Shown: one piece after another, positions 1 to 64,000 of the stretch
Layout of the letters: every line of letters starts with the position of its first letter
How positions within the stretch are numbered: position 1 is the stretch's first letter
DNA from: Actinoplanes couchii
Lineage (GTDB): Bacteria; Actinomycetota; Actinomycetes; Mycobacteriales; Micromonosporaceae
Reading direction: 5' to 3'
Length of the DNA stretch: 64,000 nucleotides
Assembly: GCF_016862075.1 (NCBI RefSeq)
Contig: NZ_BOMG01000042.1
Span: 124,001 to 188,000 of the forward strand
The notes under the pieces: generated by a model
What the model saw: the letters and a program-made list of their open reading frames with translations, nothing else
Told to the model about the DNA's origin: nothing
The model's database searches: none
Made by a program: the position numbers and the translations under genes

Positions 1-1032
1 GTCCTGGTCGGCGGGGACGGCATGCCCGCCCGTTTCGTGATCACGCCGGTCGATGCCGGTCTGCAACTGGCCCGATCCGGATCCTCGATCCGGGCCCAGC
101 TGGCGCCGGGCCCGGAGCACACCCTGCTGTCGTTCCTCAGCGACGGCGACCTGGTCTGTGCCCGGATCGTCGCCGACCATCTGCTGGCCGAACCGCGCCG
201 GGCCCGCCGCCGGCCACTGACCCTGCTGGCGGTGGGCTACCACCTCACCATGACCGGTGACGACCGTGCGCAGGACTGGGCGGACGAGGACCTGCGATGG
301 CTGAGCACCAGCCCGGACGCCCTGGTGATCACCGCCTGGTCGCGTGCGGACGACGCCGGCGCCTTCCGCCGGCTCCTGGTGGAGGCGGCCACCCTGGGAC
401 CGCCGGCTGTCGGGATCGGACTCGGGTTGCTGCGGGACGGGCTCTACCTGCTGGACGACACCGATCCGGCGGTCGCCCGGGCGATCCGGGCGGTCCGCCG
501 CTACCAGACGGCCCGGTTGCCCGGCATCCTGACCAGCTATCACGGCGACAGCCCGGAGTCGCCCGCGGCTCGGGTGCCGCCGATCGGCATTCCGGACGGC
601 CTGCCGGTGGAGACGTTCCGGCTCGGTGGCGAGCCGCAGCCGCGCCCGGTCGAACCGTTCCTGGCCAGGTTGCGGTCGATGAGCGAGAACTTCCTCACCG
701 CACAGCTCACCGCCGTCACGTACTTCGACACCGGGCAGCGGAGCCCGGGCCCGGTCGCGGCCACCCTGGAACTGACCGAGGCGGCCCGGGGCCTGCTCGG
801 AGACGACATCACCGGCTCGGTCTCGCTGCGCCGCGGCACGTTGCGGGTCACCCTGGCCCGGATCGCCGACGAGGCCGCCGGTACGACCGTCTACCTGACC
901 ATCGACGGTGCCGAGCCGGCCGAGATCATGATGACCCGGCGGGGCGGCTCGTTCACCGCCGAGCTGCCCTGGCCCGGCGACATGCCGCAACAGCTCGGAT
1001 TCCGGGTGGAGACCGGCGATGACCGGCTCTGA
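1..1032 (+). CDS. Unrecognised protein of the CHAT locus, 5' end outside window
   Basis: The reading frame is open from base 1, so the first visible ATG (22) need not be the start and the gene is probably cut by the window edge. I do not recognise the family. The visible 343 residues contain an alanine/leucine-rich helical stretch (about residues 50-170) and a C-terminal part (about 245-340) that reads as beta-rich and Ig-like, ending in acidic residues. I see no catalytic motif, signal peptide or membrane segment. Its stop overlaps the next gene by 14 bp, which places it in one operon with the Clp-N-like membrane protein and the CHAT protein downstream. It is therefore probably an accessory component of that system. 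This is inference from position only. Confidence 0.55.
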   Translation, partial: VLVGGDGMPARFVITPVDAGLQLARSGSSIRAQLAPGPEHTLLSFLSDGDLVCARIVADHLLAEPRRARRRPLTLLAVGYHLTMTGDDRAQDWADEDLRWLSTSPDALVITAWSRADDAGAFRRLLVEAATLGPPAVGIGLGLLRDGLYLLDDTDPAVARAIRAVRRYQTARLPGILTSYHGDSPESPAARVPPIGIPDGLPVETFRLGGEPQPRPVEPFLARLRSMSENFLTAQLTAVTYFDTGQRSPGPVAATLELTEAARGLLGDDITGSVSLRRGTLRVTLARIADEAAGTTVYLTIDGAEPAEIMMTRRGGSFTAELPWPGDMPQQLGFRVETGDDRL

Positions 1033-2350
1033 GTTCGACCCGGGCCGGCTCAGCCAGGTGGTGGTGTCCGCACTCGACCTGGCCGCCGCGGAGACCGGCC
1101 CGGCGCGCCCGGTCGACACCCGGGACGTGCTGCTCGCTCTGGCGCGGGTCGACATGGGCGGCGACTGGCAGCGGCTGTGGCTGGCCTTCGACAGCCCCGA
1201 GGTGATCGCCCGGTTCCCGGTCCGGGATCCGGCCCCGGAACCGGCCGCCGACTGGGGCCCGGCCGTGCTGACCGCGGGCTGCACCCGCGCGCTGGCGGCG
1301 GCGGTCCGGCTGGCCGACGTGTACGACACCGGCGAGGTCCCGGTCGGTCTCGCCGCGATCGCACTGACCGGCGAGCCGGACTCGGCCGCCGCCACGGCTG
1401 TCACCTTCGGCGACCGCTCCCGCCACCCCGAGCTGCTGGAACTCCTCCAGGAGGTAGCGGTGCAGGCGGTCCTCAACGACCTGCCCGACGCGCTGCGGCA
1501 CGCCTTCGCCGGTTCGCCCGTGCTCCGGGCCGGTGACGGCGACCGGGAGCTGGACGCGGTGGTCGGGCGGCTGGGTGGGCCCGACAGCCTGAACAGGGTG
1601 GACGCGGTCGCCCTCGTCGGTGCCGCCGTCGAGGTCACCGGTGAACCGACCCTGGTCACCCACCTGGAACGGATGGAACTGACCCGGGACGTCGTCGGGG
1701 AGGCCCGGCGGATGGCCGGCGACCAGCCCTCGGCCTCGGCCGCCGACATGATCCAGCGGGCCCGGGACCGGTTCGACACCACCGAGCCGACCGCGGCGCA
1801 GCTGATCGTCGCCGCGACCACACGACCCGTCCCGGCGGTCCGGCGGACGGCCTGGCTGCTCGGCCTGTCCGCCGAGGAGATCGCCTACGAGGCCGCCGAC
1901 GCGGACACCCGGCAACGTCCCCACGACGACAAGGTCAGCGACTACACGATGGCGCTGACCGTGCTCCTGGTGGTGCTCAACGTGGTCACGTCGGTGCTGG
2001 TGGTCACCCGTGCGGTCCAGCACGGGCCGTGGTGGCTGCTGTTGTTCGTCCTGCTGATCTGGTCCGGGCATCCACGGCTGCCGAACTGGTGGGCCTTCCT
2101 GGTGGCGCTGCTGCTGTATCCACCGGCAGGTCTGCCGGTGGCCGCTCCGGCACTGGCCGGCGCCCTGGCCGAGCTGGCGCTGGCCCGATCGGAGCGCCGG
2201 ACCGCGTTCTTCCGGACCGGGGTGCGTCTCACCGCCCGGCAGTGGCGCCGGCACGTGCGGCGCCGTCATCCGCGCGCCTCCCAGGCGGGCACCACGTGGA
2301 TCAGGTTGCTGCGGATGCGCCGGATGGGCGTGCCGGTGGAGGAATCGTGA
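1019..2350 (+). CDS. Membrane protein with Clp-N-like repeats, CHAT-locus component
   Basis: This is a 443-residue protein with an ATG start overlapping the upstream stop. Two stretches resemble the double repeat of the Clp N-terminal domain (helix, loop, 'LLALAR'-type helix): about residues 17-45 and 86-118. The match is degenerate and there is no AAA+ ATPase, so it would be a stand-alone adaptor-like domain. Residues about 305-335 and 340-390 form hydrophobic helices, followed by a strongly basic tail, so the N-terminal region is probably cytoplasmic. The stop codon overlaps the GTG start of the CHAT gene (GTGA), implying translational coupling. Function is unknown; a role in recruiting or regulating the CHAT protein is inference. 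Confidence 0.6.
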   Translation: MTGSEFDPGRLSQVVVSALDLAAAETGPARPVDTRDVLLALARVDMGGDWQRLWLAFDSPEVIARFPVRDPAPEPAADWGPAVLTAGCTRALAAAVRLADVYDTGEVPVGLAAIALTGEPDSAAATAVTFGDRSRHPELLELLQEVAVQAVLNDLPDALRHAFAGSPVLRAGDGDRELDAVVGRLGGPDSLNRVDAVALVGAAVEVTGEPTLVTHLERMELTRDVVGEARRMAGDQPSASAADMIQRARDRFDTTEPTAAQLIVAATTRPVPAVRRTAWLLGLSAEEIAYEAADADTRQRPHDDKVSDYTMALTVLLVVLNVVTSVLVVTRAVQHGPWWLLLFVLLIWSGHPRLPNWWAFLVALLLYPPAGLPVAAPALAGALAELALARSERRTAFFRTGVRLTARQWRRHVRRRHPRASQAGTTWIRLLRMRRMGVPVEES

Positions 2351-5300
2351 ACCGGCTCGTCTGGCTGTCCCGGTCCCGGGCCTATCTGACCATCGGCTGC
2401 CTGGTGGTCTTCGTCGTGCGGGCCGTGCTCGACCAGGAGTGGATCGCGCTCGCCGCCGGAACGGCCCTGGTGGTGTGGGCGGCCCGCTACCCGGTCGGTG
2501 CCGTGGTCGGGCTGCTGGCGGCGTGGTACCTGGACGCGCCCTGGCTGGCGGTGACCTGTGCGGTGATCCTCGCGCACGCGGCGGTGGTCCGGCTGCTGCC
2601 CATGCGCCTGCTCCGGCCCCGGGCCGATCCGGGTGTTCTCCAGGACGCCGTGCTGCGGATCGGGGCGGGGACGCTGGAGGCGCTGGACAGCTTCCGTGCC
2701 GGTGAACCGGTGGGTCCGGTCCATCTGGTCATGGCGGCCGGCGCCGAGGACCCGCGGGAGTGGGGTGAGCTGTCGATCAGCGAAGCCGGGGACGACTGGA
2801 ACGGCACGCTGCTGACCGTCGGCGACCGGCCGTGGATGACGCTGGCCGCCGAGGCCGCGGCCCTGGCCCGGATACTCGGCCGGGAGACCGACGGCGTCTC
2901 CGGGGCACAGCTGCTGGGCGCTGCTGCGGTGCTGATCCCCGAGTCGCCGGTGTCCCGGGCGGGCAACACCCACGACCTCGCCGGCCGGGTGACCGGTCTC
3001 GGTCCCGAGCACCTGGTCGAACTGCTCCAGGAGTTCGTGAAGTCACCGGCCGGCGCGGACGCGCTCCGCCGGGCCGAGTTGCGCATGCAGCTCGACCCGA
3101 ACCGGCAGGTCGACGACCGGATCCTGTTCAGCGGTGACCGCCGGGTGACCCTGCTCGCCCTGGTGCTGGCCGTCAGCGGCCCGGTGGCCGTGGTCGCGGT
3201 CCTCGGCGAGATGGCGGCTTCCGCGTTCACGGCGCCGGTCCGCTGGTGGCGGGCGGCCCGGCGGCCCCGGGACGTCCCACCGAACGGCCCGGCGGCAGAC
3301 GCCCCGGCGACGAGGATCCGGCCCGCGCGGTGGCGCCGGATCCGGGCCACCCTGCGGGACGCGCCCGCGGCGATCCGTGTCGGTCGCCCACTGTGCACCA
3401 CTGCCGCGATCGTGCTGGTCGCCGCCGGCCCGCTGCCGTGGTGGGTGAAATTGATCATCGGGGTGCTCCTCGTCCTGCTCCGCCCGTTGCGCAGGTGGTG
3501 GCTGGACGTGCTGTGGGTCGCCGGGCTGGGCGCGCTCGCCGTCCACGGTGGAGTTCTGTTGACGGCCGCCACGGCCGTGCTCGCGGCACGAATGATCATC
3601 ACCTGGCTCGCGGTACGGCGCCGTGGCTTCGAGGCCGCGCTGACCGAGCCCCGCCGGCGGCTGCCGGGTATCTGGAGCATGCATCCCGAGGAGCGGATCC
3701 CGACGCCGGAGCAGGCCTGGGCGTCGTTCGCCGAAGCCGTGCGCCGGGGTGAGGACGACCCGTTCGACGGTAGCGCCGAATACGTGCTGGCCGCCTGGGC
3801 GACCGGCGACGCGGTCGTGCAGGGCCGGGCCGTGACCCGCGCGCTGCGCAAGGAACTGCTCGGGCAGTATCCGGCCGATCTGCAACGGCCGCCGTCGCTG
3901 ATCGCCCATGTCGGGCGCCTCTACTTCCTGGAGACGCTGGCCGGCGCCGGGGTCCGCTGGCTCGCGGCGGTCGCCGCGGCCACGGTGACGGCCCTGGCGC
4001 TGCCGGTCCCGGCGATCATCTGGGGCCCGGTGCGGGTACCCGGATGGCTGTTCACCGCGGTGACCGTGCTGCTGCTGGTGGTCCAGCTCGCCGACCGGGT
4101 ACCGAGCTGGTTCGGCGTGCTCGTGACCGTCCTGCCGATCCTGGTCCTCTCCCGGGCCGCGGCGATCCCCGCACTGACCGTGTCGGTGCTGGCCGCCGTG
4201 GCGGCATGGACCGTGCGGCGCTACGTCGAGCGGCGGGTGCTGGTCGCGCCACCGAGGATCGCCACGGCCAGTCTCACCATGACCGGATTCCGGTTCCGGC
4301 TCCGGTACCGGGCCGCCGCTGGTTTCGTCGCCCGGAACCGGCCGGGTATCGCGGTCGACCTCCTCACCGAGTTGGCGGAGAACTCCGCCGGCCGGCGCCC
4401 CGGCCTTGCCGCTGTCGCGCTGGCCGAGACGGCCCTGGTGGAACTCGAACGGGGCCGCCTGCAACCGGCTGTCGACAGGGCCGCCGCGGCGGCGGCCCTC
4501 GCCGCCACCGCCCGGGCCACCTCGTTCGCCCGCTTCGCGCAGGGGGTGATCTGGAGCCGGGTCGGTGACCACGAGCGGGCGATCCCGGAGCTGCGTGCCG
4601 CCGAACCCGTGCTGCGCGGCACCGCGGAGGGTGTCACCTGTGCCGCGGCACTCGCGCAATCGCTGGCGGTGACCGGGAACGTGGCCGAGGCGAACACGTA
4701 CCTCGCTCGCGCGGCGGCCCGGCCGAACCTCGGCGGGCATCTGATGGTCTTGGTGGAAGCGCAGTTGGCGGTCGGGCGGGAACTGCTGCGGGAACAGCGG
4801 TACGGCGAGGCCTACGCCACCCTGGAGGACATCGGGCCCGGATTCGGTGGCACCGAGGACGACGAGGCCGGCAGCGAACGGGCCACCGCCCTGTGGCTCC
4901 GCCTGGTCGGTGAGGTGTCCCTGGTGAAGGGCCGGGCCGCCCTGGCGGACGGGCGGCTGCCGGAGGCCGGGGAACAGCTCCGGATCGCGGTGCAGCACCT
5001 ACGCCGGACCACCGCGACGGACCTGCTCGGGACGGCCCGGATCGCCGAGGGTGAATATCACGGAACGCAGCGGGCCTGGAAGCAGGCCTGCGAGTCGGTG
5101 CGGGCCGGGATCCGGCTGCTGGAGCACCGGCGAGGCCAGTTGCGGCTCGGCGCGCACCGGGGTGGCCTGCTCAGTGTGGACCGGGCCGTCTACGACAGTG
5201 CTCTCGGCGTGCTGGTCCGGGCGCAGCGGGCCGGGCGTGGGGAGGCGGGTGAGATCGCGGCGGCGTTGCTCGAATCGCTGCGCCGGGACTCGTTCGCCTC

Positions 5301-6534
5301 GCTCCTGCGGGACGGCCGCGGCGCCTTCGCCGATCGTCTGCCCGAGTCCGCCCGCGATCTGGTGGCGCGGATCGCCGTACTCGAATCCGGGTTCGATCTG
5401 GAGGGCCGGTCCGCGGACGAGCGGGAGGAGAGCGTCCGGAAACTGCGGGAAGAGCTGGGCGACGCGGTGTCGCGGGGGTTCGCCGAGGCGTACCTGCCGG
5501 AGGACGTCGATCTGGCCCGGATGTTGCCCGCGCTGCGTGGCGCGCACGTCCTGCAGTTCGAGTTCGTCGAGGTCGGCGCGGAACGATGGCGCGGTTACCG
5601 GACGTGGATCCCGCCCGGTGGCCGCCCGGTCGTCGACGAGGTGATCATCAGCGGGCCGGGTGCGCTGGAGATCCTCGCGGACAGCACCCCGGAGAACGCC
5701 GGGGCCTTCTCGATCCCGCTGTTGCACGTGGCCGGGGACTGGGCGGATCTGGCCGGGGCGATCCTGCCGGCCGGGCTGCTGCTGGAACTCGCCCTGCTGG
5801 ATCCGCGTGCTCCCGCCCGGCTGGTGGTGTGCGCCGGTGAGCACCTGGCCTACCTGCCGTGGCCGGCTCTGTTGCTGGACGCCGAGGATCCCGAGGCGGT
5901 TCTGGTACGCAAGGCGGTCCTGCAGTTCGTGCCGTCGCTGAGTGTGGTGGGCGAGAGTGAGCCGGCGGTTCCGGGTGGGGACGTGCTGGCCTACCTCGAC
6001 CGGGACACCTACGACGATCCGGAGCAGCGGCGGCGGCTGACCGGGGCGCTGAGTGTCGTCTTCGCCGAGTCGCGAAGCGCTTTCGAGGAGCACCTGGCCG
6101 GCCGGCGGTTCACCGGTGGTTACCTGACCGCCCACGGCACGGGTTCGGGCATTGCGCAAGGGGTGCGGTTCAGCGACGGCGGGGTGCTGTCCGCGGCTGT
6201 CGCGTTGCGGTACCGATGGCCGCACTGGCTGGTCTTCGCCTCGTGTTTCGTCGCGAAACTGGAGCAGCAGGCCGGACACGAGCCGTTCGGTCTGGTCGGC
6301 GCCTGCATGCTCGGTGGCTGCCGGAGTGTCATCGGCGGGGTGATCGCGGTGGAACAGTCGGCCACCACCGCGATCACCACCGAGGTGGCCATCGCGGTGG
6401 CCGGTGGCGCGGATCCGGCGGCGGCGTTGCGGACCGCCCAACTCGCCCGGCTGGACGCCCTCGGGGACGCCGCCTTCATCGACCAATGGGCCGGACTCAT
6501 CTGTTTCGCCACCACTGCGCATTCATTCAGGTAA
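2347..6534 (+). CDS. Membrane-anchored TPR-CHAT protease
   Basis: The preferred start is GTG 2347, overlapping the preceding stop and preceded by GGAGG at 2338-2342; it gives 1,395 residues. Order of modules: N-terminal membrane helices (about 10-80), a Clp-N-like degenerate repeat (about 100-240), further helix clusters (about 264-290, 347-425, 538-625), alanine-rich TPR-like helices (about 680-1000), and a C-terminal CHAT domain (about 1050-1395). CHAT proteases are caspase-like; the expected dyad is visible as His1263 in TAHGTG and Cys1300 in FASCFV. CHAT proteins often act in conflict or programmed-death systems and cut specific partner proteins. The Clp-N-like module is shared with the upstream neighbour. 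The target and trigger are not visible in the sequence. Confidence 0.8.
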   Translation: MNRLVWLSRSRAYLTIGCLVVFVVRAVLDQEWIALAAGTALVVWAARYPVGAVVGLLAAWYLDAPWLAVTCAVILAHAAVVRLLPMRLLRPRADPGVLQDAVLRIGAGTLEALDSFRAGEPVGPVHLVMAAGAEDPREWGELSISEAGDDWNGTLLTVGDRPWMTLAAEAAALARILGRETDGVSGAQLLGAAAVLIPESPVSRAGNTHDLAGRVTGLGPEHLVELLQEFVKSPAGADALRRAELRMQLDPNRQVDDRILFSGDRRVTLLALVLAVSGPVAVVAVLGEMAASAFTAPVRWWRAARRPRDVPPNGPAADAPATRIRPARWRRIRATLRDAPAAIRVGRPLCTTAAIVLVAAGPLPWWVKLIIGVLLVLLRPLRRWWLDVLWVAGLGALAVHGGVLLTAATAVLAARMIITWLAVRRRGFEAALTEPRRRLPGIWSMHPEERIPTPEQAWASFAEAVRRGEDDPFDGSAEYVLAAWATGDAVVQGRAVTRALRKELLGQYPADLQRPPSLIAHVGRLYFLETLAGAGVRWLAAVAAATVTALALPVPAIIWGPVRVPGWLFTAVTVLLLVVQLADRVPSWFGVLVTVLPILVLSRAAAIPALTVSVLAAVAAWTVRRYVERRVLVAPPRIATASLTMTGFRFRLRYRAAAGFVARNRPGIAVDLLTELAENSAGRRPGLAAVALAETALVELERGRLQPAVDRAAAAAALAATARATSFARFAQGVIWSRVGDHERAIPELRAAEPVLRGTAEGVTCAAALAQSLAVTGNVAEANTYLARAAARPNLGGHLMVLVEAQLAVGRELLREQRYGEAYATLEDIGPGFGGTEDDEAGSERATALWLRLVGEVSLVKGRAALADGRLPEAGEQLRIAVQHLRRTTATDLLGTARIAEGEYHGTQRAWKQACESVRAGIRLLEHRRGQLRLGAHRGGLLSVDRAVYDSALGVLVRAQRAGRGEAGEIAAALLESLRRDSFASLLRDGRGAFADRLPESARDLVARIAVLESGFDLEGRSADEREESVRKLREELGDAVSRGFAEAYLPEDVDLARMLPALRGAHVLQFEFVEVGAERWRGYRTWIPPGGRPVVDEVIISGPGALEILADSTPENAGAFSIPLLHVAGDWADLAGAILPAGLLLELALLDPRAPARLVVCAGEHLAYLPWPALLLDAEDPEAVLVRKAVLQFVPSLSVVGESEPAVPGGDVLAYLDRDTYDDPEQRRRLTGALSVVFAESRSAFEEHLAGRRFTGGYLTAHGTGSGIAQGVRFSDGGVLSAAVALRYRWPHWLVFASCFVAKLEQQAGHEPFGLVGACMLGGCRSVIGGVIAVEQSATTAITTEVAIAVAGGADPAAALRTAQLARLDALGDAAFIDQWAGLICFATTAHSFR

Positions 6535-6673
6535 GCGATTTAGCACGCCGGAAACGCGGCTCCAGTGAGAAGTATCTAACGTGGAGTTGTTCCGGATGAC
6601 ATCGTCGGGAAACCTCGGATTTCTTGACTGGGTCCTGCAACAGCCGGTTGACCTGGGCAAGGAGGCATCCTCG
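6535..6673 (+). other. Intergenic region ahead of the Nit1C operon
   Basis: These 139 bases separate the CHAT stop from the preferred GTG start of the first Nit1C gene. An upstream in-frame ATG at 6581 exists, but the strong AAGGAGG at 6659-6665 lies 8 bases before GTG 6674, and known family members begin close to the VQWPDG motif. A TATCTA hexamer near 6574 is a possible -10 element without a convincing -35. I see no hairpin terminator for the upstream operon. Confidence 0.4.
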
Positions 6674-6952
6674 GTGCCGGAACGGTATGTGTTGGTGCAG
6701 TGGCCGGACGGGCCTGAACAGCGGATCTATTCGCCGTCCACGGTGGTCGAGGACTATTTCTCGGCGGGGCAGGAATACCCGGTCGGCGCATTTACCGAGC
6801 GGTGCCGGGAGGCATTGCGGATCGCCAGTGAGCGGGTTCGGGCGGCCTATGGATTTCCCTGCTCGAACGCCGCCCGGTCGATCGCCCAGGTCGAGCGGCA
6901 CGCTGCGCTCCACCCCGCCGGGGTCGTGATCGTGAAGGGGATCGAGGCATGA
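6674..6952 (+). CDS. MSMEG_0570-family nitrogen starvation response protein
   Basis: This small protein (92 residues from GTG 6674) matches the MSMEG_0570 family by its WPDG motif near the start, the 'YSPSTVVEDYF' region and the 'CREALRIASERV' helix. The biochemical role of the family is not known; it is a conserved member of Nit1C clusters, induced by nitrogen starvation in mycobacteria and implicated in cyanide assimilation in pseudomonads. The start was chosen by the AAGGAGG at 6659-6665; the longer ATG form adds 31 residues that do not look conserved. The stop overlaps the next ATG (ATGA), beginning a chain of overlaps through the operon. Confidence 0.8.
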   Translation: MPERYVLVQWPDGPEQRIYSPSTVVEDYFSAGQEYPVGAFTERCREALRIASERVRAAYGFPCSNAARSIAQVERHAALHPAGVVIVKGIEA

Positions 6953-8232
6953 GCGAGCACTTCACCGTCGTGGTCGTCGGGGGCGGGCAGGCGGGACTGT
7001 CGATGAGCTGGCACCTCGGCCGGCTCGGCGTCGACCACGTCGTCCTCGAACGGGACCAGGCCGGGCACGAGTGGCGGGACCGGCGGTGGGACTCGTTCTG
7101 CCTGGTCACCCCGAACTGGCAGGTCGACCTTCCGGGGTTCCCCTATGCCGGTGACGATCCGGACGGATTCATGTCGGGGGCCGAGGTCGTCGAGCACCTG
7201 GAAGCGTATGCCGCCTCCTTCGCGCCTCCGCTGCGGCAAGGGGTCACGGTCACCCGGCTCCGGCGTACCGCCGCAGGGATCTTCGCACTGCAGACCAGCG
7301 ACGGTGACCTCACCGCGGACCAGGTGGTGGTCGCCACCGGGCCCTATCACGCGCCGGCCGTGCCCCGCCTCGCCGAACGGCTGCCGGCCGGGATCACACA
7401 ACTGCACTCGTCGGAGTACCGGCGGGCCTCGCAGCTGCCGGACGGGGACGTGCTCGTCGTCGGGACCGGGCAGTCGGGATGTCAGATCGCCGAGGACCTG
7501 CATCTGGCCGGGCGCCGGGTGCACCTCGCGGTCGGGAGTGCGCCGCGGGCGGCCCGGCGGTATCGGGGGCGGGACACGCTGACCTGGCTCGACGCCATGG
7601 GGCACTACGCCAAGGGGGTCGACGAGTTCGGGGATGTGGACGAGGTCCGGGTGCGGGCCAACCACTACATGACCGGGCGGGACGGTGGGCGGGACATCGA
7701 TCTGCGGTTGTTCGCCACGCAGGGCATGCAGTTGTACGGGCGATTGCTCGACGTCACCGAGGGTGCGCTCACTTTTGGGTCTGATCTGACGATAAATCTG
7801 GACAATGCGGATGCAGTGGCGGAAGGGATCAAGGACGCGATCGACCGGTGGATCGCAGCCAAGGGGATCGACGCTCCGACGGAAAGTCGATATGTCCCTG
7901 TTTGGGAGCCGCCTAGTGAGCCGCGAGCGCTGGAAGCCGGTGAACTAGCGGCGGTTGTGTGGGCCACCGGATTCCATCGTGATCATCGATGGATCCAGGT
8001 GCCGGTTTTCGACGGGCGCGGATATCCCACCCATGACCGCGGTGTGACCAGCTGCCCCGGCCTCTATTTCCTCGGGCTGCCCTGGCTGTGGACCTGGGGA
8101 TCGGGCCGGTTCGCCGGGATCGCCCGAGACGCCGCCCACCTGGCCGCCAAGATCACCGCACCCCGCCGGCTCCGGAAGGCCGAGGACGTCATCTGGCTGG
8201 CCGGCACCGCCCCCGAAACGGTCGCGGCATGA
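6949..8232 (+). CDS. MSMEG_0569-family flavin-dependent oxidoreductase
   Basis: A 427-residue flavoprotein. An N-terminal FAD-binding Rossmann motif (VVVGGGQAG, about residues 8-16) is followed by an Arg/Trp-rich 'EWRDRRWDSFCLVTPNW' segment typical of flavin monooxygenases. A second dinucleotide motif (VVGTGQSG, about 168-175) should bind NAD(P)H. Near the C-terminus 'WATGFHRDHRWI' matches the ATG motif of flavin monooxygenase-like enzymes. It belongs to the oxidoreductase always found with Nit1C genes; the substrate is not established, though oxidation of a nitrile- or cyanide-derived compound fits the context. It overlaps both neighbours by 4 bp. Confidence 0.85.
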   Translation: MSEHFTVVVVGGGQAGLSMSWHLGRLGVDHVVLERDQAGHEWRDRRWDSFCLVTPNWQVDLPGFPYAGDDPDGFMSGAEVVEHLEAYAASFAPPLRQGVTVTRLRRTAAGIFALQTSDGDLTADQVVVATGPYHAPAVPRLAERLPAGITQLHSSEYRRASQLPDGDVLVVGTGQSGCQIAEDLHLAGRRVHLAVGSAPRAARRYRGRDTLTWLDAMGHYAKGVDEFGDVDEVRVRANHYMTGRDGGRDIDLRLFATQGMQLYGRLLDVTEGALTFGSDLTINLDNADAVAEGIKDAIDRWIAAKGIDAPTESRYVPVWEPPSEPRALEAGELAAVVWATGFHRDHRWIQVPVFDGRGYPTHDRGVTSCPGLYFLGLPWLWTWGSGRFAGIARDAAHLAAKITAPRRLRKAEDVIWLAGTAPETVAA

Positions 8233-9029
8233 ACGACGCCCACCGCCACCTGGGGATTCTGCCCGCCTACCCGTTCTACGGCGGCCCGCCGGTCAACCCG
8301 GACACCACCGCCCGCGCCACCATCGACGAACTGATCGCCGACCTGGACGCCGAGGGCACCGAACGAGCCCTGATCCTGCCCAACTACGGGGTACCCGACC
8401 CCGACGTGGCATTCGGCTTCAACAACCTGGTGGTGGAGGCCGCCCAGCGCGACGACCGGATCCGCGCCGGCCTGTGGGTGTCCGCGAAAGCCGACGACGC
8501 GTCGCGGACGGCACAGGCGCTGGAGCTCGCGAAAGAACCGGGAGTGCGGGCGCTGAAGCTGAGTTTCCTGCTCGGCGGCGGCACCGAGGACCCGGGCCTG
8601 GACGCGATCTTCGCCGCCGCCCTCGAACACGACCTGACCGTCCACGTCCACACCTCCCCGGGCGCCGCCTCCGACATCGACCGGGTGGGAACCCTGGTGG
8701 ACCGCTACGGCGACGACGTCCGGGTACACCTCGTGCACTTCGGCGGCGGCATGAGCGCCCACATCAAACTGATCGGCGGCCGGTTCTTCGACTGGATCAC
8801 CGCCGGTAAACAGGTCTACACCGACCTGTCCTGGGCGATCGGTTTCGCCCCGCGCTGGCTCGCGCAGGAGATCGACAGGCGCGGCATCGGCCACGACCGG
8901 GTCCTCTTCGCCAGCGACGAACCGTGGGGCGACCACGCCGGCGAGTCGGCCCGGCTGCGTGCGGTCACCGGCGGTTCCGAACTGACCAAAGCTGTCTTCC
9001 ACACCAATTTCGACAAACTGTACGGCTGA
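8229..9029 (+). CDS. Amidohydrolase-family metal-dependent hydrolase
   Basis: The start is ATG 8229, overlapping the preceding stop (ATGA), giving 266 residues. The protein reads as an amidohydrolase_2-type TIM barrel: 'DAHRHLG' at the N-terminus, 'VHVHTSPG' (His pair), 'VHLVHFGGG', and 'LFASDEPWG' near the end, where the Asp would be the catalytic metal ligand. Such enzymes hydrolyse or decarboxylate small acids. It sits inside the Nit1C operon. I do not recall it as an invariant member of these clusters, so it may reflect a lineage-specific substrate. The usual first metal motif HxH is replaced by HRH, still compatible with metal binding. Confidence 0.75.
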   Translation: MNDAHRHLGILPAYPFYGGPPVNPDTTARATIDELIADLDAEGTERALILPNYGVPDPDVAFGFNNLVVEAAQRDDRIRAGLWVSAKADDASRTAQALELAKEPGVRALKLSFLLGGGTEDPGLDAIFAAALEHDLTVHVHTSPGAASDIDRVGTLVDRYGDDVRVHLVHFGGGMSAHIKLIGGRFFDWITAGKQVYTDLSWAIGFAPRWLAQEIDRRGIGHDRVLFASDEPWGDHAGESARLRAVTGGSELTKAVFHTNFDKLYG

Positions 9030-9042
9030 GAAGGAGCCCCCC

Positions 9043-9555
9043 ATGTCCGACCTGACCGAACTCGAGCAGAAGTCCCTCGCCGAGATCCCGCACCCGTCGC
9101 TGCCCGAGGGCTCCAGCCTGTACGGCTCCACCAAGGTCTTCCCGGACTACCAGGCCGAGGAGGGCGAGTCCTACTTCACCCTGGTGCACGGCATCGCCCA
9201 CGAGTCGTCGGTGAGTTTCGTGGCGATCCTGCAGGCCACCCGGGCGTTGCGGAAGGGCTTCGAGTCGGCGATCTACTTCTACGGCCCCGGATCGCTGAAC
9301 GCCCTGGCCACCCGAGGGTTCCCGACCACCGGCACGTCGGCGTTCCCGGGCGAGCACAACATCAACAACTCGCTGAAGACGTTCATCGACGAGGGCGGCA
9401 AGGTCTACTGCTGCCGGTTCGGGCTGTCGCTGCACGGCGCCCGCGAGGAGGATCTGATCGAGGGTGTCATCCCGACGCACCCGCTCGACGTGCAGGACGC
9501 GCTGATCCACTACAAGCGCAAGGGCGCGATCATCAACTCGACCTACATGATCTGA
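9043..9555 (+). CDS. MSMEG_0572/Sll0783-family nitrogen starvation response protein
   Basis: A 170-residue protein with AAGGAG (9030-9035) ahead of ATG 9043; this is the only gene of the operon separated from its upstream neighbour by a real gap (13 bp). It matches the MSMEG_0572/Sll0783 family: 'YGSTKVFPDYQAEEGESYFTLVHGIAHESSVSFVAILQATRALRKGFESAIYFYGPGS' and the C-terminal 'HYKRKGAIINSTYM' region. Members resemble DsrE-type folds, but no reaction is established. In Synechocystis the homolog is strongly nitrogen regulated. The strong ribosome binding site suggests high expression relative to the neighbours. Its stop overlaps the radical SAM start by one base (TGATG). Confidence 0.85.
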   Translation: MSDLTELEQKSLAEIPHPSLPEGSSLYGSTKVFPDYQAEEGESYFTLVHGIAHESSVSFVAILQATRALRKGFESAIYFYGPGSLNALATRGFPTTGTSAFPGEHNINNSLKTFIDEGGKVYCCRFGLSLHGAREEDLIEGVIPTHPLDVQDALIHYKRKGAIINSTYMI

Positions 9556-10607
9556 TGTCTCTCGACGTGCGATCCGACCTGGCCGTGCGCGGTGTCCGGG
9601 TGCCCACACCCGTGCACCGCCCGGCCGGGGCCGGCCCCAGCGACGACGGCCACGTGCAGCTCTGCGGCCAGAACGCGGCACTGCCGATCAACCCCGCCAG
9701 TCCCTATGCGGTACGCGACGGCAAGGTCTGGTTGGGGGAGACGGACACGGGACTGACGCTTGATGTCGTACGGCGGCCGCGTTTCTATGATCTGTCGACC
9801 GCAGACGGCGTGAGCTTCGAGAAGATCGCCCGCCTGCACGGCAGGGACATCCTGGCCACGACGGTGGTGCAGACCTGCATCCGGTACGTGGAGGATCAGC
9901 GCTGCCGGTTCTGCACCATCGAGGAGTCGCTGCAGTCCGGCAGCACCGTCGCCGCGAAGACTCCCGCGCAGCTGGCCGAGGTCGCCGAGGCGGCGGTACG
10001 CCTGGACGGCATCCGTCAGATGGTGATGACCACCGGCACGACCACCGGGCCGGACCGGGGCGCCCGCAACCTGGTCCGCTGCGTGCGGGCGGTCCTGGAC
10101 GCGGTGCCCGGCCTGCCGATCCAGGTCCAGATCGAGCCGCCCGGCGACCTGTCGGTCATCGACGACCTGCACGCCGCCGGGGCCGCCGCCATCGGCATCC
10201 ACGTGGAATCGCTTGACGACGAGGTCCGCCGCCGCTGGATGCCCGGCAAGGGCTCCGTCCCGATGACCGAATACGAACAGGCCTGGGACCGGGCGGTCAC
10301 GGTGTTCGGCCGCAACCAGGTCTCCACCTACCTGCTGATCGGGCTCGGCGAGGACCCGGACGAACTCGTCGCCGGCGCCGCCCGCCTGATCGACCGGGGC
10401 GTCTACCCGTTCGTGGTCCCGTTCCGGCCGATGCGCGGCACCCTGGCCCGCCGCGACGGCTTCGTCGCCCCCGCGCCGTCGCTGGTCCGCGACATCAGCG
10501 AACGGGTCGCCACGCTGCTGAAAGCGGCCGGGATGCTCGGCGCCGACCAGAAGGCCGGCTGCGCCGCGTGCGGTGCGTGCGGCGTGCTCCAGGCGGCCGG
10601 CGGATGA
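9555..10607 (+). CDS. MSMEG_0568-family radical SAM protein
   Basis: A 350-residue radical SAM enzyme of the Nit1C cluster. The candidate iron-sulfur cluster ligands are Cys108, Cys117 and Cys120 (C-x8-C-x2-C), wider than the canonical C-x3-C-x2-C. A second Cys group at 336, 339 and 342 near the C-terminus (C-x2-C-x2-C) may hold an auxiliary cluster. The part between fits a radical SAM barrel, with 'TTGTTTGPDRGARNLVRC' and 'QIEPPGDLSVIDDL' strands. The family reaction is unknown. It overlaps the upstream stop by one base and the downstream ATG by four, so it is co-translated with the fused acetyltransferase-AIR synthase. Confidence 0.85.
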   Translation: MSLDVRSDLAVRGVRVPTPVHRPAGAGPSDDGHVQLCGQNAALPINPASPYAVRDGKVWLGETDTGLTLDVVRRPRFYDLSTADGVSFEKIARLHGRDILATTVVQTCIRYVEDQRCRFCTIEESLQSGSTVAAKTPAQLAEVAEAAVRLDGIRQMVMTTGTTTGPDRGARNLVRCVRAVLDAVPGLPIQVQIEPPGDLSVIDDLHAAGAAAIGIHVESLDDEVRRRWMPGKGSVPMTEYEQAWDRAVTVFGRNQVSTYLLIGLGEDPDELVAGAARLIDRGVYPFVVPFRPMRGTLARRDGFVAPAPSLVRDISERVATLLKAAGMLGADQKAGCAACGACGVLQAAGG

Positions 10608-11953
10608 GCGAGCTCGTACCCGCGCTCCTTGGTTCCCGTCTTTTGATCGAGCGTGCCGACGATCCGTCCGCTTATTTCGCGCTGCGCCGGCGAGTTTTCG
10701 TTCAAGAGCAAGGGCTGTTCGCCGGTACGGATCTCGACGACCGTGACGACGACCCGCGCACGGTCGTGTTGCAGGCCCGGGGTCCACACGGGGAACTGCT
10801 CGGGGGCGTGCGCCTGGGCCCGGCCGGTCCCGGCGCCGACATCGGCTGGTGGACCGGCGGCCGTCTCGCCGTGGACCCGTCGGTGCGCGGCGCCCGGGGC
10901 ATCGGTCCGGCGCTGATCCGGGCGGCTTGCGCCTACGCCGAGAACGCCGGGGCCCTGCGGTTCGACGCCACCGTCCAGTCCCGTAACGAGCGGATGTTCC
11001 GGGCGCTGGGCTGGTCCCCGGTGCGTGCCGTCGCCGTCGCCGGGCAGCCGCACGTGCTCATGCGGTGGCCGATCGGCCGGATCGCCCGGCTGGTCGCGGC
11101 CACGAAACAACCGCTCGGTGAGCTGGTCGCCGGGATGGCCCCGGCCGGATGGGTCGGTGACGACGGCGCGCCCGTGCCCGATTCTGATCTGATCGCCGCC
11201 TGCGACGCGATCCTGCCGTCGATGGTGGAACGTGACCCGGACTGGGCCGGCTGGTGCGCGGTCCTGGTCAACATGAACGATCTCGCCGCGATGGGCGCCG
11301 CCCCGGTCGGCCTGCTCAACGCGGTCGGCGCCCGGGACGCCGCGTTCGCCGCCCGGATCCTGGGCGGGCTGCGCCGGGCCGCCGATGCCTGGGGTGTCCC
11401 GGTGCTCGGTGGGCACACCCATCTCGGTGTTCCGGCCGCGCTGTCGGCGACCGCGCTGGGCCGGACCGCGACCCCGGTGCCCGGTGGTGGTGGGCGTGCG
11501 GGCCACCCGATCCGGCTCACCGCTGATCTGGGCGGTGGCTGGCGGCCCGGACACCACGGGCGGCAGTGGGACTCGACCAGCCATCGCAACCCTGCTGAGC
11601 TGCGGCAACTGCACGGGTTGGTGGCCGCCGCCCGGCCGGACGCCGCCAAGGACGTGTCGATGGCCGGGATCGCCGGGACGCTCGGCATGCTCGCCGAGGC
11701 CAGTGGGTGCGGCGCGATCCTGGACGTGGCCCGGGTGCCCCGGCCGGCCGCCGCCACGGTGGGGGACTGGCTGACCTGTTTCCCCGGATTCGCGATGCTC
11801 ACCGCCGGGGCGGCCGGGATCCCGGCGTCACCCGCGGTCACCGCCGACTGCGGCGAACTGACAACCGGCGCCGGAGTGCAGCTCCGCTGGCCGGACGGAG
11901 AACTCACCGAAGCCGTACCGGCCGGTGTCACAGAACTGGGGACAGCCGCATGA
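10604..11953 (+). CDS. Fused MSMEG_0567-type acetyltransferase and AIR synthase-like protein
   Basis: The start is ATG 10604 (ATGA overlap), giving 449 residues. Residues about 1-165 are a GNAT-type domain of the MSMEG_0567/Sll0786 family: 'YFALRRRVFVQEQGLF', 'GGVRLGP', and 'GARGIGPALIRAACAYA' as acetyl-CoA loop. Residues about 170-449 are a PurM/AIR synthase-related domain (MSMEG_0566/Sll0787 type): 'CAVLVNMNDLAAMGAAPVG', 'VLGGHTHLGVPAALSATALG', 'DVSMAGIAGTLGMLAEASGCGA'. In Mycobacterium smegmatis and Synechocystis these are separate adjacent genes; here there is no stop between them. The AIR synthase half should bind ATP. Substrates are unknown. Confidence 0.85.
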   Translation: MSELVPALLGSRLLIERADDPSAYFALRRRVFVQEQGLFAGTDLDDRDDDPRTVVLQARGPHGELLGGVRLGPAGPGADIGWWTGGRLAVDPSVRGARGIGPALIRAACAYAENAGALRFDATVQSRNERMFRALGWSPVRAVAVAGQPHVLMRWPIGRIARLVAATKQPLGELVAGMAPAGWVGDDGAPVPDSDLIAACDAILPSMVERDPDWAGWCAVLVNMNDLAAMGAAPVGLLNAVGARDAAFAARILGGLRRAADAWGVPVLGGHTHLGVPAALSATALGRTATPVPGGGGRAGHPIRLTADLGGGWRPGHHGRQWDSTSHRNPAELRQLHGLVAAARPDAAKDVSMAGIAGTLGMLAEASGCGAILDVARVPRPAAATVGDWLTCFPGFAMLTAGAAGIPASPAVTADCGELTTGAGVQLRWPDGELTEAVPAGVTELGTAA

Positions 11954-12771
11954 CCACGCTGAGGATGGCCGCGGTGGCGGAACCCTTCGACCGGGATCTG
12001 GAGGGGGACTTCGAGCGCATCGTCAAGATCGTCGAGGCGGCGCGGGCTGACGGCGTACAGCTGCTGGCCCTGCCTGAAGCTTGTCTCGGTGGGTATCTCG
12101 CCGACCTGGACGGGGCCGCCGAGCAGCCGCCCGCGCTGCGCATCGACGGGCCGGAGATCGCGCGGCTGGTGGCGATCGCCGGGGACATGGTGGTGTGTGC
12201 GGGGTACTGCGAGGCCGACGGGGACCGCCGGTACAACAGCGTGGTCTGTGTCGGCGGCGGGCGGGTGCTCGGCAACCATCGCAAGGTGCACCAGCCGTTG
12301 CGGGAGGACGCCAGTTACGCGTCCGGGGCCGGGTTCGCCGCGTTCGACACTCCGATCGGGCGGATCGGGATGCTGATCTGCTACGACAAGGCGTTCCCCG
12401 AGTCGGCGCGCGCTCTGGCCCTGGACGGCGCGCAGATCATCGTGTGTGTCTCGGCGTGGCCCGGTAGCCGTACCGGCGCGGCCTCCGATCTCGCCGACGA
12501 TCGCTGGACACGGCGGTTCGACCTGTTCGACCGGGCCCGCGCGCTGGAGAACCAGGTGGTGTGGCTGTCCGCGAACCAGGCCGGAACGTTCGGCTCACTG
12601 CGGTTCGTGTGCAGCGCGAAGATCGTCGACCCGGGTGGGGACGTGCTGGCCACCACCGGTGTACTGCCCGGTATTGCGGTGGCCGACATCGATGTCCCGG
12701 TGGCCCTGGAGACGGCCCGCCGGCACATGGGGCACCTGCGTGACCGGCGTCCCGAGGCGTACCGGTCGTGA
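11950..12771 (+). CDS. Nitrilase-superfamily hydrolase, intact catalytic triad
   Basis: The start is ATG 11950, overlapping the upstream stop, giving 273 residues. It is a carbon-nitrogen hydrolase with the full triad: Glu43 in LPEACLGGY, Lys112 in NHRKVH, Cys144 in LICYDKAFPE. Members cleave nitriles or amides through a cysteine thioester. In Nit1C clusters the nitrilase is the key enzyme and is required for cyanide assimilation in Pseudomonas. This copy is shorter than the roughly 320-350 residues I associate with classical Nit1C nitrilases and lacks an extended C-terminus, so amidase activity is an alternative. It is followed directly by a close paralog that lacks the catalytic residues. 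Confidence 0.85.
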   Translation: MTTLRMAAVAEPFDRDLEGDFERIVKIVEAARADGVQLLALPEACLGGYLADLDGAAEQPPALRIDGPEIARLVAIAGDMVVCAGYCEADGDRRYNSVVCVGGGRVLGNHRKVHQPLREDASYASGAGFAAFDTPIGRIGMLICYDKAFPESARALALDGAQIIVCVSAWPGSRTGAASDLADDRWTRRFDLFDRARALENQVVWLSANQAGTFGSLRFVCSAKIVDPGGDVLATTGVLPGIAVADIDVPVALETARRHMGHLRDRRPEAYRS

Positions 12772-13586
12772 CCCGGATCGCCGCGGCGGCCGCGCACTTC
12801 GGACGGGACGTCGAGCACGGCCTCGGCCGGATCAGCAAGATCATCGAGGATGCGCGGGCCGCCGGCGCCGGCCTGCTGGTGCTGCCGGACGCGGCGATCG
12901 GTGGCTACCTCGCCGACCTGCGGCATCCCGACCCGTACGCGCTGCCCCCGGCGTTCACCGCCGACGATCCGATCATCGGCCGGGTCGCCGCGATGGCCGG
13001 TGACCTGGTGGTCTGCGTCGGCTACTGCGAAGACGACGGCGACGACAGGTACAACGCGGCGATCTGCCTGTCCGGCGACGGGGTGCACGGCCGGCACCGC
13101 AAGGTCCACCTGCCGGCCGCCGAGGCCACCGCCTACCGGGCCGGTGACCGGTTCGCCGCTTTCGACACGCCGGCCGGAAGGCTGGGCATGCTGATCGACT
13201 ACGACAAGACGTTCCCCGAATCGGCACGGGCCCTGGCCGTGGACGGCGCGCAGATCGTCGCCTGCCTGTCCGCGTGGCCGACCAGCTACACCAACGCCGC
13301 GGCGAAACTGTCCCAGGACCGGCAGTCCCGCCTGTTCGACCTCTACGACTGTGCCCGTGCCGCCGAGAACCAGATCGTGGTGGTCTCCGCGAACCAGACC
13401 GGGAACGCCGGTGGAATGCGGTTCCTCGGCCAGGCCAAGGTGGTCGGACCGGCCGGAAACATCCTTGCGCGTACGTGGGGGAAAGCCGGCCTGGCCGTCG
13501 CCGAACTCGACGTGCCCGCGGAGATCGCCGCCGCCCGCCGCGTGCTGTCCCACCTGGACGAGTTACGACCGGAGACGTATCGGTGA
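12768..13586 (+). CDS. Nitrilase paralog without catalytic Cys and Glu (probable pseudoenzyme)
   Basis: The start is GTG 12768 in a GTGA overlap, giving 272 residues. It is colinear with the preceding nitrilase and shares whole blocks (GGYLADL, HRKVH, FPESARAL, DGAQI, AENQ, SANQ). The triad is altered: the Glu position is Asp41 (LPDAAIGGY), Lys112 is kept, and the nucleophile Cys144 is Asp (codon GAC at 13197-13199, TGC in the paralog). Without the nucleophile the nitrilase reaction is impossible. The frame is intact and base composition matches neighbours, so it is not simply decaying. A structural or regulatory partner of the active copy is the likely role, because nitrilases form dimers and spirals. 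Confidence 0.85.
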   Translation: MTRIAAAAAHFGRDVEHGLGRISKIIEDARAAGAGLLVLPDAAIGGYLADLRHPDPYALPPAFTADDPIIGRVAAMAGDLVVCVGYCEDDGDDRYNAAICLSGDGVHGRHRKVHLPAAEATAYRAGDRFAAFDTPAGRLGMLIDYDKTFPESARALAVDGAQIVACLSAWPTSYTNAAAKLSQDRQSRLFDLYDCARAAENQIVVVSANQTGNAGGMRFLGQAKVVGPAGNILARTWGKAGLAVAELDVPAEIAAARRVLSHLDELRPETYR

Positions 13587-14623
13587 GAATCGCCCTGCTG
13601 ACCTATTCGACCCGCCCCCGGGGTGGCGTCGTGCACACGCTGTCGTTGGCGGAGGCGCTGGCCGAAATCGGTCACGACGTCACCGTGTGGACGCTGGGGC
13701 GGGGCGGCGGCTTCTTCCGTCCGGTGGATCCCCGGGTGCGGCTCGCGGTGGTGCCGTTCCCGGACGTGCCCGGGGAAGGCGTCGGGCCTCGGATCCTGCG
13801 GTCGATCCAGGTGCTGCGGACGGCTTTCACACCCGGCTCGTATGACGTGGTGCACGCCCAGGACTGCATCAGCGCCAATGCCGTGGATCGATGTGTGCGG
13901 ACCATTCACCACCTCGACCAGTTCACCACTCCGGAGTTGGCTCAGTGTCATGAGAAGGCGATCGTCCGGCCGTATGCGCATCTGTGCGTGTCCGATGCCG
14001 TCGCGCGCGAGGTCCGGGACGGGTGGGGGTTATCGCCCACGGTCATTCCGAACGGGGTCGCCTACTCGCGCTTCGCCGACGCTGTTCCGTCCACTTCGCA
14101 TGGCCGATACGTCCTCGCGGTCGGCGGTATCGAACCACGGAAGGGATCCATCGACCTGCTGTCGGCGTACGGCAAATTGTCGGGCTTGAAGTTGGTCATC
14201 GCCGGCGGCGAAACCCTGTTCGACTACCGTTCCTATCGCGCGGCCTGGGACGAGCGCGCGGCTTCCCTCGGCGTCGCGCCGGTGGTTCTCGGCCCGGTCG
14301 ACCACGACGAGCTGCCCGGATTGGTCGCCGGGGCCGCGGTCTTCGCCTTCCCGTCCACCAAGGAGGGTTTCGGCCTGGCCGCGATGGAGGCCTTGGCCGC
14401 GGGCGTGCCGGTAGTGGTCCGCGACCTGCCGGTATTACGCGAGGTCTTCGGCTCCACGGTCACCTACGGCACCGACCCGGACAGCCTGGCTGTTGCCCTG
14501 CGCGACGCCATCGACAACCCGTCGCCCGCGCGGGTCGCGGCGGGCCGGGAATTGGCCGCCGCCCATACCTGGCGTGCGGCGGCCCTGCGGCACGTCGCGT
14601 TCTATCGTTCGCTCTCCGGATAG
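13583..14623 (+). CDS. MSMEG_0565-family GT4-type glycosyltransferase
   Basis: The start is GTG 13583 (GTGA overlap), giving 346 residues. It is a GT-B glycosyltransferase: N-terminal 'TYSTRPRGGVVHTLSLAEALA', 'DVVHAQDCISA', a middle 'LAVGGIEPRKGSIDLLSAYG', and the donor-binding C-terminal 'FAFPSTKEGFGLAAMEALAAGVPVVVRDLPVLREVFG' with the E-x7-E motif. MSMEG_0565-type transferases close Nit1C operons in actinobacteria; the acceptor is unknown. Its presence suggests that the cluster makes or modifies a glycosylated small molecule rather than only degrading a nitrile (inference). The gene ends the operon, running 22 bp into the convergent MerR gene. Confidence 0.85.
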   Translation: MRIALLTYSTRPRGGVVHTLSLAEALAEIGHDVTVWTLGRGGGFFRPVDPRVRLAVVPFPDVPGEGVGPRILRSIQVLRTAFTPGSYDVVHAQDCISANAVDRCVRTIHHLDQFTTPELAQCHEKAIVRPYAHLCVSDAVAREVRDGWGLSPTVIPNGVAYSRFADAVPSTSHGRYVLAVGGIEPRKGSIDLLSAYGKLSGLKLVIAGGETLFDYRSYRAAWDERAASLGVAPVVLGPVDHDELPGLVAGAAVFAFPSTKEGFGLAAMEALAAGVPVVVRDLPVLREVFGSTVTYGTDPDSLAVALRDAIDNPSPARVAAGRELAAAHTWRAAALRHVAFYRSLSG

Positions 14624-15342
14624 ATGATCGTGTTGGCTCGTTGCAGGACGTCGATCTGGGCCTTGTTGAGCAGTTCGACGACGGCGTGCAACAGGACCGG
14701 CTGGGTTTGCGGGTCGCCGCCGGCCTGGACCTTGTCGACCGCCTTGCGTAGTGCGGGGTGGTCGTCCATGTCGCGTTTTATCTCGACGGCGTAGCGTTCG
14801 GCCAGGTCCTGGCGGGTCTCGTCGGTCGCGTCGTCGGACAGTTCGCCGAACTCCGCCGCCGCCTCCGACCGCGGTTCGGCGGTCAGGTCCCGCATCACGT
14901 CCATCGCCCCGGGCTCGAAGATCCGCGAGGTGAGCAGGACGAACGCCCGCTCCAGATCGTTCATCCCGTCGGCGTGGTCCTCGAACCCCGGGGCCGTCTC
15001 GGCTAGCACCGGATTCCGCAGGATCGACGCCAGCTCGGCACGCATCCGCTGCTGCCGCTCGATGCCGGCGGCCAGTTCGGCGTCGAGCGCCCGAAGCGTC
15101 TGCTCAGCACTCTCCGGCGACTCCTGAACGGCGGCGATGTCGGAGAGCGCCACCCCGAGCTCGGCCAGCCGCCGGATCCGCATCAGCCGCAGCAGATGCT
15201 GGATCCCGTACTTCTTGTAGCCGTTGGCCCCACGCCCAGGCTCCTTGAGCAGCCCGATCCGGTGATAATGCCGAACCGTCTTCACCGTGGTCCCGGCAAA
15301 GTCGGCGATCTCCCGGGTACTCCACCCACCTTTCATCCGCAT
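14602..15342 (-). CDS. MerR-family transcriptional regulator
   Basis: The start is ATG 15342, giving 246 residues; an alternative ATG lies two codons in. The N-terminal winged helix reads 'GGWSTREIADFAGTTVKTVRHYHRIGLLKEPGRGANGYKKYG', followed by a coiled-coil dimer helix and an unrecognised helical C-terminal domain. The promoter at 15350-15380 has the long 19-bp spacer expected of MerR-activated promoters, and its -10 ends 7 bases before the ATG, so the mRNA is probably leaderless. It is divergent from an SDR gene, a likely target. A very similar promoter precedes the secreted hydrolase whose start is 18720. The inducer is not identifiable. Confidence 0.85.
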   Translation of the reverse strand: MRMKGGWSTREIADFAGTTVKTVRHYHRIGLLKEPGRGANGYKKYGIQHLLRLMRIRRLAELGVALSDIAAVQESPESAEQTLRALDAELAAGIERQQRMRAELASILRNPVLAETAPGFEDHADGMNDLERAFVLLTSRIFEPGAMDVMRDLTAEPRSEAAAEFGELSDDATDETRQDLAERYAVEIKRDMDDHPALRKAVDKVQAGGDPQTQPVLLHAVVELLNKAQIDVLQRANTIIYPESER

Positions 15343-15349
15343 GCACCAC

Positions 15350-15380
15350 ATTCGACACCGTGCCCCCGGGGCACAGTCAA
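15350..15380 (-). promoter_or_regulatory. MerR-type autoregulated promoter with 15-bp palindrome
   Basis: On the minus strand: TTGACT (-35, 15375-15380), a 19-bp spacer, TCGAAT (-10, 15350-15355), then 7 bases to the ATG. The spacer contains the palindrome GTGCCCCGGGGGCAC (15360-15374). Overlong spacers with a dyad between the hexamers are characteristic of promoters that MerR proteins untwist. Confidence 0.65.
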
Positions 15381-15508
15381 GAACGGAAGTATGTCGTGCG
15401 TTCTGGCGCAAGAAGTGCGCGTCGCAGCGAAAGACCTGGTGTTGGGTTGGCGGAAGAGTTGGCGGGGAGCGGGAGGACCCGTACTCGGACCAGGAAGTGG
15501 GATTTTCA

Positions 15509-16252
15509 GTGGGCGAGAAGACTCTGGCCGGCAAGGTGGCTCTGGTTACCGGCGGTAGTCGTGGGATCGGGGCTGCGGTGGCGCGGCGGCTGGCGGGGCT
15601 CGGTGCGGATGTGGTGATCACCTATGTCGCGCCGGCCGAGAAGGCCAAGACGGTGGTCGAGGAGTTGCGGTCGATGGGCGTACGCGCGGAAGGGTTTCAG
15701 GCCGATCAGGCCGACCGCGGTCGGGTGACCGCGATGGTGGACGCCGTGGCGGAGCAGTTCGGGCGGATCGACATCCTGGTCAACAGTGCCGCGGTGTTCC
15801 GGGCCGGGGAGCTGTCCGATGACGAGCGGGACGGGCAGTGGGCGATCAACGTGACCGGGGTCGCGGACACCACCTACCGGGCGGTGAAGTACATGGGCAG
15901 TGGCGGGCGGGTCGTCAACCTGTCGTCGGGGCTGGCCACCAAGACGTTCGCGCCGGGAATGTCCGACTACGCGGCGTCCAAGGCGGCGATCAGCGCCTAC
16001 ACCCGCGGCTGGGCGCAGGACTTCGTCGCCCGGGGCATCACCGTGAACGCGATCGAGCTCGGGGTTGTCGACACCGACATGGCAGTGCCCGCGGATTCCG
16101 ACGCCGGCCGGTTCATGCTCGGGGTCGTCATCCCGATGCACCGGTTCGGGTCGGCCGACGAGGCCGCCGGCGCCGTCGCGTTCCTGGTCGGGCCGGACGC
16201 CTCATACATCACCGGCACCACCCTGCGGGTCGACGGAGGCGCGCTGGCCTAG
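15509..16252 (+). CDS. SDR-family oxidoreductase
   Basis: The start is GTG 15509, with AGGAAG at 15492-15497, giving 247 residues. It is a classical short-chain dehydrogenase: cofactor loop TGGSRGIG, NSAA (NNAG position), 'VVNLSSG' with the catalytic Ser, and YAASK with the Tyr-x3-Lys pair. The end 'YITGTTLRVDGGALA' is typical of FabG-like members. The 'RGITVNAIELGVVDTDM' region matches non-specific quorum or secondary-metabolism SDRs. It is transcribed divergently from the MerR gene and is its likely target. Its last 51 bp overlap the convergent AraC gene. The substrate is unknown. Confidence 0.85.
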   Translation: MGEKTLAGKVALVTGGSRGIGAAVARRLAGLGADVVITYVAPAEKAKTVVEELRSMGVRAEGFQADQADRGRVTAMVDAVAEQFGRIDILVNSAAVFRAGELSDDERDGQWAINVTGVADTTYRAVKYMGSGGRVVNLSSGLATKTFAPGMSDYAASKAAISAYTRGWAQDFVARGITVNAIELGVVDTDMAVPADSDAGRFMLGVVIPMHRFGSADEAAGAVAFLVGPDASYITGTTLRVDGGALA

Positions 16253-17167
16253 GCGGCTGTCTCTCGGGGTCACCCCGAATTCGCGGCGGTACGCGGTGGC
16301 GAACGACGCGTGGCTGGCGAACCCGCACGCGTACGCGATCTGGGCGATCGACCGTTCGCCCCAGGCGGGTGCGGCCAGCCGGGACCGGGCCAGGCGGAGC
16401 CGTTCGGTGCGGATCAGGTCGCGGGACGTGGTGCCCGCGGCCTGCAGCACGTCCTGCAGATACCGGGCCGACCAGCCGAGATCCCGGGCGATCCGGATGA
16501 CGGACAGGTCGGGGTCGGCGGCGTGACGCCGGACGTATCGCCGGATCTGTGTCTCGACCTCGGCCCGCCGCCCGGCCGGAGCCGAATCGGTGCCGCCCTC
16601 GGCGGCCAGGCAGACCAACTCGAGCAGCTGGTCGCAGGCGATGTCGAACCCGGGCCCGGACAGCCGCTCGCGTTCCTCCTGCAGGGTGAGCACCGTCTGC
16701 CGGATCAACCGGCCCAGCCCGGCGGTGCCGTCGAACAGCTGCGGTTCGTGGCCGATGCCGGGACTGCGGCGCTGCAGTGCCTCGTCGGGGACGATCAGCG
16801 CGACCGACAGGAAGTCCTCGCCGTGCGCGAACCGGAGGGGCCGGTCGACGCCGCACAGGGCGAGGGCCCCGGACCGGATCTCACCGCTGGTGCCGGCCTG
16901 CTCGACGTGGGCGCTGCCGCGGATCGGCACCAACAGCTCCACCGCCCCGCGCGGATCGGTGCGGATGTGCCGCGGCTCCCGGATGAACTCCTCGCGGACG
17001 TCGCCGCACAGCACGATGCGGTGCGACCGGGTCTCCTGCCACTCCAGGCGCCCGGCCCACGGCCCGGTCTCGGCCAGGGTGACCCGGCTGGCCCCGTGCA
17101 GGCCGATGAAGGTGTCCCGCCAGACGTCCGCCGTCGGTGTCGCGCCCGGCCCGCTCCACCGATACAT
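16202..17167 (-). CDS. AraC-family transcriptional regulator
   Basis: The start is ATG 17167, giving 321 residues; it is preferred over an ATG at 17209 because TAGGCT (17175-17180) lies 7 bases upstream, matching a leaderless arrangement seen elsewhere in this window. The N-terminal half is an AraC_binding-type sensor region ('VELLVPIRGSAHVEQ'). The C-terminal part is the double helix-turn-helix: 'DLSVIRIARDLGWSARYLQDVLQAAGTTSRDLIRTERLRLAR' and 'SIAQIAYACGFASHASFATAYRREFGVTPRDSR'. The target is unclear; the convergent SDR and the downstream secreted hydrolase are candidates. Confidence 0.85.
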   Translation of the reverse strand: MYRWSGPGATPTADVWRDTFIGLHGASRVTLAETGPWAGRLEWQETRSHRIVLCGDVREEFIREPRHIRTDPRGAVELLVPIRGSAHVEQAGTSGEIRSGALALCGVDRPLRFAHGEDFLSVALIVPDEALQRRSPGIGHEPQLFDGTAGLGRLIRQTVLTLQEERERLSGPGFDIACDQLLELVCLAAEGGTDSAPAGRRAEVETQIRRYVRRHAADPDLSVIRIARDLGWSARYLQDVLQAAGTTSRDLIRTERLRLARSRLAAPAWGERSIAQIAYACGFASHASFATAYRREFGVTPRDSRLGQRASVDPQGGAGDV

Positions 17168-17253
17168 GCCGGGAAGCCTAACGTCAGAGGTGGAGCGGGC
17201 GGCGGTCATCGTGACGAAGCCTGCTGCCGGCCGAGCAGACGATCAGACGGGGA

Positions 17254-18720
17254 TCAGGCGCGGCAGGTGGTGTCCCTGGTCGGCATCCGGCCGTCGACCA
17301 GGTAGGACGTGGTCAGGTTCAGGGCGCAGGCGTTGTCGGACAGGACGTACACGCCGTGGCCGCTGCCGTCGGTGGTGACCAGGCGGGCCCGCTTACCGAA
17401 CTTCCGTTGGAGCAGTTCCGCGTTGACCGCCGGGGTGACCGGGTCGTGGCGGTTCTGCAGCAGCAGGACGTTCGCCGGGCCCTTGGCGTCCACCTTGACC
17501 GGCGGCTCGGCCGGCTCGTGCTTCCAGTAGGCGCACGGCATGATGTTGGCCGCGGCCGCCCCGAACAGCGGGTACCGCTCACGGTCGGTCTCCACGTCGC
17601 GCTGGTACGTCGCCAGATCCTTCGGCCACGCGACGTCGTTGCAGGTCACCGCCAGGTAGACGGTCAGCGCGTTGTCGACCGGGCTGGGCGCACCGGGAGT
17701 CTCCGGAGTCGGCACCGGTGCGGTCGCCGGGTTCAGCATCGACTGCCACAGCCGCGCCGTGGCGCCGTACTGGATCGGGTGGTAGAGGCCGGCGAACGTG
17801 AGGTACCGCAGGTGGGCGCCGTTGAAGCCGTCGGCGGTGGGGGTGCGGTCGAGGCGTTCGGCGAGGGTGACGAAGGTCCGGCGTACCGCAGCGGGGGTCT
17901 GCCCGAGGCCGTAGGCGGTGTGCCGTTGCGCCGCCCACGCGGCGAAATCGGGGAAGGTCTCCTCGAAACCGCGCGCGTACCGGCGCAGCGAGTCCCGGTC
18001 CAGGTGGGTGTCGGCCAGGTTGCTGTCCAGGACGATCCGGTCGGTGCTGTCCGGGAACAGCGACACGTAGGCCGCGCCGAGCGCCGAACCGTAGGACGCC
18101 CCGTAGAACGAGGCCTTCTTCTCGCCCAGGGCGGCCCGGATCCGGTCCAGGTCGCGGGCGGTGTTCGCGGTCGTCAGGTGCCGGAGCCGGCCGTCGGTGT
18201 CGTTGGCCGCGCACCGCTGCGCGACCTCGGCGGCGATCTTCGACTGGGCGGTCACGGCGGCCGTGTCCCCCGCGTACGGCGGAATGTTGGCCCAGTAGGC
18301 GTCGTCGGCGGTGAAACCGCAACTGACCGGCGACGAGTGACCGACGCCGCGGGTGTCCATGCCGATCAGGTCGTACGACGCCAGCACGCTCGCGGGCATG
18401 CCCTTGTTGAGCAGGAACGCGGGCTGGTCCAGCCCGGTGCCGCCCGGCCCGCCGGGGTTGAACATCAGGATGCCGCGCCGTTTCGCCGGGTCGGTGGCGG
18501 CGATCCGGGACACCATCAGGTCGATGGTGGCGCCGTCCGGGTCGCGGTAGTCGAGCGGAACGGTCACGGTGGTGCACTGCGCGACGAACGGCGCCGTGAT
18601 CACCTCGGCGGGGCAGGCGGCCCAGCGTCGAGGTTCGGCTTCCGCGGGTTGAGCTTTGGTGGGTTCTCCCACGAGCAGCGCGCCGATCAGACCGAGTGTT
18701 CCGATGAAGGCGAGTTTCAT
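17254..18720 (-). CDS. Secreted TAP-type alpha/beta hydrolase (tripeptidyl aminopeptidase-like)
   Basis: 488 residues from ATG 18720, with a Sec signal peptide (Lys, a hydrophobic run 'LAFIGTLGLIGALLVG', then an Ala-rich cleavage area). It is an S33/TAP-family alpha/beta hydrolase: oxyanion region 'FNPGGPGGTG', nucleophile in GASYGS, Asp in 'NRHDPVTP', His in 'GSGHGVYV'. Cysteines in the mature part (Cys36, Cys49 and others) suit an exported enzyme. Family members remove N-terminal tripeptides or act on esters. The promoter at 18727-18757 gives a leaderless mRNA and is nearly the same as that of the MerR gene, which suggests MerR control. Confidence 0.85.
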   Translation of the reverse strand: MKLAFIGTLGLIGALLVGEPTKAQPAEAEPRRWAACPAEVITAPFVAQCTTVTVPLDYRDPDGATIDLMVSRIAATDPAKRRGILMFNPGGPGGTGLDQPAFLLNKGMPASVLASYDLIGMDTRGVGHSSPVSCGFTADDAYWANIPPYAGDTAAVTAQSKIAAEVAQRCAANDTDGRLRHLTTANTARDLDRIRAALGEKKASFYGASYGSALGAAYVSLFPDSTDRIVLDSNLADTHLDRDSLRRYARGFEETFPDFAAWAAQRHTAYGLGQTPAAVRRTFVTLAERLDRTPTADGFNGAHLRYLTFAGLYHPIQYGATARLWQSMLNPATAPVPTPETPGAPSPVDNALTVYLAVTCNDVAWPKDLATYQRDVETDRERYPLFGAAAANIMPCAYWKHEPAEPPVKVDAKGPANVLLLQNRHDPVTPAVNAELLQRKFGKRARLVTTDGSGHGVYVLSDNACALNLTTSYLVDGRMPTRDTTCRA

Positions 18721-18726
18721 GCCCTC

Positions 18727-18757
18727 ATCCGACTCTGTGACCTCAGGGCACAGTCAA
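18727..18757 (-). promoter_or_regulatory. Hydrolase promoter resembling the MerR promoter
   Basis: On the minus strand: TTGACT (18752-18757), a 19-bp spacer, TCGGAT (18727-18732), then 6 bases to the ATG. The spacer carries GTGCCCTGAGGTCAC (18737-18751), a palindrome with one mismatched pair. The -35, spacing, dyad placement and -10 match the MerR gene promoter at 15350-15380. Confidence 0.6.
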
Positions 18758-18768
18758 GCTCACTATCT

Positions 18769-18838
18769 GTGACCGCAGGGAATCACTCTACGAAGTTGTT
18801 CGGACCCTGCGCGGAGTTACCGCAGTGATTCCGGTAAC
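18769..18838. promoter_or_regulatory. Additional operator-like repeats upstream of the hydrolase
   Basis: GTGACCGCAGGG at 18769-18780 repeats the GTGACCTCAGGG half of the promoter dyad at 18737-18748. Further on, GTTACCG (18816-18822) and CGGTAAC (18832-18838) form a perfect 7-bp inverted repeat around 9 bases. These are plausible regulator sites between the divergent genes; no binding protein is assigned. Confidence 0.4.
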
Positions 18839-18928
18839 GGGATCGTGGTGTTCGAACGGATAGCGCCTCCGATGTCGATCTTGTCACGTTCGACGGGACG
18901 GCCGGCACTGGCTAGGTTCCCTTGTCTA

Positions 18929-18942
18929 GGGCCGAAAGTCCC
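18929..18942 (+). promoter_or_regulatory. DevR/DosR-box-like palindrome
   Basis: GGGCCGAAAGTCCC matches 12 of 14 positions of the hypoxia-regulator box GGGACTWWAGTCCC. It lies 42 bases before the ATG of the small protein at 18984. A chance match is possible in GC-rich DNA. Confidence 0.35.
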
Positions 18943-18983
18943 TGGTCAAGAGACATTTATGGGTACGACTCGATGGGGGAGCC

Positions 18984-19328
18984 ATGACCTTGAACGAGCT
19001 TCGGACGGCCTTCCGGCAGCAACTGGAACAGGGCGATCGGGACAAGGCCAAGGCGTTGCTCGCCGACTACTCCGAGTTCACGCCGTACCTGGCGGTCGGT
19101 AACGCGGTACTGGCGAGTGCCGAGGGCGATCACCCGCTGGCGGCCCGGATGATCGGGGTTGCCGACACCGCGTACCCGGTGGCGGGGGAGAAGCCGGAGC
19201 CCGAGGACGCCGCCGAGCTCGCCAAGGTGCACGCCGCCGCCGTCGAGGCCCTGGGCGAGAGCGCATTCGCCGACTACCGCGCCGACGGCGCCCTGTGGGA
19301 GGGCGACTTCCGCACCTCCATGGTCTAG
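18984..19328 (+). CDS. Small protein resembling the tail of LuxR/AfsR-type regulators
   Basis: 114 residues from ATG 18984, with GGGGGAG (18974-18980) close upstream. The stretch 'HPLAARMIGVADTAY', a Pro/Glu linker, and 'AKVHAAAVEALGESAFADYRADGALW' resembles the C-terminal TPR-like tail of large LuxR or AfsR/SARP regulators ('AARLLGAADALR...ALGEAAFAAAWAEGRAL'). Here it stands alone without ATPase or HTH domains. The N-terminal 'LRTAFRQQLEQGDRDKAKALLADYSEFTPYLAVGNAVLASAEGD' is a helical hairpin. It is a single-gene unit between a possible DevR-like box and a strong terminator. Function is unknown; a protein-interaction module is likely. Confidence 0.7.
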   Translation: MTLNELRTAFRQQLEQGDRDKAKALLADYSEFTPYLAVGNAVLASAEGDHPLAARMIGVADTAYPVAGEKPEPEDAAELAKVHAAAVEALGESAFADYRADGALWEGDFRTSMV

Positions 19329-19341
19329 CAGGCAGGTGTTC

Positions 19342-19381
19342 AACGCGGGTTGACCGATCGATCGGTCAACCCGCGTTTTTT
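19342..19381 (+). terminator. Rho-independent terminator
   Basis: Bases 19342-19377 form a perfect 36-bp palindrome (arms AACGCGGGTTGACCGAT and its complement, centre CG), followed by a T run at 19376-19381. It lies 14 bases after the stop of the small protein. This is one of the clearest terminators in the window. Confidence 0.85.
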
Positions 19382-19393
19382 GTTTCGGGTGGC

Positions 19394-19447
19394 GTGGTGA
19401 AGGCCTGTGGTGTGGTGAAGGCCTGTGGTGTGGTGGAGGCCTGCCGG
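19394..19447. repeat. Three tandem copies of an 18-bp unit
   Basis: The unit GTGGTGAAGGCCTGTGGT occurs at 19394-19411 and 19412-19429 exactly and at 19430-19447 in degenerate form. The rest of 19329-19651 (323 bases without a gene) holds the terminator before it and the lyase promoter after it; 19448-19560 shows nothing recognisable. Confidence 0.7.
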
Positions 19448-19568
19448 GTTTGCCGCATGTCGCCGCCGAGAGGCCCGGCACGCTGCGCGAGAAGCTCGCC
19501 GGTGCCGGCCCCTTCCGGCCCGCCGATCCTCCCGGAGCGGCTCAGGTCGGCTCCGGAAGAAGCGGTCG

Positions 19569-19629
19569 TTCAAACGGTTGCCTAAAACGTGGTGTCCGTC
19601 ATAGTCTCCAGTCGTTCAAACGATTGAAC
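19569..19629 (+). promoter_or_regulatory. Lyase/ABC operon promoter with two LacI-type operators
   Basis: A promoter TTGCCT (19578-19583), 16 bp, CATAGT (19600-19605) is flanked by two operators. TTCAAACGGTTGCC (19569-19582) overlaps the -35. GTTCAAACGATTGAAC (19614-19629) lies at the predicted transcription start and is palindromic, with a central CG as in LacI-family sites. Its core TCAAACGATTGA recurs at 26834-26845 and 38530-38541. Confidence 0.65.
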
Positions 19630-19651
19630 ACATGACGGAAGTGAGCGCACC

Positions 19652-20989
19652 GTGGCCTTTGACCTGCTGTCCCGGCTCGGCGGGGACGAAACCATGGCTG
19701 CGGTCTTCTCCCAGGAGCGGACCGTGGGGGACTGGCTCCTGGTCGAGGCCGAGCTGGGGCGGGCGCTGGCCGGTGCGGGTGTCGTCGACGAGGCCACCGG
19801 TGAGCGGATCGCCGCCGCCTGCCGCCTCGACGTGGTCGACATGCCCCGGCTCTGGGCCGAGTCCGCCAACGTCGGCTACCCGATCTTCCCGCTGGTCAAG
19901 ATGATCTGCGCGGCGCTGGACGAGCGGGACGCCGCCTGGGTGCACTACGGCGCGACCACCCAGGACATCATGGACACCGCCCTGGCGCTGCAACTGCGGG
20001 ACGCCGCGGACCGGCTGCTGGTCCTGCTCGGTGAGGTCGGCGACGGCCTGGCCCGGCTGGTCACCGAGCACGCCGGCACGGTGATGGCCGGGCGGACCCA
20101 CGCCCAGCAGGCGGTGCCCACCACGTTCGGCGCGAAACTCGCGGTCTTCCTCGGCGAGGTCACCCGGCACCAGGCCCGGCTGCTGCGGGCCCGCGACGGT
20201 GTCGCCCTGATCTCGCTCTTCGGCGCGGGCGGCACCTCGGCGGCGCTCGGCGCGGTGTCCGGCCCGGTCCGCACCGGGCTCGCCGCCCGGCTCGGCCTCA
20301 CCGACACCGTCGGCCCCTGGCACGTGGCCCGCGACTCGATCGCCGAACTCACCCAGTCCGCGGCGCTGGCGGCGGCCACCTGCGTGCGACTCGGCCGTGA
20401 GGTCGTCGACCTGTCCCGCACCGAGATCGGCGAGGTCGCCGAGGCCGACGGGATGTACCGCGGCGCGTCCTCGACGATGCCGCAGAAAGCCAACCCGATC
20501 TCGTCCGAGCTCGCCGTCGGGTTCGGGGTGATGGCCGGCTCGCACGCGCAGGCCGTGCTCCGGGCCATGGAGGTCGGCCACGAACGCGCGGCCGGCGAAT
20601 GGCAGGTCGAGTGGCAGGCCGTGCCCGGTGCGCTGATCGCCGCCGCCGGAGCCCTGCGCGCGGCCGCCGCCATCACCGGTGGCCTGCGGGTCTTCCCGGA
20701 CCGGATGGCGGAGAACCTGACCGCCGACGGCGGCCGGCTGATGGCCGAGGCCTACATGATCGCCCTGGCCGCCGAACTCGGCCGGGACAAGGCACACGAA
20801 CTGGTGTACGGCGCGGTCCGCGACTCCCGGGCGACCGGATCGTCGCTGCGGGACGCGGTACGCGCCCGGGTCGGTGACGCGGCCTGGTCCACCATCGCGG
20901 GAACCCTGCCCGAACCGGCCGGATATGTCGGATCCACCACCGAAGCCTGCGAAGCCGCCGTGCACCACTGGCACGACGCGCCCCGCTGA
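19652..20989 (+). CDS. Fumarase/aspartase-superfamily lyase, PcaB-like
   Basis: The start is GTG 19652 with CGGAAG upstream, giving 445 residues. The superfamily signature is GASSTMPQKANP; 'VHYGATTQDIMDTAL' and 'GRTHAQQAVPTTFG' supply the other two conserved regions. These blocks resemble bacterial 3-carboxy-cis,cis-muconate cycloisomerase (PcaB), which in bacteria evolved from this superfamily. Adenylosuccinate lyase is less likely because the neighbours are transport and catabolic genes. It is the first gene of the operator-controlled unit; the ABC importer genes follow with a 76-bp gap. A muconolactone-isomerase-like gene in a sister unit strengthens a lactonising or aromatic-type role, but the substrate is unknown. 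Confidence 0.8.
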   Translation: MAFDLLSRLGGDETMAAVFSQERTVGDWLLVEAELGRALAGAGVVDEATGERIAAACRLDVVDMPRLWAESANVGYPIFPLVKMICAALDERDAAWVHYGATTQDIMDTALALQLRDAADRLLVLLGEVGDGLARLVTEHAGTVMAGRTHAQQAVPTTFGAKLAVFLGEVTRHQARLLRARDGVALISLFGAGGTSAALGAVSGPVRTGLAARLGLTDTVGPWHVARDSIAELTQSAALAAATCVRLGREVVDLSRTEIGEVAEADGMYRGASSTMPQKANPISSELAVGFGVMAGSHAQAVLRAMEVGHERAAGEWQVEWQAVPGALIAAAGALRAAAAITGGLRVFPDRMAENLTADGGRLMAEAYMIALAAELGRDKAHELVYGAVRDSRATGSSLRDAVRARVGDAAWSTIAGTLPEPAGYVGSTTEACEAAVHHWHDAPR

Positions 20990-21065
20990 CCCGAACCAGC
21001 TGACACCGGCGCTCCCGCCCCGGAGCCGCCATGAAGACGCACCCCGTCCAGACAGGAGCATTTTC

Positions 21066-22052
21066 ATGAACAAGACATATGGGACCATTGCCGCGCTCGG
21101 GCTCGTCCTGGCCGGCCTGACCGCCTGCAACACCGAATCGCCCGCCGAAACCCCGGCAGCGGGCACCGACACCACCAAGCAGCTCGTCTTCGGCCTGGCC
21201 AACCAGCAGGAGTCGGTGACCTTCCCGGCCGCGCTGGCCAAGGGCGCCAAGGCCAAGGCCGACGAGCTGGGCATCAAGCTGGTGTCCCTGGACTCCCAGG
21301 GCGACCAGCAGAAACAGGCCGGCCAGATGCAGGACCTGATCGCCCAGAAGGTCGACGGCATCCTCCTCGTCCCACTCTCGCCCGGCCCGGGGCAGGCCCT
21401 GGTGGACCAGGCCGCCGCGGCGAACATCCCGGTCGGCACGGTGCACGGCTATGTCGGCGCGAACCGGGACGTGGAGTCCCCGTACGAGAAGCTGAAGTTC
21501 ATCGTCACCGAGAACGAGCGTGGCGCCGGGGCGACCGCCGGGGGGATGGCGGTGCAGCAGCTGCCGTCCGGTGGCAAGGTCGCGGTCATCACCGGTGCGG
21601 CCGGTTTCGACGAGAACACCACCCGGGTGGAGAAGTTCACCGCCGCCCTCGAGGCCAAGGGCGGTTTCCAGGTGGTCGCCACCCAGCCCGGCAACTGGAC
21701 CAAGCAGGACGGCCAGTCGGCCTGCCAGAACCTGCTCGCCGCCACCCCGGACCTGGCCCTGATCTACGCGATCTCGGACGACATGGCGGTCGGATGCGCG
21801 GCCGCGGTGAAGTCGGCGAACTCGAAGGCGAAGATCCTCGGCGTCGGCGGTTCGGCGGCGGGCATCGCGGCGGTCAAGGACGGCACCCTCGCCGGTACGG
21901 TCTGCTACAAGCCGTACGACAGCGGTGTGATGGCCGTGCAGTTGCTGCACGACGCGGTGACCGGCAAGCTGAGCGGCACCCCGAAGACCACCTTCTACGA
22001 CACCCCCGGTGTCACCAAGGACAACGTCGACTCCTGCACCCCGCAGTGGTGA
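21066..22052 (+). CDS. Sugar-type ABC transporter substrate-binding lipoprotein
   Basis: The start is ATG 21066, with AGGAG at 21054-21058, giving 328 residues. A lipoprotein signal peptide ends in the lipobox LTAC. The mature part is a periplasmic-binding-protein-like fold of the ribose/galactose type (Peripla_BP_4): 'KQLVFGLANQQESVTFPAALAKGAKAKADELG', 'MQDLIAQKVDGILLVPLSPG', 'AISDDMAVGCAAAVKSA'. It delivers substrate to the ATPase and permease encoded next. This class imports pentoses, hexoses, inositol and some aromatic or nucleoside compounds, so the ligand cannot be named. Its stop overlaps the ATPase GTG. Confidence 0.9.
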   Translation: MNKTYGTIAALGLVLAGLTACNTESPAETPAAGTDTTKQLVFGLANQQESVTFPAALAKGAKAKADELGIKLVSLDSQGDQQKQAGQMQDLIAQKVDGILLVPLSPGPGQALVDQAAAANIPVGTVHGYVGANRDVESPYEKLKFIVTENERGAGATAGGMAVQQLPSGGKVAVITGAAGFDENTTRVEKFTAALEAKGGFQVVATQPGNWTKQDGQSACQNLLAATPDLALIYAISDDMAVGCAAAVKSANSKAKILGVGGSAAGIAAVKDGTLAGTVCYKPYDSGVMAVQLLHDAVTGKLSGTPKTTFYDTPGVTKDNVDSCTPQW

Positions 22053-23554
22053 CCGGCGCGGTCCTGGCCGTCCGGGACGTCGAGAAGACGTACGCCAGCG
22101 GCACCCGGGCCCTGCGTGGTGTGTCGATGCGGGTGCTGCCGGGCACCGTGCACGGGCTGATCGGCGCGAACGGCGCCGGCAAGTCCACCCTGATCAAGAT
22201 CCTGTCCGGCTGGCAGCAGGCCAGCACCGGCACTGTGGAGTGGAAGGACCAGCCGGTCGACTGGTCCCATCCCCGGCAGGCGCTGGCCGCCGGCATGGCC
22301 GCCGTGCACCAGCACACCCCGCTGGTGGACGCCATGTCGGTGGTGGAGAACGTCTTCCTGGGCCGCCGGGAGACCCGCCGCTGGGACGCCGCCGCCCGTC
22401 GCGCCGAACTGCTCGCGCTGTGCGACCGGATCGGTTACGAACTGGAACCGCATCAGGCGGTGGCGGAGCTGTCGGTCGGCGCCCGGCAGATGGTCGCGAT
22501 CCTGCAGGCGCTCGCCCGGAACCCGGACGTGGTGCTGCTCGACGAGCCGACCGCCGCGCTGTCCCCGGCCGAGCGGGAGGTGCTGTTCCGTTCGATCCGG
22601 CGGCTGCGCGACGCGGGCACCACGGTCGTCTACACCTCGCACTTCCTGGACGAGGTGGTGGAACTGACCGACCATCTCACGGTTCTGCGCGACGGGCTGG
22701 TGGTGGTCGACGCGCCGACCGCCGACGTCACCGTGGACAGCCTGGTCACCGCGATCGTCGGCCGGGAACTGGCCCGGGAGCAGCGCGAGGAGCGCGAGGC
22801 CCGGCCGGTCGGCGCGCCGATCCTGGCCGTGACGGACCTGGAGTCGGCCGGGAAGTTCGGGCCGATCGATCTCACCGTGCACGCCGGGGAGATCGTCGGG
22901 ATCGCCGGTCTGCTCGGCAGCGGCCGCACCGAGCTGCTCGAAGCGATCTACGGGGCCGATCCCGCCGCCACCGGCACCGTCCGGGTCGACGACAGACAGA
23001 TCAAGGGATCACCCCGTTCGGCGGTACGGGCGGGCCTCGCGCTCGTCCCCGAGGACCGCGCCAAGCAGGGCTTCCTGCGGGACTGGGAGATCTGGCGCAA
23101 CATCTCCCTGCCGTACCTGAGCGGCCTGTCCTGGCGGCGGCTGCTGCCCAGCGCCGCCCGGGAACGCGACCTGGCCCGGCGGGCGATCGCCGACCTCGGC
23201 ATCGTCGCCGGATCGGCCGAGTCCCCGGTCGGCGAGCTGTCCGGCGGCAACGCGCAGAAGGTGGTCTTCGCCAAATGGGTGTACGGCCCGGCCCGGGTGC
23301 TGCTGCTGGACGAACCGTCGGCGGGTGTGGACGTCGGCGCCAAGGCCGACATCATCCACCTGGTGCGCCGGATGGCCGACGACGGCCGGGGCGTCCTGAT
23401 GGTCTCCAGCGAGTTCGAGGAACTCCTGACCGCCTGTGACCGCATCCTGGTGGTCCGGCGCGGCCGGGTCGTCGCCGACCTGGCCGTCGGCGACACCGAT
23501 CTGCACGACATCACCGCCCGGGCGAGCGGACTCAAGGAAGGTAACGACTCATGA
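22049..23554 (+). CDS. Sugar-type ABC transporter ATPase with two nucleotide-binding domains
   Basis: The start is GTG 22049 (GTGA overlap; GTG 22046 is also in frame), giving 501 residues, the usual length of RbsA/XylG/MglA-type subunits. Domain 1: Walker A GANGAGKS, signature LSVGARQ, Walker B 'VVLLDEPTAAL'. Domain 2: degenerate Walker A GLLGSGRT, signature LSGGNAQK, 'VLLLDEPSAGVD'. The degenerate second site is normal for this family. It energises import by the permease encoded immediately downstream, which it overlaps by 4 bp (ATGA). Confidence 0.92.
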   Translation: MTGAVLAVRDVEKTYASGTRALRGVSMRVLPGTVHGLIGANGAGKSTLIKILSGWQQASTGTVEWKDQPVDWSHPRQALAAGMAAVHQHTPLVDAMSVVENVFLGRRETRRWDAAARRAELLALCDRIGYELEPHQAVAELSVGARQMVAILQALARNPDVVLLDEPTAALSPAEREVLFRSIRRLRDAGTTVVYTSHFLDEVVELTDHLTVLRDGLVVVDAPTADVTVDSLVTAIVGRELAREQREEREARPVGAPILAVTDLESAGKFGPIDLTVHAGEIVGIAGLLGSGRTELLEAIYGADPAATGTVRVDDRQIKGSPRSAVRAGLALVPEDRAKQGFLRDWEIWRNISLPYLSGLSWRRLLPSAARERDLARRAIADLGIVAGSAESPVGELSGGNAQKVVFAKWVYGPARVLLLDEPSAGVDVGAKADIIHLVRRMADDGRGVLMVSSEFEELLTACDRILVVRRGRVVADLAVGDTDLHDITARASGLKEGNDS

Positions 23555-24747
23555 GCACCACCTCCGCGCACGATCACGGCTCCTGGCGCCGGTCGCTGGC
23601 GCCGCGCGCCGCCGGGGTCGTCTACGCGTTCGTCGCCCTGGTCGCGATCCTGACGATCACCTCCAGCGTGCAGGGCCGGCCGAGTTATCTGAGCAGCGTC
23701 AACCTCAGCAACATCCTGGACCAGTCGGCGCTGATCGCGATCCTGGCGATCTTCATGACCGTGGTGCTGATCAGCGGCAACTTCGACCTGTCGGTGGCGT
23801 CCACGGCGGCGTTGGCCGGAACCGTGGCACTGAAGACCATCGACGGGTACGGGCCGGTCGTCGCCATCCTCGCCGCCCTGGTCACCGGGGCGCTGGTCGG
23901 GCTGCTCAACGGGGTTCTCGTACAAAAAGTGGGGGTGAACGCCTTCATCGTGACCCTCGGGACGCTGACCGCGGTCCGGGGCGTCGTCCAGGCGATTCTC
24001 GACGGGCAGAGCATCACCGCCGCCGACAGCACCCTGATGGACGTGGCGACGGCCCGCTGGGCGATGCCGATCGTGGTGGCCGTGATCCTGGCCGTGCTGC
24101 TGCTGGCCGGCGCCGGGCTGCTGATCAAGCGGGGCGGGTCGGTCCGGTCCACGGCCGGGCTGTGGGCCTCCGGGCTGGCGTTGCTGCTGCTCGCGCTCTT
24201 CCGGCCGCTGATGCTGGATCAGACGATCTCGGTCTGGATCATGCTGCTGCTGGTGGTGCTCACGGCGCTGACGCTGCGGTACACGGTGATCGGCCGGAAC
24301 CTGTACGCGGTCGGCGGCAACCCGGAGGCGGCCCGGCTGTCCGGCATCGACGTGGACCGCTACCGGATGGTCGCGTTCGTGCTGAACGGGACGGTCGCCG
24401 CGCTGGTCGGGGTGCTCTACGCGGGCCGGTTCAACTCGGTCGACCCGACCGTGCTGACCGGCGGTGAGCTGACCGTGATCGCGGCCGCGGTGCTCGGCGG
24501 GACGTCGCTCTTCGGCGGCTCCGGTTTCGTCACCAAGTCGGTGGTCGGCACGCTGATCCTGTTCACCCTGAGCAACGGCTTCAACGTGCTCAACATCGGC
24601 TCGAACTACCAGAACGTCGTGCAGGGCACGGTGCTCGTCGCGGCCGCGTCGCTCTACACCGCCACCAGCGGGCGGGAGCGCCGGAAGCTGCGAGCCGCGC
24701 TGAAGAAGGAGAAACCCCCGGCACCGGCGGAGTTGGTGCGCAGTTGA
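23551..24747 (+). CDS. Sugar-type ABC transporter permease
   Basis: 398 residues, an RbsC-like (BPD_transp_2) permease with about ten hydrophobic helices. Visible family marks are 'SGNFDLSVAS' after the second helix, 'VGVNAFIVTLGTLTAVRGV', 'RYTVIGRNLYAVGGNPEAARLSGIDVDRYR' (the cytoplasmic coupling loop) and 'GGTSLFGGSGFVTKSVVGTLILFTLSNGFNVLNI'. The N-terminus is cytoplasmic and short. Overlap with the ATPase gene shows co-translation. A clear terminator follows 3 bases after the stop, so the lyase-importer operon ends here. Confidence 0.92.
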   Translation: MSTTSAHDHGSWRRSLAPRAAGVVYAFVALVAILTITSSVQGRPSYLSSVNLSNILDQSALIAILAIFMTVVLISGNFDLSVASTAALAGTVALKTIDGYGPVVAILAALVTGALVGLLNGVLVQKVGVNAFIVTLGTLTAVRGVVQAILDGQSITAADSTLMDVATARWAMPIVVAVILAVLLLAGAGLLIKRGGSVRSTAGLWASGLALLLLALFRPLMLDQTISVWIMLLLVVLTALTLRYTVIGRNLYAVGGNPEAARLSGIDVDRYRMVAFVLNGTVAALVGVLYAGRFNSVDPTVLTGGELTVIAAAVLGGTSLFGGSGFVTKSVVGTLILFTLSNGFNVLNIGSNYQNVVQGTVLVAAASLYTATSGRERRKLRAALKKEKPPAPAELVRS

Positions 24748-24750
24748 AGA

Positions 24751-24783
24751 AAGCCCGGTGGCCATCGGCCACCGGGCTTCCTT
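24751..24783 (+). terminator. Terminator after the ABC operon
   Basis: The arms AAGCCCGGTGGCC (24751-24763) and GGCCACCGGGCTT (24767-24779) pair perfectly around a 3-base loop, followed by a short pyrimidine-rich tail. It separates the importer operon from the ArsR promoter, whose -35 starts at 24782. Confidence 0.8.
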
Positions 24784-24812
24784 GACAACCTACAACCGAT
24801 TGGTTGTATATT
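24782..24812 (+). promoter_or_regulatory. ArsR/SRPBCC promoter with perfect dyad in the spacer
   Basis: TTGACA (24782-24787), a 19-bp spacer, and TATATT (24807-24812) are near consensus; a 17-bp reading with TGTATA is also possible. The dyad TACAACCGATTGGTTGTA (24791-24808) has 7-bp arms around a 4-base centre and lies between the hexamers, a natural site for autorepression by the ArsR protein. Only 6 bases separate the -10 from GTG 24819, so the mRNA is probably leaderless. Confidence 0.7.
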
Positions 24813-24818
24813 GGCGTC

Positions 24819-25160
24819 GTGATCGAAGAGGATGCCGCCAAGGTCGACGCGCTGTTCCACGCGCTCGCCGACCGCACCCGGCGCGACATCCTCCGGCGCG
24901 TGCTGGCCCGGGAGCACTCGGTGTCCGCCCTGGCCGCGGAGTACGACATGAGCTTCGCCGCCGTGCAGAAGCATGTCGCCGTGCTGGAGCGGGCCGGCCT
25001 GCTGGCCAAGCGGCGTGCCGGCCGGGAGCAGCTGGCCAGCGGCGACGTGGTGGCCGTCCGGTCGGTGGCGTCCATGCTGGCCGAGCTGGAGCAGGTGTGG
25101 CGCGGCCGGATCGCCCGCATCGACGCGCTGATCGCATCCGACCCCGAGCAGGAGGACTGA
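24819..25160 (+). CDS. ArsR-family transcriptional regulator
   Basis: The start is GTG 24819, giving 113 residues; this start is set by the adjacent promoter. The winged helix reads 'VDALFHALADRTRRDILRRVLAREHSVSALAAEYDMSFAAVQKHVAVLERAGLLAKRRAGRE'. There is no metal-binding cysteine motif, so it is of the metal-independent type commonly paired with an SRPBCC (AHSA1-like) gene, as here. It probably represses its own two-gene operon through the dyad at 24791-24808. It shows no sign of belonging to the LacI regulon that surrounds it. Confidence 0.88.
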   Translation: MIEEDAAKVDALFHALADRTRRDILRRVLAREHSVSALAAEYDMSFAAVQKHVAVLERAGLLAKRRAGREQLASGDVVAVRSVASMLAELEQVWRGRIARIDALIASDPEQED

Positions 25161-25163
25161 CCG

Positions 25164-25649
25164 ATGCCCGTGACCGACGTCAAGCACGACCTGGACGAGT
25201 TGACCCTGACCATCACCGCGGAGTTCGCGGCGCCGGTCGAGCGGGTCTGGCAGGTGTATGCCGACCCGCGCCAGATGGAGAAGATCTGGGGGCCGCCGGA
25301 CTACCCGGCGACGATCGTCGACCACGACCTGACCCCCGGTGGCCGGGTCACCTACTTCATGACCGGCCCCGACGGCTCCAAGCACGCCGGATACTGGCTG
25401 GTCGGCGAGGTGGACGAGCCGCGGTCCTTCACGTTCCGGGACGGGTTCGCCGATCTGGACTTCAATCCGGTGCCGGACATGCCGCTCTCCGACAACGCCT
25501 ACACCTTCGCCGCGCACGACGGCGGCACCCGCGCTGTCTACGTGAGCAGGTACGAGTCCGCCGAGGCGCTGCAGCAGGTGCTGGACATGGGAGTCGTCGA
25601 GGGCGCGTCCGGGGCGATCAGCCAGATCGACGTCCTGCTCGCCGCCTGA
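25164..25649 (+). CDS. SRPBCC-family (AHSA1-like) protein
   Basis: 161 residues from ATG 25164, with AGGAGG 8 bases upstream and 3 bp after the ArsR stop. The fold is START/Bet v1-like: 'LTLTITAEFAAPVERVWQVYADPRQMEKIWGPPDYPATIVDHDLTPGGRVTYFMTGPDG' and 'YWLVGEVDEPRSFTFRDGFAD' are characteristic of the activator of Hsp90 ATPase-like SRPBCC group. Members bind hydrophobic ligands and often pair with ArsR regulators, possibly sensing or sequestering the inducer. The ligand is unknown. Confidence 0.85.
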   Translation: MPVTDVKHDLDELTLTITAEFAAPVERVWQVYADPRQMEKIWGPPDYPATIVDHDLTPGGRVTYFMTGPDGSKHAGYWLVGEVDEPRSFTFRDGFADLDFNPVPDMPLSDNAYTFAAHDGGTRAVYVSRYESAEALQQVLDMGVVEGASGAISQIDVLLAA

Positions 25650-25656
25650 CACACCG

Positions 25657-25688
25657 GAACGGCCGGGGTTTCTGCACCCCGGCCGTTC
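25657..25688. terminator. Bidirectional terminator between convergent genes
   Basis: The arms GAACGGCCGGGGT (25657-25669) and ACCCCGGCCGTTC (25676-25688) pair perfectly around TTCTGC. It lies between the SRPBCC stop and the stop of the convergent Gfo/Idh gene and probably serves both. Confidence 0.75.
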
Positions 25689-25697
25689 TGTTGTCGG

Positions 25698-26810
25698 TCA
25701 GAAGCGCTGGACCTGCCCCGACTCGATCGACGCGTAACAGGTCTCGACCAGTTGCAGGGTGCGCAGCCCGTCGGCGGCGGTGGTCGGGGCGGCGCCCTGG
25801 CCGGCGATCTCCAGCAGCAGGGCGCGCATCGGCCCGGCGAAGGCGTCCGGGATCCAGCGGCCGGTCACCGGGTACGGCATCCAGCCGTCGGTGGGCAGCA
25901 CCGCGCTGTGCACCTCGACGGTGTCCGGGCGGCCGTGCGGGTAGTCGTAGAGCAGGCCGATGGTGCCGCGGATCGCGCCGTGCGAGCCGTCGATCCGGAA
26001 CGTCGCGGACTGGTCGCCGGTGTGGTTCTCGTGATTGACCTTGATCAGCGCGCGGCGGTCGCCGTCGAAGGTGAGCGTGGTCAGCGTCCGGGTCTCGCCC
26101 GCCACCGCCTGCCCCGGGAGGCGCCCGCCCACGCAGTACACCGACGACGGGTCGCCGAGCAGCGCCCGCACGGTGTCCAGGTAGTGGATCGAGTGGTACA
26201 TCAGGTCCAGCCGCGGCGACGTGACCAGCCAGTCCCAGGCGGTGAAGTCGGTCTCGATGTCGACGTCCACGGTCACCGCGGTGATCTCGCCGATCCATCC
26301 GGCGGCGGCCATCGCGCGGGCGGCGGCCATCCCCTCGCCGTACCGCATCTGGTGGTTGACCACCAGAGACAGCCCGGCCGCGCGGGCCTCGGCGACCAGC
26401 TCCGCGCCGATCTTCGAGTCGACGGCCAGGGGTTTCTGGGCCAGCACGTGTTTGCCGGCGGCGAGCGCGCGCCTGATGATCGCCGGCTGGGCCTCCGGGA
26501 CGACCGCCACGTCCACCACCTCGACGGCCGGATCGTCGAGCAGTTCGTCGAGCGTGTAGGTGCGGGGCAGGGCGAACTCCGCGCGGACACTCTCGGCGCG
26601 GTCCGGGTCGAGGTCGCAGACCCCCAAGATCTCAAGACCGGCTTTCCGGTACGCGGGAAGATGCGCGACCCGGGTGATGGCGCCCGCCCCGACGACGCCG
26701 ATCCGCTTGCGAACGGCGTCGGGGATCGTCAGGTCGGCGGCGTCGGCGATGGGCTGCAGCTGGTGGAGCACGAGATTCTCCAGGTTCGTCGAGGCGGAAC
26801 TGTTTCCCAT
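25698..26810 (-). CDS. Gfo/Idh/MocA-family oxidoreductase
   Basis: The start is ATG 26810, giving 370 residues; the first 30 or so form an extra N-terminal helix before the Rossmann strand. The NAD(P)-binding motif is 'RIGVVGAGAITRVAHLPAYRKAG', the conserved 'AGKHVLAQKPLAVDSK' contains the EKP-type lysine (here QKP), and 'SIHYLDTVRALLGDP' holds the conserved His. Family members oxidise sugars, inositols and related cyclic alcohols. The gene is divergent from the signal-less solute-binding protein, with a shared LacI-type operator between them (26834-26845), so it belongs to the regulon. The Glu-to-Gln change in the EKP motif is unusual and worth checking. Confidence 0.88.
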   Translation of the reverse strand: MGNSSASTNLENLVLHQLQPIADAADLTIPDAVRKRIGVVGAGAITRVAHLPAYRKAGLEILGVCDLDPDRAESVRAEFALPRTYTLDELLDDPAVEVVDVAVVPEAQPAIIRRALAAGKHVLAQKPLAVDSKIGAELVAEARAAGLSLVVNHQMRYGEGMAAARAMAAAGWIGEITAVTVDVDIETDFTAWDWLVTSPRLDLMYHSIHYLDTVRALLGDPSSVYCVGGRLPGQAVAGETRTLTTLTFDGDRRALIKVNHENHTGDQSATFRIDGSHGAIRGTIGLLYDYPHGRPDTVEVHSAVLPTDGWMPYPVTGRWIPDAFAGPMRALLLEIAGQGAAPTTAADGLRTLQLVETCYASIESGQVQRF

Positions 26811-26824
26811 GTCACCATCGCGTG

Positions 26825-26845
26825 TAACATTAGTCAATCGTTTGA
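26825..26845 (+). promoter_or_regulatory. -10 element and LacI-type operator between divergent genes
   Basis: TAACAT (26825-26830) is a candidate -10 for the rightward gene, placing its start inside the operator TCAATCGTTTGA (26834-26845). That operator is the exact reverse complement of the core at 19616-19627. TAATGT on the minus strand (26827-26832) could serve the leftward gene. Confidence 0.6.
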
Positions 26846-26865
26846 ATGACGTACGGAGGCCTTCC

Positions 26866-28095
26866 ATGACGCTGCATCTCGTCGGTCGCGCGTTCGACGG
26901 TTTCGAGCGCAGCCTCACCGACCAGCTCACCGGCCTCGACGCGGACCACCGGCTGCTGGAGATCGAGGACCTGCAGCACGAGGTGGTCGACGGCACCCTG
27001 GCCACCGACGGGCGCGCCGACGTGCTGATGCTCATCACCGACTGGCTGCCGTCCCTGATCGCCGCCGGCAAGATCCGCACGCTGGACTTCGCCGAGTCCG
27101 CGCCGGACGGGTGGCCGGACGCCTGGTCACCGGCGCTTCGTGCGCTGCAGACCGGAGCGGACGGGCGGACGTACGGGGTGGCGTACCACGACGGGCCGAT
27201 GCTGTTCCTCTACCGCACCGACCTCTACGGCTCGGCCACCGAGCAGCGCGGATTCGCCGAGCGGTTCGGGTACCCGCTGGCGCCGCCCACCGACTGGGCG
27301 CAGTTCCGGGACCAGGCCGTCTGGTTCGACCGCCCGGCACAGGGACTGCGCGGGACGGTGCAGGCCGGATACCCCGACGAGCACAACAACGTCTACGACT
27401 TCCTGATCCACCTGTGGAGTCGGGGCGGCGAGCTGATCACGCCGGACGGCGGCTCCGGTCTCGACAGCGCGGCGGCGGCCGGAGCCATCGACTTCCTGCA
27501 GGGGCTGTGGCACGTCGACCAGGTCGTCGATCCGGCCGCGGCCAAGTGGGACAGCGTCACCTCCGGAGTGCACTTCGCCGCGGGTGAGGCCGCGATGATG
27601 GTGAACTGGTGCGGGTTCGCGGCGATGTCCGCCGATCCGGCGTCACCCACCCACGGGCTGGTCGGGTGTGCGCCCGCACCCTCGGTCACGATGAACGCGT
27701 ACTGGGTGCTGGCGGTGCCCGCCGGGGCCCGCGATCCGGAGGCCAGCGCCGACCTGATCCGGCAGCTCACCACCCAGGACATGGACGTGCGGACCGCTCT
27801 CGCCGGTGGGTCCGCCACCCGTCGGGACAGCTGGGCGGATCCTCGGGTGCGGGCGCTCGCCCCGTACTACGCGGTGCTGGAGGACGCCCACCGGAACTCG
27901 CGGTCGGTGCCGGCCGATCCGCGGTGGCCGCGGATCGCGGCGGTGCTGAACGAGATGATGCGGGCGGTCGTCGAGGACGGTGCCGGGCAGACGGCGCTGG
28001 CCGCGGCGCACGCCGAGCTCGGGACCGTGCTGACCCGTACCGGCGAAACTCGGACCGACGAAACTCCGGCCGTCGGAAGTCGTACCGGCGAATGA
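26866..28095 (+). CDS. Solute-binding-protein-like protein without signal peptide
   Basis: The start is ATG 26866, with GGAGG at 26855-26859, giving 409 residues. The body is a family 1 extracellular solute-binding fold: 'YGVAYHDGPMLFLYRTDLYG', 'PTDWAQFRDQAVWF', 'AAGAIDFLQGLWHVDQVVDP', 'HFAAGEAAMMVNWCGFAAMS', 'YWVLAVPAGARDPEAS'. The N-terminus (MTLHLVGRAFDGFERSLTDQL) has no hydrophobic stretch, Arg pair or lipobox, so it should stay in the cytoplasm. It may be an intracellular binding or sensing protein. The last 20 residues are an irregular Thr/Glu/Arg repeat. It overlaps the muconolactone-isomerase-like gene by 4 bp. Confidence 0.85.
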   Translation: MTLHLVGRAFDGFERSLTDQLTGLDADHRLLEIEDLQHEVVDGTLATDGRADVLMLITDWLPSLIAAGKIRTLDFAESAPDGWPDAWSPALRALQTGADGRTYGVAYHDGPMLFLYRTDLYGSATEQRGFAERFGYPLAPPTDWAQFRDQAVWFDRPAQGLRGTVQAGYPDEHNNVYDFLIHLWSRGGELITPDGGSGLDSAAAAGAIDFLQGLWHVDQVVDPAAAKWDSVTSGVHFAAGEAAMMVNWCGFAAMSADPASPTHGLVGCAPAPSVTMNAYWVLAVPAGARDPEASADLIRQLTTQDMDVRTALAGGSATRRDSWADPRVRALAPYYAVLEDAHRNSRSVPADPRWPRIAAVLNEMMRAVVEDGAGQTALAAAHAELGTVLTRTGETRTDETPAVGSRTGE

Positions 28096-28367
28096 GATTT
28101 TTGGTCCGTCTTGAGACGGATCTGCCGCCGGAGATGCCGGAAGCGGCGCGCGACGACCTGCTCGCCGCCGAACGTCGTCGTGGTGAGGAACTGGTCCGGG
28201 CCGGGACGATCGAACATCTGTGGCGGCTGCCCGGCCGGCTCGCCAACGTGGGCGTCTGGCAGGCCGCCGACCCGGACGACCTGCACACGGCGATCGGTTC
28301 GCTGCCGCTGTGGCGGTGGATGACCGTGCGGGTGGAGGCCCTGGCCACCCATCCGCTGGATCCGTAG
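28092..28367 (+). CDS. Muconolactone delta-isomerase-like protein
   Basis: 91 residues from ATG 28092 (ATGA overlap). It matches the muconolactone isomerase (CatC) family in length and pattern: 'FLVRLETDLPPEMPE', 'AERRRGEELVRAGTIEHLWRLPGRLANVGVWQAADPDDLHTAIGSLPLWRWMTVRVEALATHPLDP'. Muconolactone isomerase moves a double bond in the beta-ketoadipate pathway; here it is not next to catA or catB. With the PcaB-like lyase of the same regulon it suggests a pathway that passes through a lactone. A generic lactone isomerase acting on a sugar- or cyclitol-derived lactone is an alternative. Confidence 0.82.
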   Translation: MRFLVRLETDLPPEMPEAARDDLLAAERRRGEELVRAGTIEHLWRLPGRLANVGVWQAADPDDLHTAIGSLPLWRWMTVRVEALATHPLDP

Positions 28368-28473
28368 CCGCGCCCGGACCGCGTCACCGCCGAGGGTGGC
28401 GGTAATCCATGGTCATCACTACTGTTTGTCCCGTGGCGCTATTTGTCCGTAACGCGCGCATCCAGGGGGCCTG

Positions 28474-29349
28474 GTGAACACCGTGCTCGTCGCCCTGCCC
28501 CGGGAGGGCGCCGCGGCCGGGAAACTCCAGCTCGGGCCGGGGCAGCGGCTCCGGTTCGGCCGGGGCGGGCCGGGCATCGACGTGGACCTGGCACTGCCCG
28601 ACCGGGCCGTCTCCCGGCTGGCCGGCGAGATCACCGCCACCGGCGACCACTGGTGCCTGACCAACTACAGCCGCCGGCACACCTACGTGGTGGAGAACCC
28701 GGAAGGCGGCGGCGAGTTCCTCAAGGTCCCGCCCGGGCGCTTCGGCGCGCCGGTGCCGTTCGAGATCTCCCGGGTCGTGCTGCCCGCCCGCGACGGCGCC
28801 GGGACCGCGCTGTTCCAGGTCTTCGCACCCATGCACACCTATCTGGACCAGCATTCCGGCGGTGCGCCCGGAGGGGAGCCGACGGTGGCCGCGTTCCCGC
28901 TGGACGCCACCGCGAAATACTTCCTGGTCCTGGTCGCGCTCTGTGAGCCACGGCTGCGCGACGAGTCCCCGATCGGCATCCCGGGCGACGCCGAGGTGGT
29001 CGCCCGGCTGCGCGAGCTGCCCGGCTGCGACGGCCTCACCGCCGACGCTGTCGCCTTCCACATCGACTACCTGACCCGGCGCAAACTGCGGCTGCGCGCG
29101 CCCGACTCGGGAACCGCCGCCGAACCCGCCGGGACCGGTTCCCGCCGGGAACACCTGGTCCGGGTGGCGCTGCGGTTCAACCTGGTCCAGGAGAGCCACC
29201 TGGAACTGCTGCCCCGCGCCGGCGGGCCCGGTGACCTCCACCGCGGGCTGGTCGGTCGACGTGCCGACCGGCTACCGGGTCGGCGGGTGGACGGTGACCG
29301 CGCCGATCGCCACCGGCGGCTGGGGCTCGGTGTACGCCGCCACCGGTGA
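28474..29349 (+). CDS. FHA-domain protein with winged-helix region
   Basis: A GTG start at 28474, 291 residues as read. The N-terminal FHA domain (about 10-100) shows 'FGRGGPGIDVDLALPDRAVSRLAGEI' and 'LTNYSRRHTYVVEN', matching the GR, S and N motifs that bind phosphothreonine. Residues about 135-215 look like a helical or winged-helix region ('FPLDATAKYFLVLVALCEPRLRD'). The final 40 residues overlap the kinase gene by 119 bp and are Arg/Gly-rich, unlike the rest, so the true end may differ or a frameshift may join the two genes. The FHA domain is the natural reader of the kinase encoded next. Confidence 0.75.
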   Translation: MNTVLVALPREGAAAGKLQLGPGQRLRFGRGGPGIDVDLALPDRAVSRLAGEITATGDHWCLTNYSRRHTYVVENPEGGGEFLKVPPGRFGAPVPFEISRVVLPARDGAGTALFQVFAPMHTYLDQHSGGAPGGEPTVAAFPLDATAKYFLVLVALCEPRLRDESPIGIPGDAEVVARLRELPGCDGLTADAVAFHIDYLTRRKLRLRAPDSGTAAEPAGTGSRREHLVRVALRFNLVQESHLELLPRAGGPGDLHRGLVGRRADRLPGRRVDGDRADRHRRLGLGVRRHR

Positions 29350-30751
29350 CGGCTCGGTCTACGCGGCCAGCGGTGACGGCTCGGTGTACGCGGCCAGCGG
29401 TGACGGCGAGGCCGCGCTCAAGTTCCTGCCCACCGGCACGGTCACCCCGCGCCAGGTCGCGCACCTGGCCGACGTCGCCGCCCGGGAACGCCGCGGTCAC
29501 GAGCAGCTGTCGCATCCGCACCTGGTCCGGGCCCGGGAGATCCGGACCGTCGACGACCCGGAGAACACCGCGCTGGACGGGGCGCTGGTGATCGTGATGG
29601 AACGCGCCGAGGCCTCGCTGCGGGACCGGCTGCGCGAGGCCGGCGGCGGGCCGGTGCCGGACGCCGCCCGGCTGTTGGAAGAGATCTGCGACGCCCTGGC
29701 CTATCTGCACGGCCGTGACTGGGTGCACGGCGATCTCAAACCGGCGAACGTGCTGCTGATGCCCGGCGGATCGGCCCGGCTCGCCGATTTCGGCCTGGCC
29801 GGCGAGTTCGACGGCACCCACGCGTACCTGCCGCCGATGGCCTCACCGGACTACGTGCCACCGGAACGCTGGACCGAGTCACTCGGCGAACACGGCGTCG
29901 CGGTCCGGCCCAGCGCCGACGTCTGGGCCTTCGGCATCACCGCGCACCTGCTGCTCACCGGCGCCTTCCCGTTCCCCGGCGGGACACCGCAGGCCCGGCT
30001 CGCGGCCGCCGCCGAATACGCGGCCGGCTCGGCCCCGCCGGCCCTGTCACCGACATTGCCGCCGGAGTGGCACGACCTGATCCGGGACTGCCTGGCCCCC
30101 ACCCACGCCGAACGGGCCCGGCACGGATCGCCGGAACTGCTGGAGCGGATCCGCCGGATCCGGGCGGGCGCCGCCCCGCCCGGCCGGATCCGGCGGATCC
30201 ACGTCGCGGCCGCCGCCGTGGCCCTGACGACCGTGGCGGCGGCCGGGATCGTGTACGCCGGACGATCCACCCCACCGCCCGAGGTCTACCGGGCCGACCT
30301 GCTGCGCCACGGCGCCGGCGTCCCCGACGAGTACCGGCGGCTGATCGTGGACGCCGGCACCGCCTGCGCCGAACCCGGCATCACCCCGGCCCTGATCGCG
30401 GCCATGCTCAAGGCCGAGAGCGACTTCGACCCGAACCTGAACGACCCGGCCAAGGACGAGTACGGCATCGCCCGCTGGACCCCGTCGGTGCTGCGGTACT
30501 ACCTGCCCGAGGGGCAACGTGACCAGGTACCGGCACCCCCGTTCCCGCCGGATGTGTCGATTCCGGCGGTTGGCCGGTACCTGTGCTTCCTGGCGCCCCG
30601 GCTGAGCACCGTCCCCGGCGATCCGGGGCTGCTGCTCGCCGCGGCCTACCGGACGTCGGCGACCAAGGTGGTCGAGGCGGGCGGGCCACCACCGAAGACG
30701 GTCGAGTACACCACCCGGGTCGGCGCGTTCCGGCAGACCTTCACCCCCTGA
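29231..30751 (+). CDS. Ser/Thr kinase fused to an extracellular lytic-transglycosylase-like domain
   Basis: The start is GTG 29231 (GTG 29261 is possible), giving 506 residues. Kinase domain about 15-300: glycine loop ATGGWGSVY (28-35), catalytic-lysine strand ALKFL (Lys64), catalytic loop HGDLKPAN (166-173, Asp168), DFG at 186-188. A single transmembrane helix spans about 325-343. The outside region resembles a transglycosylase SLT domain: Glu396 in AAMLKAESDFDPN, then 'YGIARWTPS'. Between glycine loop and Lys64 an eight-residue unit (GSVYAASGD type) is repeated three times. Kinases with PASTA domains sense peptidoglycan; this one may instead bind or cut it. Confidence 0.82.
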   Translation: MTSTAGWSVDVPTGYRVGGWTVTAPIATGGWGSVYAATGDGSVYAASGDGSVYAASGDGEAALKFLPTGTVTPRQVAHLADVAARERRGHEQLSHPHLVRAREIRTVDDPENTALDGALVIVMERAEASLRDRLREAGGGPVPDAARLLEEICDALAYLHGRDWVHGDLKPANVLLMPGGSARLADFGLAGEFDGTHAYLPPMASPDYVPPERWTESLGEHGVAVRPSADVWAFGITAHLLLTGAFPFPGGTPQARLAAAAEYAAGSAPPALSPTLPPEWHDLIRDCLAPTHAERARHGSPELLERIRRIRAGAAPPGRIRRIHVAAAAVALTTVAAAGIVYAGRSTPPPEVYRADLLRHGAGVPDEYRRLIVDAGTACAEPGITPALIAAMLKAESDFDPNLNDPAKDEYGIARWTPSVLRYYLPEGQRDQVPAPPFPPDVSIPAVGRYLCFLAPRLSTVPGDPGLLLAAAYRTSATKVVEAGGPPPKTVEYTTRVGAFRQTFTP

Positions 30752-30913
30752 TCATTCATGGTCGTCCTCTCTCGTCCCTTCTCGTATCGTCGGCGTTGCT
30801 CCCGGTTCCGGGCACCTACCCTGGTGCAGGTTGCCCGGACGGCCCCGGTCTGCTATCGCCGGTGCGCATCAGGGCTCGTCGCCGTGATCCGCGAGGCGGC
30901 CGTCTGAGGGCGT

Positions 30914-31729
30914 ATGGTCGTCGATGTGGCGCTCGCCGGGGTTCAGAAGACGCTCCGACCGGTGCTGGCGGCCAAGGCTCTGGACCTGCGGCTGCCGTCG
31001 CCGATCCTCGGTGACACCTGGGCCGAGGAGACGATGCGGCGTCTCGACCCCGACTTCGACAAGGGCTGGTTCGCGACCAGTCAGCTCGGTCTCGTCGCGG
31101 TGGTGCGGGCCAAGGTCCTCGACGACTGGGCCCGGGCCTTCCTCGCCGAGCATCCGGACGCGGTCGTGCTGAACCTGGGGTGCGGCCTGGACGCCCGGGT
31201 GCACCGGATCGACCCGCCGGCCACCGTGGACTGGTACGACCTGGACTTTCCGGAGGTCATCGAGCTGCGGCAGCGGTTGCTGCCGCAGCGGTCCACGCTG
31301 ATCGCCTCGGACGTCACCGATCTCGGCTGGCTGGACCGGGTGCCCCACGACCGGCCGGTGCTGACGGTCGCCGAGGGCATGCTGCCGTACCTGACCGAGC
31401 CCGACGCCCGGCGGCTGGTCACCGGCATCGTCGATACCTTCCCCAGCGGGGTGCTGGCGTTCGACGTGGCTTCGGTGGGCGCGTGGAAGATGTCGCGGTG
31501 GGATCCGATCGGCCGCAGCTACAACGCCCTGTTCCGGTGCGGCTTCGACGACCCGGCCGTGCTGGCCGCCTGGCACCCGGAGCTGGCCTTCGTCGACGAG
31601 GCCCCGATGAACGACGCGCCGGAACTGATGGCCAAGGCGCCCCCGGCCACCCGCCGCGCCTACCGCCTGCTCAACCTGATCCCGGGTTTCACCAGGTCCA
31701 GCCGGATCCTGCGCTTTCGCTTCGAGTGA
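30914..31729 (+). CDS. LCM-family class I SAM-dependent methyltransferase
   Basis: 271 residues from ATG 30914; the upstream TGAGGG is only a weak ribosome binding site. The SAM-binding motif 'VVLNLGCGLDARVHRI' and 'VDWYDLDFPEVIELR' followed by 'LTVAEGMLPYLTE' are those of the leucine carboxyl methyltransferase/TcmP group, which O-methylates carboxylates or phenols. The C-terminal part is unremarkable. Its stop overlaps the next ATG by one base (TGATG), so it is co-translated with a second methyltransferase. Substrates are unknown. Confidence 0.85.
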   Translation: MVVDVALAGVQKTLRPVLAAKALDLRLPSPILGDTWAEETMRRLDPDFDKGWFATSQLGLVAVVRAKVLDDWARAFLAEHPDAVVLNLGCGLDARVHRIDPPATVDWYDLDFPEVIELRQRLLPQRSTLIASDVTDLGWLDRVPHDRPVLTVAEGMLPYLTEPDARRLVTGIVDTFPSGVLAFDVASVGAWKMSRWDPIGRSYNALFRCGFDDPAVLAAWHPELAFVDEAPMNDAPELMAKAPPATRRAYRLLNLIPGFTRSSRILRFRFE

Positions 31730-32421
31730 TGACGCGGCCCTTCTACGGTCGGCACGCCGATGCCTACGATCTGCTGATCACCGATCCGGTCGAGCCCTGG
31801 GTCGACGCCGTTCACGACCGGCTCGGCCGGCCGGGCGCTGCGATCCTGGACGCGGGGTGCGGGACCGGGCGACATGCCGCGGCGCTCATCGGCAAGGGGC
31901 ATCGGGTCGACCTCGCCGACGCGTCCCCGGAGCTGTTGTCGCAAGCCCGGGCGCGGTGCCCCGGTGCGCGGGCTCTGCTCGTGGACCTGTGCACGATGCC
32001 GGCGGCGCCCGAGTACGACGCGGTGACCTGCCGGGGTGTCCTCAACGACATGACCACCGACGCGGACCGTGAGTCGGCGGTCGCGTCGCTGGTGGCGTGT
32101 CTGCGGCCGGGCGGGTTGCTGTTCCTGGACGTCCGGGAGGCCGCCGCTTCCCGGGCGCGGGCGGGCGGTGGCCGGAGCATCGTCGCCGGAGATCTGACGT
32201 TCGTCACCCGCACCCGGTGGCAGGACGGGCTGATCCACGTCGAAGAACGGTACGAGACCCCCGGCCAGGTGACGACCTACGACTTCACCATGCGGCCATG
32301 GACCCGGGACGAACTGCTCTCGGTGTTGCGCCGTAACGGCATGGGCGACGTCGAGATCCGGGACGGGGTCGGGCGCCGAACCGCGGATCGCTTGTTCGTG
32401 GTGGCGGAACTCAGCCGGTGA
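31729..32421 (+). CDS. Class I SAM-dependent methyltransferase
   Basis: The start is ATG 31729, giving 230 residues. Motif I 'AILDAGCGTGRHAAALIGKGHRVDLADAS' and 'LRPGGLLFLDVRE' are clear. The N-terminal 'FYGRHADAYDLL' matches a common group of ubiquinone- or sugar-type methyltransferases. The middle segment 'YDAVTCRGVLNDMTTDADRESAVASL' is typical of TylM1/DesVI-like enzymes, which act on small metabolites. It is in a two-gene unit with the LCM-type methyltransferase and is convergent to the hydrolase downstream; the 127-bp gap after it shows nothing recognisable. Confidence 0.85.
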   Translation: MTRPFYGRHADAYDLLITDPVEPWVDAVHDRLGRPGAAILDAGCGTGRHAAALIGKGHRVDLADASPELLSQARARCPGARALLVDLCTMPAAPEYDAVTCRGVLNDMTTDADRESAVASLVACLRPGGLLFLDVREAAASRARAGGGRSIVAGDLTFVTRTRWQDGLIHVEERYETPGQVTTYDFTMRPWTRDELLSVLRRNGMGDVEIRDGVGRRTADRLFVVAELSR

Positions 32422-32548
32422 AGGCGCTGGTCGGGCGCTGGTGGCCACACCCGACATCACCCGGCCGGAGCCACCGGTCCTCGCCCAGCGGCTCCAGCCA
32501 CAGGATCAGCCAGCCGTTCGTGACGTCCGGAAATCCCACGGGCGCAGC

Positions 32549-33280
32549 TCAGATCAGGTGCCTCGTGAAGAAGGCTGCCGCGTCCTGGCCCGCGGACCGG
32601 GGGACACCCGTGTGGCCGCCCATGTTGGCCAGCAGGGTCTTCTCCGGCGAACCGAACGCGTCGAACAGGGTCAGGGCCGCCTGCCTGTCGTTGCTCTCGT
32701 CGTCCCACTGCAGCAGGACGTGCAGCGGGATGGTGACCTGGCGGGCCTCCTCGACGATGGCGCGGGGGATGAAACTTCCGGCGAACAGGCCGGCCGCCAC
32801 GATGCGTGGCTCGATCCGCGCCAGGCGGACGCCGATGGAGATCACCCCGCCGGAGAAGCCGGCCGGGCCGCCGATCTCCGGCAGTTGCAGCAGGGCGTCC
32901 AGGGTGGTCTGCCATTCCGGGACCGCGCGGTCGACGAGCGGCAGGATCAGGGCGTCGATGGTCTCCTCGCTGACCTGCTCGCCGGCCTCCAGCGCCCGGC
33001 GCATGTCGGCTCGGGCCTGGTCGGCGCCGGGCCAGGCGGGGCGGTCGCCGCTGCCGGGGAGTTCGATGGTGGCCGCGGCGAAACCGTTTGCCACGCAGTG
33101 CCGGGCGCGGGCTGCCAGCCGGGGGTACATCCGGCGTAGCCCGAGCGGCGGGTGACCGAGAAGGATCAGCGGAACCGGACCGGCGGACACGGGTGTCCAG
33201 AGGATGCCGGGGATCTCGCCGAGGGTGAACTCACGTTCCCGGACGTCGTCGCTCAGGGTTTGGTCGGTGGTGAATCGCAT
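32549..33280 (-). CDS. Alpha/beta hydrolase (dienelactone hydrolase-like)
   Basis: The start is ATG 33280, giving 243 residues. Nucleophile Ser lies in GFSGG, the acidic residue in 'QWDDES', and the His in 'GGHTGVP'. 'PLILLGHPPLGLRRMYPRLAARARHCVANGFAAATIELPGSGDRP' is the oxyanion and cap region. It is cytoplasmic, lacking a signal. It is preceded by an untranslated leader of unusual make-up, with a short upstream ORF and a hairpin (33294-33372). The substrate is unknown; a small ester or lactone is likely from family. Confidence 0.8.
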   Translation of the reverse strand: MRFTTDQTLSDDVREREFTLGEIPGILWTPVSAGPVPLILLGHPPLGLRRMYPRLAARARHCVANGFAAATIELPGSGDRPAWPGADQARADMRRALEAGEQVSEETIDALILPLVDRAVPEWQTTLDALLQLPEIGGPAGFSGGVISIGVRLARIEPRIVAAGLFAGSFIPRAIVEEARQVTIPLHVLLQWDDESNDRQAALTLFDAFGSPEKTLLANMGGHTGVPRSAGQDAAAFFTRHLI

Positions 33281-33293
33281 GGTCGTGCCTTTC

Positions 33294-33372
33294 GGGAGCT
33301 GAGACGGCGCTCCCGGACGACCTATCGCCCGGCCGTGACCCCGGAGGGGAGCACCCTGATCAGATCGTTCAT
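33294..33372 (-). promoter_or_regulatory. Possible leader peptide and hairpin before the hydrolase
   Basis: On the minus strand a 16-codon ORF (ATG 33372, TAG ending 33322) has a GAGGAGG ribosome binding site 9 bases upstream and would encode MNDLIRVLPSGVTAGR. Between it and the hydrolase start, GGGAGC (33309-33314 on the minus strand) pairs with GCTCCC (33294-33299). The layout resembles attenuation-type leaders. Whether it is translated is unknown. Confidence 0.4.
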
Positions 33373-33484
33373 CGGGCACCACCTCCTCGGACTCTCGCAC
33401 GGCTGCCGAGAAAGTAGCAGACCCCACGAAGTTTCGCGCGTGTCCGGGTGGGCGTCGGCACCCTTCTTGGCCTAAGGTCGCCGC

Positions 33485-34075
33485 ATGCTGATTGGCCGAC
33501 GAACTCTCGCTGCTGTGGCCGCCCTCATGATCGCCGGTTCGGCCGGGTGCTCGTCGATCGGCCCAGCGACTCCCGAGGACGTCGTGCGGGCAGCTCCTGA
33601 GGACGTCGTCCGGGCTGCTCCGGAGAAGGCCGGCGCCTCGGATCCCCTGTTCAACAAGGTCGCCGTCACCCAGAGCGAGGCTCCGGTCAAAGCCGCGGAG
33701 ACCAAGACCACCGAGGTGTACGCGCTGGGCGTCCGTGCCGACGCGAAGCAGCGGACCGTCACGTTCGACGAGATCGAGTGGTTCACCGGGAAAGCGGCCC
33801 GCGCCGCCTGCCAGGCCGACAAGGTCGAGGTCCAGCCGTCGGCCTGGTGCCACGACTTCTACTACCGCAACCCGGATGACCGGAAGCGGACAGCCGCCCT
33901 GGCCGAGTCGGCGACCGTCACGATCGCCGACTACTTCTCCGAGGCCGAGACGGTTCCGCAGAAGAAGGCCGGTCTGAGCGAACTCGACGAGCGCCTGACC
34001 GAGGGGGAGACCCTCCTGGTGCTGACCGTCCGGGACGGCGTTATCACCGGCCTGCGGGAGCAGTTCACGCCCTGA
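33485..34075 (+). CDS. Small lipoprotein, unknown function
   Basis: 196 residues from ATG 33485. The signal peptide (MLIGRRTLAAVAALMIAGSAGC) ends in lipobox AGSAGC, so the mature protein is membrane-anchored outside. After the Cys comes a short repeat, PEDVVRAA twice then PEKA, followed by an unrecognised domain with three cysteines ('AACQADKVEVQPSAWCHDFYYRN'). TAAGGT (33473-33478) ends 6 bases before the ATG, suggesting a leaderless mRNA. The bases after the stop (34076-34140) repeat TGATCGGAT-like words but form no clear terminator. Confidence 0.75.
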   Translation: MLIGRRTLAAVAALMIAGSAGCSSIGPATPEDVVRAAPEDVVRAAPEKAGASDPLFNKVAVTQSEAPVKAAETKTTEVYALGVRADAKQRTVTFDEIEWFTGKAARAACQADKVEVQPSAWCHDFYYRNPDDRKRTAALAESATVTIADYFSEAETVPQKKAGLSELDERLTEGETLLVLTVRDGVITGLREQFTP

Positions 34076-34252
34076 TCGGATCGCGTTGATCAGGACGGCC
34101 CTGATCGGATGGCCCCGGCCGGATCGTGCTGATCGGGAACGCCGTGGCCGGGACCACCGCATTCGGCCCGGCGGTCGCGGGTCGGCCCTGGGCCGCGCCG
34201 ACCTCGCGCGGCCGCCAGGGGAGGTGTGGATCTACGGGAGTGTCTGCTCGTA

Positions 34253-35293
34253 TCAAATCCGGGGTGGCGCGGTTGACTCTCGAAGGACCAGTTCGGTCGC
34301 GGTGCTGACCACTTCGGTGACCTGTTCCTCCGGGGCGCGGGACAGCAGCAGCTCCACCGCGCGGCCGCCCAGCTGCTGCAACGGCATCCGGACCGTGGTC
34401 AGCGGGGGATTGAGGTGCTCGGCCAGGGGCAGGTCGTGGACGGCGACCACCGAGACGTCCGCGGGGACGCGCAGGCCGGCGCGGCGCAGGGTGTCCAAGA
34501 CGCCGACGGCCATCGCGACGTTGGCCACGAAAACCGCGGTAGGAGTTCCGGATTTTTCCGCATTGGCCAGTAGGCTGCCCATCGCCTCGGCGCCGCCGCC
34601 GGACGTGTAGTCGCCACGGGCCACATCGGCGGGTCGGACCGTGATCCCGGCCGTCTTCATCGCCTGGCGGTAACCGGCGGCGCGGCGCTTGGCGGTGTCG
34701 GCGCCGGTCGGGCCGGCCACGTGCCCGATCCGGCGGTGACCCAGCGACAGCAGATGCTCGACGGCTAGTTTCGCCGCGTGGGCGTCGTCGAGGATCACGT
34801 ATCGATGGTGGTCGCCGGTGTCCCGGCGGTTCACCATCATCCACGGCAGGCCCAGGCTCTGCAGTTTCTGGTGCTCGCGGGCGCTGGTCGGCCCGGCCAG
34901 CAGCAGGCCGTCGACCCGGCCCTGGCCGAGGAGTTCCAGGTAGCGGTCCATGCCGTTGCGGCTGCCCGAGGTGGATCCGGTGACCAGCACGTGACCGCGG
35001 TCCAGGGCGGCGCTCTCCGCCCCGGTGATGATCTCCGCGTAGACCGGGTTGGCGAAGTCCGGTATCACCAGCCCGAGGGTGCCGGCCTTGGCGGTGCGCA
35101 GGCTACGGGCCGCTATGTTCGGCCGGTAACCGAGCGTGCGGATCGCGTCGATCACCCGGTCCCGGGTCTCCTGGCGGATCACCAGGGCCGGGTCCTCGTT
35201 GATGACCCGGGAGACGATGGCCTTGTCGACGGTGGCGAGCTTGGCGACATCGACGAGCGTCACCCGCGGCGTGGCGGCGCGTCGCGTCGTCAT
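34253..35293 (-). CDS. LacI-family transcriptional regulator of the catabolic regulon
   Basis: 346 residues from ATG 35293, overlapping the VOC stop (ATGA). The N-terminal LacI helix-turn-helix is 'VTLVDVAKLATVDKAIVSRVINEDPALVIRQETRDRVIDAIRTLGYRPNIAARSLRT', including the hinge helix; the C-terminal domain is the periplasmic-binding-like ligand sensor ('LGLVIPDFANPVYAEIITGAESAALDRGH'). It is the last gene of the SDR-E1-VOC operon. The three operator-bearing promoters (19614-19629, 26834-26845, 38530-38541) share a 12-bp core with a central CG, the classical LacI-type geometry, so it is the best candidate repressor and controls its own operon. The inducer is unknown. Confidence 0.88.
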   Translation of the reverse strand: MTTRRAATPRVTLVDVAKLATVDKAIVSRVINEDPALVIRQETRDRVIDAIRTLGYRPNIAARSLRTAKAGTLGLVIPDFANPVYAEIITGAESAALDRGHVLVTGSTSGSRNGMDRYLELLGQGRVDGLLLAGPTSAREHQKLQSLGLPWMMVNRRDTGDHHRYVILDDAHAAKLAVEHLLSLGHRRIGHVAGPTGADTAKRRAAGYRQAMKTAGITVRPADVARGDYTSGGGAEAMGSLLANAEKSGTPTAVFVANVAMAVGVLDTLRRAGLRVPADVSVVAVHDLPLAEHLNPPLTTVRMPLQQLGGRAVELLLSRAPEEQVTEVVSTATELVLRESTAPPRI

Positions 35294-35793
35294 GGCGATT
35301 CAGCTCCCTCGTCGTGTGGTGTACGCATGGTACGGGGTGGCTGGACCAGCTCCAGGGTGATGTCGTCCGGATCGAGGAAGTAGCAGGTGAAGCCGCCCGC
35401 GTTGATCCCGGCGGTGATCTCCTGCGGCGGGCTGACGAACCGGACCCCGGCCGCGCTCAGCCGGGCGTGGTCGGCGCGCGCGTCCTCGACACACATCGCC
35501 AGGTGCGCGGCGCCGGGCCGGTTGCGGTGCGGGCCGAACGGCTCACCCCGCGGCGTCCGGTACTCGACCAGTTCCAGGTCGTGTGTCGAGATCCCGCGCG
35601 GCTGCCCGGGCACCGCCAGCTGGGCGATCCGCAGGTCGGCGTCCGGATAGCCGACCAGGCGACGGGTGTAGTCGTTGTCCTGGTCCTGCCGGTGCACCAG
35701 CTGGAAGCCGAGCAGGCTGGCGTAGAAGTCGACTGACCGATCCAGATCAGCGACGGTGAAACTGAAGTGCCAGACCCCGAACATCGCGCTCAC
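35290..35793 (-). CDS. VOC-family (glyoxalase/dioxygenase) protein
   Basis: The start is GTG 35793 in a GTGA overlap with the E1 beta stop, giving 167 residues. Two VOC half-domains are visible: 'VWHFSFTVADLDRSVDFYASLLGFQLVHRQ' with the first metal His, and 'AHLAMCVEDARADHARLSAAGVRFVSPPQEI...CYFLDPDDITLELVQPP' with the second His and Glu. Metal-dependent members include glyoxalases, epimerases and extradiol dioxygenases; the length best fits an isomerase or lyase. It is encoded in the LacI operon and so acts in the same unknown pathway. Confidence 0.85.
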   Translation of the reverse strand: MSAMFGVWHFSFTVADLDRSVDFYASLLGFQLVHRQDQDNDYTRRLVGYPDADLRIAQLAVPGQPRGISTHDLELVEYRTPRGEPFGPHRNRPGAAHLAMCVEDARADHARLSAAGVRFVSPPQEITAGINAGGFTCYFLDPDDITLELVQPPRTMRTPHDEGAESP

Positions 35794-36773
35794 TTCCCGG
35801 TCACCGCGCGCAGCGCGTCCACGATGTCACCGGTCTGCGGCAGGACCGCCTGGGCCAGCTGCACGGCGGCCGGGATCCGGGTGTCCAGCGCGCCCACCCG
35901 GCGCGGCGGCGCGCTCAGCGGCACCCCGGACTCGCACACCCGGGCCACCACCTCGGCCCCGAATCCGCCGGTCAGGTTCGCCTCGTGCACCACCAGCAGC
36001 CGGCCGGTGCGGCGGACGCTGGCCAGCACCGCCTCGGTGTCGAACGGGTTGAGCCAGACCGCCTCGATCACGTCGGCGCTGATCCCGTCCTCGGCGACCA
36101 GGTCGACCGCGGCCTCCACCGAGCCGGTGATCGCGCCCCAGGTCACGATCGTGACGTCGTCGCCGGCCCGGCGCAGGCGGTGGCCGCCGATCGGTTCCAC
36201 CGGGCCGCCGATCCGGACCTCGGACTTGGCCCCGGCGTACAGCGTCCGGTTCTCGATCACCACCACCGGGTCGTCGCAGGTCACCGCGGACAGCGTCAGG
36301 TCGTAGGCGTCCTGCGCGTCGACCGGCATCGCGACGCGGATCCCGGGCACGTGCAGCAGCAGCGCCTCCAGGTTCTGCGAGTGCTGGGCACAGGCCCCGG
36401 GAGCATTTCCCTGCTGGGTACGAATGGTCAACGGCGCCGCCAGCCGGCCCTCGGACACGTATCGCACGTTGGCGGCCTGGTTCACGATCTGGTCGAACGC
36501 GACGAGCATGAAGTCGGCCCACATGATCTCGACGATCGGGCGCCGGCCGGTCATCGCCGCCCCGACCGCCGCGCCGAGCATCGCGGTCTCCGAGATCGGC
36601 GTGTCGAACACCCGCTCGCCGAACGCCTTCCGCAGCCCGCGGGTCACCCCGAACACGCCGCCGGGCAGGGCCACGTCCTCGCCGAACAGCAGCGTCTCCG
36701 GCATCTGCTCCAGGCACCGGGCCAGCGCCGCGTTGATCGCGCCGCCGTAGGTGAGCTTGGCGGTCTCAGACAT
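35790..36773 (-). CDS. Thiamine-dependent 2-oxoacid dehydrogenase E1 component, beta subunit
   Basis: The start is ATG 36773, overlapping the alpha subunit by 8 bp, giving 327 residues. Typical transketolase-like pyrimidine-binding domain: 'TYGGAINAALARCLEQMPETLLFGEDVALPGGVFGVTRGLRKAFGERVFDTPISETAMLGAAVGAAMTGRRPIVEIMWADFM' and C-terminal 'VEPIGGHRLRRAGDDVTIVTWGAI'. It forms the active tetramer with the alpha subunit. No E2 or E3 gene is present in this window, so the complex may use a genomic E2, or work as in acetoin dehydrogenase. The 2-oxo substrate is unknown. Confidence 0.9.
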   Translation of the reverse strand: MSETAKLTYGGAINAALARCLEQMPETLLFGEDVALPGGVFGVTRGLRKAFGERVFDTPISETAMLGAAVGAAMTGRRPIVEIMWADFMLVAFDQIVNQAANVRYVSEGRLAAPLTIRTQQGNAPGACAQHSQNLEALLLHVPGIRVAMPVDAQDAYDLTLSAVTCDDPVVVIENRTLYAGAKSEVRIGGPVEPIGGHRLRRAGDDVTIVTWGAITGSVEAAVDLVAEDGISADVIEAVWLNPFDTEAVLASVRRTGRLLVVHEANLTGGFGAEVVARVCESGVPLSAPPRRVGALDTRIPAAVQLAQAVLPQTGDIVDALRAVTGK

Positions 36774-37719
36774 ACAGGTGCTCCCGGGCGGTCGACGGGT
36801 CGGACAGGGGCGCGGCCAGCGCACGTTCGGTGGCCGCGGCGATCTCGGTGCGGGCGCGCTGCTCGACCCCGTCCAGGGTCTCCGCGGTGACACCCTGCAG
36901 GGTCAACTGCTTCTTCAGCCGTACGATCGGCTCGTGCTTCTCGTCCTCGGCCAGTTCGCCGGCGGGGCGGTAGCTCTGCGCGTCACCGATGTAGTGGCCG
37001 ACGATGCGGCGGGTGGTGGCCTCGATGAACGTGGGCCCGCGCCCGTGTTCGGCGGTGGTCACGGCCAGCCCGACCGCGGTCGCCACCTGTGCCGGATCGT
37101 TGCCGTCGACCCGCACCGCCGGGATGCCGAGCGCGTGCGCCCGCGCCGACAGGTCCGGGTTGCGGACCATGTCGTTGATCGGGGTCAGCTCGGAGTACTT
37201 GTTGTTCTCGCAGATGAAGACGACAGGCAGGTCCATCGCGGCGGCCATGTTCATCGCCTCGGTGACCCCGCCCTGGTTCATCGCGCCGTCGCCGAAGACG
37301 GTCACCGCCACCCGGCCGCTGCCGTCGAACTTCGCGGCCAGCGCGGCGCCCACCGCGATCGGGGCGCCGGCGCCGACGATCGAGTTCTCCCCGTAGAAGC
37401 CGTACTCCGGCGCGGAGAAGTGCGCGGATCCGCCGCGGCCGCCGTTCACCCCGGTCCGCCGGTACAGCAGTTCGGCCATGATCCCGGTGGCCGGCACGCC
37501 CCGGGCCAGGGCCCAGCCGTGCCCGCGGTAGGTGCTGTACAGCGCGTCCTGCGGGCGCAGCATCCGGCAGGCGCCGACCGGAATCGCCTCCTGACCGTTC
37601 TCCAGGTGCACCGAGCCGACGATCCGGCCGTCCAGGCGCAGACTGAGGATCGTCTCCTCCAGCACCCGGATCCGCCACATCGCCAGCAGGTCCGCCAGTT
37701 GCTCGCCGCTCACTCGCAT
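36766..37719 (-). CDS. Thiamine-dependent 2-oxoacid dehydrogenase E1 component, alpha subunit
   Basis: The preferred start is ATG 37719, because GGAGAGG sits just upstream; ATG 37731, overlapping the SDR stop, would add four residues. 317 residues. The thiamine diphosphate motif GDGAMNQGGVTEAMNMAAAMDLPVVFICENN is intact, and 'STYRGHGWALARGVP', 'GRGGSAHF' and 'GFYGENSIVGAGAPIAVGAALAAKF' match pyruvate/acetoin dehydrogenase alpha chains. With the beta subunit it would oxidatively decarboxylate a 2-oxoacid or cleave a diketone arising from the pathway of this regulon. Confidence 0.9.
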   Translation of the reverse strand: MRVSGEQLADLLAMWRIRVLEETILSLRLDGRIVGSVHLENGQEAIPVGACRMLRPQDALYSTYRGHGWALARGVPATGIMAELLYRRTGVNGGRGGSAHFSAPEYGFYGENSIVGAGAPIAVGAALAAKFDGSGRVAVTVFGDGAMNQGGVTEAMNMAAAMDLPVVFICENNKYSELTPINDMVRNPDLSARAHALGIPAVRVDGNDPAQVATAVGLAVTTAEHGRGPTFIEATTRRIVGHYIGDAQSYRPAGELAEDEKHEPIVRLKKQLTLQGVTAETLDGVEQRARTEIAAATERALAAPLSDPSTAREHLYV

Positions 37720-37730
37720 CGTCCTCTCCA

Positions 37731-38522
37731 TCAGTTCATCTCCAGCCCGCCGTCGACGTTGAGCGCCTGCCCGGTCATGAACGACGCCATGTCGCTGACC
37801 AGGAACGCGACCACGGCGGCGAGTTCGTCGGGGTTGCCGGGGCGGCCCAGCGGGGTGCGTTTCGCGACGTCGTCGAGATACGCCGCACCGGCGCCGGGGC
37901 CGAACTCCCGATCGCGGTCGGCGAGGATGCCGGACCACATGTCGGTCATGAAGACGCCGGGGCAGACCGCGTTGACCCGTACGCTCGGGGCGTACGCCAG
38001 CGCGGTCGACTTGGTCAGCGACAGCAGTGCCGCCTTGCTCGCCGCGTAATCCATCGCGTTCGGCCGCCCGGAGCGCCCGGCGACCGAGCTGAGCAGCACG
38101 ATGCTGCCGCTCGTCATGCCCTCCGCCGCTGCTCGCACGGTGTGGAAGACCCCGGTCAGGTTGATGTCCAGGGTGCGCTGCCACTGCTCGTCGGTGATCT
38201 CCGCCGGTGGGCGGGTGCGCATGACGCCGACCGCGGACACCAGGATCCGCAGTTCACCACCGGCCAGCCGGGCCGCTGTTTCTGGGGCCGCTCGGCAGAC
38301 GGCCGGATCGGACAGGTCGACGCCGAGCGGGTGCACGACACCGAGCGGGGACAGCTCGGCGACCGCCTGGTCGAGGCGCTCGCCGGGCAGGTCGGCCAGC
38401 ACGACCGGGGCGCCGCAGCGCAGCAGGGCGGCGGCGACGGCCCGGCCGAGACCGCCGCCTCCGCCGGTCACCAGGGACACGCGTCCGGTGAGGTCAGTGG
38501 TCTGCATGAGGCGCTCACCCAT
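37731..38522 (-). CDS. SDR-family oxidoreductase, first gene of the LacI operon
   Basis: The start is ATG 38522 (an ATG five codons in is also possible), giving 263 residues. It has TGGGGGLGR (cofactor loop), 'LVSAVGVMR' in place of NNAG, Ser in 'VLLSSVAG', YAASK, and the C-terminal 'SFMTGQALNVDGGLEMN'. The promoter at 38547-38574 with the operator at 38530-38541 drives this gene and the four overlapping genes after it. It probably oxidises a hydroxy group of the pathway intermediate before the E1 component acts (inference). Confidence 0.87.
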   Translation of the reverse strand: MGERLMQTTDLTGRVSLVTGGGGGLGRAVAAALLRCGAPVVLADLPGERLDQAVAELSPLGVVHPLGVDLSDPAVCRAAPETAARLAGGELRILVSAVGVMRTRPPAEITDEQWQRTLDINLTGVFHTVRAAAEGMTSGSIVLLSSVAGRSGRPNAMDYAASKAALLSLTKSTALAYAPSVRVNAVCPGVFMTDMWSGILADRDREFGPGAGAAYLDDVAKRTPLGRPGNPDELAAVVAFLVSDMASFMTGQALNVDGGLEMN

Positions 38523-38529
38523 CGGTCGT

Positions 38530-38574
38530 TCAATCGTTTGACCGACAGTATGTCGCCGACCCGTACAGCGTCAA
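38530..38574 (-). promoter_or_regulatory. Promoter and LacI-type operator of the SDR-E1-VOC-LacI operon
   Basis: On the minus strand: TTGACG (38569-38574), 16-bp spacer, CATACT (38547-38552), with a predicted start near 38540. The operator TCAATCGTTTGA (38530-38541) covers that start. It is identical to the site at 26834-26845 and is the reverse complement of 19616-19627. Confidence 0.65.
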
Positions 38575-38628
38575 CGGGTTCCCCGGTTATCCGGGCGAAT
38601 CGGCCCGGTCCTGGCTAGGTTCGACATC

Positions 38629-40776
38629 GTGTCGTTTCCGGTCACGATCGTCCCGTCCGCCTCCGGCCCGCTGGAGGACGCCCTGCTCCGGGCCGGGCTG
38701 GAGATCCGGCACTTCGACGGGACCGGACCGGTGGCCACCGTGGCCAGGTCCAGCGCGGCGGTGATCTACGCGCTCGGTCCCTCCGGCTCCGAGGCCTTCG
38801 TCCGGGCGGTCCGGGAACACAACGACCGGATACCGATCCTGCTGTACGGCGAACAGCTCACCGCCCGGGACATCCCGCAAGCGGTCCTGGCGCGGATCGA
38901 CGGGGTCGTCAACGCGTACGAGGACACCCCGGATTTTCTCGCCCGCAAGATCCAGCGGGAGGTCAGCCACTATCTGGGGCAGCTCGCGCCGCCGTTCTTC
39001 GCCGCCCTGATGCGGTACGCCAGCGACGGCGCCTACTCCTGGCACTGCCCCGGGCACTCCGGTGGCACCGCGTTCCTGAAGAGCCCGGTCGGCACCCTGT
39101 TCCACGACTTCTTCGGCGAGAACCTGCTGCGTGCCGACGTGTGCAACGCCGTCGAGGAACTCGGGCAGCTGCTCGACCACAGCGGGCCGATCGCCGACAG
39201 CGAACGCCTGGCCGCCCGCACGTTCCGCGCCGACCACCTCTACTTCGTCACCAACGGCACCTCCACCAGCAACAAGATCGTGTGGAACTCGCTGGTCGGG
39301 CCGGGCGACGTCGTGGCGGTGGACCGGAACTGCCACAAGTCGGTGCTGCACGCGATCATGCTGACCGGGGCGATCCCGATCTACCTGATGCCGACCCGGA
39401 ACAAGGCCGGCGTGATCGGGCCGATCCCGCGCAGCGAGTTCAACCCCGTCGAGCTGCAACGCAAGATCGAGGCCAGCCCGCTGATCCTCGACAAGACCAA
39501 GCGGATCCGGCTGCTGGCGCTGACCCAGTCGACCTACGACGGGATCATCTACCGGGCGTCCGCTCTGAAAGCCGAGCTGGACGGGGTCGTCGACGCCCTG
39601 CACTTCGACGAGGCGTGGCTGCCGCACGCCTCGTTCCACCAGCTATACGACGGCATGCACGGCGTCGCCAACAACCAGGAACGCACCGACCGGACCGTCG
39701 TCTACGCCACCCAGTCCACCCACAAACTGCTCGCCGGACTGTCCCAGGCGTCGCAGATCCTGGTCCAGGACACCACCGGCGGGCACTTCGACGAACGGGT
39801 CTTCGGCCAGGCGTTCCGGATGCACACGTCGACCAGCCCGCAGTACGCCATCATCGCCAGCTGCGACGTGTCCGCCGAGATGATGGCCGGACGGCGCGGA
39901 CCCGCCCTGGTGGAGGAGACCATCACCGAGGCGATGGAGTTCCGGCGCGCCGTCATCCGGGCCGGTCTGGACGCCGCCCCGGACTGGTGGTTCACGGTGT
40001 GGGGGCCGGACACCCCGCCCCGCGACGGGCTGCCCGACCGGACCGAGTGGGAACTGACCGCGGACGCCGCCTGGCACGGCTTCGACCGGATCGACGACGG
40101 CTTCACCATGCTCGACCCGATCAAGGTCACCCTGATGACCCCCGGCCTGACCGTGCACGGCGAGTTCAGCGACCCCGGCACACCGAGCATCCCCGGCATC
40201 GTGCTGGCCCGCTACCTGGCCGAACACGGGGTGGTGGTGGAGAAGACCGGCCTGTACTCGCTGTTCGTGCTTTTCACCATCGGCATCACCAAGGGCCGCT
40301 GGAACTCACTGCTGGCGGAGTTGCACCGGTTCAAGAGCGCCTACGACGGCAACGCCGTGATCGACAGGTTGATGCCGGCCTTCACCGCCGAGTTCCCGTC
40401 GTACGCCGGCCGCCGCCTGCGGGACCTCTGCGACGACCTGCACACCACCTACCGCGACGCCGACCTGGCCGAACTGACCACGGCGATCTACACCGAGCCG
40501 GTCGAACAGGTCACCATCCCGGCCGACGCGTGGACCGCGATGGCGGCCGGCCGGGTCGAGCACGTCCCGGTTTCCGAACTGGCCGGGCGTACCACCGCGG
40601 TGTTGCTGACCCCCTACCCGCCGGGCATCCCGCTGCTCGTGCCCGGCGAACGGATCAGCGCCGGCATCGTCCGGTTCCTGGAACACGAACAGGACCTGGC
40701 CGCCCGCTGGCCCGGCTTCACCGGCATCACCCACGGGGTCAGCGGGCTCACCGTCGCTTGTTTACCTGAACGGTGA
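38629..40776 (+). CDS. Orn/Lys/Arg decarboxylase (fold type I, PLP-dependent)
   Basis: 715 residues from GTG 38629. It has the three-part layout of large basic amino acid decarboxylases: an N-terminal wing domain (about 1-125), the PLP major domain ('YSWHCPGHSGGTAFLKSPVG', 'LYFVTNGTSTSNKIV', 'LHFDEAWLPHASFH', and the PLP lysine Lys366 in STHKLLAGLSQAS), and a C-terminal domain with 'GLTVHGEFSDPGTPSIPGIVLARYLAEHGVVVEKTG'. It converts arginine, lysine or ornithine to the amine, consuming a proton. TAGGTT (38616-38621) lies 7 bases before the GTG, suggesting a leaderless mRNA. Which amino acid is used cannot be told here. Confidence 0.9.
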   Translation: MSFPVTIVPSASGPLEDALLRAGLEIRHFDGTGPVATVARSSAAVIYALGPSGSEAFVRAVREHNDRIPILLYGEQLTARDIPQAVLARIDGVVNAYEDTPDFLARKIQREVSHYLGQLAPPFFAALMRYASDGAYSWHCPGHSGGTAFLKSPVGTLFHDFFGENLLRADVCNAVEELGQLLDHSGPIADSERLAARTFRADHLYFVTNGTSTSNKIVWNSLVGPGDVVAVDRNCHKSVLHAIMLTGAIPIYLMPTRNKAGVIGPIPRSEFNPVELQRKIEASPLILDKTKRIRLLALTQSTYDGIIYRASALKAELDGVVDALHFDEAWLPHASFHQLYDGMHGVANNQERTDRTVVYATQSTHKLLAGLSQASQILVQDTTGGHFDERVFGQAFRMHTSTSPQYAIIASCDVSAEMMAGRRGPALVEETITEAMEFRRAVIRAGLDAAPDWWFTVWGPDTPPRDGLPDRTEWELTADAAWHGFDRIDDGFTMLDPIKVTLMTPGLTVHGEFSDPGTPSIPGIVLARYLAEHGVVVEKTGLYSLFVLFTIGITKGRWNSLLAELHRFKSAYDGNAVIDRLMPAFTAEFPSYAGRRLRDLCDDLHTTYRDADLAELTTAIYTEPVEQVTIPADAWTAMAAGRVEHVPVSELAGRTTAVLLTPYPPGIPLLVPGERISAGIVRFLEHEQDLAARWPGFTGITHGVSGLTVACLPER

Positions 40777-41539
40777 TCGTGTTGGAAGTCAGGCCGTAGT
40801 GGCCGGCCACCTCGCGCAGGCGCTCCTCGCCCTTGCCGATGCGGAAACTGTGGCCGTCCGGATCCCGGACCACGAAGTCACGCATCCCGGACGGGCGGGA
40901 CGCGATCGGGTCCGTGATGTCCGCGCCGGCCTGCTCGTACTCGGCGCAGAGGGTGTCCGGGTCGTCGGCGTACACATAAGCCGTCTGGGCCGGCGGCGGG
41001 CCGTCGCCGGTCCACGGGATCAGCAGCAGGGTTTCGATGTCGCCGCTGGACAGGGCGGCCAGAGCGTCGTCGGCAGTGCGCCAGGCCAGGCGGAAGCCGA
41101 GCGCCTCCTGGTAATAGGTGATCGACCGATCCATGTCGGTCACGGCGAGCCGGGGCATCACGTGCAGCCAGGTCGTCGGTTCGGTGCTGATGGTGTCCTC
41201 CTCGGTGAGCGCGTCCACCGCCTCCAGCAGGCGGCGGACCTCGTCGAGCCGGGTTTCGAGGCGGGCGCGGTGGTCCCGGAACAGCTCGCGCCGTTCGGTG
41301 TCACCGGCGCCGGCCAGCACCCGGCGGATGTCCGCGATCGGCATGTCCAGCGATCGCAGCAGGGCGATGACCCGGGCGGCCCCGGTCTGGCCGCTGGTGT
41401 ACCAGCGGTAGCCGGAGCCTTCGGCGCGGCCGTCCGGTTCGAGCAGCCGCATCCGGTCGTACCGGCGCAGCTGCGGAATGCTCAACCCGACCAGTTCAGC
41501 GAACCGCCCGATCCGAAAGTGCCCGTTGTCGTCGTCCAC
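40748..41539 (-). CDS. MerR-family regulator fused to a VOC domain
   Basis: The start is GTG 41539, giving 263 residues. N-terminal MerR winged helix and dimer helix (about 1-115): 'FRIGRFAELVGLSIPQLRRYDRMRLLEPDGRAEGSGYRWYTSGQTGAARVIALLRSLDMPIADIRRVL'. Residues about 120-240 form a glyoxalase/bleomycin-resistance VOC domain: 'MPRLAVTDMDRSITYYQEALGFRLAWR' and 'MRDFVVRDPDGHSFRIG'. The VOC domain is presumably the ligand sensor. It is divergent from a stand-alone VOC gene that is the obvious target. The promoter has the MerR-type 19-bp spacer with a palindrome. The 3' end overlaps the decarboxylase by 29 bp. Confidence 0.87.
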   Translation of the reverse strand: MDDDNGHFRIGRFAELVGLSIPQLRRYDRMRLLEPDGRAEGSGYRWYTSGQTGAARVIALLRSLDMPIADIRRVLAGAGDTERRELFRDHRARLETRLDEVRRLLEAVDALTEEDTISTEPTTWLHVMPRLAVTDMDRSITYYQEALGFRLAWRTADDALAALSSGDIETLLLIPWTGDGPPPAQTAYVYADDPDTLCAEYEQAGADITDPIASRPSGMRDFVVRDPDGHSFRIGKGEERLREVAGHYGLTSNTITVQVNKRR

Positions 41540-41545
41540 GCTCCG

Positions 41546-41576
41546 ATTCTGCGAGACTCACCCGGGTGAGGGTCAA
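41546..41576 (-). promoter_or_regulatory. MerR-type promoter of the MerR-VOC gene
   Basis: On the minus strand: TTGACC (41571-41576), 19-bp spacer, CAGAAT (41546-41551), then 6 bases to GTG 41539. The spacer contains the perfect palindrome CTCACCCGGGTGAG (41557-41570), which also covers the GTG start of the divergent VOC gene at 41566. Confidence 0.65.
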
Positions 41577-41934
41577 CAACACGATCCACCCCATTGCCGG
41601 TACGCCTGACCTGCCCCGGATGCGAGCCTTCTACCAGGAGGTTCTCGGCGCGATCCAGGCCCGGCGCGTACCGGAGGAGGGTCCTGAGTTCTATGTCGAG
41701 CTGCGGATCGGCGATTCCACACTCGGTCTCGTCCGCCAGGAGGACGCCGAGACCGGTTCGCCGGTACGGATCATCCTGAGCGCCGAGGTGCCGGACGTCG
41801 ACGCGTTGCTGCCCGTCGTCGAAGCCTCGGGTGGCACTGTCACGGGGCCGCCCAACGACATGCCGTGGGGTCAGCGGGTGGCGCACGTCCTCGACCCGGA
41901 CGGCAACATGCTCAACCTTACGATGCCGCTCTGA
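41566..41934 (+). CDS. VOC-family protein (glyoxalase/bleomycin resistance-like)
   Basis: 122 residues from GTG 41566. One compact VOC domain: 'RVNNTIHPIAGTPDLPRMRAFYQEVLGAIQARRV', 'FYVELRIGDSTLGLV', 'WGQRVAHVLDPDGNMLNLTMPL'. Such single-domain proteins dimerise and either bind a ligand or drug or perform metal-dependent isomerisation. The start codon lies inside the palindrome of the divergent MerR-VOC promoter, so binding there would govern both genes. The regulator carries the same domain type, suggesting that effector and sensor bind the same compound. The stop abuts the stop of the convergent SDR with no gap. Confidence 0.83.
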   Translation: MRVNNTIHPIAGTPDLPRMRAFYQEVLGAIQARRVPEEGPEFYVELRIGDSTLGLVRQEDAETGSPVRIILSAEVPDVDALLPVVEASGGTVTGPPNDMPWGQRVAHVLDPDGNMLNLTMPL

Positions 41935-42795
41935 TCACTTGGGGAAGTGCGGCTTGAGGTTGGCGGCCATCATCCGGTCCAGGAGGCGGTCGGAGAGCAG
42001 GCGGGGGAGCCGGGTGAGCATGGCCGCGTCCCGGCCGATCGTGTAGCGGGCGCGTGGGCTGCGGGTGGTCGCGGCGTCGGCGATGATCCGGCCGGCCCGG
42101 TCGGCGGGCAGCCCGGACTTCGTGAAGTCGGCGGCCTGGTTGATGATCGCCCGGAGCAGGGCCCCGTACCGGGTCTGCTCGGTGGGTGTCATCCCGGCGA
42201 TGGTCTTCTCGGCCCGCTCGATGCCGTGCGGGGTCATCTCGGTCTGCACACCACCGGGCTCGACGACGACCACCTGCACGCCGAGCGGCGCGAGTTCACG
42301 GCGTAGCGCGTCGCTCATGCCCTCCATGGCGAATTTCGCTCCCGCGTACGCGCCATAGGTGGGCATCGCGACCTTGCCGCCCACCGAGCTGATGTTGACG
42401 ACCCGGCCTCCGCTGGTGTGCAGGGCGGGCAGGACCGCCTTGGTGACGGCGACGTGCCCGAAGAAGTTGACCTCGAACTGGCGGCGCCACTCGTCCATCG
42501 AGAGCAGCTCGACCGGGGCGTTGATCGCGATCCCGGCGTTGTTGATCACGGCGCGCAGCGGGCGGCGGCGCGGGTCGGTGGTGATCCGGCGGGCGACGTC
42601 CTCGATCTGACCGGCGTCGGTGACGTCGAGGAAGACCGGCTCGATGCCCGGCGCTTTCAGGGCGACCGCATCGGCGTCACGGCGGACTCCGGCGAGCACG
42701 TGGTAACCACGGCCGGCCAGCTCACGGGCGGTGGCCGCACCCATGCCGGTGGAGGCGCCGCTGATCAGGACCAGTTCTTCATGTGACGTTGTCAT
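41935..42795 (-). CDS. SDR-family oxidoreductase
   Basis: The start is ATG 42795, giving 286 residues; it is fixed by the promoter TTGACA (42826-42831), 17 bp, TACCGT (42803-42808) and 7 bases to ATG, implying a leaderless mRNA. Motifs: 'VLISGASTGMGAATARELAGRGYHVLAGVRR', 'AVINNAGIAINAPVELLSMDEWRRQFEVNFFG', Ser in 'VVNISSVGG', Tyr in YAGAK. Substrate unknown; the group includes 17-beta-dehydrogenase-like and toxin-reducing enzymes. A TetR regulator is divergent and its likely repressor. Confidence 0.87.
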   Translation of the reverse strand: MTTSHEELVLISGASTGMGAATARELAGRGYHVLAGVRRDADAVALKAPGIEPVFLDVTDAGQIEDVARRITTDPRRRPLRAVINNAGIAINAPVELLSMDEWRRQFEVNFFGHVAVTKAVLPALHTSGGRVVNISSVGGKVAMPTYGAYAGAKFAMEGMSDALRRELAPLGVQVVVVEPGGVQTEMTPHGIERAEKTIAGMTPTEQTRYGALLRAIINQAADFTKSGLPADRAGRIIADAATTRSPRARYTIGRDAAMLTRLPRLLSDRLLDRMMAANLKPHFPK

Positions 42796-42838
42796 ATGAA
42801 CGACGGTAGGCATTCCATGTGACATTGTCAAATGAACG
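42780..42838. promoter_or_regulatory. Two 23-bp direct repeats, probable TetR operators
   Basis: Copies at 42780-42802 and 42816-42838 differ at only two of 23 positions and start 36 bp apart. Their cores are TGACGTTGTCA (42784-42794) and TGACATTGTCA (42820-42830), the second a palindrome around its centre. Copy 1 covers the SDR start codon and copy 2 its -35, an arrangement suited to repression. Confidence 0.65.
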
Positions 42839-42856
42839 GGAGGGTAGATTGCCCCC

Positions 42857-43417
42857 ATGGTCAGCAGGGTGGAGAGCGCGGCGGCAACCAGGCGCGCACT
42901 GGTGGACGCCGCCACGGAACTGCTCGACGAGGGCGGCCCGGAAGCGGTCACGCTACGCGCGGTCGGCGCACGGGCCGGCGTGTCCCGGGGCGCGCCGTAC
43001 GGTCACTTCCCCGACAAGGAACACCTGCTCGGCGCGGTGGCCGAGGAGAGCTGGACGATCATCGGCGATGGTCTGGACAAGCTGATCGCCGACCGTTCGT
43101 TGCCTCCCGCCGAACGTCTGGAGCGCGCCCTGACCGGCTTGATGGAGGTGGGCCGCCGGCGCCCGCACGCCTACGCGCTGATGTTCGCGGCTCCGGTGGA
43201 CCAGAACCCGGGAGCGGTGGAAGCGGTGTCCCGAACCCACGACCAGTTCCTGACGATCGTGGCGGAGCTGGCCGACGACCCCGGCCCGATCGGGGCACTG
43301 CTGATGACAAGCGTCCACGGCATTGTGGCCATGGAGAACAGCGGCCACCTGACCCCGGAAAAGTGGAACACCACAGGCGACGCCCTGCTCAAACTCCTGA
43401 TCGCCCGGATCGCCTGA
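42857..43417 (+). CDS. TetR-family transcriptional regulator
   Basis: 186 residues from ATG 42857; TAGATT (42845-42850) lies 6 bases upstream, suggesting a leaderless mRNA. The N-terminal helix-turn-helix reads 'TRRALVDAATELLDEGGPEAVTLRAVGARAGVSRGAPYGHFPDKEHLLGAVAEESW'. The C-terminal ligand domain ('ALTGLMEVGRRRPHAYALMFAAP') resembles the TetR_C_13/WHG type. The divergent SDR with two 23-bp operators between is the likely target. The last 29 bp overlap the convergent hypothetical gene. Confidence 0.87.
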   Translation: MVSRVESAAATRRALVDAATELLDEGGPEAVTLRAVGARAGVSRGAPYGHFPDKEHLLGAVAEESWTIIGDGLDKLIADRSLPPAERLERALTGLMEVGRRRPHAYALMFAAPVDQNPGAVEAVSRTHDQFLTIVAELADDPGPIGALLMTSVHGIVAMENSGHLTPEKWNTTGDALLKLLIARIA

Positions 43418-44099
43418 CTGCGGCTGCGCGGATGTGATCGTCGTGATGCTCGAGGATTTTCTTGGTTCTCGGCACCAGTTGCGGCCAGCGCGCCCCGACC
43501 GTCGCGAGATGGGAGCGTAATTCCTCCCCCGAGTCGTAGAGCCACCCCTCGTCGAAACTCAGCGCCGCCTCTACCCGCCGGATGTCATCCGAATGGAGCC
43601 ATTCGCGAAGAATGGATATCAGGTCGGTGCCGTTGTCGTCGGTCAACCAGATGAGCCTATGGATGATCTCGTCCAGATCGCCGCCCGTCAGGTTGGGGGA
43701 GAGCCTGGCGATCAGGCAGTCCATCACTGACCGCATCACCTCACGCCCGCGGAGGCGATCGATGCCGCCGCTCCAGGGGAGCCGGTCCTCGAAGTCGCAA
43801 GCCGCCACCGCGGGAAGGTCGGACTTCCACAGCCGGGTCACGGTTTGCGCCGTCAGATCGACGATCGATGACCGGTCACCGAGGTCTGTCGATTCCAACT
43901 CCACGGTGGTTCGCCAGCGCACAAAATCGGCGTCCGGCTCGATGGCTGACGTGGCCTGATTGCGGCGCGCCTCGACCACCAGGCCGGGCAGGAGCATGGC
44001 GCCTCGCTCGAATGTTCCACCCAGGAGTGCCGCGAGCACGACTTTCACCTCGGGAACGTCACCCTTGACGAATATCTTGCAATAGTCGAAGCCGTCCAC
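43389..44099 (-). CDS. Conserved hypothetical protein
   Basis: The start is GTG 44099, with GGAGG 5 bases upstream, giving 236 residues. I do not recognise a named family. 'DYCKIFVKGD...ALLGG', 'VVEARRNQ', 'VRWRTTVELE', 'VTRLWKSDLPAVAACDFEDRLPW' resembles a group of actinomycete hypotheticals found as single genes. The C-terminal third ('RRVEAALSFDEGWLYDSGEELRSHLATVGARWPQLVPRTKKILEHHDDHIRAAAVRR') is HEAT-like. No signal or membrane helix. Its codon use looks slightly less GC-rich at third positions than neighbours, which hints at transfer. A role as an immunity protein is possible, but no toxin is nearby. Confidence 0.65.
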   Translation of the reverse strand: MDGFDYCKIFVKGDVPEVKVVLAALLGGTFERGAMLLPGLVVEARRNQATSAIEPDADFVRWRTTVELESTDLGDRSSIVDLTAQTVTRLWKSDLPAVAACDFEDRLPWSGGIDRLRGREVMRSVMDCLIARLSPNLTGGDLDEIIHRLIWLTDDNGTDLISILREWLHSDDIRRVEAALSFDEGWLYDSGEELRSHLATVGARWPQLVPRTKKILEHHDDHIRAAAVRRSGRSGV

Positions 44100-44227
44100 A
44101 TGTGCCTCCAAGGAGCTGGGCACGCATGGTACGGACGCGGGTGACCGGGCCGCGACATCATTTCGCCGGGGCGAGCGCCCAGACGAAGGCGGCTCGCGTA
44201 GGCCCACGTGGCTGGTCGGATCCGATG

Positions 44228-44674
44228 TCATCGAGCCGCGGCTTCGGCCATTGAGCGTAGGACCGTTTTGAAGCCCAGCCAGCCGATCGCCTCGAACGCC
44301 GGGGCGGTCAGGCGGGTCAGGCGGTGGGGCCACACCGTGACGTCCTCGCCCCACAGGACCCGGCTACGGTTTCCGGGTAACGGGGTCACCGTGAACCAGG
44401 CGTAACCCCGGATCACGTGGCCGTGTTTGGTCACCTCGCAGCGGCCTGCACTGTCGCCGGGAGTGTCTCCGGACGGGGGCTGCCAGCCGGTCACGGTCAT
44501 CGGGTCGTCGAAAGCCAGGCGGCCTATGCCGGTGCGGGCCGTGAAAGCGCGGTCACCGGTCACCGCCACGCTGGTGAAGGGGGCCCAGTCGCCGTGGCGG
44601 GGCCAGTCGACAAGCGTCGCCCACGTGACCGTGGCGGGGGCGCGGACCGTCTGGCTCACGGTGAAACGGGGCAT
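44228..44674 (-). CDS. SRPBCC-family protein (polyketide cyclase-like)
   Basis: 148 residues from ATG 44674. The fold is START/Bet v1-like: 'FTVSQTVRAPATVTWATLVDWPRHGDWAPFTSVAVTG', 'GRLAFDDPMTVTGWQPP', 'GYAWFTVTPLPGNRSRVLWGEDVTVWPHRLTRLTAPAFEAIGWLGFKTVLRSMA'. The pattern fits polyketide_cyc2-type SRPBCC proteins, which bind lipophilic ligands; enzymatic function is unproven. TACGAT (44681-44686) lies 6 bases before the ATG, again a leaderless layout, so the gene can be transcribed on its own although the transporter gene upstream ends only 19 bp away. Confidence 0.8.
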   Translation of the reverse strand: MPRFTVSQTVRAPATVTWATLVDWPRHGDWAPFTSVAVTGDRAFTARTGIGRLAFDDPMTVTGWQPPSGDTPGDSAGRCEVTKHGHVIRGYAWFTVTPLPGNRSRVLWGEDVTVWPHRLTRLTAPAFEAIGWLGFKTVLRSMAEAAAR

Positions 44675-44693
44675 TTGTCCATCGTACCGACAA

Positions 44694-46280
44694 TTAATCT
44701 GACCTTCTGGTGGGACCGCGAACCGTGCGCATCGCGTCGGTCAGGCCGTGCGGGCGGGTGTGCCTCGGGCGGCGACCGGCAGCGGGGTCGACGGACATCT
44801 CCTTCATCATCGCCACGCTCAGGGCCAGCATCACCACCACGAACGGCAGCGCCACCACGATCGTCGCCTGCTGCAGCGCCTGTAGCCCGCCGGCCAGCAG
44901 CAGCGCCGCGCCGACCGCGCCCATCAGCACGCCCCACATCACCACCAGCAGGCGGGCCGGCCGCAGCGCGCCGCGCGACGACAGCGAGGCCAGCACCAGG
45001 GACGCCGAGTCGGCGCTGGTCACGAAGTACAGGCCGACCAGCACCACGGTCACCGTGGTGGTCACGGCCGCCAACGGCAGCGACTCCAGGAGACTGAACA
45101 GGGCGTACTCGGAACCTTTGGCGACTTCGGCGACCAGGTCGACAGCGCCGGAGGTCTGGGCCTTGAGCGCGCTCCCGCCCATGATCGAGAACCACACCGC
45201 GCTGGCGCCGCTGGGGACCAGGAGCACGCCGACGACGAACTGCCGGACCGTGCGGCCGCGGGAGATCCGGGCGATGAAGGTGCCGACGAACGGTGCCCAG
45301 GAGATCCACCACGCCCAGTAGAACAGGGTCCACGACCCCATCCAGGACGGGTCCGAGAACGCGCCGGTACGCGTCGACATGACCAGCAGATTGTTCAGGT
45401 AGTCACCGACCGCCGCCGGCAGCACGTCCAGGGTGTAGACGGTCGGACCGGCCAGGAAGACGAAGAGCATCAGCAGTACGGCGAGGCACACGTTGATCGT
45501 GGACAGCCATTTGACGCCCCGGTCCAGCCCGGAGAAGGCGGACGCCACGAACGCCGCGGTCAGCGCCCCGATGATGATCAACTCGACGGTCCGGGTGTCC
45601 GGCACCCCGGCGACGATGCCGAGCCCCGCCGACACCTGCAGGGCGCCGAGCCCGAGGCTGGTGGCCGAGCCGAAGACGGTGGCGAAGACGGCGAGCAGGT
45701 CGATCAGCCGCCCGGTCCAGCCGTCGGCCCGGTCGCCGAGCAGCGGGTGGAACGCGGCGGAGAGCCGGTTGCCCCGGCCCTTACGGAACGTGGAGTACGC
45801 CAGCGCCAGCCCGGCCACCGCGTAGATCGCCCACGGATGCAGGGTCCAGTGGAACAGGGTGTACTGCATCGCCACCGAGGCGGCCGCCCCGCTCTCGGCG
45901 ACGGCGCCGGATGCCGGGGGTGGCGCCGCGAAGTGCTGGATCGGTTCGGCGACCGAGTAGAACACCAGGCCGATGCCCATGCCGGCGCTGAACATCATGG
46001 CGACCCAGGCGAGGGTGCTGAACTCGGGTTCGTCGTCGTCGGCGCCGAGCCGGATCCGCCCGAAGCGCCCGGCCGCGAGGATCAGGGCGAGTACCAGGAA
46101 GGCGTCGGCGGCCAGTACGAAGAACCAGCCGAACGTGCCGATGGTCCAGTCCAGCCCGGCTTTCCCGGCGCGGGCCGCGGTGTCCGGGGTGAGTACCGCC
46201 CACAGCACGATCGCCAGCACACCGGCCACACCAACGGCGATGACCGGGCGGTCGGCGCGGTCGTCCTGAGCGGTGGTCAC
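44694..46280 (-). CDS. BCCT-family betaine/carnitine/choline transporter
   Basis: The start is GTG 46280, giving 528 residues. It has about twelve hydrophobic helices and the BCCT signature 'GSWTLFYWAWWISWAPFVGTFIARISRGRT'. Other family blocks: 'MMFSAGMGIGLVFYSVAEPIQHF', 'LFHWTLHPWAIYAVAGLALAY', 'GSATSLGLGALQVSAGL', 'VTSADSASLVLASLSS'. BCCT carriers import quaternary ammonium compounds with Na+ or H+ and often respond to osmotic stress. The glycine-rich 'GMGIGL' matches Na+-coupled betaine carriers. The C-terminal tail (about 35 residues, Arg-rich) is short and could sense osmolality, as in BetP. Confidence 0.92.
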   Translation of the reverse strand: MTTAQDDRADRPVIAVGVAGVLAIVLWAVLTPDTAARAGKAGLDWTIGTFGWFFVLAADAFLVLALILAAGRFGRIRLGADDDEPEFSTLAWVAMMFSAGMGIGLVFYSVAEPIQHFAAPPPASGAVAESGAAASVAMQYTLFHWTLHPWAIYAVAGLALAYSTFRKGRGNRLSAAFHPLLGDRADGWTGRLIDLLAVFATVFGSATSLGLGALQVSAGLGIVAGVPDTRTVELIIIGALTAAFVASAFSGLDRGVKWLSTINVCLAVLLMLFVFLAGPTVYTLDVLPAAVGDYLNNLLVMSTRTGAFSDPSWMGSWTLFYWAWWISWAPFVGTFIARISRGRTVRQFVVGVLLVPSGASAVWFSIMGGSALKAQTSGAVDLVAEVAKGSEYALFSLLESLPLAAVTTTVTVVLVGLYFVTSADSASLVLASLSSRGALRPARLLVVMWGVLMGAVGAALLLAGGLQALQQATIVVALPFVVVMLALSVAMMKEMSVDPAAGRRPRHTRPHGLTDAMRTVRGPTRRSD

Positions 46281-46424
46281 AGAAGATCATCGTGCCCCGG
46301 TTCGCGGCTCCGCGGTCAACATATTGACGCTCATCGAAACGATGCATAGCGTGCAGGCACGCACCCCGGCGCGGGCACACCCCCGCACGCGCCGGCTCGT
46401 TCCCCCCGCGAAAGGGCGTTGACC
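46281..46424. promoter_or_regulatory. Divergent promoter region of BCCT and secreted propeller genes
   Basis: TTGACG at 46324-46329 and a weak TAGCGT 17 bp later (46347-46352) may drive the rightward gene. ATCGAAACGAT (46333-46343) is a short palindrome in the spacer. AAAGGG (46411-46416) is the ribosome binding site for ATG 46425. Confidence 0.4.
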
Positions 46425-47732
46425 ATGCTCCGAGGCGTACGTCGCACGATGCTCGCCGCAACCGCGCTCCTGCTGTCCCTGGCCTTCGCCGGACCGCCGG
46501 CCGGCGCACACGATCCGGGCTCCAAGGAGGGCAAGGCCGAGGAGCAGGAGCTGCTCCGGATCTACCAGCCCACCTGGAAGAGCGGCACCGCGATCGCCGA
46601 CGCCACCGTGACCTGCGTGAACGGCACGGCCGGCAGTTACCCGTGCAAGAACGTGGACCTGCTCAGCTTCCTGCCCCAGTCGTCGCTGGGCGGCGGCAGC
46701 TCGTCGAGCATGTGGTACTGGGCGGACAGCTACAACAACAACGAGTACATCCTGTACTGCCGCTCCAACGGGGTCTCGTTCGTCAACGTCACCGACCCGT
46801 CGAACCCCCGCTACCTGGGCAACCTGCCGTCCGCGAACGGGGTCAGCTCGTCCTGGTGCGACATCCGGACGTACAACAACTACGCGTACATCGGCAAGGA
46901 CTCGGTCTCGCACGGCATCCAGATCTTCGACCTGACCAAGCTGCGCAACGTCACCACCACCCAGACGTTCACCGCCGCCGCCAGGTTCACCGGCCTGACC
47001 AACAGCCACACCCTGTGGATCAACCAACAGACCGGCTTCCTGTACGTGTCCGGGGCCAACACCTGCAGCAAGGGCCTCACCATCTACGACATCAAGACGC
47101 CGCTCACGCTCACCCAGGCGGCCTGTTACACCGGGGCGGTCTACTCGCACGAGTCGATCGTGGTCAACTACACCGGGCCGGACACCCGTTACACCGGCCG
47201 GGAGATCGCGTTCAACTTCACCGGTCAGGGCAAGACCGTGCAGATCCTGGACGTGACGAACAAGTCGGCGATCAAGCTGCTGTCCAGCGGCACCCACCCC
47301 GGCGCCAGCTTCGTCCACCAGGGCTTCGCCAGCAGCGACTACAAGTACATGATCGTCAACGACGAGACGATCAGCACCGCCTCCGGCAGCCCCGACTTCG
47401 TCTACGACATCCAGAAACTGGACGCCATCAAGTACGTCGGCCGGGACAACGGCACCCGCGGCACGTTTGTCAACCACAACGGCTACACCGTCGGCAACCG
47501 GCACTTCCAGGCGTCGTACCGCGGCGGCCTGCGGATCCTGGACACCACCAACGTCGCGTCGGCCAGCCTGCCCGAGGTCGGCTACTTCGACGTTGACCCG
47601 TCCTCGAACGCCAGCGGCTACAGCGGGAGCTGGATGGCGCTGCCGTACCTGAAGAACGGGGTGGTAGCCGTACAGAGCATCGGTGTGGGTCTCTTCCTGG
47701 TGAAGCCCACCGGCACGGCGGCCGTCAACTGA
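46425..47732 (+). CDS. Secreted choice-of-anchor-B-type LVIVD beta-propeller protein
   Basis: The start is ATG 46425, giving 435 residues. A Sec signal peptide ends near 'AFAGPPAGAHD'. The mature protein has repeated beta-propeller blades of LVIVD type: 'NGVSFVNVTDPSNPRYLGNLPS', 'HGIQIFDLTKLRNV', 'KGLTIYDIKTPLTLTQ', 'GGLRILDTTNVASASLPEVGYFDV'. This is the pattern of choice-of-anchor B proteins, extracellular propellers of unknown function. His residues recur at blade junctions ('NSHTLW', 'YSHESIV', 'FVHQGF', 'FVNHNGYTVGNRHF') and may ligate metal. No C-terminal anchor is seen, so it is probably released. It is followed immediately by a membrane-anchored His-rich protein. Confidence 0.82.
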   Translation: MLRGVRRTMLAATALLLSLAFAGPPAGAHDPGSKEGKAEEQELLRIYQPTWKSGTAIADATVTCVNGTAGSYPCKNVDLLSFLPQSSLGGGSSSSMWYWADSYNNNEYILYCRSNGVSFVNVTDPSNPRYLGNLPSANGVSSSWCDIRTYNNYAYIGKDSVSHGIQIFDLTKLRNVTTTQTFTAAARFTGLTNSHTLWINQQTGFLYVSGANTCSKGLTIYDIKTPLTLTQAACYTGAVYSHESIVVNYTGPDTRYTGREIAFNFTGQGKTVQILDVTNKSAIKLLSSGTHPGASFVHQGFASSDYKYMIVNDETISTASGSPDFVYDIQKLDAIKYVGRDNGTRGTFVNHNGYTVGNRHFQASYRGGLRILDTTNVASASLPEVGYFDVDPSSNASGYSGSWMALPYLKNGVVAVQSIGVGLFLVKPTGTAAVN

Positions 47733-47779
47733 CCGCCCCACCAACCGGCACGGAACGTCACCGCCGCCTGACCGCGGCG

Positions 47780-48571
47780 GTGACGCTGGCCGGCTTCGTC
47801 GGGGCCGCCTACCTGTTCTTCGACAGCCAGGCCCCGGCCGCCGCGCCACCCGCACCGGCACCCTCCGTGGTCGCCTACAACAGCGACGGACTCTCCGACA
47901 TCTACGACGGCTTCCAGGTCGAGCCGCTGTCCCTGCCGACCGGTCGCGGACCGGCCATGATCAAGCTGAAGGTCAACGGCCCGACCACCGACTTCCAGAT
48001 CGTTCACACCGAACCCATGCACATGTACGTCCTCCGCGACGACCTGTCCGGCTACCAGCACCTGCACCCGACCCTGGTCGACGGCGCATGGACGGCCCCC
48101 GTGACGATCACCGACGGCGGCGCGTACCGGGTCTACATCGAGTTCACGCCGGCGGGCCGCCCGGCAACCGCCGACCCGACGGTCCTGGGAGTCCCGTTCG
48201 TGATCCCCGGCGACACCAGCATGATCCCGGTACCCGCCCCGTCCGCCTCGGCGACGTCCGGTGAGTACACGGTCCGCCGCCTGGACGGCACCGCCGACCT
48301 GACCTCGGGCACCCAGACGGCGTTGCAGTTCCAGGTGCTGCGCGACGGCCGGCCGGCGGAGCTGGAGCCGTATCTGGGCGCGTTCGCCCACCTGTCCAAC
48401 TTCGAGGTCCGCACCCAGGCCCTGATGCACCTGCACCCACTCCCGTCCGATGCCACGGGTCTGCTGTCGTTCCACGCCGCCTTCGCCGAACGCGGCGACA
48501 AGCGCCTGTTCCTGCAGTTCCGTGCGGGCGGTGAACTGCACGAGGTCGCCTTCACCGTCTTCTCGACGTGA
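47780..48571 (+). CDS. Membrane-anchored His/Met-rich protein, possible metal-binding
   Basis: Shown from GTG 47780 (263 residues). The frame is open further upstream and the 17 codons before the GTG (TAPPTGTERHRRLTAAV type, basic) look like a natural N-terminus, so translation may begin at CTG 47729, which overlaps the previous stop. A membrane helix ('LAGFVGAAYLFF') is followed by a Pro/Ala linker and two beta-rich domains. Motifs 'HTEPMHMYVLRDDLSGYQHLHPTL' and 'LMHLHPLP' cluster His and Met residues as in copper-binding secreted proteins (YtkA/FixH-like). Coupled with the upstream propeller; the ligand is unproven. Confidence 0.72.
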   Translation: MTLAGFVGAAYLFFDSQAPAAAPPAPAPSVVAYNSDGLSDIYDGFQVEPLSLPTGRGPAMIKLKVNGPTTDFQIVHTEPMHMYVLRDDLSGYQHLHPTLVDGAWTAPVTITDGGAYRVYIEFTPAGRPATADPTVLGVPFVIPGDTSMIPVPAPSASATSGEYTVRRLDGTADLTSGTQTALQFQVLRDGRPAELEPYLGAFAHLSNFEVRTQALMHLHPLPSDATGLLSFHAAFAERGDKRLFLQFRAGGELHEVAFTVFST

Positions 48572-48624
48572 CCAGCCCTCCGTCGGGTAGTGCGGGGAGT
48601 TGATCACCACCTACAGTCAGCCGC

Positions 48625-49182
48625 GTGACCGATACCTCTCCGCCCAGGCCGCGGACCCGCTGGGTGGTCCTTGCCGTTGTCGCCGTCGGTGCCCTCGCTG
48701 CCGTCACGCTCGGCGTCCAGCGGGCCGGCGCCCACCAGGACGGGCCCGGTCCGCGCGCTGTCGTGTCACTGCCGCCCGTCTCACCCGGCGTCGCCGGTGC
48801 CGGTTATGTGGGCAGCCGCTGGCGTCTGACCGGCGTGACGGACGCCCGCGGCACCACCGAGATCCCCGAATCCACCGACGCGTGGATCGAGCTGGCCGCC
48901 GACGGCAGATTCGTCGCGTTCGACGGCTGCAACACGATCAGCGGGCCCGTCGACACCACCAGCACCGGCTTCGACATCACCGACGCGCTGTCCACCCTTG
49001 TCGGGTGCCTCGACGGCGACCCCGCCGCGCAGGCTGCCATCATCGGCATGGACGCGATGACGTCGGGCCCGGCCGGCCAGACCATACACACCACCATCCT
49101 GTCGGCGGACCCGTCACAGTCGACCGTCCAGGCCGGCGGCGTCCGGCTGACCTTCACCCGATCCGGCCCGGCCGGTAGATAG
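48625..49182 (+). CDS. META-domain (HslJ-like) exported protein
   Basis: 185 residues from GTG 48625; TACAGT (48612-48617) lies 7 bases upstream, indicating a leaderless mRNA. One N-terminal membrane helix or uncleaved signal ('RWVVLAVVAVGALAAVTLGV') precedes a META domain (about 62-180): 'YVGSRWRLTGVTDARG', 'WIELAADGRFVAFDGCNTISGPVDTT', 'TTLVGC'-type Cys. HslJ relatives are periplasmic or surface proteins linked to antibiotic and heat resistance. The two Cys residues may form a disulfide. Its own promoter implies a separate unit from the His-rich gene. Confidence 0.8.
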   Translation: MTDTSPPRPRTRWVVLAVVAVGALAAVTLGVQRAGAHQDGPGPRAVVSLPPVSPGVAGAGYVGSRWRLTGVTDARGTTEIPESTDAWIELAADGRFVAFDGCNTISGPVDTTSTGFDITDALSTLVGCLDGDPAAQAAIIGMDAMTSGPAGQTIHTTILSADPSQSTVQAGGVRLTFTRSGPAGR

Positions 49183-49252
49183 GACGCCACCAGTGAACGC
49201 GCCGGCCGTCCGGGCAACCGCCGGAATCCCCGCCCCTCAGCGCGGGGCGAAG

Positions 49253-49849
49253 TCAAGAGGGAGCGGTGGCGCCGTGCAGGAACAGGTCGACGATCTGTTC
49301 TGCTGACAGGGCCGGATGTTGTGGCCGGGGGATCTGGATGCCGCTGAGGGCGAGGCCGAGGAATGCCTCCGCCAGGATGCCGGCGGGCAGGGCCAGGGTC
49401 GGCTCGTCCGGGTCGAGGACTCTGGTGACGGCTTCCCGGATGTCGATCATTTTTCCGATCCCCCGGAAATCCCGGCGATCGAAAGACCAGGGGACCGGCG
49501 TCTCGGCAGCATCGGCACGGTAGAGCGCGTCGACGTCGGTCCGGATGCGGTGGTAGTAGGCGTCCAGGATGGCGATCACCTGCACGAGGCGGGCGGCGAG
49601 GGGCAGAGTTGCGGGGATCGCGTCCATCTGGCGTACCGCCTCGGTCGGGTCGGTTGCCGCGCTCACGGTTGCCGCTATCGCCGCCGTGCATGCCTGGAGG
49701 ATCGACTCCTTGTCGGTGAAGACGGTGAGCAGTTCGGGCTCGGGGACGTTGGCTGCCTGGGCTATCTGGGCCGTGGTCAGGGATGAGGACTGGGCCAGGA
49801 GCGGCAGCGCCGCCCGCACGATGGTGTGACGGAGCTGCTCCGGGTCCAC
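49253..49849 (-). CDS. TetR-family transcriptional regulator
   Basis: The preferred start is GTG 49849 (198 residues), as TACCCT ends 7 bases upstream; a TTG at 49876 would add nine residues. The helix-turn-helix is divergent: 'LRHTIVRAALPLLAQSSSLTTAQIAQAANVPEPELLTVFTDKESILQACTAAI'. The C-terminal domain ('RLVQVIAILDAYYHRIRTDVDALYRAD' and 'ILAEAFLGLALSGIQIPRPQHPALSAEQIVDLFLHG') is typical of TetR ligand domains. It is convergent with the META gene. A GC-rich hairpin in 49227-49248 is too weak to call a terminator. Confidence 0.8.
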   Translation of the reverse strand: MDPEQLRHTIVRAALPLLAQSSSLTTAQIAQAANVPEPELLTVFTDKESILQACTAAIAATVSAATDPTEAVRQMDAIPATLPLAARLVQVIAILDAYYHRIRTDVDALYRADAAETPVPWSFDRRDFRGIGKMIDIREAVTRVLDPDEPTLALPAGILAEAFLGLALSGIQIPRPQHPALSAEQIVDLFLHGATAPS

Positions 49850-49876
49850 GGAGACCAGGGTACGAACCGGGGACAA

Positions 49877-49910
49877 GGTAGGCCCGGACGAGCAGCGGTC
49901 CGGGCCTACC
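49877..49910 (-). terminator. Hairpin terminator of the sigma factor operon
   Basis: GGTAGGCCCGGAC (49877-49889) pairs perfectly with GTCCGGGCCTACC (49898-49910) around 8 bases. It begins 9 bases after the stop of the membrane protein at 49920. The T tract is short (TTGT), common in high-GC actinomycetes. Confidence 0.7.
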
Positions 49911-49919
49911 GAGGAGTAC

Positions 49920-50648
49920 TCAATCGGCGGCGTGCAGCTTGGCGCCCTTGGCGTCGTACGCGGTGATGTCGGTCAAGGTGGCCGGCGGTGAGCCCGGGGG
50001 GAAGTCGAACCAGAAGATCTGGGTGTTGCTCTCCTCGTCGAAGGCGGTCCACGGCGCCCGTTTCGCTGCGACCGTCGCACCGGTGCCGGTGTCGCGGGCG
50101 GTGATCTTCGCAGCGTCGCCCACGTAGTAGCCGAAGGTCGGGGTGGTGCGGTCGCCGAGCAGGCGACCGGCCCGGACCGCGTGGAAGCCAGGGGAGAGCC
50201 GGTCGGCGCCCGGCGGGTCGGTGCTGACGATCTCGGGGCGGAAGTCGTCGAAGGTGCCCTTGACGGTGGTTCCCAGGATCAGGGTGAGCGACCTCTCCAG
50301 CCGGTTCGGGTCGCTCGTCTCGGTGTAGAGGATCCATCGGCGGCCGTCGGCCTTCTGGCCGGTCTCGACGATCGTGCCGACCACGCCGGGAGCCGAGGAG
50401 TTGCCTGTCGACGGCAGCGCCGACGGGCCGGCCACCGGGACCTGGCGGAGCGGAACCCCGAGGTTCACCAGCTGGCTGCCGCCGACGAGCAGCGCTACCA
50501 CCGCCAGTGCGGACGCACCACCGACGGCGAGTCTGCGGCGCCTACGGATGCTGCCACCGGCGGCCATCACGTGTTGCAGGTCCAGGGGGGCGGGCCGGAA
50601 GTCGGGCGGTGAGTGCATGGCGTCCTTCAGATCGTCCAGCTGCGTCAT
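49920..50648 (-). CDS. Membrane protein paired with the SigE-type sigma factor
   Basis: The start is ATG 50648 (ATGA overlap with the sigma gene), giving 242 residues. The N-terminal 'MTQLDDLKDAMHSPPDFRPAPLDLQHVMAAGGSIRRRRR' is cytoplasmic and basic, followed by one membrane helix (about 42-62) and an extracellular domain of unknown fold ('GTIVETGQKADGRRWILYTET...'). This layout is common in actinomycete SigE-family operons, where the membrane protein may act as anti-sigma factor or output. There is no zinc-binding ZAS motif (HxxxCxxC), so a classical anti-sigma role is uncertain. A hairpin terminator follows. Confidence 0.75.
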   Translation of the reverse strand: MTQLDDLKDAMHSPPDFRPAPLDLQHVMAAGGSIRRRRRLAVGGASALAVVALLVGGSQLVNLGVPLRQVPVAGPSALPSTGNSSAPGVVGTIVETGQKADGRRWILYTETSDPNRLERSLTLILGTTVKGTFDDFRPEIVSTDPPGADRLSPGFHAVRAGRLLGDRTTPTFGYYVGDAAKITARDTGTGATVAAKRAPWTAFDEESNTQIFWFDFPPGSPPATLTDITAYDAKGAKLHAAD

Positions 50649-51166
50649 AGTCCTGCACCTGCTTCCGTCTCGGTTCGTAGCGGCGGCACGGAGCCGACCG
50701 TGATGCGCAGTTTCGCCAGGGCGCGGGAGTTGAGGCTCTTGACCGTGCCGGCGGACAGGTCGAGTTCGCGGGACACCTCCGCCTCGCTGGCGTCGAAGAA
50801 GTGCCGCAGCACGATCACCGCCCGCTCCCGCGGCGACAGCGCCTGCAGCGCGCCGATCAGCCAGCGCCGTTTCGACACCACGTCGGCGACGTCCTCGGTG
50901 GCCTGCCGGTCCGGCATGGTCTCGGTCGCGTACTCCCGCATGGGGCGGCGCCACTGGTCGGTGACCAGGTTGGTGAGCACCGTGCGGGCGTATGCGTACG
51001 GATCCTTGCGCCGGACCCGCCCCCACGCGGCGTACACCCGGACCAGGGTGGCCTGTGCCGCTTCCTCGGCCTGGTGCTGATCGCCGGTGAGCAGGTACGC
51101 CGCCCGTTGCAGCCGGGCCGAACTGGCCTCGGCGAAAGCGATGAAGTCCGCGTCACCGCGCGCCAT
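50645..51166 (-). CDS. SigE-family RNA polymerase sigma-70 factor
   Basis: The start is ATG 51166 with GGAAAGA upstream; GTG 51181 would add five residues. 173 residues, typical of the actinobacterial SigE (ECF-like) family. Region 2: 'FIAFAEASSARLQRAAYLLTGDQHQAEEAAQATLVRVYAAWGRVRRKDPYAYARTVLTNLVTDQWRR'. Region 4: 'LQALSPRERAVIVLRHFFDASEAEVSRELDLSAGTVKSLNSRALAKLR'. It directs polymerase to a small regulon, often cell-envelope stress. It is coupled to the membrane protein that follows and lies just downstream of a SpoIIE phosphatase gene (28 bp), a possible partner in signalling. Confidence 0.9.
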   Translation of the reverse strand: MARGDADFIAFAEASSARLQRAAYLLTGDQHQAEEAAQATLVRVYAAWGRVRRKDPYAYARTVLTNLVTDQWRRPMREYATETMPDRQATEDVADVVSKRRWLIGALQALSPRERAVIVLRHFFDASEAEVSRELDLSAGTVKSLNSRALAKLRITVGSVPPLRTETEAGAGL

Positions 51167-51209
51167 CGGAGGTCTTTCCACGTTTCATGAGCATCAAGAC
51201 GAGTGGGTG

Positions 51210-52391
51210 TCAGGTTTGGTTGCGCCGGTCCGGAAGAGATTGCCACTGCAGGAGGGCCGCGGTGGCGTCGTCGCGCAGTTCGCCGTTCTCGTACGACACG
51301 ATGGTGTGTATCAACCGGCGCATCGTCTCGGCCGGGGCGTTGCCCTGGAGCAGGGCGTCCAGGATGAACTCGCTCAACCGGTCCGGCCCGAACTGGGTGC
51401 CGGCGGTGTCCCGGGCCTCGGTGATGCCGTCGGTGTAGAGGATCAGGGTGTCGCCCGGTTCCAGTTGGGTCTCGGCCACCCGTGGCGGCCGGTTGGCCAG
51501 GTGTTCCAGCCCGAGCGGCAGCGTGTCGGGGGTGGGTAGCGACGGCAGCCGCCGGCCGGCCCGCAGGTGGATCTCGGCGGGGTGCCCGGCGCTGATCCGC
51601 CGGTACCGGCCGGTGACCATGTCGAGTTCGGCCAGCAGGGCGGTCACGAAGTACCCGGGGTGCTGGGCGCGGACCCACTTGTCGATGGAGCGGCACGTGT
51701 CGACCAGGGAGAGACCCGAGCGACGGGCGTTGCGGTACGTGTTGAGGGTCAGCGTGGCCAGGGCGCTGGCTTGGATGCCGTGCCCGACCGTGTCGAAGAG
51801 CGCCACGTGCAGGGTGTCGCCGTTGGCCGCGTAGTCGAAGGCGTCGCCGCCCACGTCGTAACAGGGCTCCAGGACGGCCGCGACGGTGGTGCCGTCGATG
51901 GCGTACGTCAGGGGCGGCAGTTGATTCCAGATGATCTCCGCGGCGAGCTGCATCGGCAGCCGGCGGCGGGTGTGCTCGACCGCGTCGCCGTAGAAGCGGC
52001 GGCTGGCGATCAACTCGGCGACCAGTGCCGCGATGATCTCCAGATCGTGCAGGGCGGATGCCGGTGGATGCTCCTTGACCCGCAGTTCCAGCACGCCGAG
52101 CCGTTCGGCCCCGTGCAGCAGCGGCAGCCAGAGGGCCCCGGCGTGCCACTGCCGCCGGGAGGTGGTGAAGGCCCGCCCGGCCGCGGTATCGGCCACCGTG
52201 ATCGCCGCCGTGTTGTCCTGCGACGTGCGCAGCGGATGCAGCGCCATCTGACCGTAATCGGCCAGCAGCACGATCGCGCTCTCCGCGTCGAGCAGCGGCG
52301 CGGTGGCCGCGAGCACCGCCGGCAGGTCCTCGGCCCGCCCGCGGTGCCGTAGGTCCATGAGCCGCCGGACGGCCTCCATCGATTCCAGCAT
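51210..52391 (-). CDS. GAF-SpoIIE-type PP2C phosphatase
   Basis: 393 residues from ATG 52391. Residues about 10-145 form a GAF-like sensor ('LPAVLAATAPLLDAESAIVLLADYGQ', 'GALWLPLLHGAERLGVLELRV'). Residues about 155-390 are a PP2C/SpoIIE phosphatase: 'PCYDVGGDAFDYAANGDTLHVALFDTVGHGIQASALATL' (metal-binding Asp/Gly motif), 'PLLILYTDGITEAR'-type motif as 'DTLILYTDGITEAR', and 'ELRDDATAALLQW'. Such RsbU/RsbP-like enzymes dephosphorylate anti-sigma antagonists. The neighbouring sigma factor is not of the SigB type, so a direct link is uncertain. No transmembrane segment. Confidence 0.88.
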   Translation of the reverse strand: MLESMEAVRRLMDLRHRGRAEDLPAVLAATAPLLDAESAIVLLADYGQMALHPLRTSQDNTAAITVADTAAGRAFTTSRRQWHAGALWLPLLHGAERLGVLELRVKEHPPASALHDLEIIAALVAELIASRRFYGDAVEHTRRRLPMQLAAEIIWNQLPPLTYAIDGTTVAAVLEPCYDVGGDAFDYAANGDTLHVALFDTVGHGIQASALATLTLNTYRNARRSGLSLVDTCRSIDKWVRAQHPGYFVTALLAELDMVTGRYRRISAGHPAEIHLRAGRRLPSLPTPDTLPLGLEHLANRPPRVAETQLEPGDTLILYTDGITEARDTAGTQFGPDRLSEFILDALLQGNAPAETMRRLIHTIVSYENGELRDDATAALLQWQSLPDRRNQT

Positions 52392-52485
52392 CGGATCCCA
52401 TCATTCAGCCCACCGGCCGAAAAAGCACCGGGTCGCATGATGGGATCACCCCGACAGGCCGACACGAAACGCAGGGGGAGAGAAC

Positions 52486-53325
52486 ATGGTCGTTCCCATC
52501 GCCGTCACCGGCGCCACCGGGCGGCTGGGCGGGCGGATCGCCCGGCGGCTGGCGAGCGCCGGGGCGGCCCAGCGGCTGCTGGTCCGCGATCCGGCACGTG
52601 CCCCGGAGTTGCCCGGCGCCACCGCGGTGACCGCCTCCTACGCCGACGCGGCCGCGGCGCGCGCCGCGTTGGAGCAGGTGGAGACAGTGTTGATGGTGTC
52701 GGCGTCGGAGACCCTGGACCGGGTCGGTGAGCATGTCACGTTCATCGACGCCGCGGTGGCCGCCGGGGTCCGGAACCTGGTCTACATCTCGTTCTACGGC
52801 GCCGCGCCGGACGCCACGTTCACCCTGGCGCGTGACCACTGGGCCACCGAGCAGCATCTCAACGGCACGGGTCTGCGGGTGACGTTCCTGCGGGACAACC
52901 TGTACGCCGACTTCCTGCCGGGCCTGGCCGGCGCCGACGGGGTGATCCGTGGCCCGGCCGGGGACGGGCGGGTGGCGGCGGTCGCGCAGGACGACATCGC
53001 CGACGCCGCGACCGCCGTCCTGCTCGACCCGGCGGCGCACGCGGGGCGGACCTATTCGCTGACCGGTCCCGCGGCGCTCAGCATGGCCGAGGTCGCGGCG
53101 GTGCTGACGTCGGCGACCGGGCGCGAGGTCTCCTACCAGCAGGAGACGATTGCCGAGGCGTACGAATCCCGGAAGGTCTTCCAGGCCCCGGACTGGGAGG
53201 TCGACGCGTGGGTGTCGACCTACACCGCCATCGCGGCGGGGGAACTGGCCGGTGTCACCACCGACGTCGCCGACCTGACCGGCCACCCCGCCACCAGCCT
53301 GGAGCAGCTGCTCTCACAGCCCTGA
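52486..53325 (+). CDS. NmrA-like NAD(P)H-binding protein
   Basis: 279 residues from ATG 52486, with AGGGGGA about 10 bases upstream. The Rossmann motif 'VTGATGRLGGRIARRLASAG' and 'YISFYGAAPDATFTLARDHWATEQHLNGTGLRVTFLRDNLYADFLPGLAG' match the NmrA/atypical SDR group, related to NAD(P)H:quinone oxidoreductase QorB and redox sensors. The active-site Tyr-x3-Lys is absent (HWATEQ instead), so it may be a sensor or use a different mechanism. It is divergent from the phosphatase gene. Its 3' end overlaps the convergent FAD monooxygenase by 12 bp. Confidence 0.85.
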   Translation: MVVPIAVTGATGRLGGRIARRLASAGAAQRLLVRDPARAPELPGATAVTASYADAAAARAALEQVETVLMVSASETLDRVGEHVTFIDAAVAAGVRNLVYISFYGAAPDATFTLARDHWATEQHLNGTGLRVTFLRDNLYADFLPGLAGADGVIRGPAGDGRVAAVAQDDIADAATAVLLDPAAHAGRTYSLTGPAALSMAEVAAVLTSATGREVSYQQETIAEAYESRKVFQAPDWEVDAWVSTYTAIAAGELAGVTTDVADLTGHPATSLEQLLSQP

Positions 53326-54696
53326 CCAGTATCGAAGCGCCTGCTCCGGGCTGTCGTCGCCGTCGACCAGGGCCCAGGCGACGTGGCCGTCGGGGCGCAG
53401 CAGGACCGCCCGTAGCTCCGGCTGCCCGGGGCAGGACGCTTCGATCACCCGGACCCGGTCCGACCAGGGCCGCATGGCGCCCGTCCCGGACAGGTCGAGC
53501 AGCACCGGGCCGCCGTCGGTGGCGCCGGGTGCCAGGTCCGGGCACAGCCGCCCGACCCACGGGTGGTCGCCGCCGCCGGGCATGTCGTAGCGGGTGTCGA
53601 GACCGGTCAGCACCTCGGCGAAGGCCCGGTTCCCGTCGGGGTGCGCGGCGACCCGGGTGAGCATCTCGACCAGTGGCTGCAGCTCCGCACCGGCGTTGCC
53701 GAGCAGCGTCTGGGCCCGGGTGGCGGCGAGAACCCGCGAACCGGCCGCGTGCCGTTCGGTGTGGTAGCTCTCCAGCAGATGGTCCGGTGCGGTGCCGTGC
53801 ACGGTGGCGGCCAGTTTCCAGCCCAGGTTGAACGCGTCGTCGAGTGCCACGTTCACCCCGATCGCCCCGGCCGGGGGATGGATGTGCGCGGCGTCCCCGG
53901 CCAGGATCACCCGCCCGTGCACGTACCGGTCGGCCTGCCGGGCGGCGTCGCCGAACCGGGACACCCAGCGCGGCCTGACGAGTTCCACGTGCCGGCCGAG
54001 GGTCTGATCCACAGCGGACTGCAGTGCCTCCAGGGTCGCCGGGGTGGACGGTTGAGGGTCCTCGGCCAGGATCCGGACGTAGCCGGGCCGGGGGATCACC
54101 ACCACCGTGCCGGCGGGCCCGGCCGTCGGGCCGTACGGCAGCGCCTCCGGGTCGGCCAGTTCGACGTCGCCGAGCAGCCAGTGCATGCCGGCGTCGGTGC
54201 CGGGGAAGTTGATGCCGGCCCGCTTGCGGACGGTGCTGCGGCCGCCGTCGCAGCCCACCACGTACGCCGCGCGCAGGCGCTCGCCGTTCACCGTGGCGAT
54301 CACCGCGTCGCCGGTCTGCTCCAGCGCCTGCAACTCCTGACCACGGCGGACGTCGGCGCCGGTCCGGATCGCCTGTTGCTCCAGGTGTTCCTCGACCCGG
54401 GTCTGCGGGATCCCCAGCGTGTACGGGTGACCGGTGAACGTCCCGGCCAGCCCGAGCGTGACCGGCAGCGAGCCGAACGCGGCATGCGGCACCGGCCAGC
54501 CCTCGGCGATCAGGGGCGCGGCCAGCCCGCGCCGGGCCAGCAGATCCAGCGAGCGGGCGTTGAGGGTGAACCCGCGGCAGTACGCGGGCCGTTGCGCGTC
54601 GCGTTCGACGACCGCCACCCCGACGCCGGCCAGCCGGAGTTCGCAGGCGAGCATCAGCCCGGCCGGTCCGGCCCCGGCGATCAGCACGTCGATCAT
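53314..54696 (-). CDS. FAD-dependent aromatic monooxygenase
   Basis: The start is ATG 54696 (ATGA overlap with PadR), giving 460 residues. FAD-binding GxGxxG: 'DVLIAGAGPAGLMLACELRLAGVGVAVVERD'; the DG motif 'YVVGCDGGRSTVRKRAG'; the GD motif 'GRVILAGDAAHIHPPAGAIGVNVALDDAFNLGWKLA'. This is class A flavin monooxygenase of the PheA/TetX/MhpA type, with a shortened C-terminal thioredoxin-like part. These enzymes hydroxylate phenolic compounds or inactivate antibiotics such as rifampicin or tetracycline. Coupling to a PadR regulator, known for sensing phenolic acids or drugs, supports an inducible detoxification role. Confidence 0.9.
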   Translation of the reverse strand: MIDVLIAGAGPAGLMLACELRLAGVGVAVVERDAQRPAYCRGFTLNARSLDLLARRGLAAPLIAEGWPVPHAAFGSLPVTLGLAGTFTGHPYTLGIPQTRVEEHLEQQAIRTGADVRRGQELQALEQTGDAVIATVNGERLRAAYVVGCDGGRSTVRKRAGINFPGTDAGMHWLLGDVELADPEALPYGPTAGPAGTVVVIPRPGYVRILAEDPQPSTPATLEALQSAVDQTLGRHVELVRPRWVSRFGDAARQADRYVHGRVILAGDAAHIHPPAGAIGVNVALDDAFNLGWKLAATVHGTAPDHLLESYHTERHAAGSRVLAATRAQTLLGNAGAELQPLVEMLTRVAAHPDGNRAFAEVLTGLDTRYDMPGGGDHPWVGRLCPDLAPGATDGGPVLLDLSGTGAMRPWSDRVRVIEASCPGQPELRAVLLRPDGHVAWALVDGDDSPEQALRYWSGL

Positions 54697-55286
54697 GCGG
54701 ACCACGTCCCGTCGGCGGCGGGCCAGGTCAGGGTGCCGTCCCGGATCTCGTCGCGGGTCCGCACCGTCCACTCGAGTTCGGCCGCCAGCACGTGCAGGCC
54801 GTACTCGCCCTCGATCATGAAGAGCCGGGGGAGCAGGCCGGATCCGACGGTGTCGGCCATCATCTGCCGGGCCTCGGTGATCTGCAGCTCCAGCTGGCCG
54901 GCCCGTTCGCCGAGGGCGTCGGCGGCCCGCTCCGGGCCGAGCGCGCCCAGGTAGGAGACGGCGGCCAGGAACTTCGGGTACTCCACCACCGGGGTGCGGA
55001 TCAGCTCGTCGACCCAGCTGACAAATTCCTGCTGCCCGGTCTCGGTGGTGGTGTAGACGGTCCGCTCCGGCCGGCGGCCGTCCTTGACGGTTTCGACCGG
55101 CGTGATCCACTCGTGCCGGACGAGGGCCGCCACCGTGTCGTACAGCGAACCGGTGGTGATTTTGAAACTGCTGTCCTTGCCTCGTTCGCGCAGCGTGGAC
55201 GCCATCTCGTAGGGGTGCATCGACTTCTCCTGGAGCAGGCCGAGCACGGCCAGCGCCAGGGTGTTGGCGACCTTTCGACGGACCAT
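54693..55286 (-). CDS. PadR-family transcriptional regulator
   Basis: 197 residues from ATG 55286. N-terminal winged helix: 'NTLALAVLGLLQEKSMHPYEMASTLRERGKDSSFKITTGSLYDTVAALVRHEWITPVETVKDGRRPERTVYTTTETGQQEFVSWV'. The C-terminal dimerisation domain is the long type ('LELQITEARQMMADTVGSG'). It overlaps the monooxygenase gene by 4 bp. The promoter TTCCGA (55341-55346), 17 bp, TATAGT (55318-55323) is covered by a repeated palindrome, its likely autoregulatory site. Confidence 0.9.
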   Translation of the reverse strand: MVRRKVANTLALAVLGLLQEKSMHPYEMASTLRERGKDSSFKITTGSLYDTVAALVRHEWITPVETVKDGRRPERTVYTTTETGQQEFVSWVDELIRTPVVEYPKFLAAVSYLGALGPERAADALGERAGQLELQITEARQMMADTVGSGLLPRLFMIEGEYGLHVLAAELEWTVRTRDEIRDGTLTWPAADGTWSA

Positions 55287-55305
55287 CGAATCCCTCGCAA
55301 TCGGT

Positions 55306-55335
55306 TAGTCGGATCCGACTATACGGATCCGACTA
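55306..55335. promoter_or_regulatory. PadR operator
   Basis: TAGTCGGATCCGACTA (55306-55321) is a perfect 16-bp palindrome. CGGATCCGACTA recurs directly at 55310-55321 and 55324-55335, so TAGTCGGATC (55306-55315) and GATCCGACTA (55326-55335) also form a longer 30-bp dyad. It overlaps the -10 and spacer of the PadR promoter. Confidence 0.65.
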
Positions 55336-55348
55336 GCCGATCGGAAGG

Positions 55349-56398
55349 TCAGGGCAGCGGCGGGAAACGCAGCACGCGGTCGTCGGTCGCGGCCGGGGTG
55401 CCGCGGCCGTCCCGGTTGCTGGTGGTCACCCACAGGGCGCCGTCGGGTGCGCGCTCCACCGTGCGCAGCCGCCCGTACGTGCCCTGCAGCCGGGCGACCG
55501 GGGTGCCCACGCCGCCCGCGCCGGTCAGTGGCACCGTCCACAGGCGCTGGCCGCGTAGGGCGGCGACGTACAGCGTGGAGCCGTCGATCTCGGCGCCGCT
55601 CGGCGAGGCCTCCGCGGTACTCCACACCACGACCGGGTTACGGAACCGGGTGTCGGTGCTGGTGCCCTCGACCGTCGGCCAGCCGTAGTTGCCACCGGCC
55701 ACGATCACGTTCACCTCGTCCCAGGTGTTCTGGCCGAACTCGGCGGCCCACAGGCGGCCCTGCGCGTCCCAGGCCAGGCCCTGCGGGTTGCGGTGGCCCA
55801 GGCTGTAGACCAGCGAGTTCGCGAACGGGTTGCCGGACGCGGGCACCCCGCCGTCCGGGCGCATCCGCAGGATCTTGCCGTTGCGGCTGGCCTGGTTCTG
55901 CGCGTTCGACGTCACGCCCGCGTCGCCGACTCCGGCGTACAGCATGCCGTCCGGGCCGAACGCGATCCGGCCGCCGTCGTGGATGCTCGCCTTCGCCAGC
56001 CCGCTCAGGATCACCTGCTGACTCGACGGGGTGTCCAGACGGAACCTGGCGATCCGGTTGTCGGAACTCGCGGTGAAGTAGACGTACACCAGATTGTCCT
56101 GGTTGAAGGTCGGTGAGACGGCCAGGCCGAGCAGTCCCGCCTCGCCGGTGGGGACGACCCCGGCGATGGTGGTGACCGTGACCGGCGCGGCGCCCGGCGT
56201 TATCCGCAGCACCCGGGCGCTGTTGCGTTCGGTAACCAGCGCGCTGCCGTCCGGTAGGAAGCCCAGGCCCCACGGGACGGTGAGGCCGCTCGCCACCACC
56301 TGCGGATCGCCCAGGTCGGGTGCCATCGCGATGGCGGGTTGCGGGCCGGCCGCCAGCAGGACCGCGGTGAGGGTGACGCCGATGAGCGTGCGGTGCAT
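55349..56398 (-). CDS. Secreted PQQ-dependent sugar dehydrogenase
   Basis: The start is ATG 56398, with GGAGG about 5 bases upstream; an ATG at 56431 is in frame but lacks support. 349 residues. A signal peptide (MHRTLIGVTLTAVLLAAGPQPAIA) is followed by the six-bladed propeller of soluble aldose/glucose dehydrogenases (YliI/GDH-B type): 'LTVPWGLGFLPDGSALVTERNSARVLRI', 'GEAGLLGLAVSPTF', 'HDGGRIAFGPDGMLYAGVGDAG' with the catalytic His, 'YSLGHRNPQGLAWDAQGRLWAAEFGQNTWDEVN', 'GGNYGWP'. It would oxidise aldoses to lactones outside the cell with PQQ. Confidence 0.88.
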   Translation of the reverse strand: MHRTLIGVTLTAVLLAAGPQPAIAMAPDLGDPQVVASGLTVPWGLGFLPDGSALVTERNSARVLRITPGAAPVTVTTIAGVVPTGEAGLLGLAVSPTFNQDNLVYVYFTASSDNRIARFRLDTPSSQQVILSGLAKASIHDGGRIAFGPDGMLYAGVGDAGVTSNAQNQASRNGKILRMRPDGGVPASGNPFANSLVYSLGHRNPQGLAWDAQGRLWAAEFGQNTWDEVNVIVAGGNYGWPTVEGTSTDTRFRNPVVVWSTAEASPSGAEIDGSTLYVAALRGQRLWTVPLTGAGGVGTPVARLQGTYGRLRTVERAPDGALWVTTSNRDGRGTPAATDDRVLRFPPLP

Positions 56399-56532
56399 GA
56401 GCACCTCCAGAGATAGGCAATCGTCAATCAATGATGCCAGTTACTGGAACTACTCGTTCTGGTCAAAACCGACAAGACGTCGTCGATCGAGGTCCGGCAG
56501 GCGATTCTGCGCCATCTGCCGGCGGTGCTGCT

Positions 56533-56646
56533 CTGGAGGATTGCGCGCACCGGCTCGGGTTCAGCGGCGCCACCAACTTCAGCAAATATTTCCATCAACG
56601 AACCGGTGGTACGCCTATCGGGTTCCGTGGAGAGGCGCGCCGCTGA
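56533..56646 (+). pseudogene. Relic of an AraC-family regulator (C-terminal HTH only)
   Basis: The frame ending in the stop at 56644-56646 reads LEDCAHRLGFSGATNFSKYFHQRTGGTPIGFR, which matches the second helix-turn-helix of AraC proteins. Upstream, the same frame gives no AraC sequence; nearby frames contain stops and unrelated residues. With no N-terminal sensor or first HTH it is a remnant. It occupies the 309-bp stretch 56399-56707, which holds nothing else but the promoter region of the sugar dehydrogenase. Confidence 0.6.
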
Positions 56647-56707
56647 TTGGTGATCCGATGTGGTGGGTATCAGGGGGTCACGGAGATACACCCCGACGAA
56701 CGGAGCA

Positions 56708-56869
56708 ATGGTCATGCTGGTCCTGGGACTCATCCTGCTGCTGCTGGGAATGCTCCTGAAGATCTCGATCCTCTACACGATCGGCATCATCCTGCTGATC
56801 ATCGGAGCGGTGCTCTGGATCCTCGGCGCGGTCGGCCGCCCGGTCGGGGGACGAAAAGTCTGGTTCTAA
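56708..56869 (+). CDS. Small membrane protein, DUF6131-like
   Basis: The start is ATG 56708 (ATG 56714 also possible), with ACGGAG close upstream, giving 53 residues. Two hydrophobic helices ('VMLVLGLILLLLGMLLKI' and 'ILYTIGIILLIIGAVLWILGAVG') and a short basic tail 'RPVGGRKVWF' match the DUF6131 family of tiny actinobacterial membrane proteins. Function unknown; often stress-expressed. Its stop (TAA) forms part of the TAACAT -10 of the next gene. Confidence 0.78.
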   Translation: MVMLVLGLILLLLGMLLKISILYTIGIILLIIGAVLWILGAVGRPVGGRKVWF

Positions 56870-56878
56870 CATGATCGA

Positions 56879-57706
56879 GTGACGCTGATCTCCATCGTGG
56901 TGCCGGTCTTCAACGAGGAGGTTCTCCTCGGGAACTGCCTCGAAGCGATCTTCGGGCAGGACGAACCGGCACACGAGGTGATCGTCGTCGACAACGGCTC
57001 CGACGACGGCACCCTCGCGGTGCTCGCCGGATACCAGGGCCGGCTGATCCTTCTGCACGAGCCCCGGCCGGGTGTGCACCACGCCCGCAGCCGGGGCCTC
57101 GACGCGGCGACCGGCGACGTGATCGGGCGGATCGACGCCGACACCCGGCTCGCCCCCGGCTGGACCCGGGCCGTGCGGGAGACGTTCACCGGACCGGTGG
57201 TGCAGGCCGCCACCGGGCCGGTGCGGTACTACGACATCGCGGCGTCCCGGCTGGTCGACAGCGGGGACGCCCTTTTTCGTCAGGCGTCCTCCCGGCGCTC
57301 TCTGGACTGGCTGCTCGGGGCCAACATGGCTGTCCGGGCCGCCGCCTGGCACTGGATCCGGGACGGCCTCTGCACCGACGCGGAGGTGCACGAGGACATC
57401 GATCTCGGCATCCACCTGCACCGGGAAGGGCTGACCGTGGTCTTCGCCGGTGCCATGCGCGCCGGCACCTCGGCGCGGCGGATCGCCAACCGTTTCCGGG
57501 ACTACCGGGCCTACGCGTTGCTGACCGAGAAGACCTATCAGCGGCATGGGTACGCGTACCGCCGCGCCTGGATCGTCACCCGCCTTCAACTGCTGCTGTT
57601 TCCGCTGCTGCGCCTGGTGTACGCCCTGGCCCAGCCCCGGCCGTGGACGGCCCTGCGCGGTGACGGCGGCCGGGTGAGCGCCATGCGGCCCCGCCGATCC
57701 AGCTGA
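56879..57706 (+). CDS. GT2-family glycosyltransferase
   Basis: 275 residues from GTG 56879; TAACAT (56867-56872) ends 6 bases upstream. GT-A fold: 'SIVVPVFNEEVLLGNCLEAIFGQ', 'EVIVVDNGSDDGT', the metal-binding 'GRIDADTRL' (DxD), and 'EDIDLGIHLHREG' (ED motif, catalytic base). The C-terminal amphipathic helix and 'RAWIVTRLQLLLFPLLRLVYAL' suggest membrane association. It transfers a sugar from an NDP donor to an envelope or lipid acceptor. The final 131 bp overlap the convergent DUF998 gene, an unusually long overlap. Confidence 0.87.
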   Translation: MTLISIVVPVFNEEVLLGNCLEAIFGQDEPAHEVIVVDNGSDDGTLAVLAGYQGRLILLHEPRPGVHHARSRGLDAATGDVIGRIDADTRLAPGWTRAVRETFTGPVVQAATGPVRYYDIAASRLVDSGDALFRQASSRRSLDWLLGANMAVRAAAWHWIRDGLCTDAEVHEDIDLGIHLHREGLTVVFAGAMRAGTSARRIANRFRDYRAYALLTEKTYQRHGYAYRRAWIVTRLQLLLFPLLRLVYALAQPRPWTALRGDGGRVSAMRPRRSS

Positions 57707-58223
57707 GGCCGGCGAACAGGGCGGCGCGTTCCAGCAGGCCGTGCGGGGTGCCGGACAGCCGGCCGGCGGCGTCCAGCAACACCAGTACGGTGGCCGCGCC
57801 GAACGTCACGACCATGAGCCCGGCGATCGTCCACGCGGCTTTCCGGGGACCGGTTCTGATCACCGCGCCGACTCCGGCGCACGCCAGGACGACCGAGATC
57901 AACTGGTGGATCAGGCCGCGGGTGGTGTGCTCGACCGGCACACCCGGCGGGAAACCCAGCCCCGCGTCGGTACGGACCACGGCCAGCGCCACCAGGCAGA
58001 ACCCGCACACCATGATCAGGCTGGAGCGGGGTACGGCGGTGGCGCACAGGATCAGCCACAGGCCGCAGGTCGCGAGGTCCGCCGTCCCGATCCAACCGTG
58101 CTCACCGAGCGACAGGTGACTGATCCACTGACGGGTCATGTCGAAACCGGGCCGGGTCAGCCCGTCCACAGTGCTCACCACGATCATCTGCGCGGCGGCG
58201 AGCACGCCGAGAAACCGTCTCAC
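57576..58223 (-). CDS. DUF998-family membrane protein
   Basis: The start is GTG 58223 (TAGGGT at 58231-58236 lies 7 bases upstream), giving 215 residues. Six hydrophobic helices with DUF998 features: 'DGLTRPGFDMTRQWISHLSLGEHGWIGTADLATCGLWLI', 'GAGLGFPPG'-type loop as 'DAGLGFPPGVPVEHTTRGLIHQLISVVLA', and 'LLERAALFAGLSWIGGAAW'. The last 40 residues are basic, Pro/Gly-rich and lie in the overlap with the GT2 gene. Function of DUF998 is unknown. Confidence 0.8.
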   Translation of the reverse strand: MRRFLGVLAAAQMIVVSTVDGLTRPGFDMTRQWISHLSLGEHGWIGTADLATCGLWLILCATAVPRSSLIMVCGFCLVALAVVRTDAGLGFPPGVPVEHTTRGLIHQLISVVLACAGVGAVIRTGPRKAAWTIAGLMVVTFGAATVLVLLDAAGRLSGTPHGLLERAALFAGLSWIGGAAWRSPGRRHRAGPSTAGAGPGRTPGAAAETAAVEGG

Positions 58224-58272
58224 CTGGCCGACCCTACGACGGCGGGGACGGCGGCACCGCGGCGCGGCGCGG

Positions 58273-58356
58273 TGTGGCGGCCTCACGGTGCGGCGGCCTC
58301 GCGATGCGGCGGCCTCGCGGTGCGGCGCGGTGCGGTGGGGTGCGGCGGCCTCGCGG
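58273..58356. repeat. 16-bp tandem repeats
   Basis: The unit TGCGGCGGCCTCGCGG occurs exactly at 58305-58320 and 58341-58356, with near copies at 58273-58288 and 58289-58304 and partial copies between. It lies in the 183-bp gap between the divergent DUF998 and GT4 genes. It does not have CRISPR spacing. Confidence 0.7.
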
Positions 58357-58406
58357 TGCGGTGCGGGGTGGCGGCATCGTCCGCGGCACGGAAGGATCTC
58401 CGGGGC

Positions 58407-59843
58407 GTGAGGATCGCCCACTTCTGCGACAGCCATCCGGGCCGGCCCGACGGTGTGACCCGCTCGGTGGAGACGACCGTCGATCTGTTGCGGTCTGCCG
58501 GACACCAGGTGGATCTTTACCGGCCCGGCTCGGTACGCAGCTTTCCGGTGCCGTTCCGTCAGGTCCGGGTGGGGTTACCGTTCGCCGCGCGGCGGGCTGA
58601 CGTGGTTCACGTGCATACGACCGGGCCGATCGGGATGCGCGGGTTCCGGTTCGCCGTGGAGTGGGGCGTGCCGTTGGTGGTCACCTGGCACACGGACCTG
58701 CTGGCATATGCCGACCTGTTCCCGGAGATCCCGCTCGGCGCCGCGTGGTGTGCGATGCGGTTGGGGCTGGGGTGGTCGATGCCCCGGTACCTGGAGCTGA
58801 CCCGCCCCGGACCGGTCCGTCGTGCCCGCCTGGTCCAGTTGGGCCGTGCGATGTTCGAGCAGGTGACGGTGGTGATAGCCCCGTCGGGGAAGACCGCTGC
58901 CGATCTCGCCGAGTTCCACCCCCGACAGATCGAGATACTCCCGACCCCGGTAGCCGACGCGCCCCCGACCACCATCCCTGGCAACCGCCCGCCGACCGCC
59001 GTGCCGAGCGACGTTCCCCCCGGCGCTGTTCTTGGCGATGTCTCGCCGGCCGGCGGTGATGTCGTCCTCTCCGTCGGGCGGGGGACTGCGGAGAAGAACC
59101 CCGAGTTGCTGCTGCGATCCTTCGCCCTGGTGCGGGCGGCCCGACCGGGCACCCGGCTCGTCCTGCTCGGAGTCCGGCAGCGGCGCAGGTACCTGATCCG
59201 GAGAATCGCCGCCCTGGGCCTGACCGGAAGCGTCGACGTCCTCCCCCCGGTGCCGCACCACCAGGTAGCTGATCACTATCGGACCGCTGCGGTCCTGGCC
59301 TTCACCTCGACGACCGACACCCAGAGCCTGGTACTCGCCGAGGCCGAAGCAGCCGGCCTGCCGGTGGTGGTAGCCGATCCCGCCCTCGCCACCCGCCCAG
59401 GCACCCACCGCCCACCTTCCGGCCACCCACCGCCCGGCCCGGATCCCGCTCCCGGATCCGTTACCTGCCCGGATGGCCACCTCCCGCCTTCTGGCCGCCC
59501 ATCGGCCGGCCCGGATCCCGCTCCCGGATCTGCTACCCGGCCGGGTGGCCACTTCCAAGGCCTCGGGTTGTCTGCCGGGCTGGGTCCTGGCTCGAGTTTG
59601 TCCGGCGGGGCGGATCTCGTTTCGGCCGGGCGGTTCACCTGTGAACCCGAACCGGGCGCGGTCGCCTCGGCGCTTCTGCGCATGCTCGGCGACCGCGCTC
59701 TGCGTGCCGCGGTGGCCCGGGACGGGTTGGCAGCCGCGGCGGCCTACCCTCCGGAGGTCTTTCTGCACCGACTGTCGACGATCTATGACGAGGCGGTCAA
59801 AGACCGAAACAGATCAGAGCCCGGCCGTACCGGGGATCGCTGA
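58407..59843 (+). CDS. GT4-family glycosyltransferase with repetitive Pro-rich insertion
   Basis: The start is GTG 58407 with GAAGGA at 58391-58396, giving 478 residues. GT-B fold: 'RIAHFCDSHPGRPDGVTRSVETTVDLLRSAGHQVDLYRPG', 'DVVHVHTTGPIG', 'WHTDLLAYADLFPE', 'VLSVGRGTAEKNPELLLRSF', 'TDTQSLVLAEAEAAGLPVVVAD'. This resembles mannosyltransferases of the MgtA/PimB-like group. After that motif, residues about 330-405 form a low-complexity insertion with a repeated 'SGxPxxGPDPAPGS' unit, before the normal C-terminal helices resume. The 3' end overlaps the convergent CHAT-like gene by 47 bp. Confidence 0.83.
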   Translation: MRIAHFCDSHPGRPDGVTRSVETTVDLLRSAGHQVDLYRPGSVRSFPVPFRQVRVGLPFAARRADVVHVHTTGPIGMRGFRFAVEWGVPLVVTWHTDLLAYADLFPEIPLGAAWCAMRLGLGWSMPRYLELTRPGPVRRARLVQLGRAMFEQVTVVIAPSGKTAADLAEFHPRQIEILPTPVADAPPTTIPGNRPPTAVPSDVPPGAVLGDVSPAGGDVVLSVGRGTAEKNPELLLRSFALVRAARPGTRLVLLGVRQRRRYLIRRIAALGLTGSVDVLPPVPHHQVADHYRTAAVLAFTSTTDTQSLVLAEAEAAGLPVVVADPALATRPGTHRPPSGHPPPGPDPAPGSVTCPDGHLPPSGRPSAGPDPAPGSATRPGGHFQGLGLSAGLGPGSSLSGGADLVSAGRFTCEPEPGAVASALLRMLGDRALRAAVARDGLAAAAAYPPEVFLHRLSTIYDEAVKDRNRSEPGRTGDR

Positions 59844-62025
59844 GATCCACAGCGTGGTACTCGGCCGTCATCAGTTCCGGCGGCTCGCGCCCGGGATCGT
59901 TCAGCCAGCCCCGGACCGCGGCGACGGCTTCGGCCGGCTCCCGGCCCTCGTCCACCAGCGCGGTGTGCAGCATCCAGTAGATCAGCGACGCCACCTGATC
60001 CGGCACCACCTCCCGGAAGCCGATCACCGCCGTGAAGCCGCAGTCCAGCAACGAGCCGGCCAGCGCCCCGAGAACGACCGGACCCGGCGGAAGAACGGCG
60101 ACCCCACCACCCCGGACCGGCGTCCCAGCGATCTCACCGGGCCCCAGAACCGTGGAATCGGCCAGCTCGAGGAAGCCTTCCGAGGTGACACCACAACCGA
60201 GATGCAGCATCGAAGCGTCCAGGTGACCGACGACCTCATCCCGGTCACCCACGCCGTCGTTCTGCTCCACGGTCCATCCCAGACCGGCCGACCGAGGATA
60301 GAAGGCACGCCGCAACCGGAGGGCGTCAACCGTGGCGCTCTCCCGATCCCGCCGCGGATTGGCGACGAAGACCGGCGCCGCCCCGACCGGCCGGCGCCCG
60401 CGCCTGACCAGAGTGACAAGCTGCTCGGCAGTCCGCACCCAGGAGACGTCGGCCCCGCCGACCCCGCTCCCATCACCCGGCCCGTCCTTGTCACCAAGGT
60501 CGTTCCGGCTGCCCGGGCCGCTCTCGTCGGCCGGGCGGTTCTTGTCGGCTGGGCTCTTCTTGTCGGTGGGATTCCTTTCCTCGGGCGGGCCCGCGATGAC
60601 CACCCGGCCGGTCCGAGGCATGCCGGCGGTGATCGTTTCCAGTCGGCCGGTGGCCGCAGTCAGGGCCACGGATCTGAAGAGGAGAGTGTCGATCCCTGCC
60701 TCCCTCATCGCGGCCACGACCTCGGCGAACGCGGTGTCGATGGTGGCGCGGCCGTTCAGTTCGGCGGCAATGCGGTGGGCCGATTCCACCTCGCCCGGGG
60801 TCATCCCGGGAAGATCGGGACCGATCCGGCCGAGGCACCCGGCGGCCGAGCCCGGATCGTCCGGGCCGCCCGGCCAGCCGTTGCCGCCGTCGGCGTGATG
60901 CCTGTCGATCAACGCCTGGGCCAGGGCGATCTGGTCGGCGGGCCGTGCACCGGGAGCCTCCACGACGGCGGCAGCCAGGGCCACTCGATCGTCCGTCGAG
61001 GTGGCGCCGGCCAGAAGTTCCCGAAGTTCGGCCGCGGGAGTGATCGCTTTCGGTTCCTGTCGTGGCCGAGGCTCCGGCCCGTTCACCGGCACCGGCCCGT
61101 CGACTACCGCAACCCGGCCGGGACCGAGAGTGATCACGCTCGGCGGAGGCAACGAGGACGACCACGACGAGGGAGAGGACGGTGAGGGCGAAGACGGTGA
61201 GACGGGTGAGGACCGAGGCGGCGGCGATTGGGAAGGTGGGGGCGAGGTGGATGGCCGCGGCGGGGTGGGGGGTGTGGGGATGGCAGACGGTGGGCGCGGA
61301 GGCGGGACGAGAGTTGTCAGGTCCGGGATGGGCGGCGGCACCAGGCCCATCCCGGTGCCGCCGCTCATCTGCTGGTGCAGGGCCTGCATGTCGGCCAGCG
61401 CCTGGCCCAGCTTGGAGATGTCCACGCCGCCCGGGCCGCCGAGCATTCCCCGCAGCGCCTCCGCCACCGTGCCCAGCGTCGTTGCCGTCGAGATCAGTTC
61501 GGTGTTGATCCGGGGACCGTTCGCGACCTCCCGGAACAGCGCGATCGCCCGGTCCACGTCGGCGGCATCGTCCGAAGCGCCACCGCCACCGCCACCGCCG
61601 CCGAAGCCACCGCCACCAAAAGCGCCGCCGGCCATTTTTCGCATCATCGCCTCGGGGGACGAGAAGCCCGTCATAGTCCTGGTCAGCAGGATCTGGCCCA
61701 GGATCACCTTTGACCCGCCGGTCACCGCCGGCTGCTGGCCCGGGAAGCGCAACGACTCCTCCAGCATCTGCTCGGCGATGGTCCCGTCCCGGGGTCCTCC
61801 GCCGTGTGCCAGGTTCCGGATCCCGTACAGCCAGCCGAGTTGACCGGCCACCTGCCCGCGCAGTGCCTCCCCACCGGCCATCCGCCGGTAGGCCGCCTCC
61901 AGCGTCTCGATCGCCTCGCCCAGCAGGGGCAGCGCCGCGGGGGTGCCGACCCCGGCCCGCAGGTACCGGTTGGTCAGGTCGGAGCCGCGCTCCAGGAGCG
62001 TACGGAAGTCGTCGTTCTCCGTCAT
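59797..62025 (-). CDS. TPR-like protein with a catalytically degenerate CHAT-like domain
   Basis: 742 residues from ATG 62025. Order: helical TPR-like region (about 1-130), a glycine run (about 133-148), more helices, a Pro/Ser-rich linker (about 228-300), helical region, a charged Lys/Asp/Gly linker (about 470-505), and a CHAT-like fold (about 505-742). The fold aligns with the preceding gene's CHAT domain ('MLHLGCGVTSEGFLELADS', 'GSLLDCGFTAVIGFREVVPDQVASLIYWMLHTALVDEG'). The catalytic His position is Gly (codon 60190-60192) and no Cys stands at the nucleophile position. It is probably an inactive partner, substrate or regulator of the upstream protease; the genes are 18 bp apart. Confidence 0.78.
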   Translation of the reverse strand: MTENDDFRTLLERGSDLTNRYLRAGVGTPAALPLLGEAIETLEAAYRRMAGGEALRGQVAGQLGWLYGIRNLAHGGGPRDGTIAEQMLEESLRFPGQQPAVTGGSKVILGQILLTRTMTGFSSPEAMMRKMAGGAFGGGGFGGGGGGGGASDDAADVDRAIALFREVANGPRINTELISTATTLGTVAEALRGMLGGPGGVDISKLGQALADMQALHQQMSGGTGMGLVPPPIPDLTTLVPPPRPPSAIPTPPTPPRPSTSPPPSQSPPPRSSPVSPSSPSPSSPSSWSSSLPPPSVITLGPGRVAVVDGPVPVNGPEPRPRQEPKAITPAAELRELLAGATSTDDRVALAAAVVEAPGARPADQIALAQALIDRHHADGGNGWPGGPDDPGSAAGCLGRIGPDLPGMTPGEVESAHRIAAELNGRATIDTAFAEVVAAMREAGIDTLLFRSVALTAATGRLETITAGMPRTGRVVIAGPPEERNPTDKKSPADKNRPADESGPGSRNDLGDKDGPGDGSGVGGADVSWVRTAEQLVTLVRRGRRPVGAAPVFVANPRRDRESATVDALRLRRAFYPRSAGLGWTVEQNDGVGDRDEVVGHLDASMLHLGCGVTSEGFLELADSTVLGPGEIAGTPVRGGGVAVLPPGPVVLGALAGSLLDCGFTAVIGFREVVPDQVASLIYWMLHTALVDEGREPAEAVAAVRGWLNDPGREPPELMTAEYHAVDLSDPRYGRALICFGL

Positions 62026-62043
62026 CTCACGTCCTCCGTCTCG

Positions 62044-64000
62044 TCACTGTCCGCCGTGGACGAATGCCGCCCAGGCCACCACCGCCGCCAGCCCGGCACG
62101 GTCCAGCCGGTGCCGCAGACCGGCGGGCATGTCCGGTGGGATCTCCCGGTCCGGGTCGAGCATCCACAGCTGTGCGTCCCGCAGCGCGGCCCACGCCGGC
62201 CGCCGTCGTACCCGCAGGTTGTGGTGCACCATGAACATCAGCACCGAGGTGGCGGCGTCCGGCACACTCCATTGGCTGGACAGCACGGTTCGCGCGCCCC
62301 CGGCCAGGAACGCCGTCGCCAGGCTGTAGGCCTCGTCGTAGCCACTCAGCGAGATCCCGGTCCGGCAGGCCGCGAGAACGACCAGACCGAGATCCCTTTC
62401 CGGTACGCCACCGAGCAGCGCCACCAGCTCAGCCGCGGTCAGCCGGTCCGTCTCCGGTTCGGCGGCGTCCGGACCGGTGTCCGCCCCGGCGAGTTGTAGG
62501 TAGGCAGTGGCCCGGGCCCCACCGGTCTGCACGAACCCGTGACAGGCCAGGTGCAGAACCCCGCCGTTGACCGGCCCCGGCGTGGTGAGCCAGGCACGGA
62601 CCTCAGCCGCGGTGCCCCGCCCGGAGCGACTCACCGTGTCGTCCGGCCGCCGCCCCAGATAACGGGCGCCGGGATAGAAGACCTGCCGGATCGCGTACGC
62701 CTCCCGCCGCGCCGCGGGCAACGGATCAGCCGAGCTCTCCGGGTCTCCGACGATCAGCCCGGCCGGCCCGGGAACAACGGCCGGCAGCCCGGCGGACCGC
62801 ACCAGCATCCGCGCCGAAGCGGTCTGCGACAGGGCGATCAGCTCGACGGCATACCGCCCGTCCGGCCGGCGGGCGGCCTGCCAGGGAACCCGCGCCAGGT
62901 CACCCATCGGGATCAGCACGATCCGTGGCGGCCGATCCGGGTGGACCGGCAGCCGCGGCAGGTAGGTCTCGATCAGCGCGGCCATGGCGGCGTCCCAGGC
63001 CCAGCGCCCGATCTCGGTCAGCCGTTCGTCGAGGTCACCGGCGGGCCCGGCACCGGCCGACATGTCCCGCCGGGCCAGAGCGGTCAGGTAGTCGTCCAGC
63101 CGGGGCATGACGCTCGGGGTGAGCGATGTCAGGGTGAGATAGGCGGGCGGCCCGGACGCCGGGGCGATCACCGCGTTACCGGGCCGGTTCTCGGCGCCGG
63201 GCACCAGATAGACGAGCGCGTCGGCGTCCAGATCGACGAGCGCCCGTTGGATCTCGGCATATCCGGGCGGATCGAAGAGTGCCGAGGTGGCCCCGTCCTG
63301 GGCCAGAACGGTCATCACGTCACGGCGCAGGTCGGCCGAGAGCGCCGCCGGGTCACCGGTGGCGGCGGCGGTCCGCCAACGTGCGGCGAGTTCGGTCTTC
63401 CCGGCTGCGGCCAGGTGTTCACCGAGGGAGCCGGTCGCGGTGGCGGCGTAGAGGGCCAGGCCCCGCCCGGCGTCCAGGGCGGTGATGGCCGACCCCGGGT
63501 CGCCGTTTGCCAGGTACTGCCGGGCCACGTCGATGGCGTCGCTTCCGGCGGTCCGCACCGCGGCGGTGGCCGATGCCAGGTCGGGCTGGATCAGCACCTG
63601 CCAGACGGCGCCGCGCAGCCCGTCCAGGGCGATCGGGTCGAAGCCGGTCCGGTCGCCGAGGGTGTGCCGGACCGCCCCGGACAGCTCGCTGATCATCTGC
63701 CACTGCGCGTGGTGCGGGCCGCCCGCCAGGGTCCGGGCCTCGACGAGCAGCTCGTCCGCCGCGCGCAGGTCCGGTTCGTCGGCGCTGACCTCGTACCGGC
63801 GCAGCAGGGCGGTGGCCAGCACCCCCAGGTAGAAGACGCGCTGGGGATGGTCCGGTCCGGCGATGTCCAGGGCGGTGCGCAGCTGGGCGAGGCCGAGTTC
63901 GATCCGGGCCGGGTCGCTCTCCCGCCCGGCCCGGATCGCCGCCATGCCGGCCTGGCTGTGCAGCAGAGCCCGGTCGGGGTTCAGAGTGTCGGCCCGGTCG
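62044..64000 (-). CDS. TPR-CHAT protease, 5' end outside window
   Basis: The frame is open to the window edge (18 codons beyond ATG 63945, reading as TPR), so the N-terminus is missing; 651 residues are visible. TPR-like helices occupy the visible first third. The C-terminal CHAT domain has the dyad: His in 'GVLHLACHGFVQTGG' (codon 62539-62541) and Cys in 'LVVLAACRTGIS' (codon 62365-62367), followed by 'YDEAYSLATAFLAGGARTVLSSQWSVPDAATSVLMFMVHHNL'. It is cytoplasmic as far as seen. It is co-transcribed with the degenerate CHAT-like gene. The target is unknown; a conflict or cell-death role is inference from the family. Confidence 0.85.
   Translation of the reverse strand, partial: DRADTLNPDRALLHSQAGMAAIRAGRESDPARIELGLAQLRTALDIAGPDHPQRVFYLGVLATALLRRYEVSADEPDLRAADELLVEARTLAGGPHHAQWQMISELSGAVRHTLGDRTGFDPIALDGLRGAVWQVLIQPDLASATAAVRTAGSDAIDVARQYLANGDPGSAITALDAGRGLALYAATATGSLGEHLAAAGKTELAARWRTAAATGDPAALSADLRRDVMTVLAQDGATSALFDPPGYAEIQRALVDLDADALVYLVPGAENRPGNAVIAPASGPPAYLTLTSLTPSVMPRLDDYLTALARRDMSAGAGPAGDLDERLTEIGRWAWDAAMAALIETYLPRLPVHPDRPPRIVLIPMGDLARVPWQAARRPDGRYAVELIALSQTASARMLVRSAGLPAVVPGPAGLIVGDPESSADPLPAARREAYAIRQVFYPGARYLGRRPDDTVSRSGRGTAAEVRAWLTTPGPVNGGVLHLACHGFVQTGGARATAYLQLAGADTGPDAAEPETDRLTAAELVALLGGVPERDLGLVVLAACRTGISLSGYDEAYSLATAFLAGGARTVLSSQWSVPDAATSVLMFMVHHNLRVRRRPAWAALRDAQLWMLDPDREIPPDMPAGLRHRLDRAGLAAVVAWAAFVHGGQ

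Follow-up and report, generated by a model that had tools for sequence, protein, structure and literature searches.

A catalytically dead CHAT paralogue encoded directly behind a predicted CHAT protease suggests a bacterial regulatory pair like those controlling animal cell death

The window analysed here, a 64,000-nucleotide stretch of Actinoplanes couchii DNA, ends in two adjacent genes on the minus strand that we term A (upstream) and B (downstream). A preliminary description had placed the pair at 59797-64000, on one strand and 18 bp apart; these coordinates, the strand and the spacing were all correct, with B at 59797-62025 and the end of A at 62044. Gene A runs beyond the window edge and is 893 amino acids (aa) long in full from its first start codon (L011:4045-6726, L011 being the window's own locus in our family survey), and a glycosyltransferase gene follows B in this genome. 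The features are as follows.

62044..64000 (-), gene A, TPR-like/CHAT protein with a His-Cys dyad, continuing past the window to about 64725
62539..62541 (-), codon for the putative catalytic His of A, motif HLACHG (His487 in the numbering of the window fragment); column H in 47/49 A proteins
62365..62367 (-), codon for the putative catalytic Cys of A, motif LAACRTG (Cys545 in the numbering of the window fragment); column C in 47/49 A proteins
62026..62043 (-), spacer between A and B, 18 bp
59797..62025 (-), gene B, putative pseudoprotease partner, 742 aa
61321..62025 (-), all-helical TPR-like N-terminal domain of B, aa 1-235 (model pTM 0.73, nine helices; 53 members at E<1e-28)
61126..61320 (-), Pro/Ser-rich linker within B (about aa 236-300); the A. 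italicus linker is shorter
59800..60447 (-), predicted pseudo-CHAT domain of B, about aa 527-742 (hhalign 99.9%; structure matches with Z up to 9.4)
60343..60360 (-), motif region NPR(G/R)DR of B, aa 556-561
60190..60192 (-), Gly612 of B, in the catalytic His column of the family alignment
60082..60084 (-), Gly648 of B, in the catalytic Cys column of the family alignment

The Pfam CHAT model (PF12770) matches the window fragment of A at 2.1e-48 (165.7 bits, against a curated cut-off of 24) and the full-length protein at 3.7e-48; the NCBIfam Csx29 model scored 14.9 bits against the fragment, below its cut-off of 300. Both residues that the preliminary description had read from the motifs HLACHG and LAACRTG could be located, as His487 and Cys545, and on these motifs A is predicted to be an active protease.

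The window copy of gene B went unmatched by Pfam (E≤1) and by NCBIfam (E≤0.01), and annotation will therefore overlook this gene. Its C-terminus aligns with A at 26% identity over 206 aa (E 3e-7, in one single comparison), profile-profile comparison of the A and B families with hhalign gives 99.9% (E 4e-35), and 13 of 17 B-family C-termini match Pfam CHAT at E≤1, the best at 1.5e-13. A PDB sequence search with the B profile returned nothing credible. The low-confidence model of the C-terminus (pLDDT 55, pTM 0.46) aligned best with separase, DdvA and CHAT structures, the separase protease domain being among the top matches with Z up to 9.4; Foldseek with the same model gave no match with E <0.001. 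Profile and model both point to a CHAT fold for this region, for which the preliminary description had proposed a structural test (residues 505-742). Glycine occupies both catalytic columns (Gly612 and Gly648), bearing out the earlier reading of Gly at the His site and no Cys at the nucleophile site. Within the NPR(G/R)DR region, P, R, G and D each hold the majority among the B proteins (28-36 of 39), while in A neither R nor G does. The N-terminal domain contains a Gly-rich insert at about aa 133-150, and a fold search with its model found nothing at E≤0.001, the list consisting mostly of TPR and other helical proteins. The B counterpart in A. italicus aligns at 59% identity.

A search across one family of soil bacteria yielded 74 places, of which the 53 with E<1e-28 were kept as strong B genes; these lie in 46 of 354 genomes, seven of the 46 carrying two copies (L002 and L081, a single A. 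italicus locus, were counted once). Five of the 21 weaker places were inspected (L020, L077-L080) and encode CHAT-type proteins between 758 and 1218 aa long. In 48 of the 53 loci a CHAT-type A ends no more than 52 nt from the B start, as assumed in the survey scripts, on the same strand and frequently with overlap; the pairing is conserved in other genomes, as the preliminary description had proposed to check. The complete dyad is present in 47 of 49 aligned A proteins and in none of 41 B pseudo-CHATs. The exceptions among the A proteins are L058 and L073, where the dyad is missing, and the count omits L062 (A interrupted by N) and L088 (partial CHAT, its core apparently missing). Substitution or deletion has removed the His from all 41 pseudo-CHATs, a gap in this column being scored as loss in three (L061, L069, L071), and the Cys is absent in 40/41, L059 having a Cys in the catalytic column without the His. 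Of 42 B proteins longer than 560 aa, L060, L062, L063, L066 and L067 had no active-CHAT match (E≤1e-3) and were classed as pseudo-CHATs by length and alignment. Loss of the dyad and the A-to-B order are repeated across dozens of genomes, and the A/B pair is therefore not a chance arrangement. Eleven of the 53 B proteins contain no CHAT at all, which shows that some loci can do without the dead CHAT; what stays constant across the family is the N-terminus.

Several candidates outside this pattern were also considered. L056 is the sole B protein with both His and Cys; its N-terminus sits on a different CHAT with no adjacent A, and we rejected it as a dyad-intact pseudo-CHAT homologue since that CHAT is unmatched by the B-CHAT model at E≤10. 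Homologues with intact catalytic residues, which the preliminary description had named as the finding that would count against it, thus number 0/41 in the pseudo-CHAT clade. The best plasmid match, P0005, proved to be an ordinary dyad-bearing CHAT, the viral contigs searched held no confirmed relative, and a scan of genome contigs with patterns from one sequence only recovered A. italicus alone.

At 33 of the 53 loci a Peptidase_C14 caspase is encoded no more than 7 kb from B, against about 0.4 expected. Such caspases retain the His in 33/34 and the Cys in 34/34, and C14 matches numbered only 55 in about 113 Mb from 12 genomes, which were picked after the neighbour map and not randomly. The remaining 20 loci have no C14 caspase in the stretch examined, and none lies beside the A/B pair in the window. 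The gene family c3 frequently occurs just before A, and c4 beside some caspases; the order c3-A-B-caspase also occurs in a genome from another family of the same order (G583). The scanned members of c3 (three) and c4 (two) are unmatched in Pfam at E≤5, and a single member from each family had no hit in PADLOC or NCBIfam (E≤0.01); by eye only, c4 looks cyclase-like. Other neighbours, each assigned from one scanned member per cluster, are a cluster with vWA (7/53 loci), a GAP1 cluster (6/53) and two DO-GTPase2 clusters (6/53 between them); the window locus has no GAP1 or DO-GTPase2 cluster among its neighbours, its flanks being short on one side. The term 'two-component system' used in the preliminary description is incomplete, given the frequent C14 caspase and the B proteins without a dead CHAT. 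The only pointers to the putative death or defence role suggested there are neighbours, namely the caspases and, at some loci, GAP1 and DO-GTPase2; PADLOC 2.0.0 had no match to A or B at E≤0.01.

We considered whether B might be a decaying duplicate of A with a functionless C-terminus. In a tree of 100 CHATs, the B branches are longer than those of A, the dead CHAT is under weaker constraint than the A CHAT in 11/11 pairs, and the CHAT domain of B was lost more than once on the best trees, all as decay would predict. However, a single branch (SH-aLRT 96) sets the 41 B CHATs apart from the rest, the frames are open, dN/dS of the dead CHAT is 0.25-0.53 in 12/12 close pairs, and B has conserved residues of its own (R542 and V701 in 39/39, G669 in 34/39). 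We therefore rejected decay, which is highly improbable despite the weaker constraint, and regard B as an old, selected pseudoprotease. The dedicated inactive partner proposed in the preliminary description has good support and came through both of the refuting checks set there. Distances of A and B are correlated (rho 0.47, 39 pairs), as is expected of linked genes and is no proof of contact.

Alternative roles for a selected B also have to be weighed. B might serve mainly as substrate or inhibitor of A: B would hold A, and a cut by A in the linker would free the helical N-terminus as a signal, much as CalpL, a CRISPR-associated Lon protease, is described as cleaving the co-encoded anti-sigma factor CalpT (PMC11417357). 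The tight pairing and the long flexible linker between two folded parts of B fit this precedent, but the linker is variable in both length and sequence, and a selected CHAT fold would be superfluous in a simple substrate; we judge such a role unlikely. It is possible, if doubtful, that the N-terminus is the functional partner, serving A as scaffold or sensor, with the dead CHAT as an optional extra: ten of the 11 CHAT-less B proteins still lie directly behind A, and L056 shows this N-terminus joined to a different, dyad-bearing CHAT. Against this, 41 of 53 B proteins retain the dead CHAT, and in 9 of 12 close pairs its dN/dS is below that of the N-terminus. Finally, the pair could be a house-keeping or developmental regulator and not a defence module, as the want of a PADLOC match for A and B and, in the window genome, the glycosyltransferase gene and missing caspase would allow; patchy presence with occasional second copies, a fast-evolving N-terminus and conflict-system-type neighbours at many loci make this rather improbable.

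The best explanation overall, which we hold to be somewhat probable, is that B is a dead paralogue of A, made together with it, probably joined to it in a heteromer and often feeding a caspase. The sequences show the fold, the lack of a dyad, a common branch, selection, the pairing and the caspase linkage; from these we infer a complex, its regulation, a cleavage step and a role in defence along the following lines. B would be a long-established, dedicated paralogue of the TPR-CHAT protease A that lacks catalytic activity, is co-produced with A from one operon and most likely forms a heteromer with it. The fast-evolving helical N-terminus of B may sense or recruit, and its dead CHAT may dock on A and either restrain or activate it, in the manner of the dead caspase FLIP toward caspase-8. 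Once triggered, A would probably cleave few substrates; the neighbouring C14 caspase, where encoded, is the prime candidate, giving a putative CHAT-to-caspase cascade that could end in death or dormancy. Regulation of live paralogues in trans by dead proteases is best known from animal cell death, and a dead copy behind a live protease with a caspase nearby suggests a regulatory pair of that kind. If this is true, a selected, trans-encoded dead CHAT would offer a bacterial system in which to dissect dead-protease regulation, and the A/B pair would inform the evolution of caspase-type initiator complexes.

Our literature search, with preprints and most subscription papers outside its scope, gave no trans-encoded dead CHAT among the matches listed. 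In the SAVED-CHAT cascade the next enzyme is reportedly a caspase, and we know of no dead CHAT partner in that system. The SAVED-CHAT protease of type III-B CRISPR, said to work via a proteolytic activity cascade (PMC11229360), differs from A/B in that its SAVED sensor binds cyclic oligoadenylate. Csx29, the Craspase TPR-CHAT of type III-E CRISPR, is described as combining a TPR region with a pseudo-caspase (CHAT1) and an active-caspase (CHAT2) domain akin to separases (PMC10028731); there the pseudo-caspase sits in cis within a single chain linked to Cas7-11, whereas A/B encodes a whole dead paralogue in trans. Separase itself, whose protease domain is among the top structural matches of the B model, is a eukaryotic single chain held by securin (PMC9729208). 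The VMAP ternary conflict systems with inactive caspases (Kaur et al. 2020) differ in that their caspase domains are joined to vWA and VMAP and accompanied by a MoxR ATPase, and the word CHAT is absent from the main text of that paper. Pseudo-orthocaspases are likewise bacterial caspase homologues without the His-Cys dyad, though of the C14 p20 type and mainly from Alphaproteobacteria and Cyanobacteria, and the accessible sections mention no pairing with an active copy (PMC6426788). More speculatively, and with a probability we would put on the low side, A/B may be a bacterial counterpart of caspase-8/FLIP: an obligate CHAT/dead-CHAT heteromer as initiator, with a fast-evolving sensor on the dead twin, that activates a co-encoded C14 executioner, forming a CRISPR-free two-tier cascade. 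FLIP is a dead caspase that holds off or switches on caspase-8. FLIP(L), presented in PMC7586951 as a dead caspase paralogous to live initiator caspases, shares with A/B the dead paralogue and differs in being an animal protein of another caspase family.

Gene A, judged by its profile and its catalytic His and Cys dyad, is a putative CHAT protease, and gene B, directly downstream, is a CHAT-fold pseudoprotease in which that dyad is missing.

62044 to ~64725, minus strand: gene A, CHAT protease, 893 aa counted from the first start codon
59797-62025, minus strand: gene B, pseudoprotease, 742 aa, starting 18 bp after A; from N to C terminus, a helical domain, a Pro/Ser linker and a C-terminal CHAT-like domain

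The CHAT domain of gene A scored 165.7 bits against Pfam, and both dyad residues, His487 and Cys545 (window-fragment numbering), lie in the expected motifs. This agrees with the preliminary description, which had assigned His and Cys to the upstream gene and, to the downstream gene, Gly at the His site and no Cys; the aligned catalytic columns of B read Gly612 and Gly648, and the coordinates bear out the 18-bp gap on one strand. Gene A fell below the cut-off of the Csx29 model, and neither A nor B had a PADLOC match. A glycosyltransferase gene with a Pro/Gly-rich insert (58398-59843) is convergent with B and overlaps its end by 47 bp.

The C terminus of B has a CHAT fold. A Pfam scan of this region of the window's B protein returned no match, and Pfam CHAT was matched at E ≤ 1 by 13 of 17 B C termini (best 1.5e-13), the window's protein not among them. 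Directly compared with A, its C terminus shared 26% identity over 206 residues (E = 3e-7), and profile–profile alignment of the B C termini with the A CHAT domains gave a probability of 99.9% (E = 4e-35). A structural model built from four sequences was of low confidence (pLDDT 55, pTM 0.46) and had no Foldseek match under E 0.001; chains of DdvA ranked 1-2, and CHAT and separase chains ranked 3 to 34. The DdvA chains (PDB 8rw5 and 8rot) belong to a transmembrane anti-sigma factor. After realignment, the 21 best entries (separase, DdvA, Craspase/Csx29 and SAVED-CHAT) reached Z scores of 8.0 to 9.4, but best Z scores of 7 to 8 are often obtained when there is no genuine match, which makes the profile alignment the firmer evidence for the fold. 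The N-terminal domain of B was modelled with nine helices (pTM 0.73) and is weakly related to the region preceding the A CHAT domain (profile–profile probability 67.6%, E = 5e-5); B therefore resembles a modified A paralogue.

Of the 354 genomes searched in the window's family, 61 matched the B N-terminal profile at E ≤ 1e-5, and 53 of 74 places, spread over 46 genomes, reached E < 1e-28. An order-level search at E ≤ 1e-8 matched 9 of 397 genomes, two of them outside the family, and a class-level search matched 2 of 394, both within it. B-type genes thus occur almost exclusively in the family to which the window belongs. The pairing is conserved across genomes: for 48 of the 53 strongly matching B genes, a CHAT-type A on the same strand ends no more than 52 nt upstream of the assumed B start, and in many cases the two genes overlap; the 48 include locus L088, whose A has a partial CHAT. 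Among the remaining five, A is broken by N in L062 and lies 2.3 kb (L075) or 3.7 kb (L076) away; in L055 and L056 there is none within 4 kb.

Both dyad residues were present in 47 of 49 aligned A proteins and neither in those of L058 and L073; in L073, A and B are both dead. Of the 42 B proteins exceeding 560 aa, 41 lacked the His and 40 the Cys, and only that of L056 had an intact dyad. Its CHAT domain matched Pfam CHAT (2e-15) and gave no match to the B-CHAT model. L056:7893-10145, which lacks an A in the 4 kb upstream of it, joins a B N-terminal domain to a different, dyad-bearing CHAT, a natural domain swap. Because this CHAT is not of the B type, an intact dyad occurs in 0 of 41 pseudo-CHATs. 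In an unrooted tree of 100 CHATs, all 41 fall to the same side of a branch supported at 96. By simple counting estimates, the dead CHAT had a dN/dS of 0.25-0.53 in 12 of 12 close pairs; the A CHAT gave 0.07-0.37 (11 pairs, without L088), and the B N terminus 0.17-0.75 (close pairs). In 11 of 11 pairs the dead CHAT was under weaker constraint than the A CHAT; compared with the B N terminus, it was the more constrained in 9 of 12. Residues conserved in B and differing from the A majority include R542 and V701 (each 39/39), P697 (36/39) and G669 (34/39).

A C-terminal CHAT is missing from eleven of the 53 B proteins, which measure 368-490 aa if the assumed starts are right, so the N terminus, not the dead CHAT, is the constant part of B. 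Presence or absence of the domain requires at least two switches on the A tree and four for the B N-terminal tree; branches with good support demand just one of the latter. Where retained, the dead CHAT is held by selection.

Neighbouring genes were clustered and representatives scanned with Pfam. A Peptidase_C14 caspase (C14) lies within 6.7 kb of B in 33 of 53 loci (flanks mostly 5 to 8 kb), with His present in 33 and Cys in 34 of 34 such caspases. At the density seen in 12 chosen genomes (55 C14 matches in ~113 Mb), chance alone would place a C14 gene in about 0.4 of 53 stretches of 16.6 kb; as these genomes are related and non-randomly chosen, the figure serves as a guide rather than a test. 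Eleven of the 12 have a C14 gene within 7 kb of B; the exception is the window's genome, where the nearest on that contig is ~60 kb distant. The order c3, A, B, caspase recurs in G583, a genome from another family of the order. The uncharacterised c3 family comprises 30 genes spread over 24 of 53 loci (for example, L013:3502-4656, L053:6175-7218 and L109:5247-6188). By the neighbour map, 13 of 53 loci have a c3 gene immediately before A in the same orientation, as does G583; none of the c3 members scanned matched a family. A GAP1 cluster occurs in six loci and two DO-GTPase2 clusters in six together, gene kinds that make up a conflict system according to PMC7159879. Another uncharacterised family, c4 (10 of 53 loci, for example L053:2219-3484 and L081:3949-5214), often adjoins the caspase gene and looks cyclase-like by eye; two members scanned had no Pfam match at E ≤ 5. 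Near some pairs (5 of 53 loci, for example L051:10592-11290) lies a Crp-type regulator that carries a cyclic-nucleotide-binding domain; together with c4, it hints at cyclic-nucleotide signalling.

For the biological role of the pair and its substrates, we propose that A and B form a complex within which B would sense and either restrain or license A, and that, at loci with a caspase gene, a cascade from CHAT to caspase may follow. The target of SAVED-CHAT is a caspase. SAVED-CHAT itself is described as acting by a proteolytic cascade (PMC11229360). The logic proposed for A and B is suggested by known relatives that carry dead and live caspase units: inactive caspases are described together with active ones in VMAP systems (PMC7159879) and, for Csx29, a pseudo-caspase beside an active CHAT (PMC10028731). 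Whereas Csx29 holds both units in a single chain, the dead unit of the window's pair is a separate protein encoded right behind the live one.
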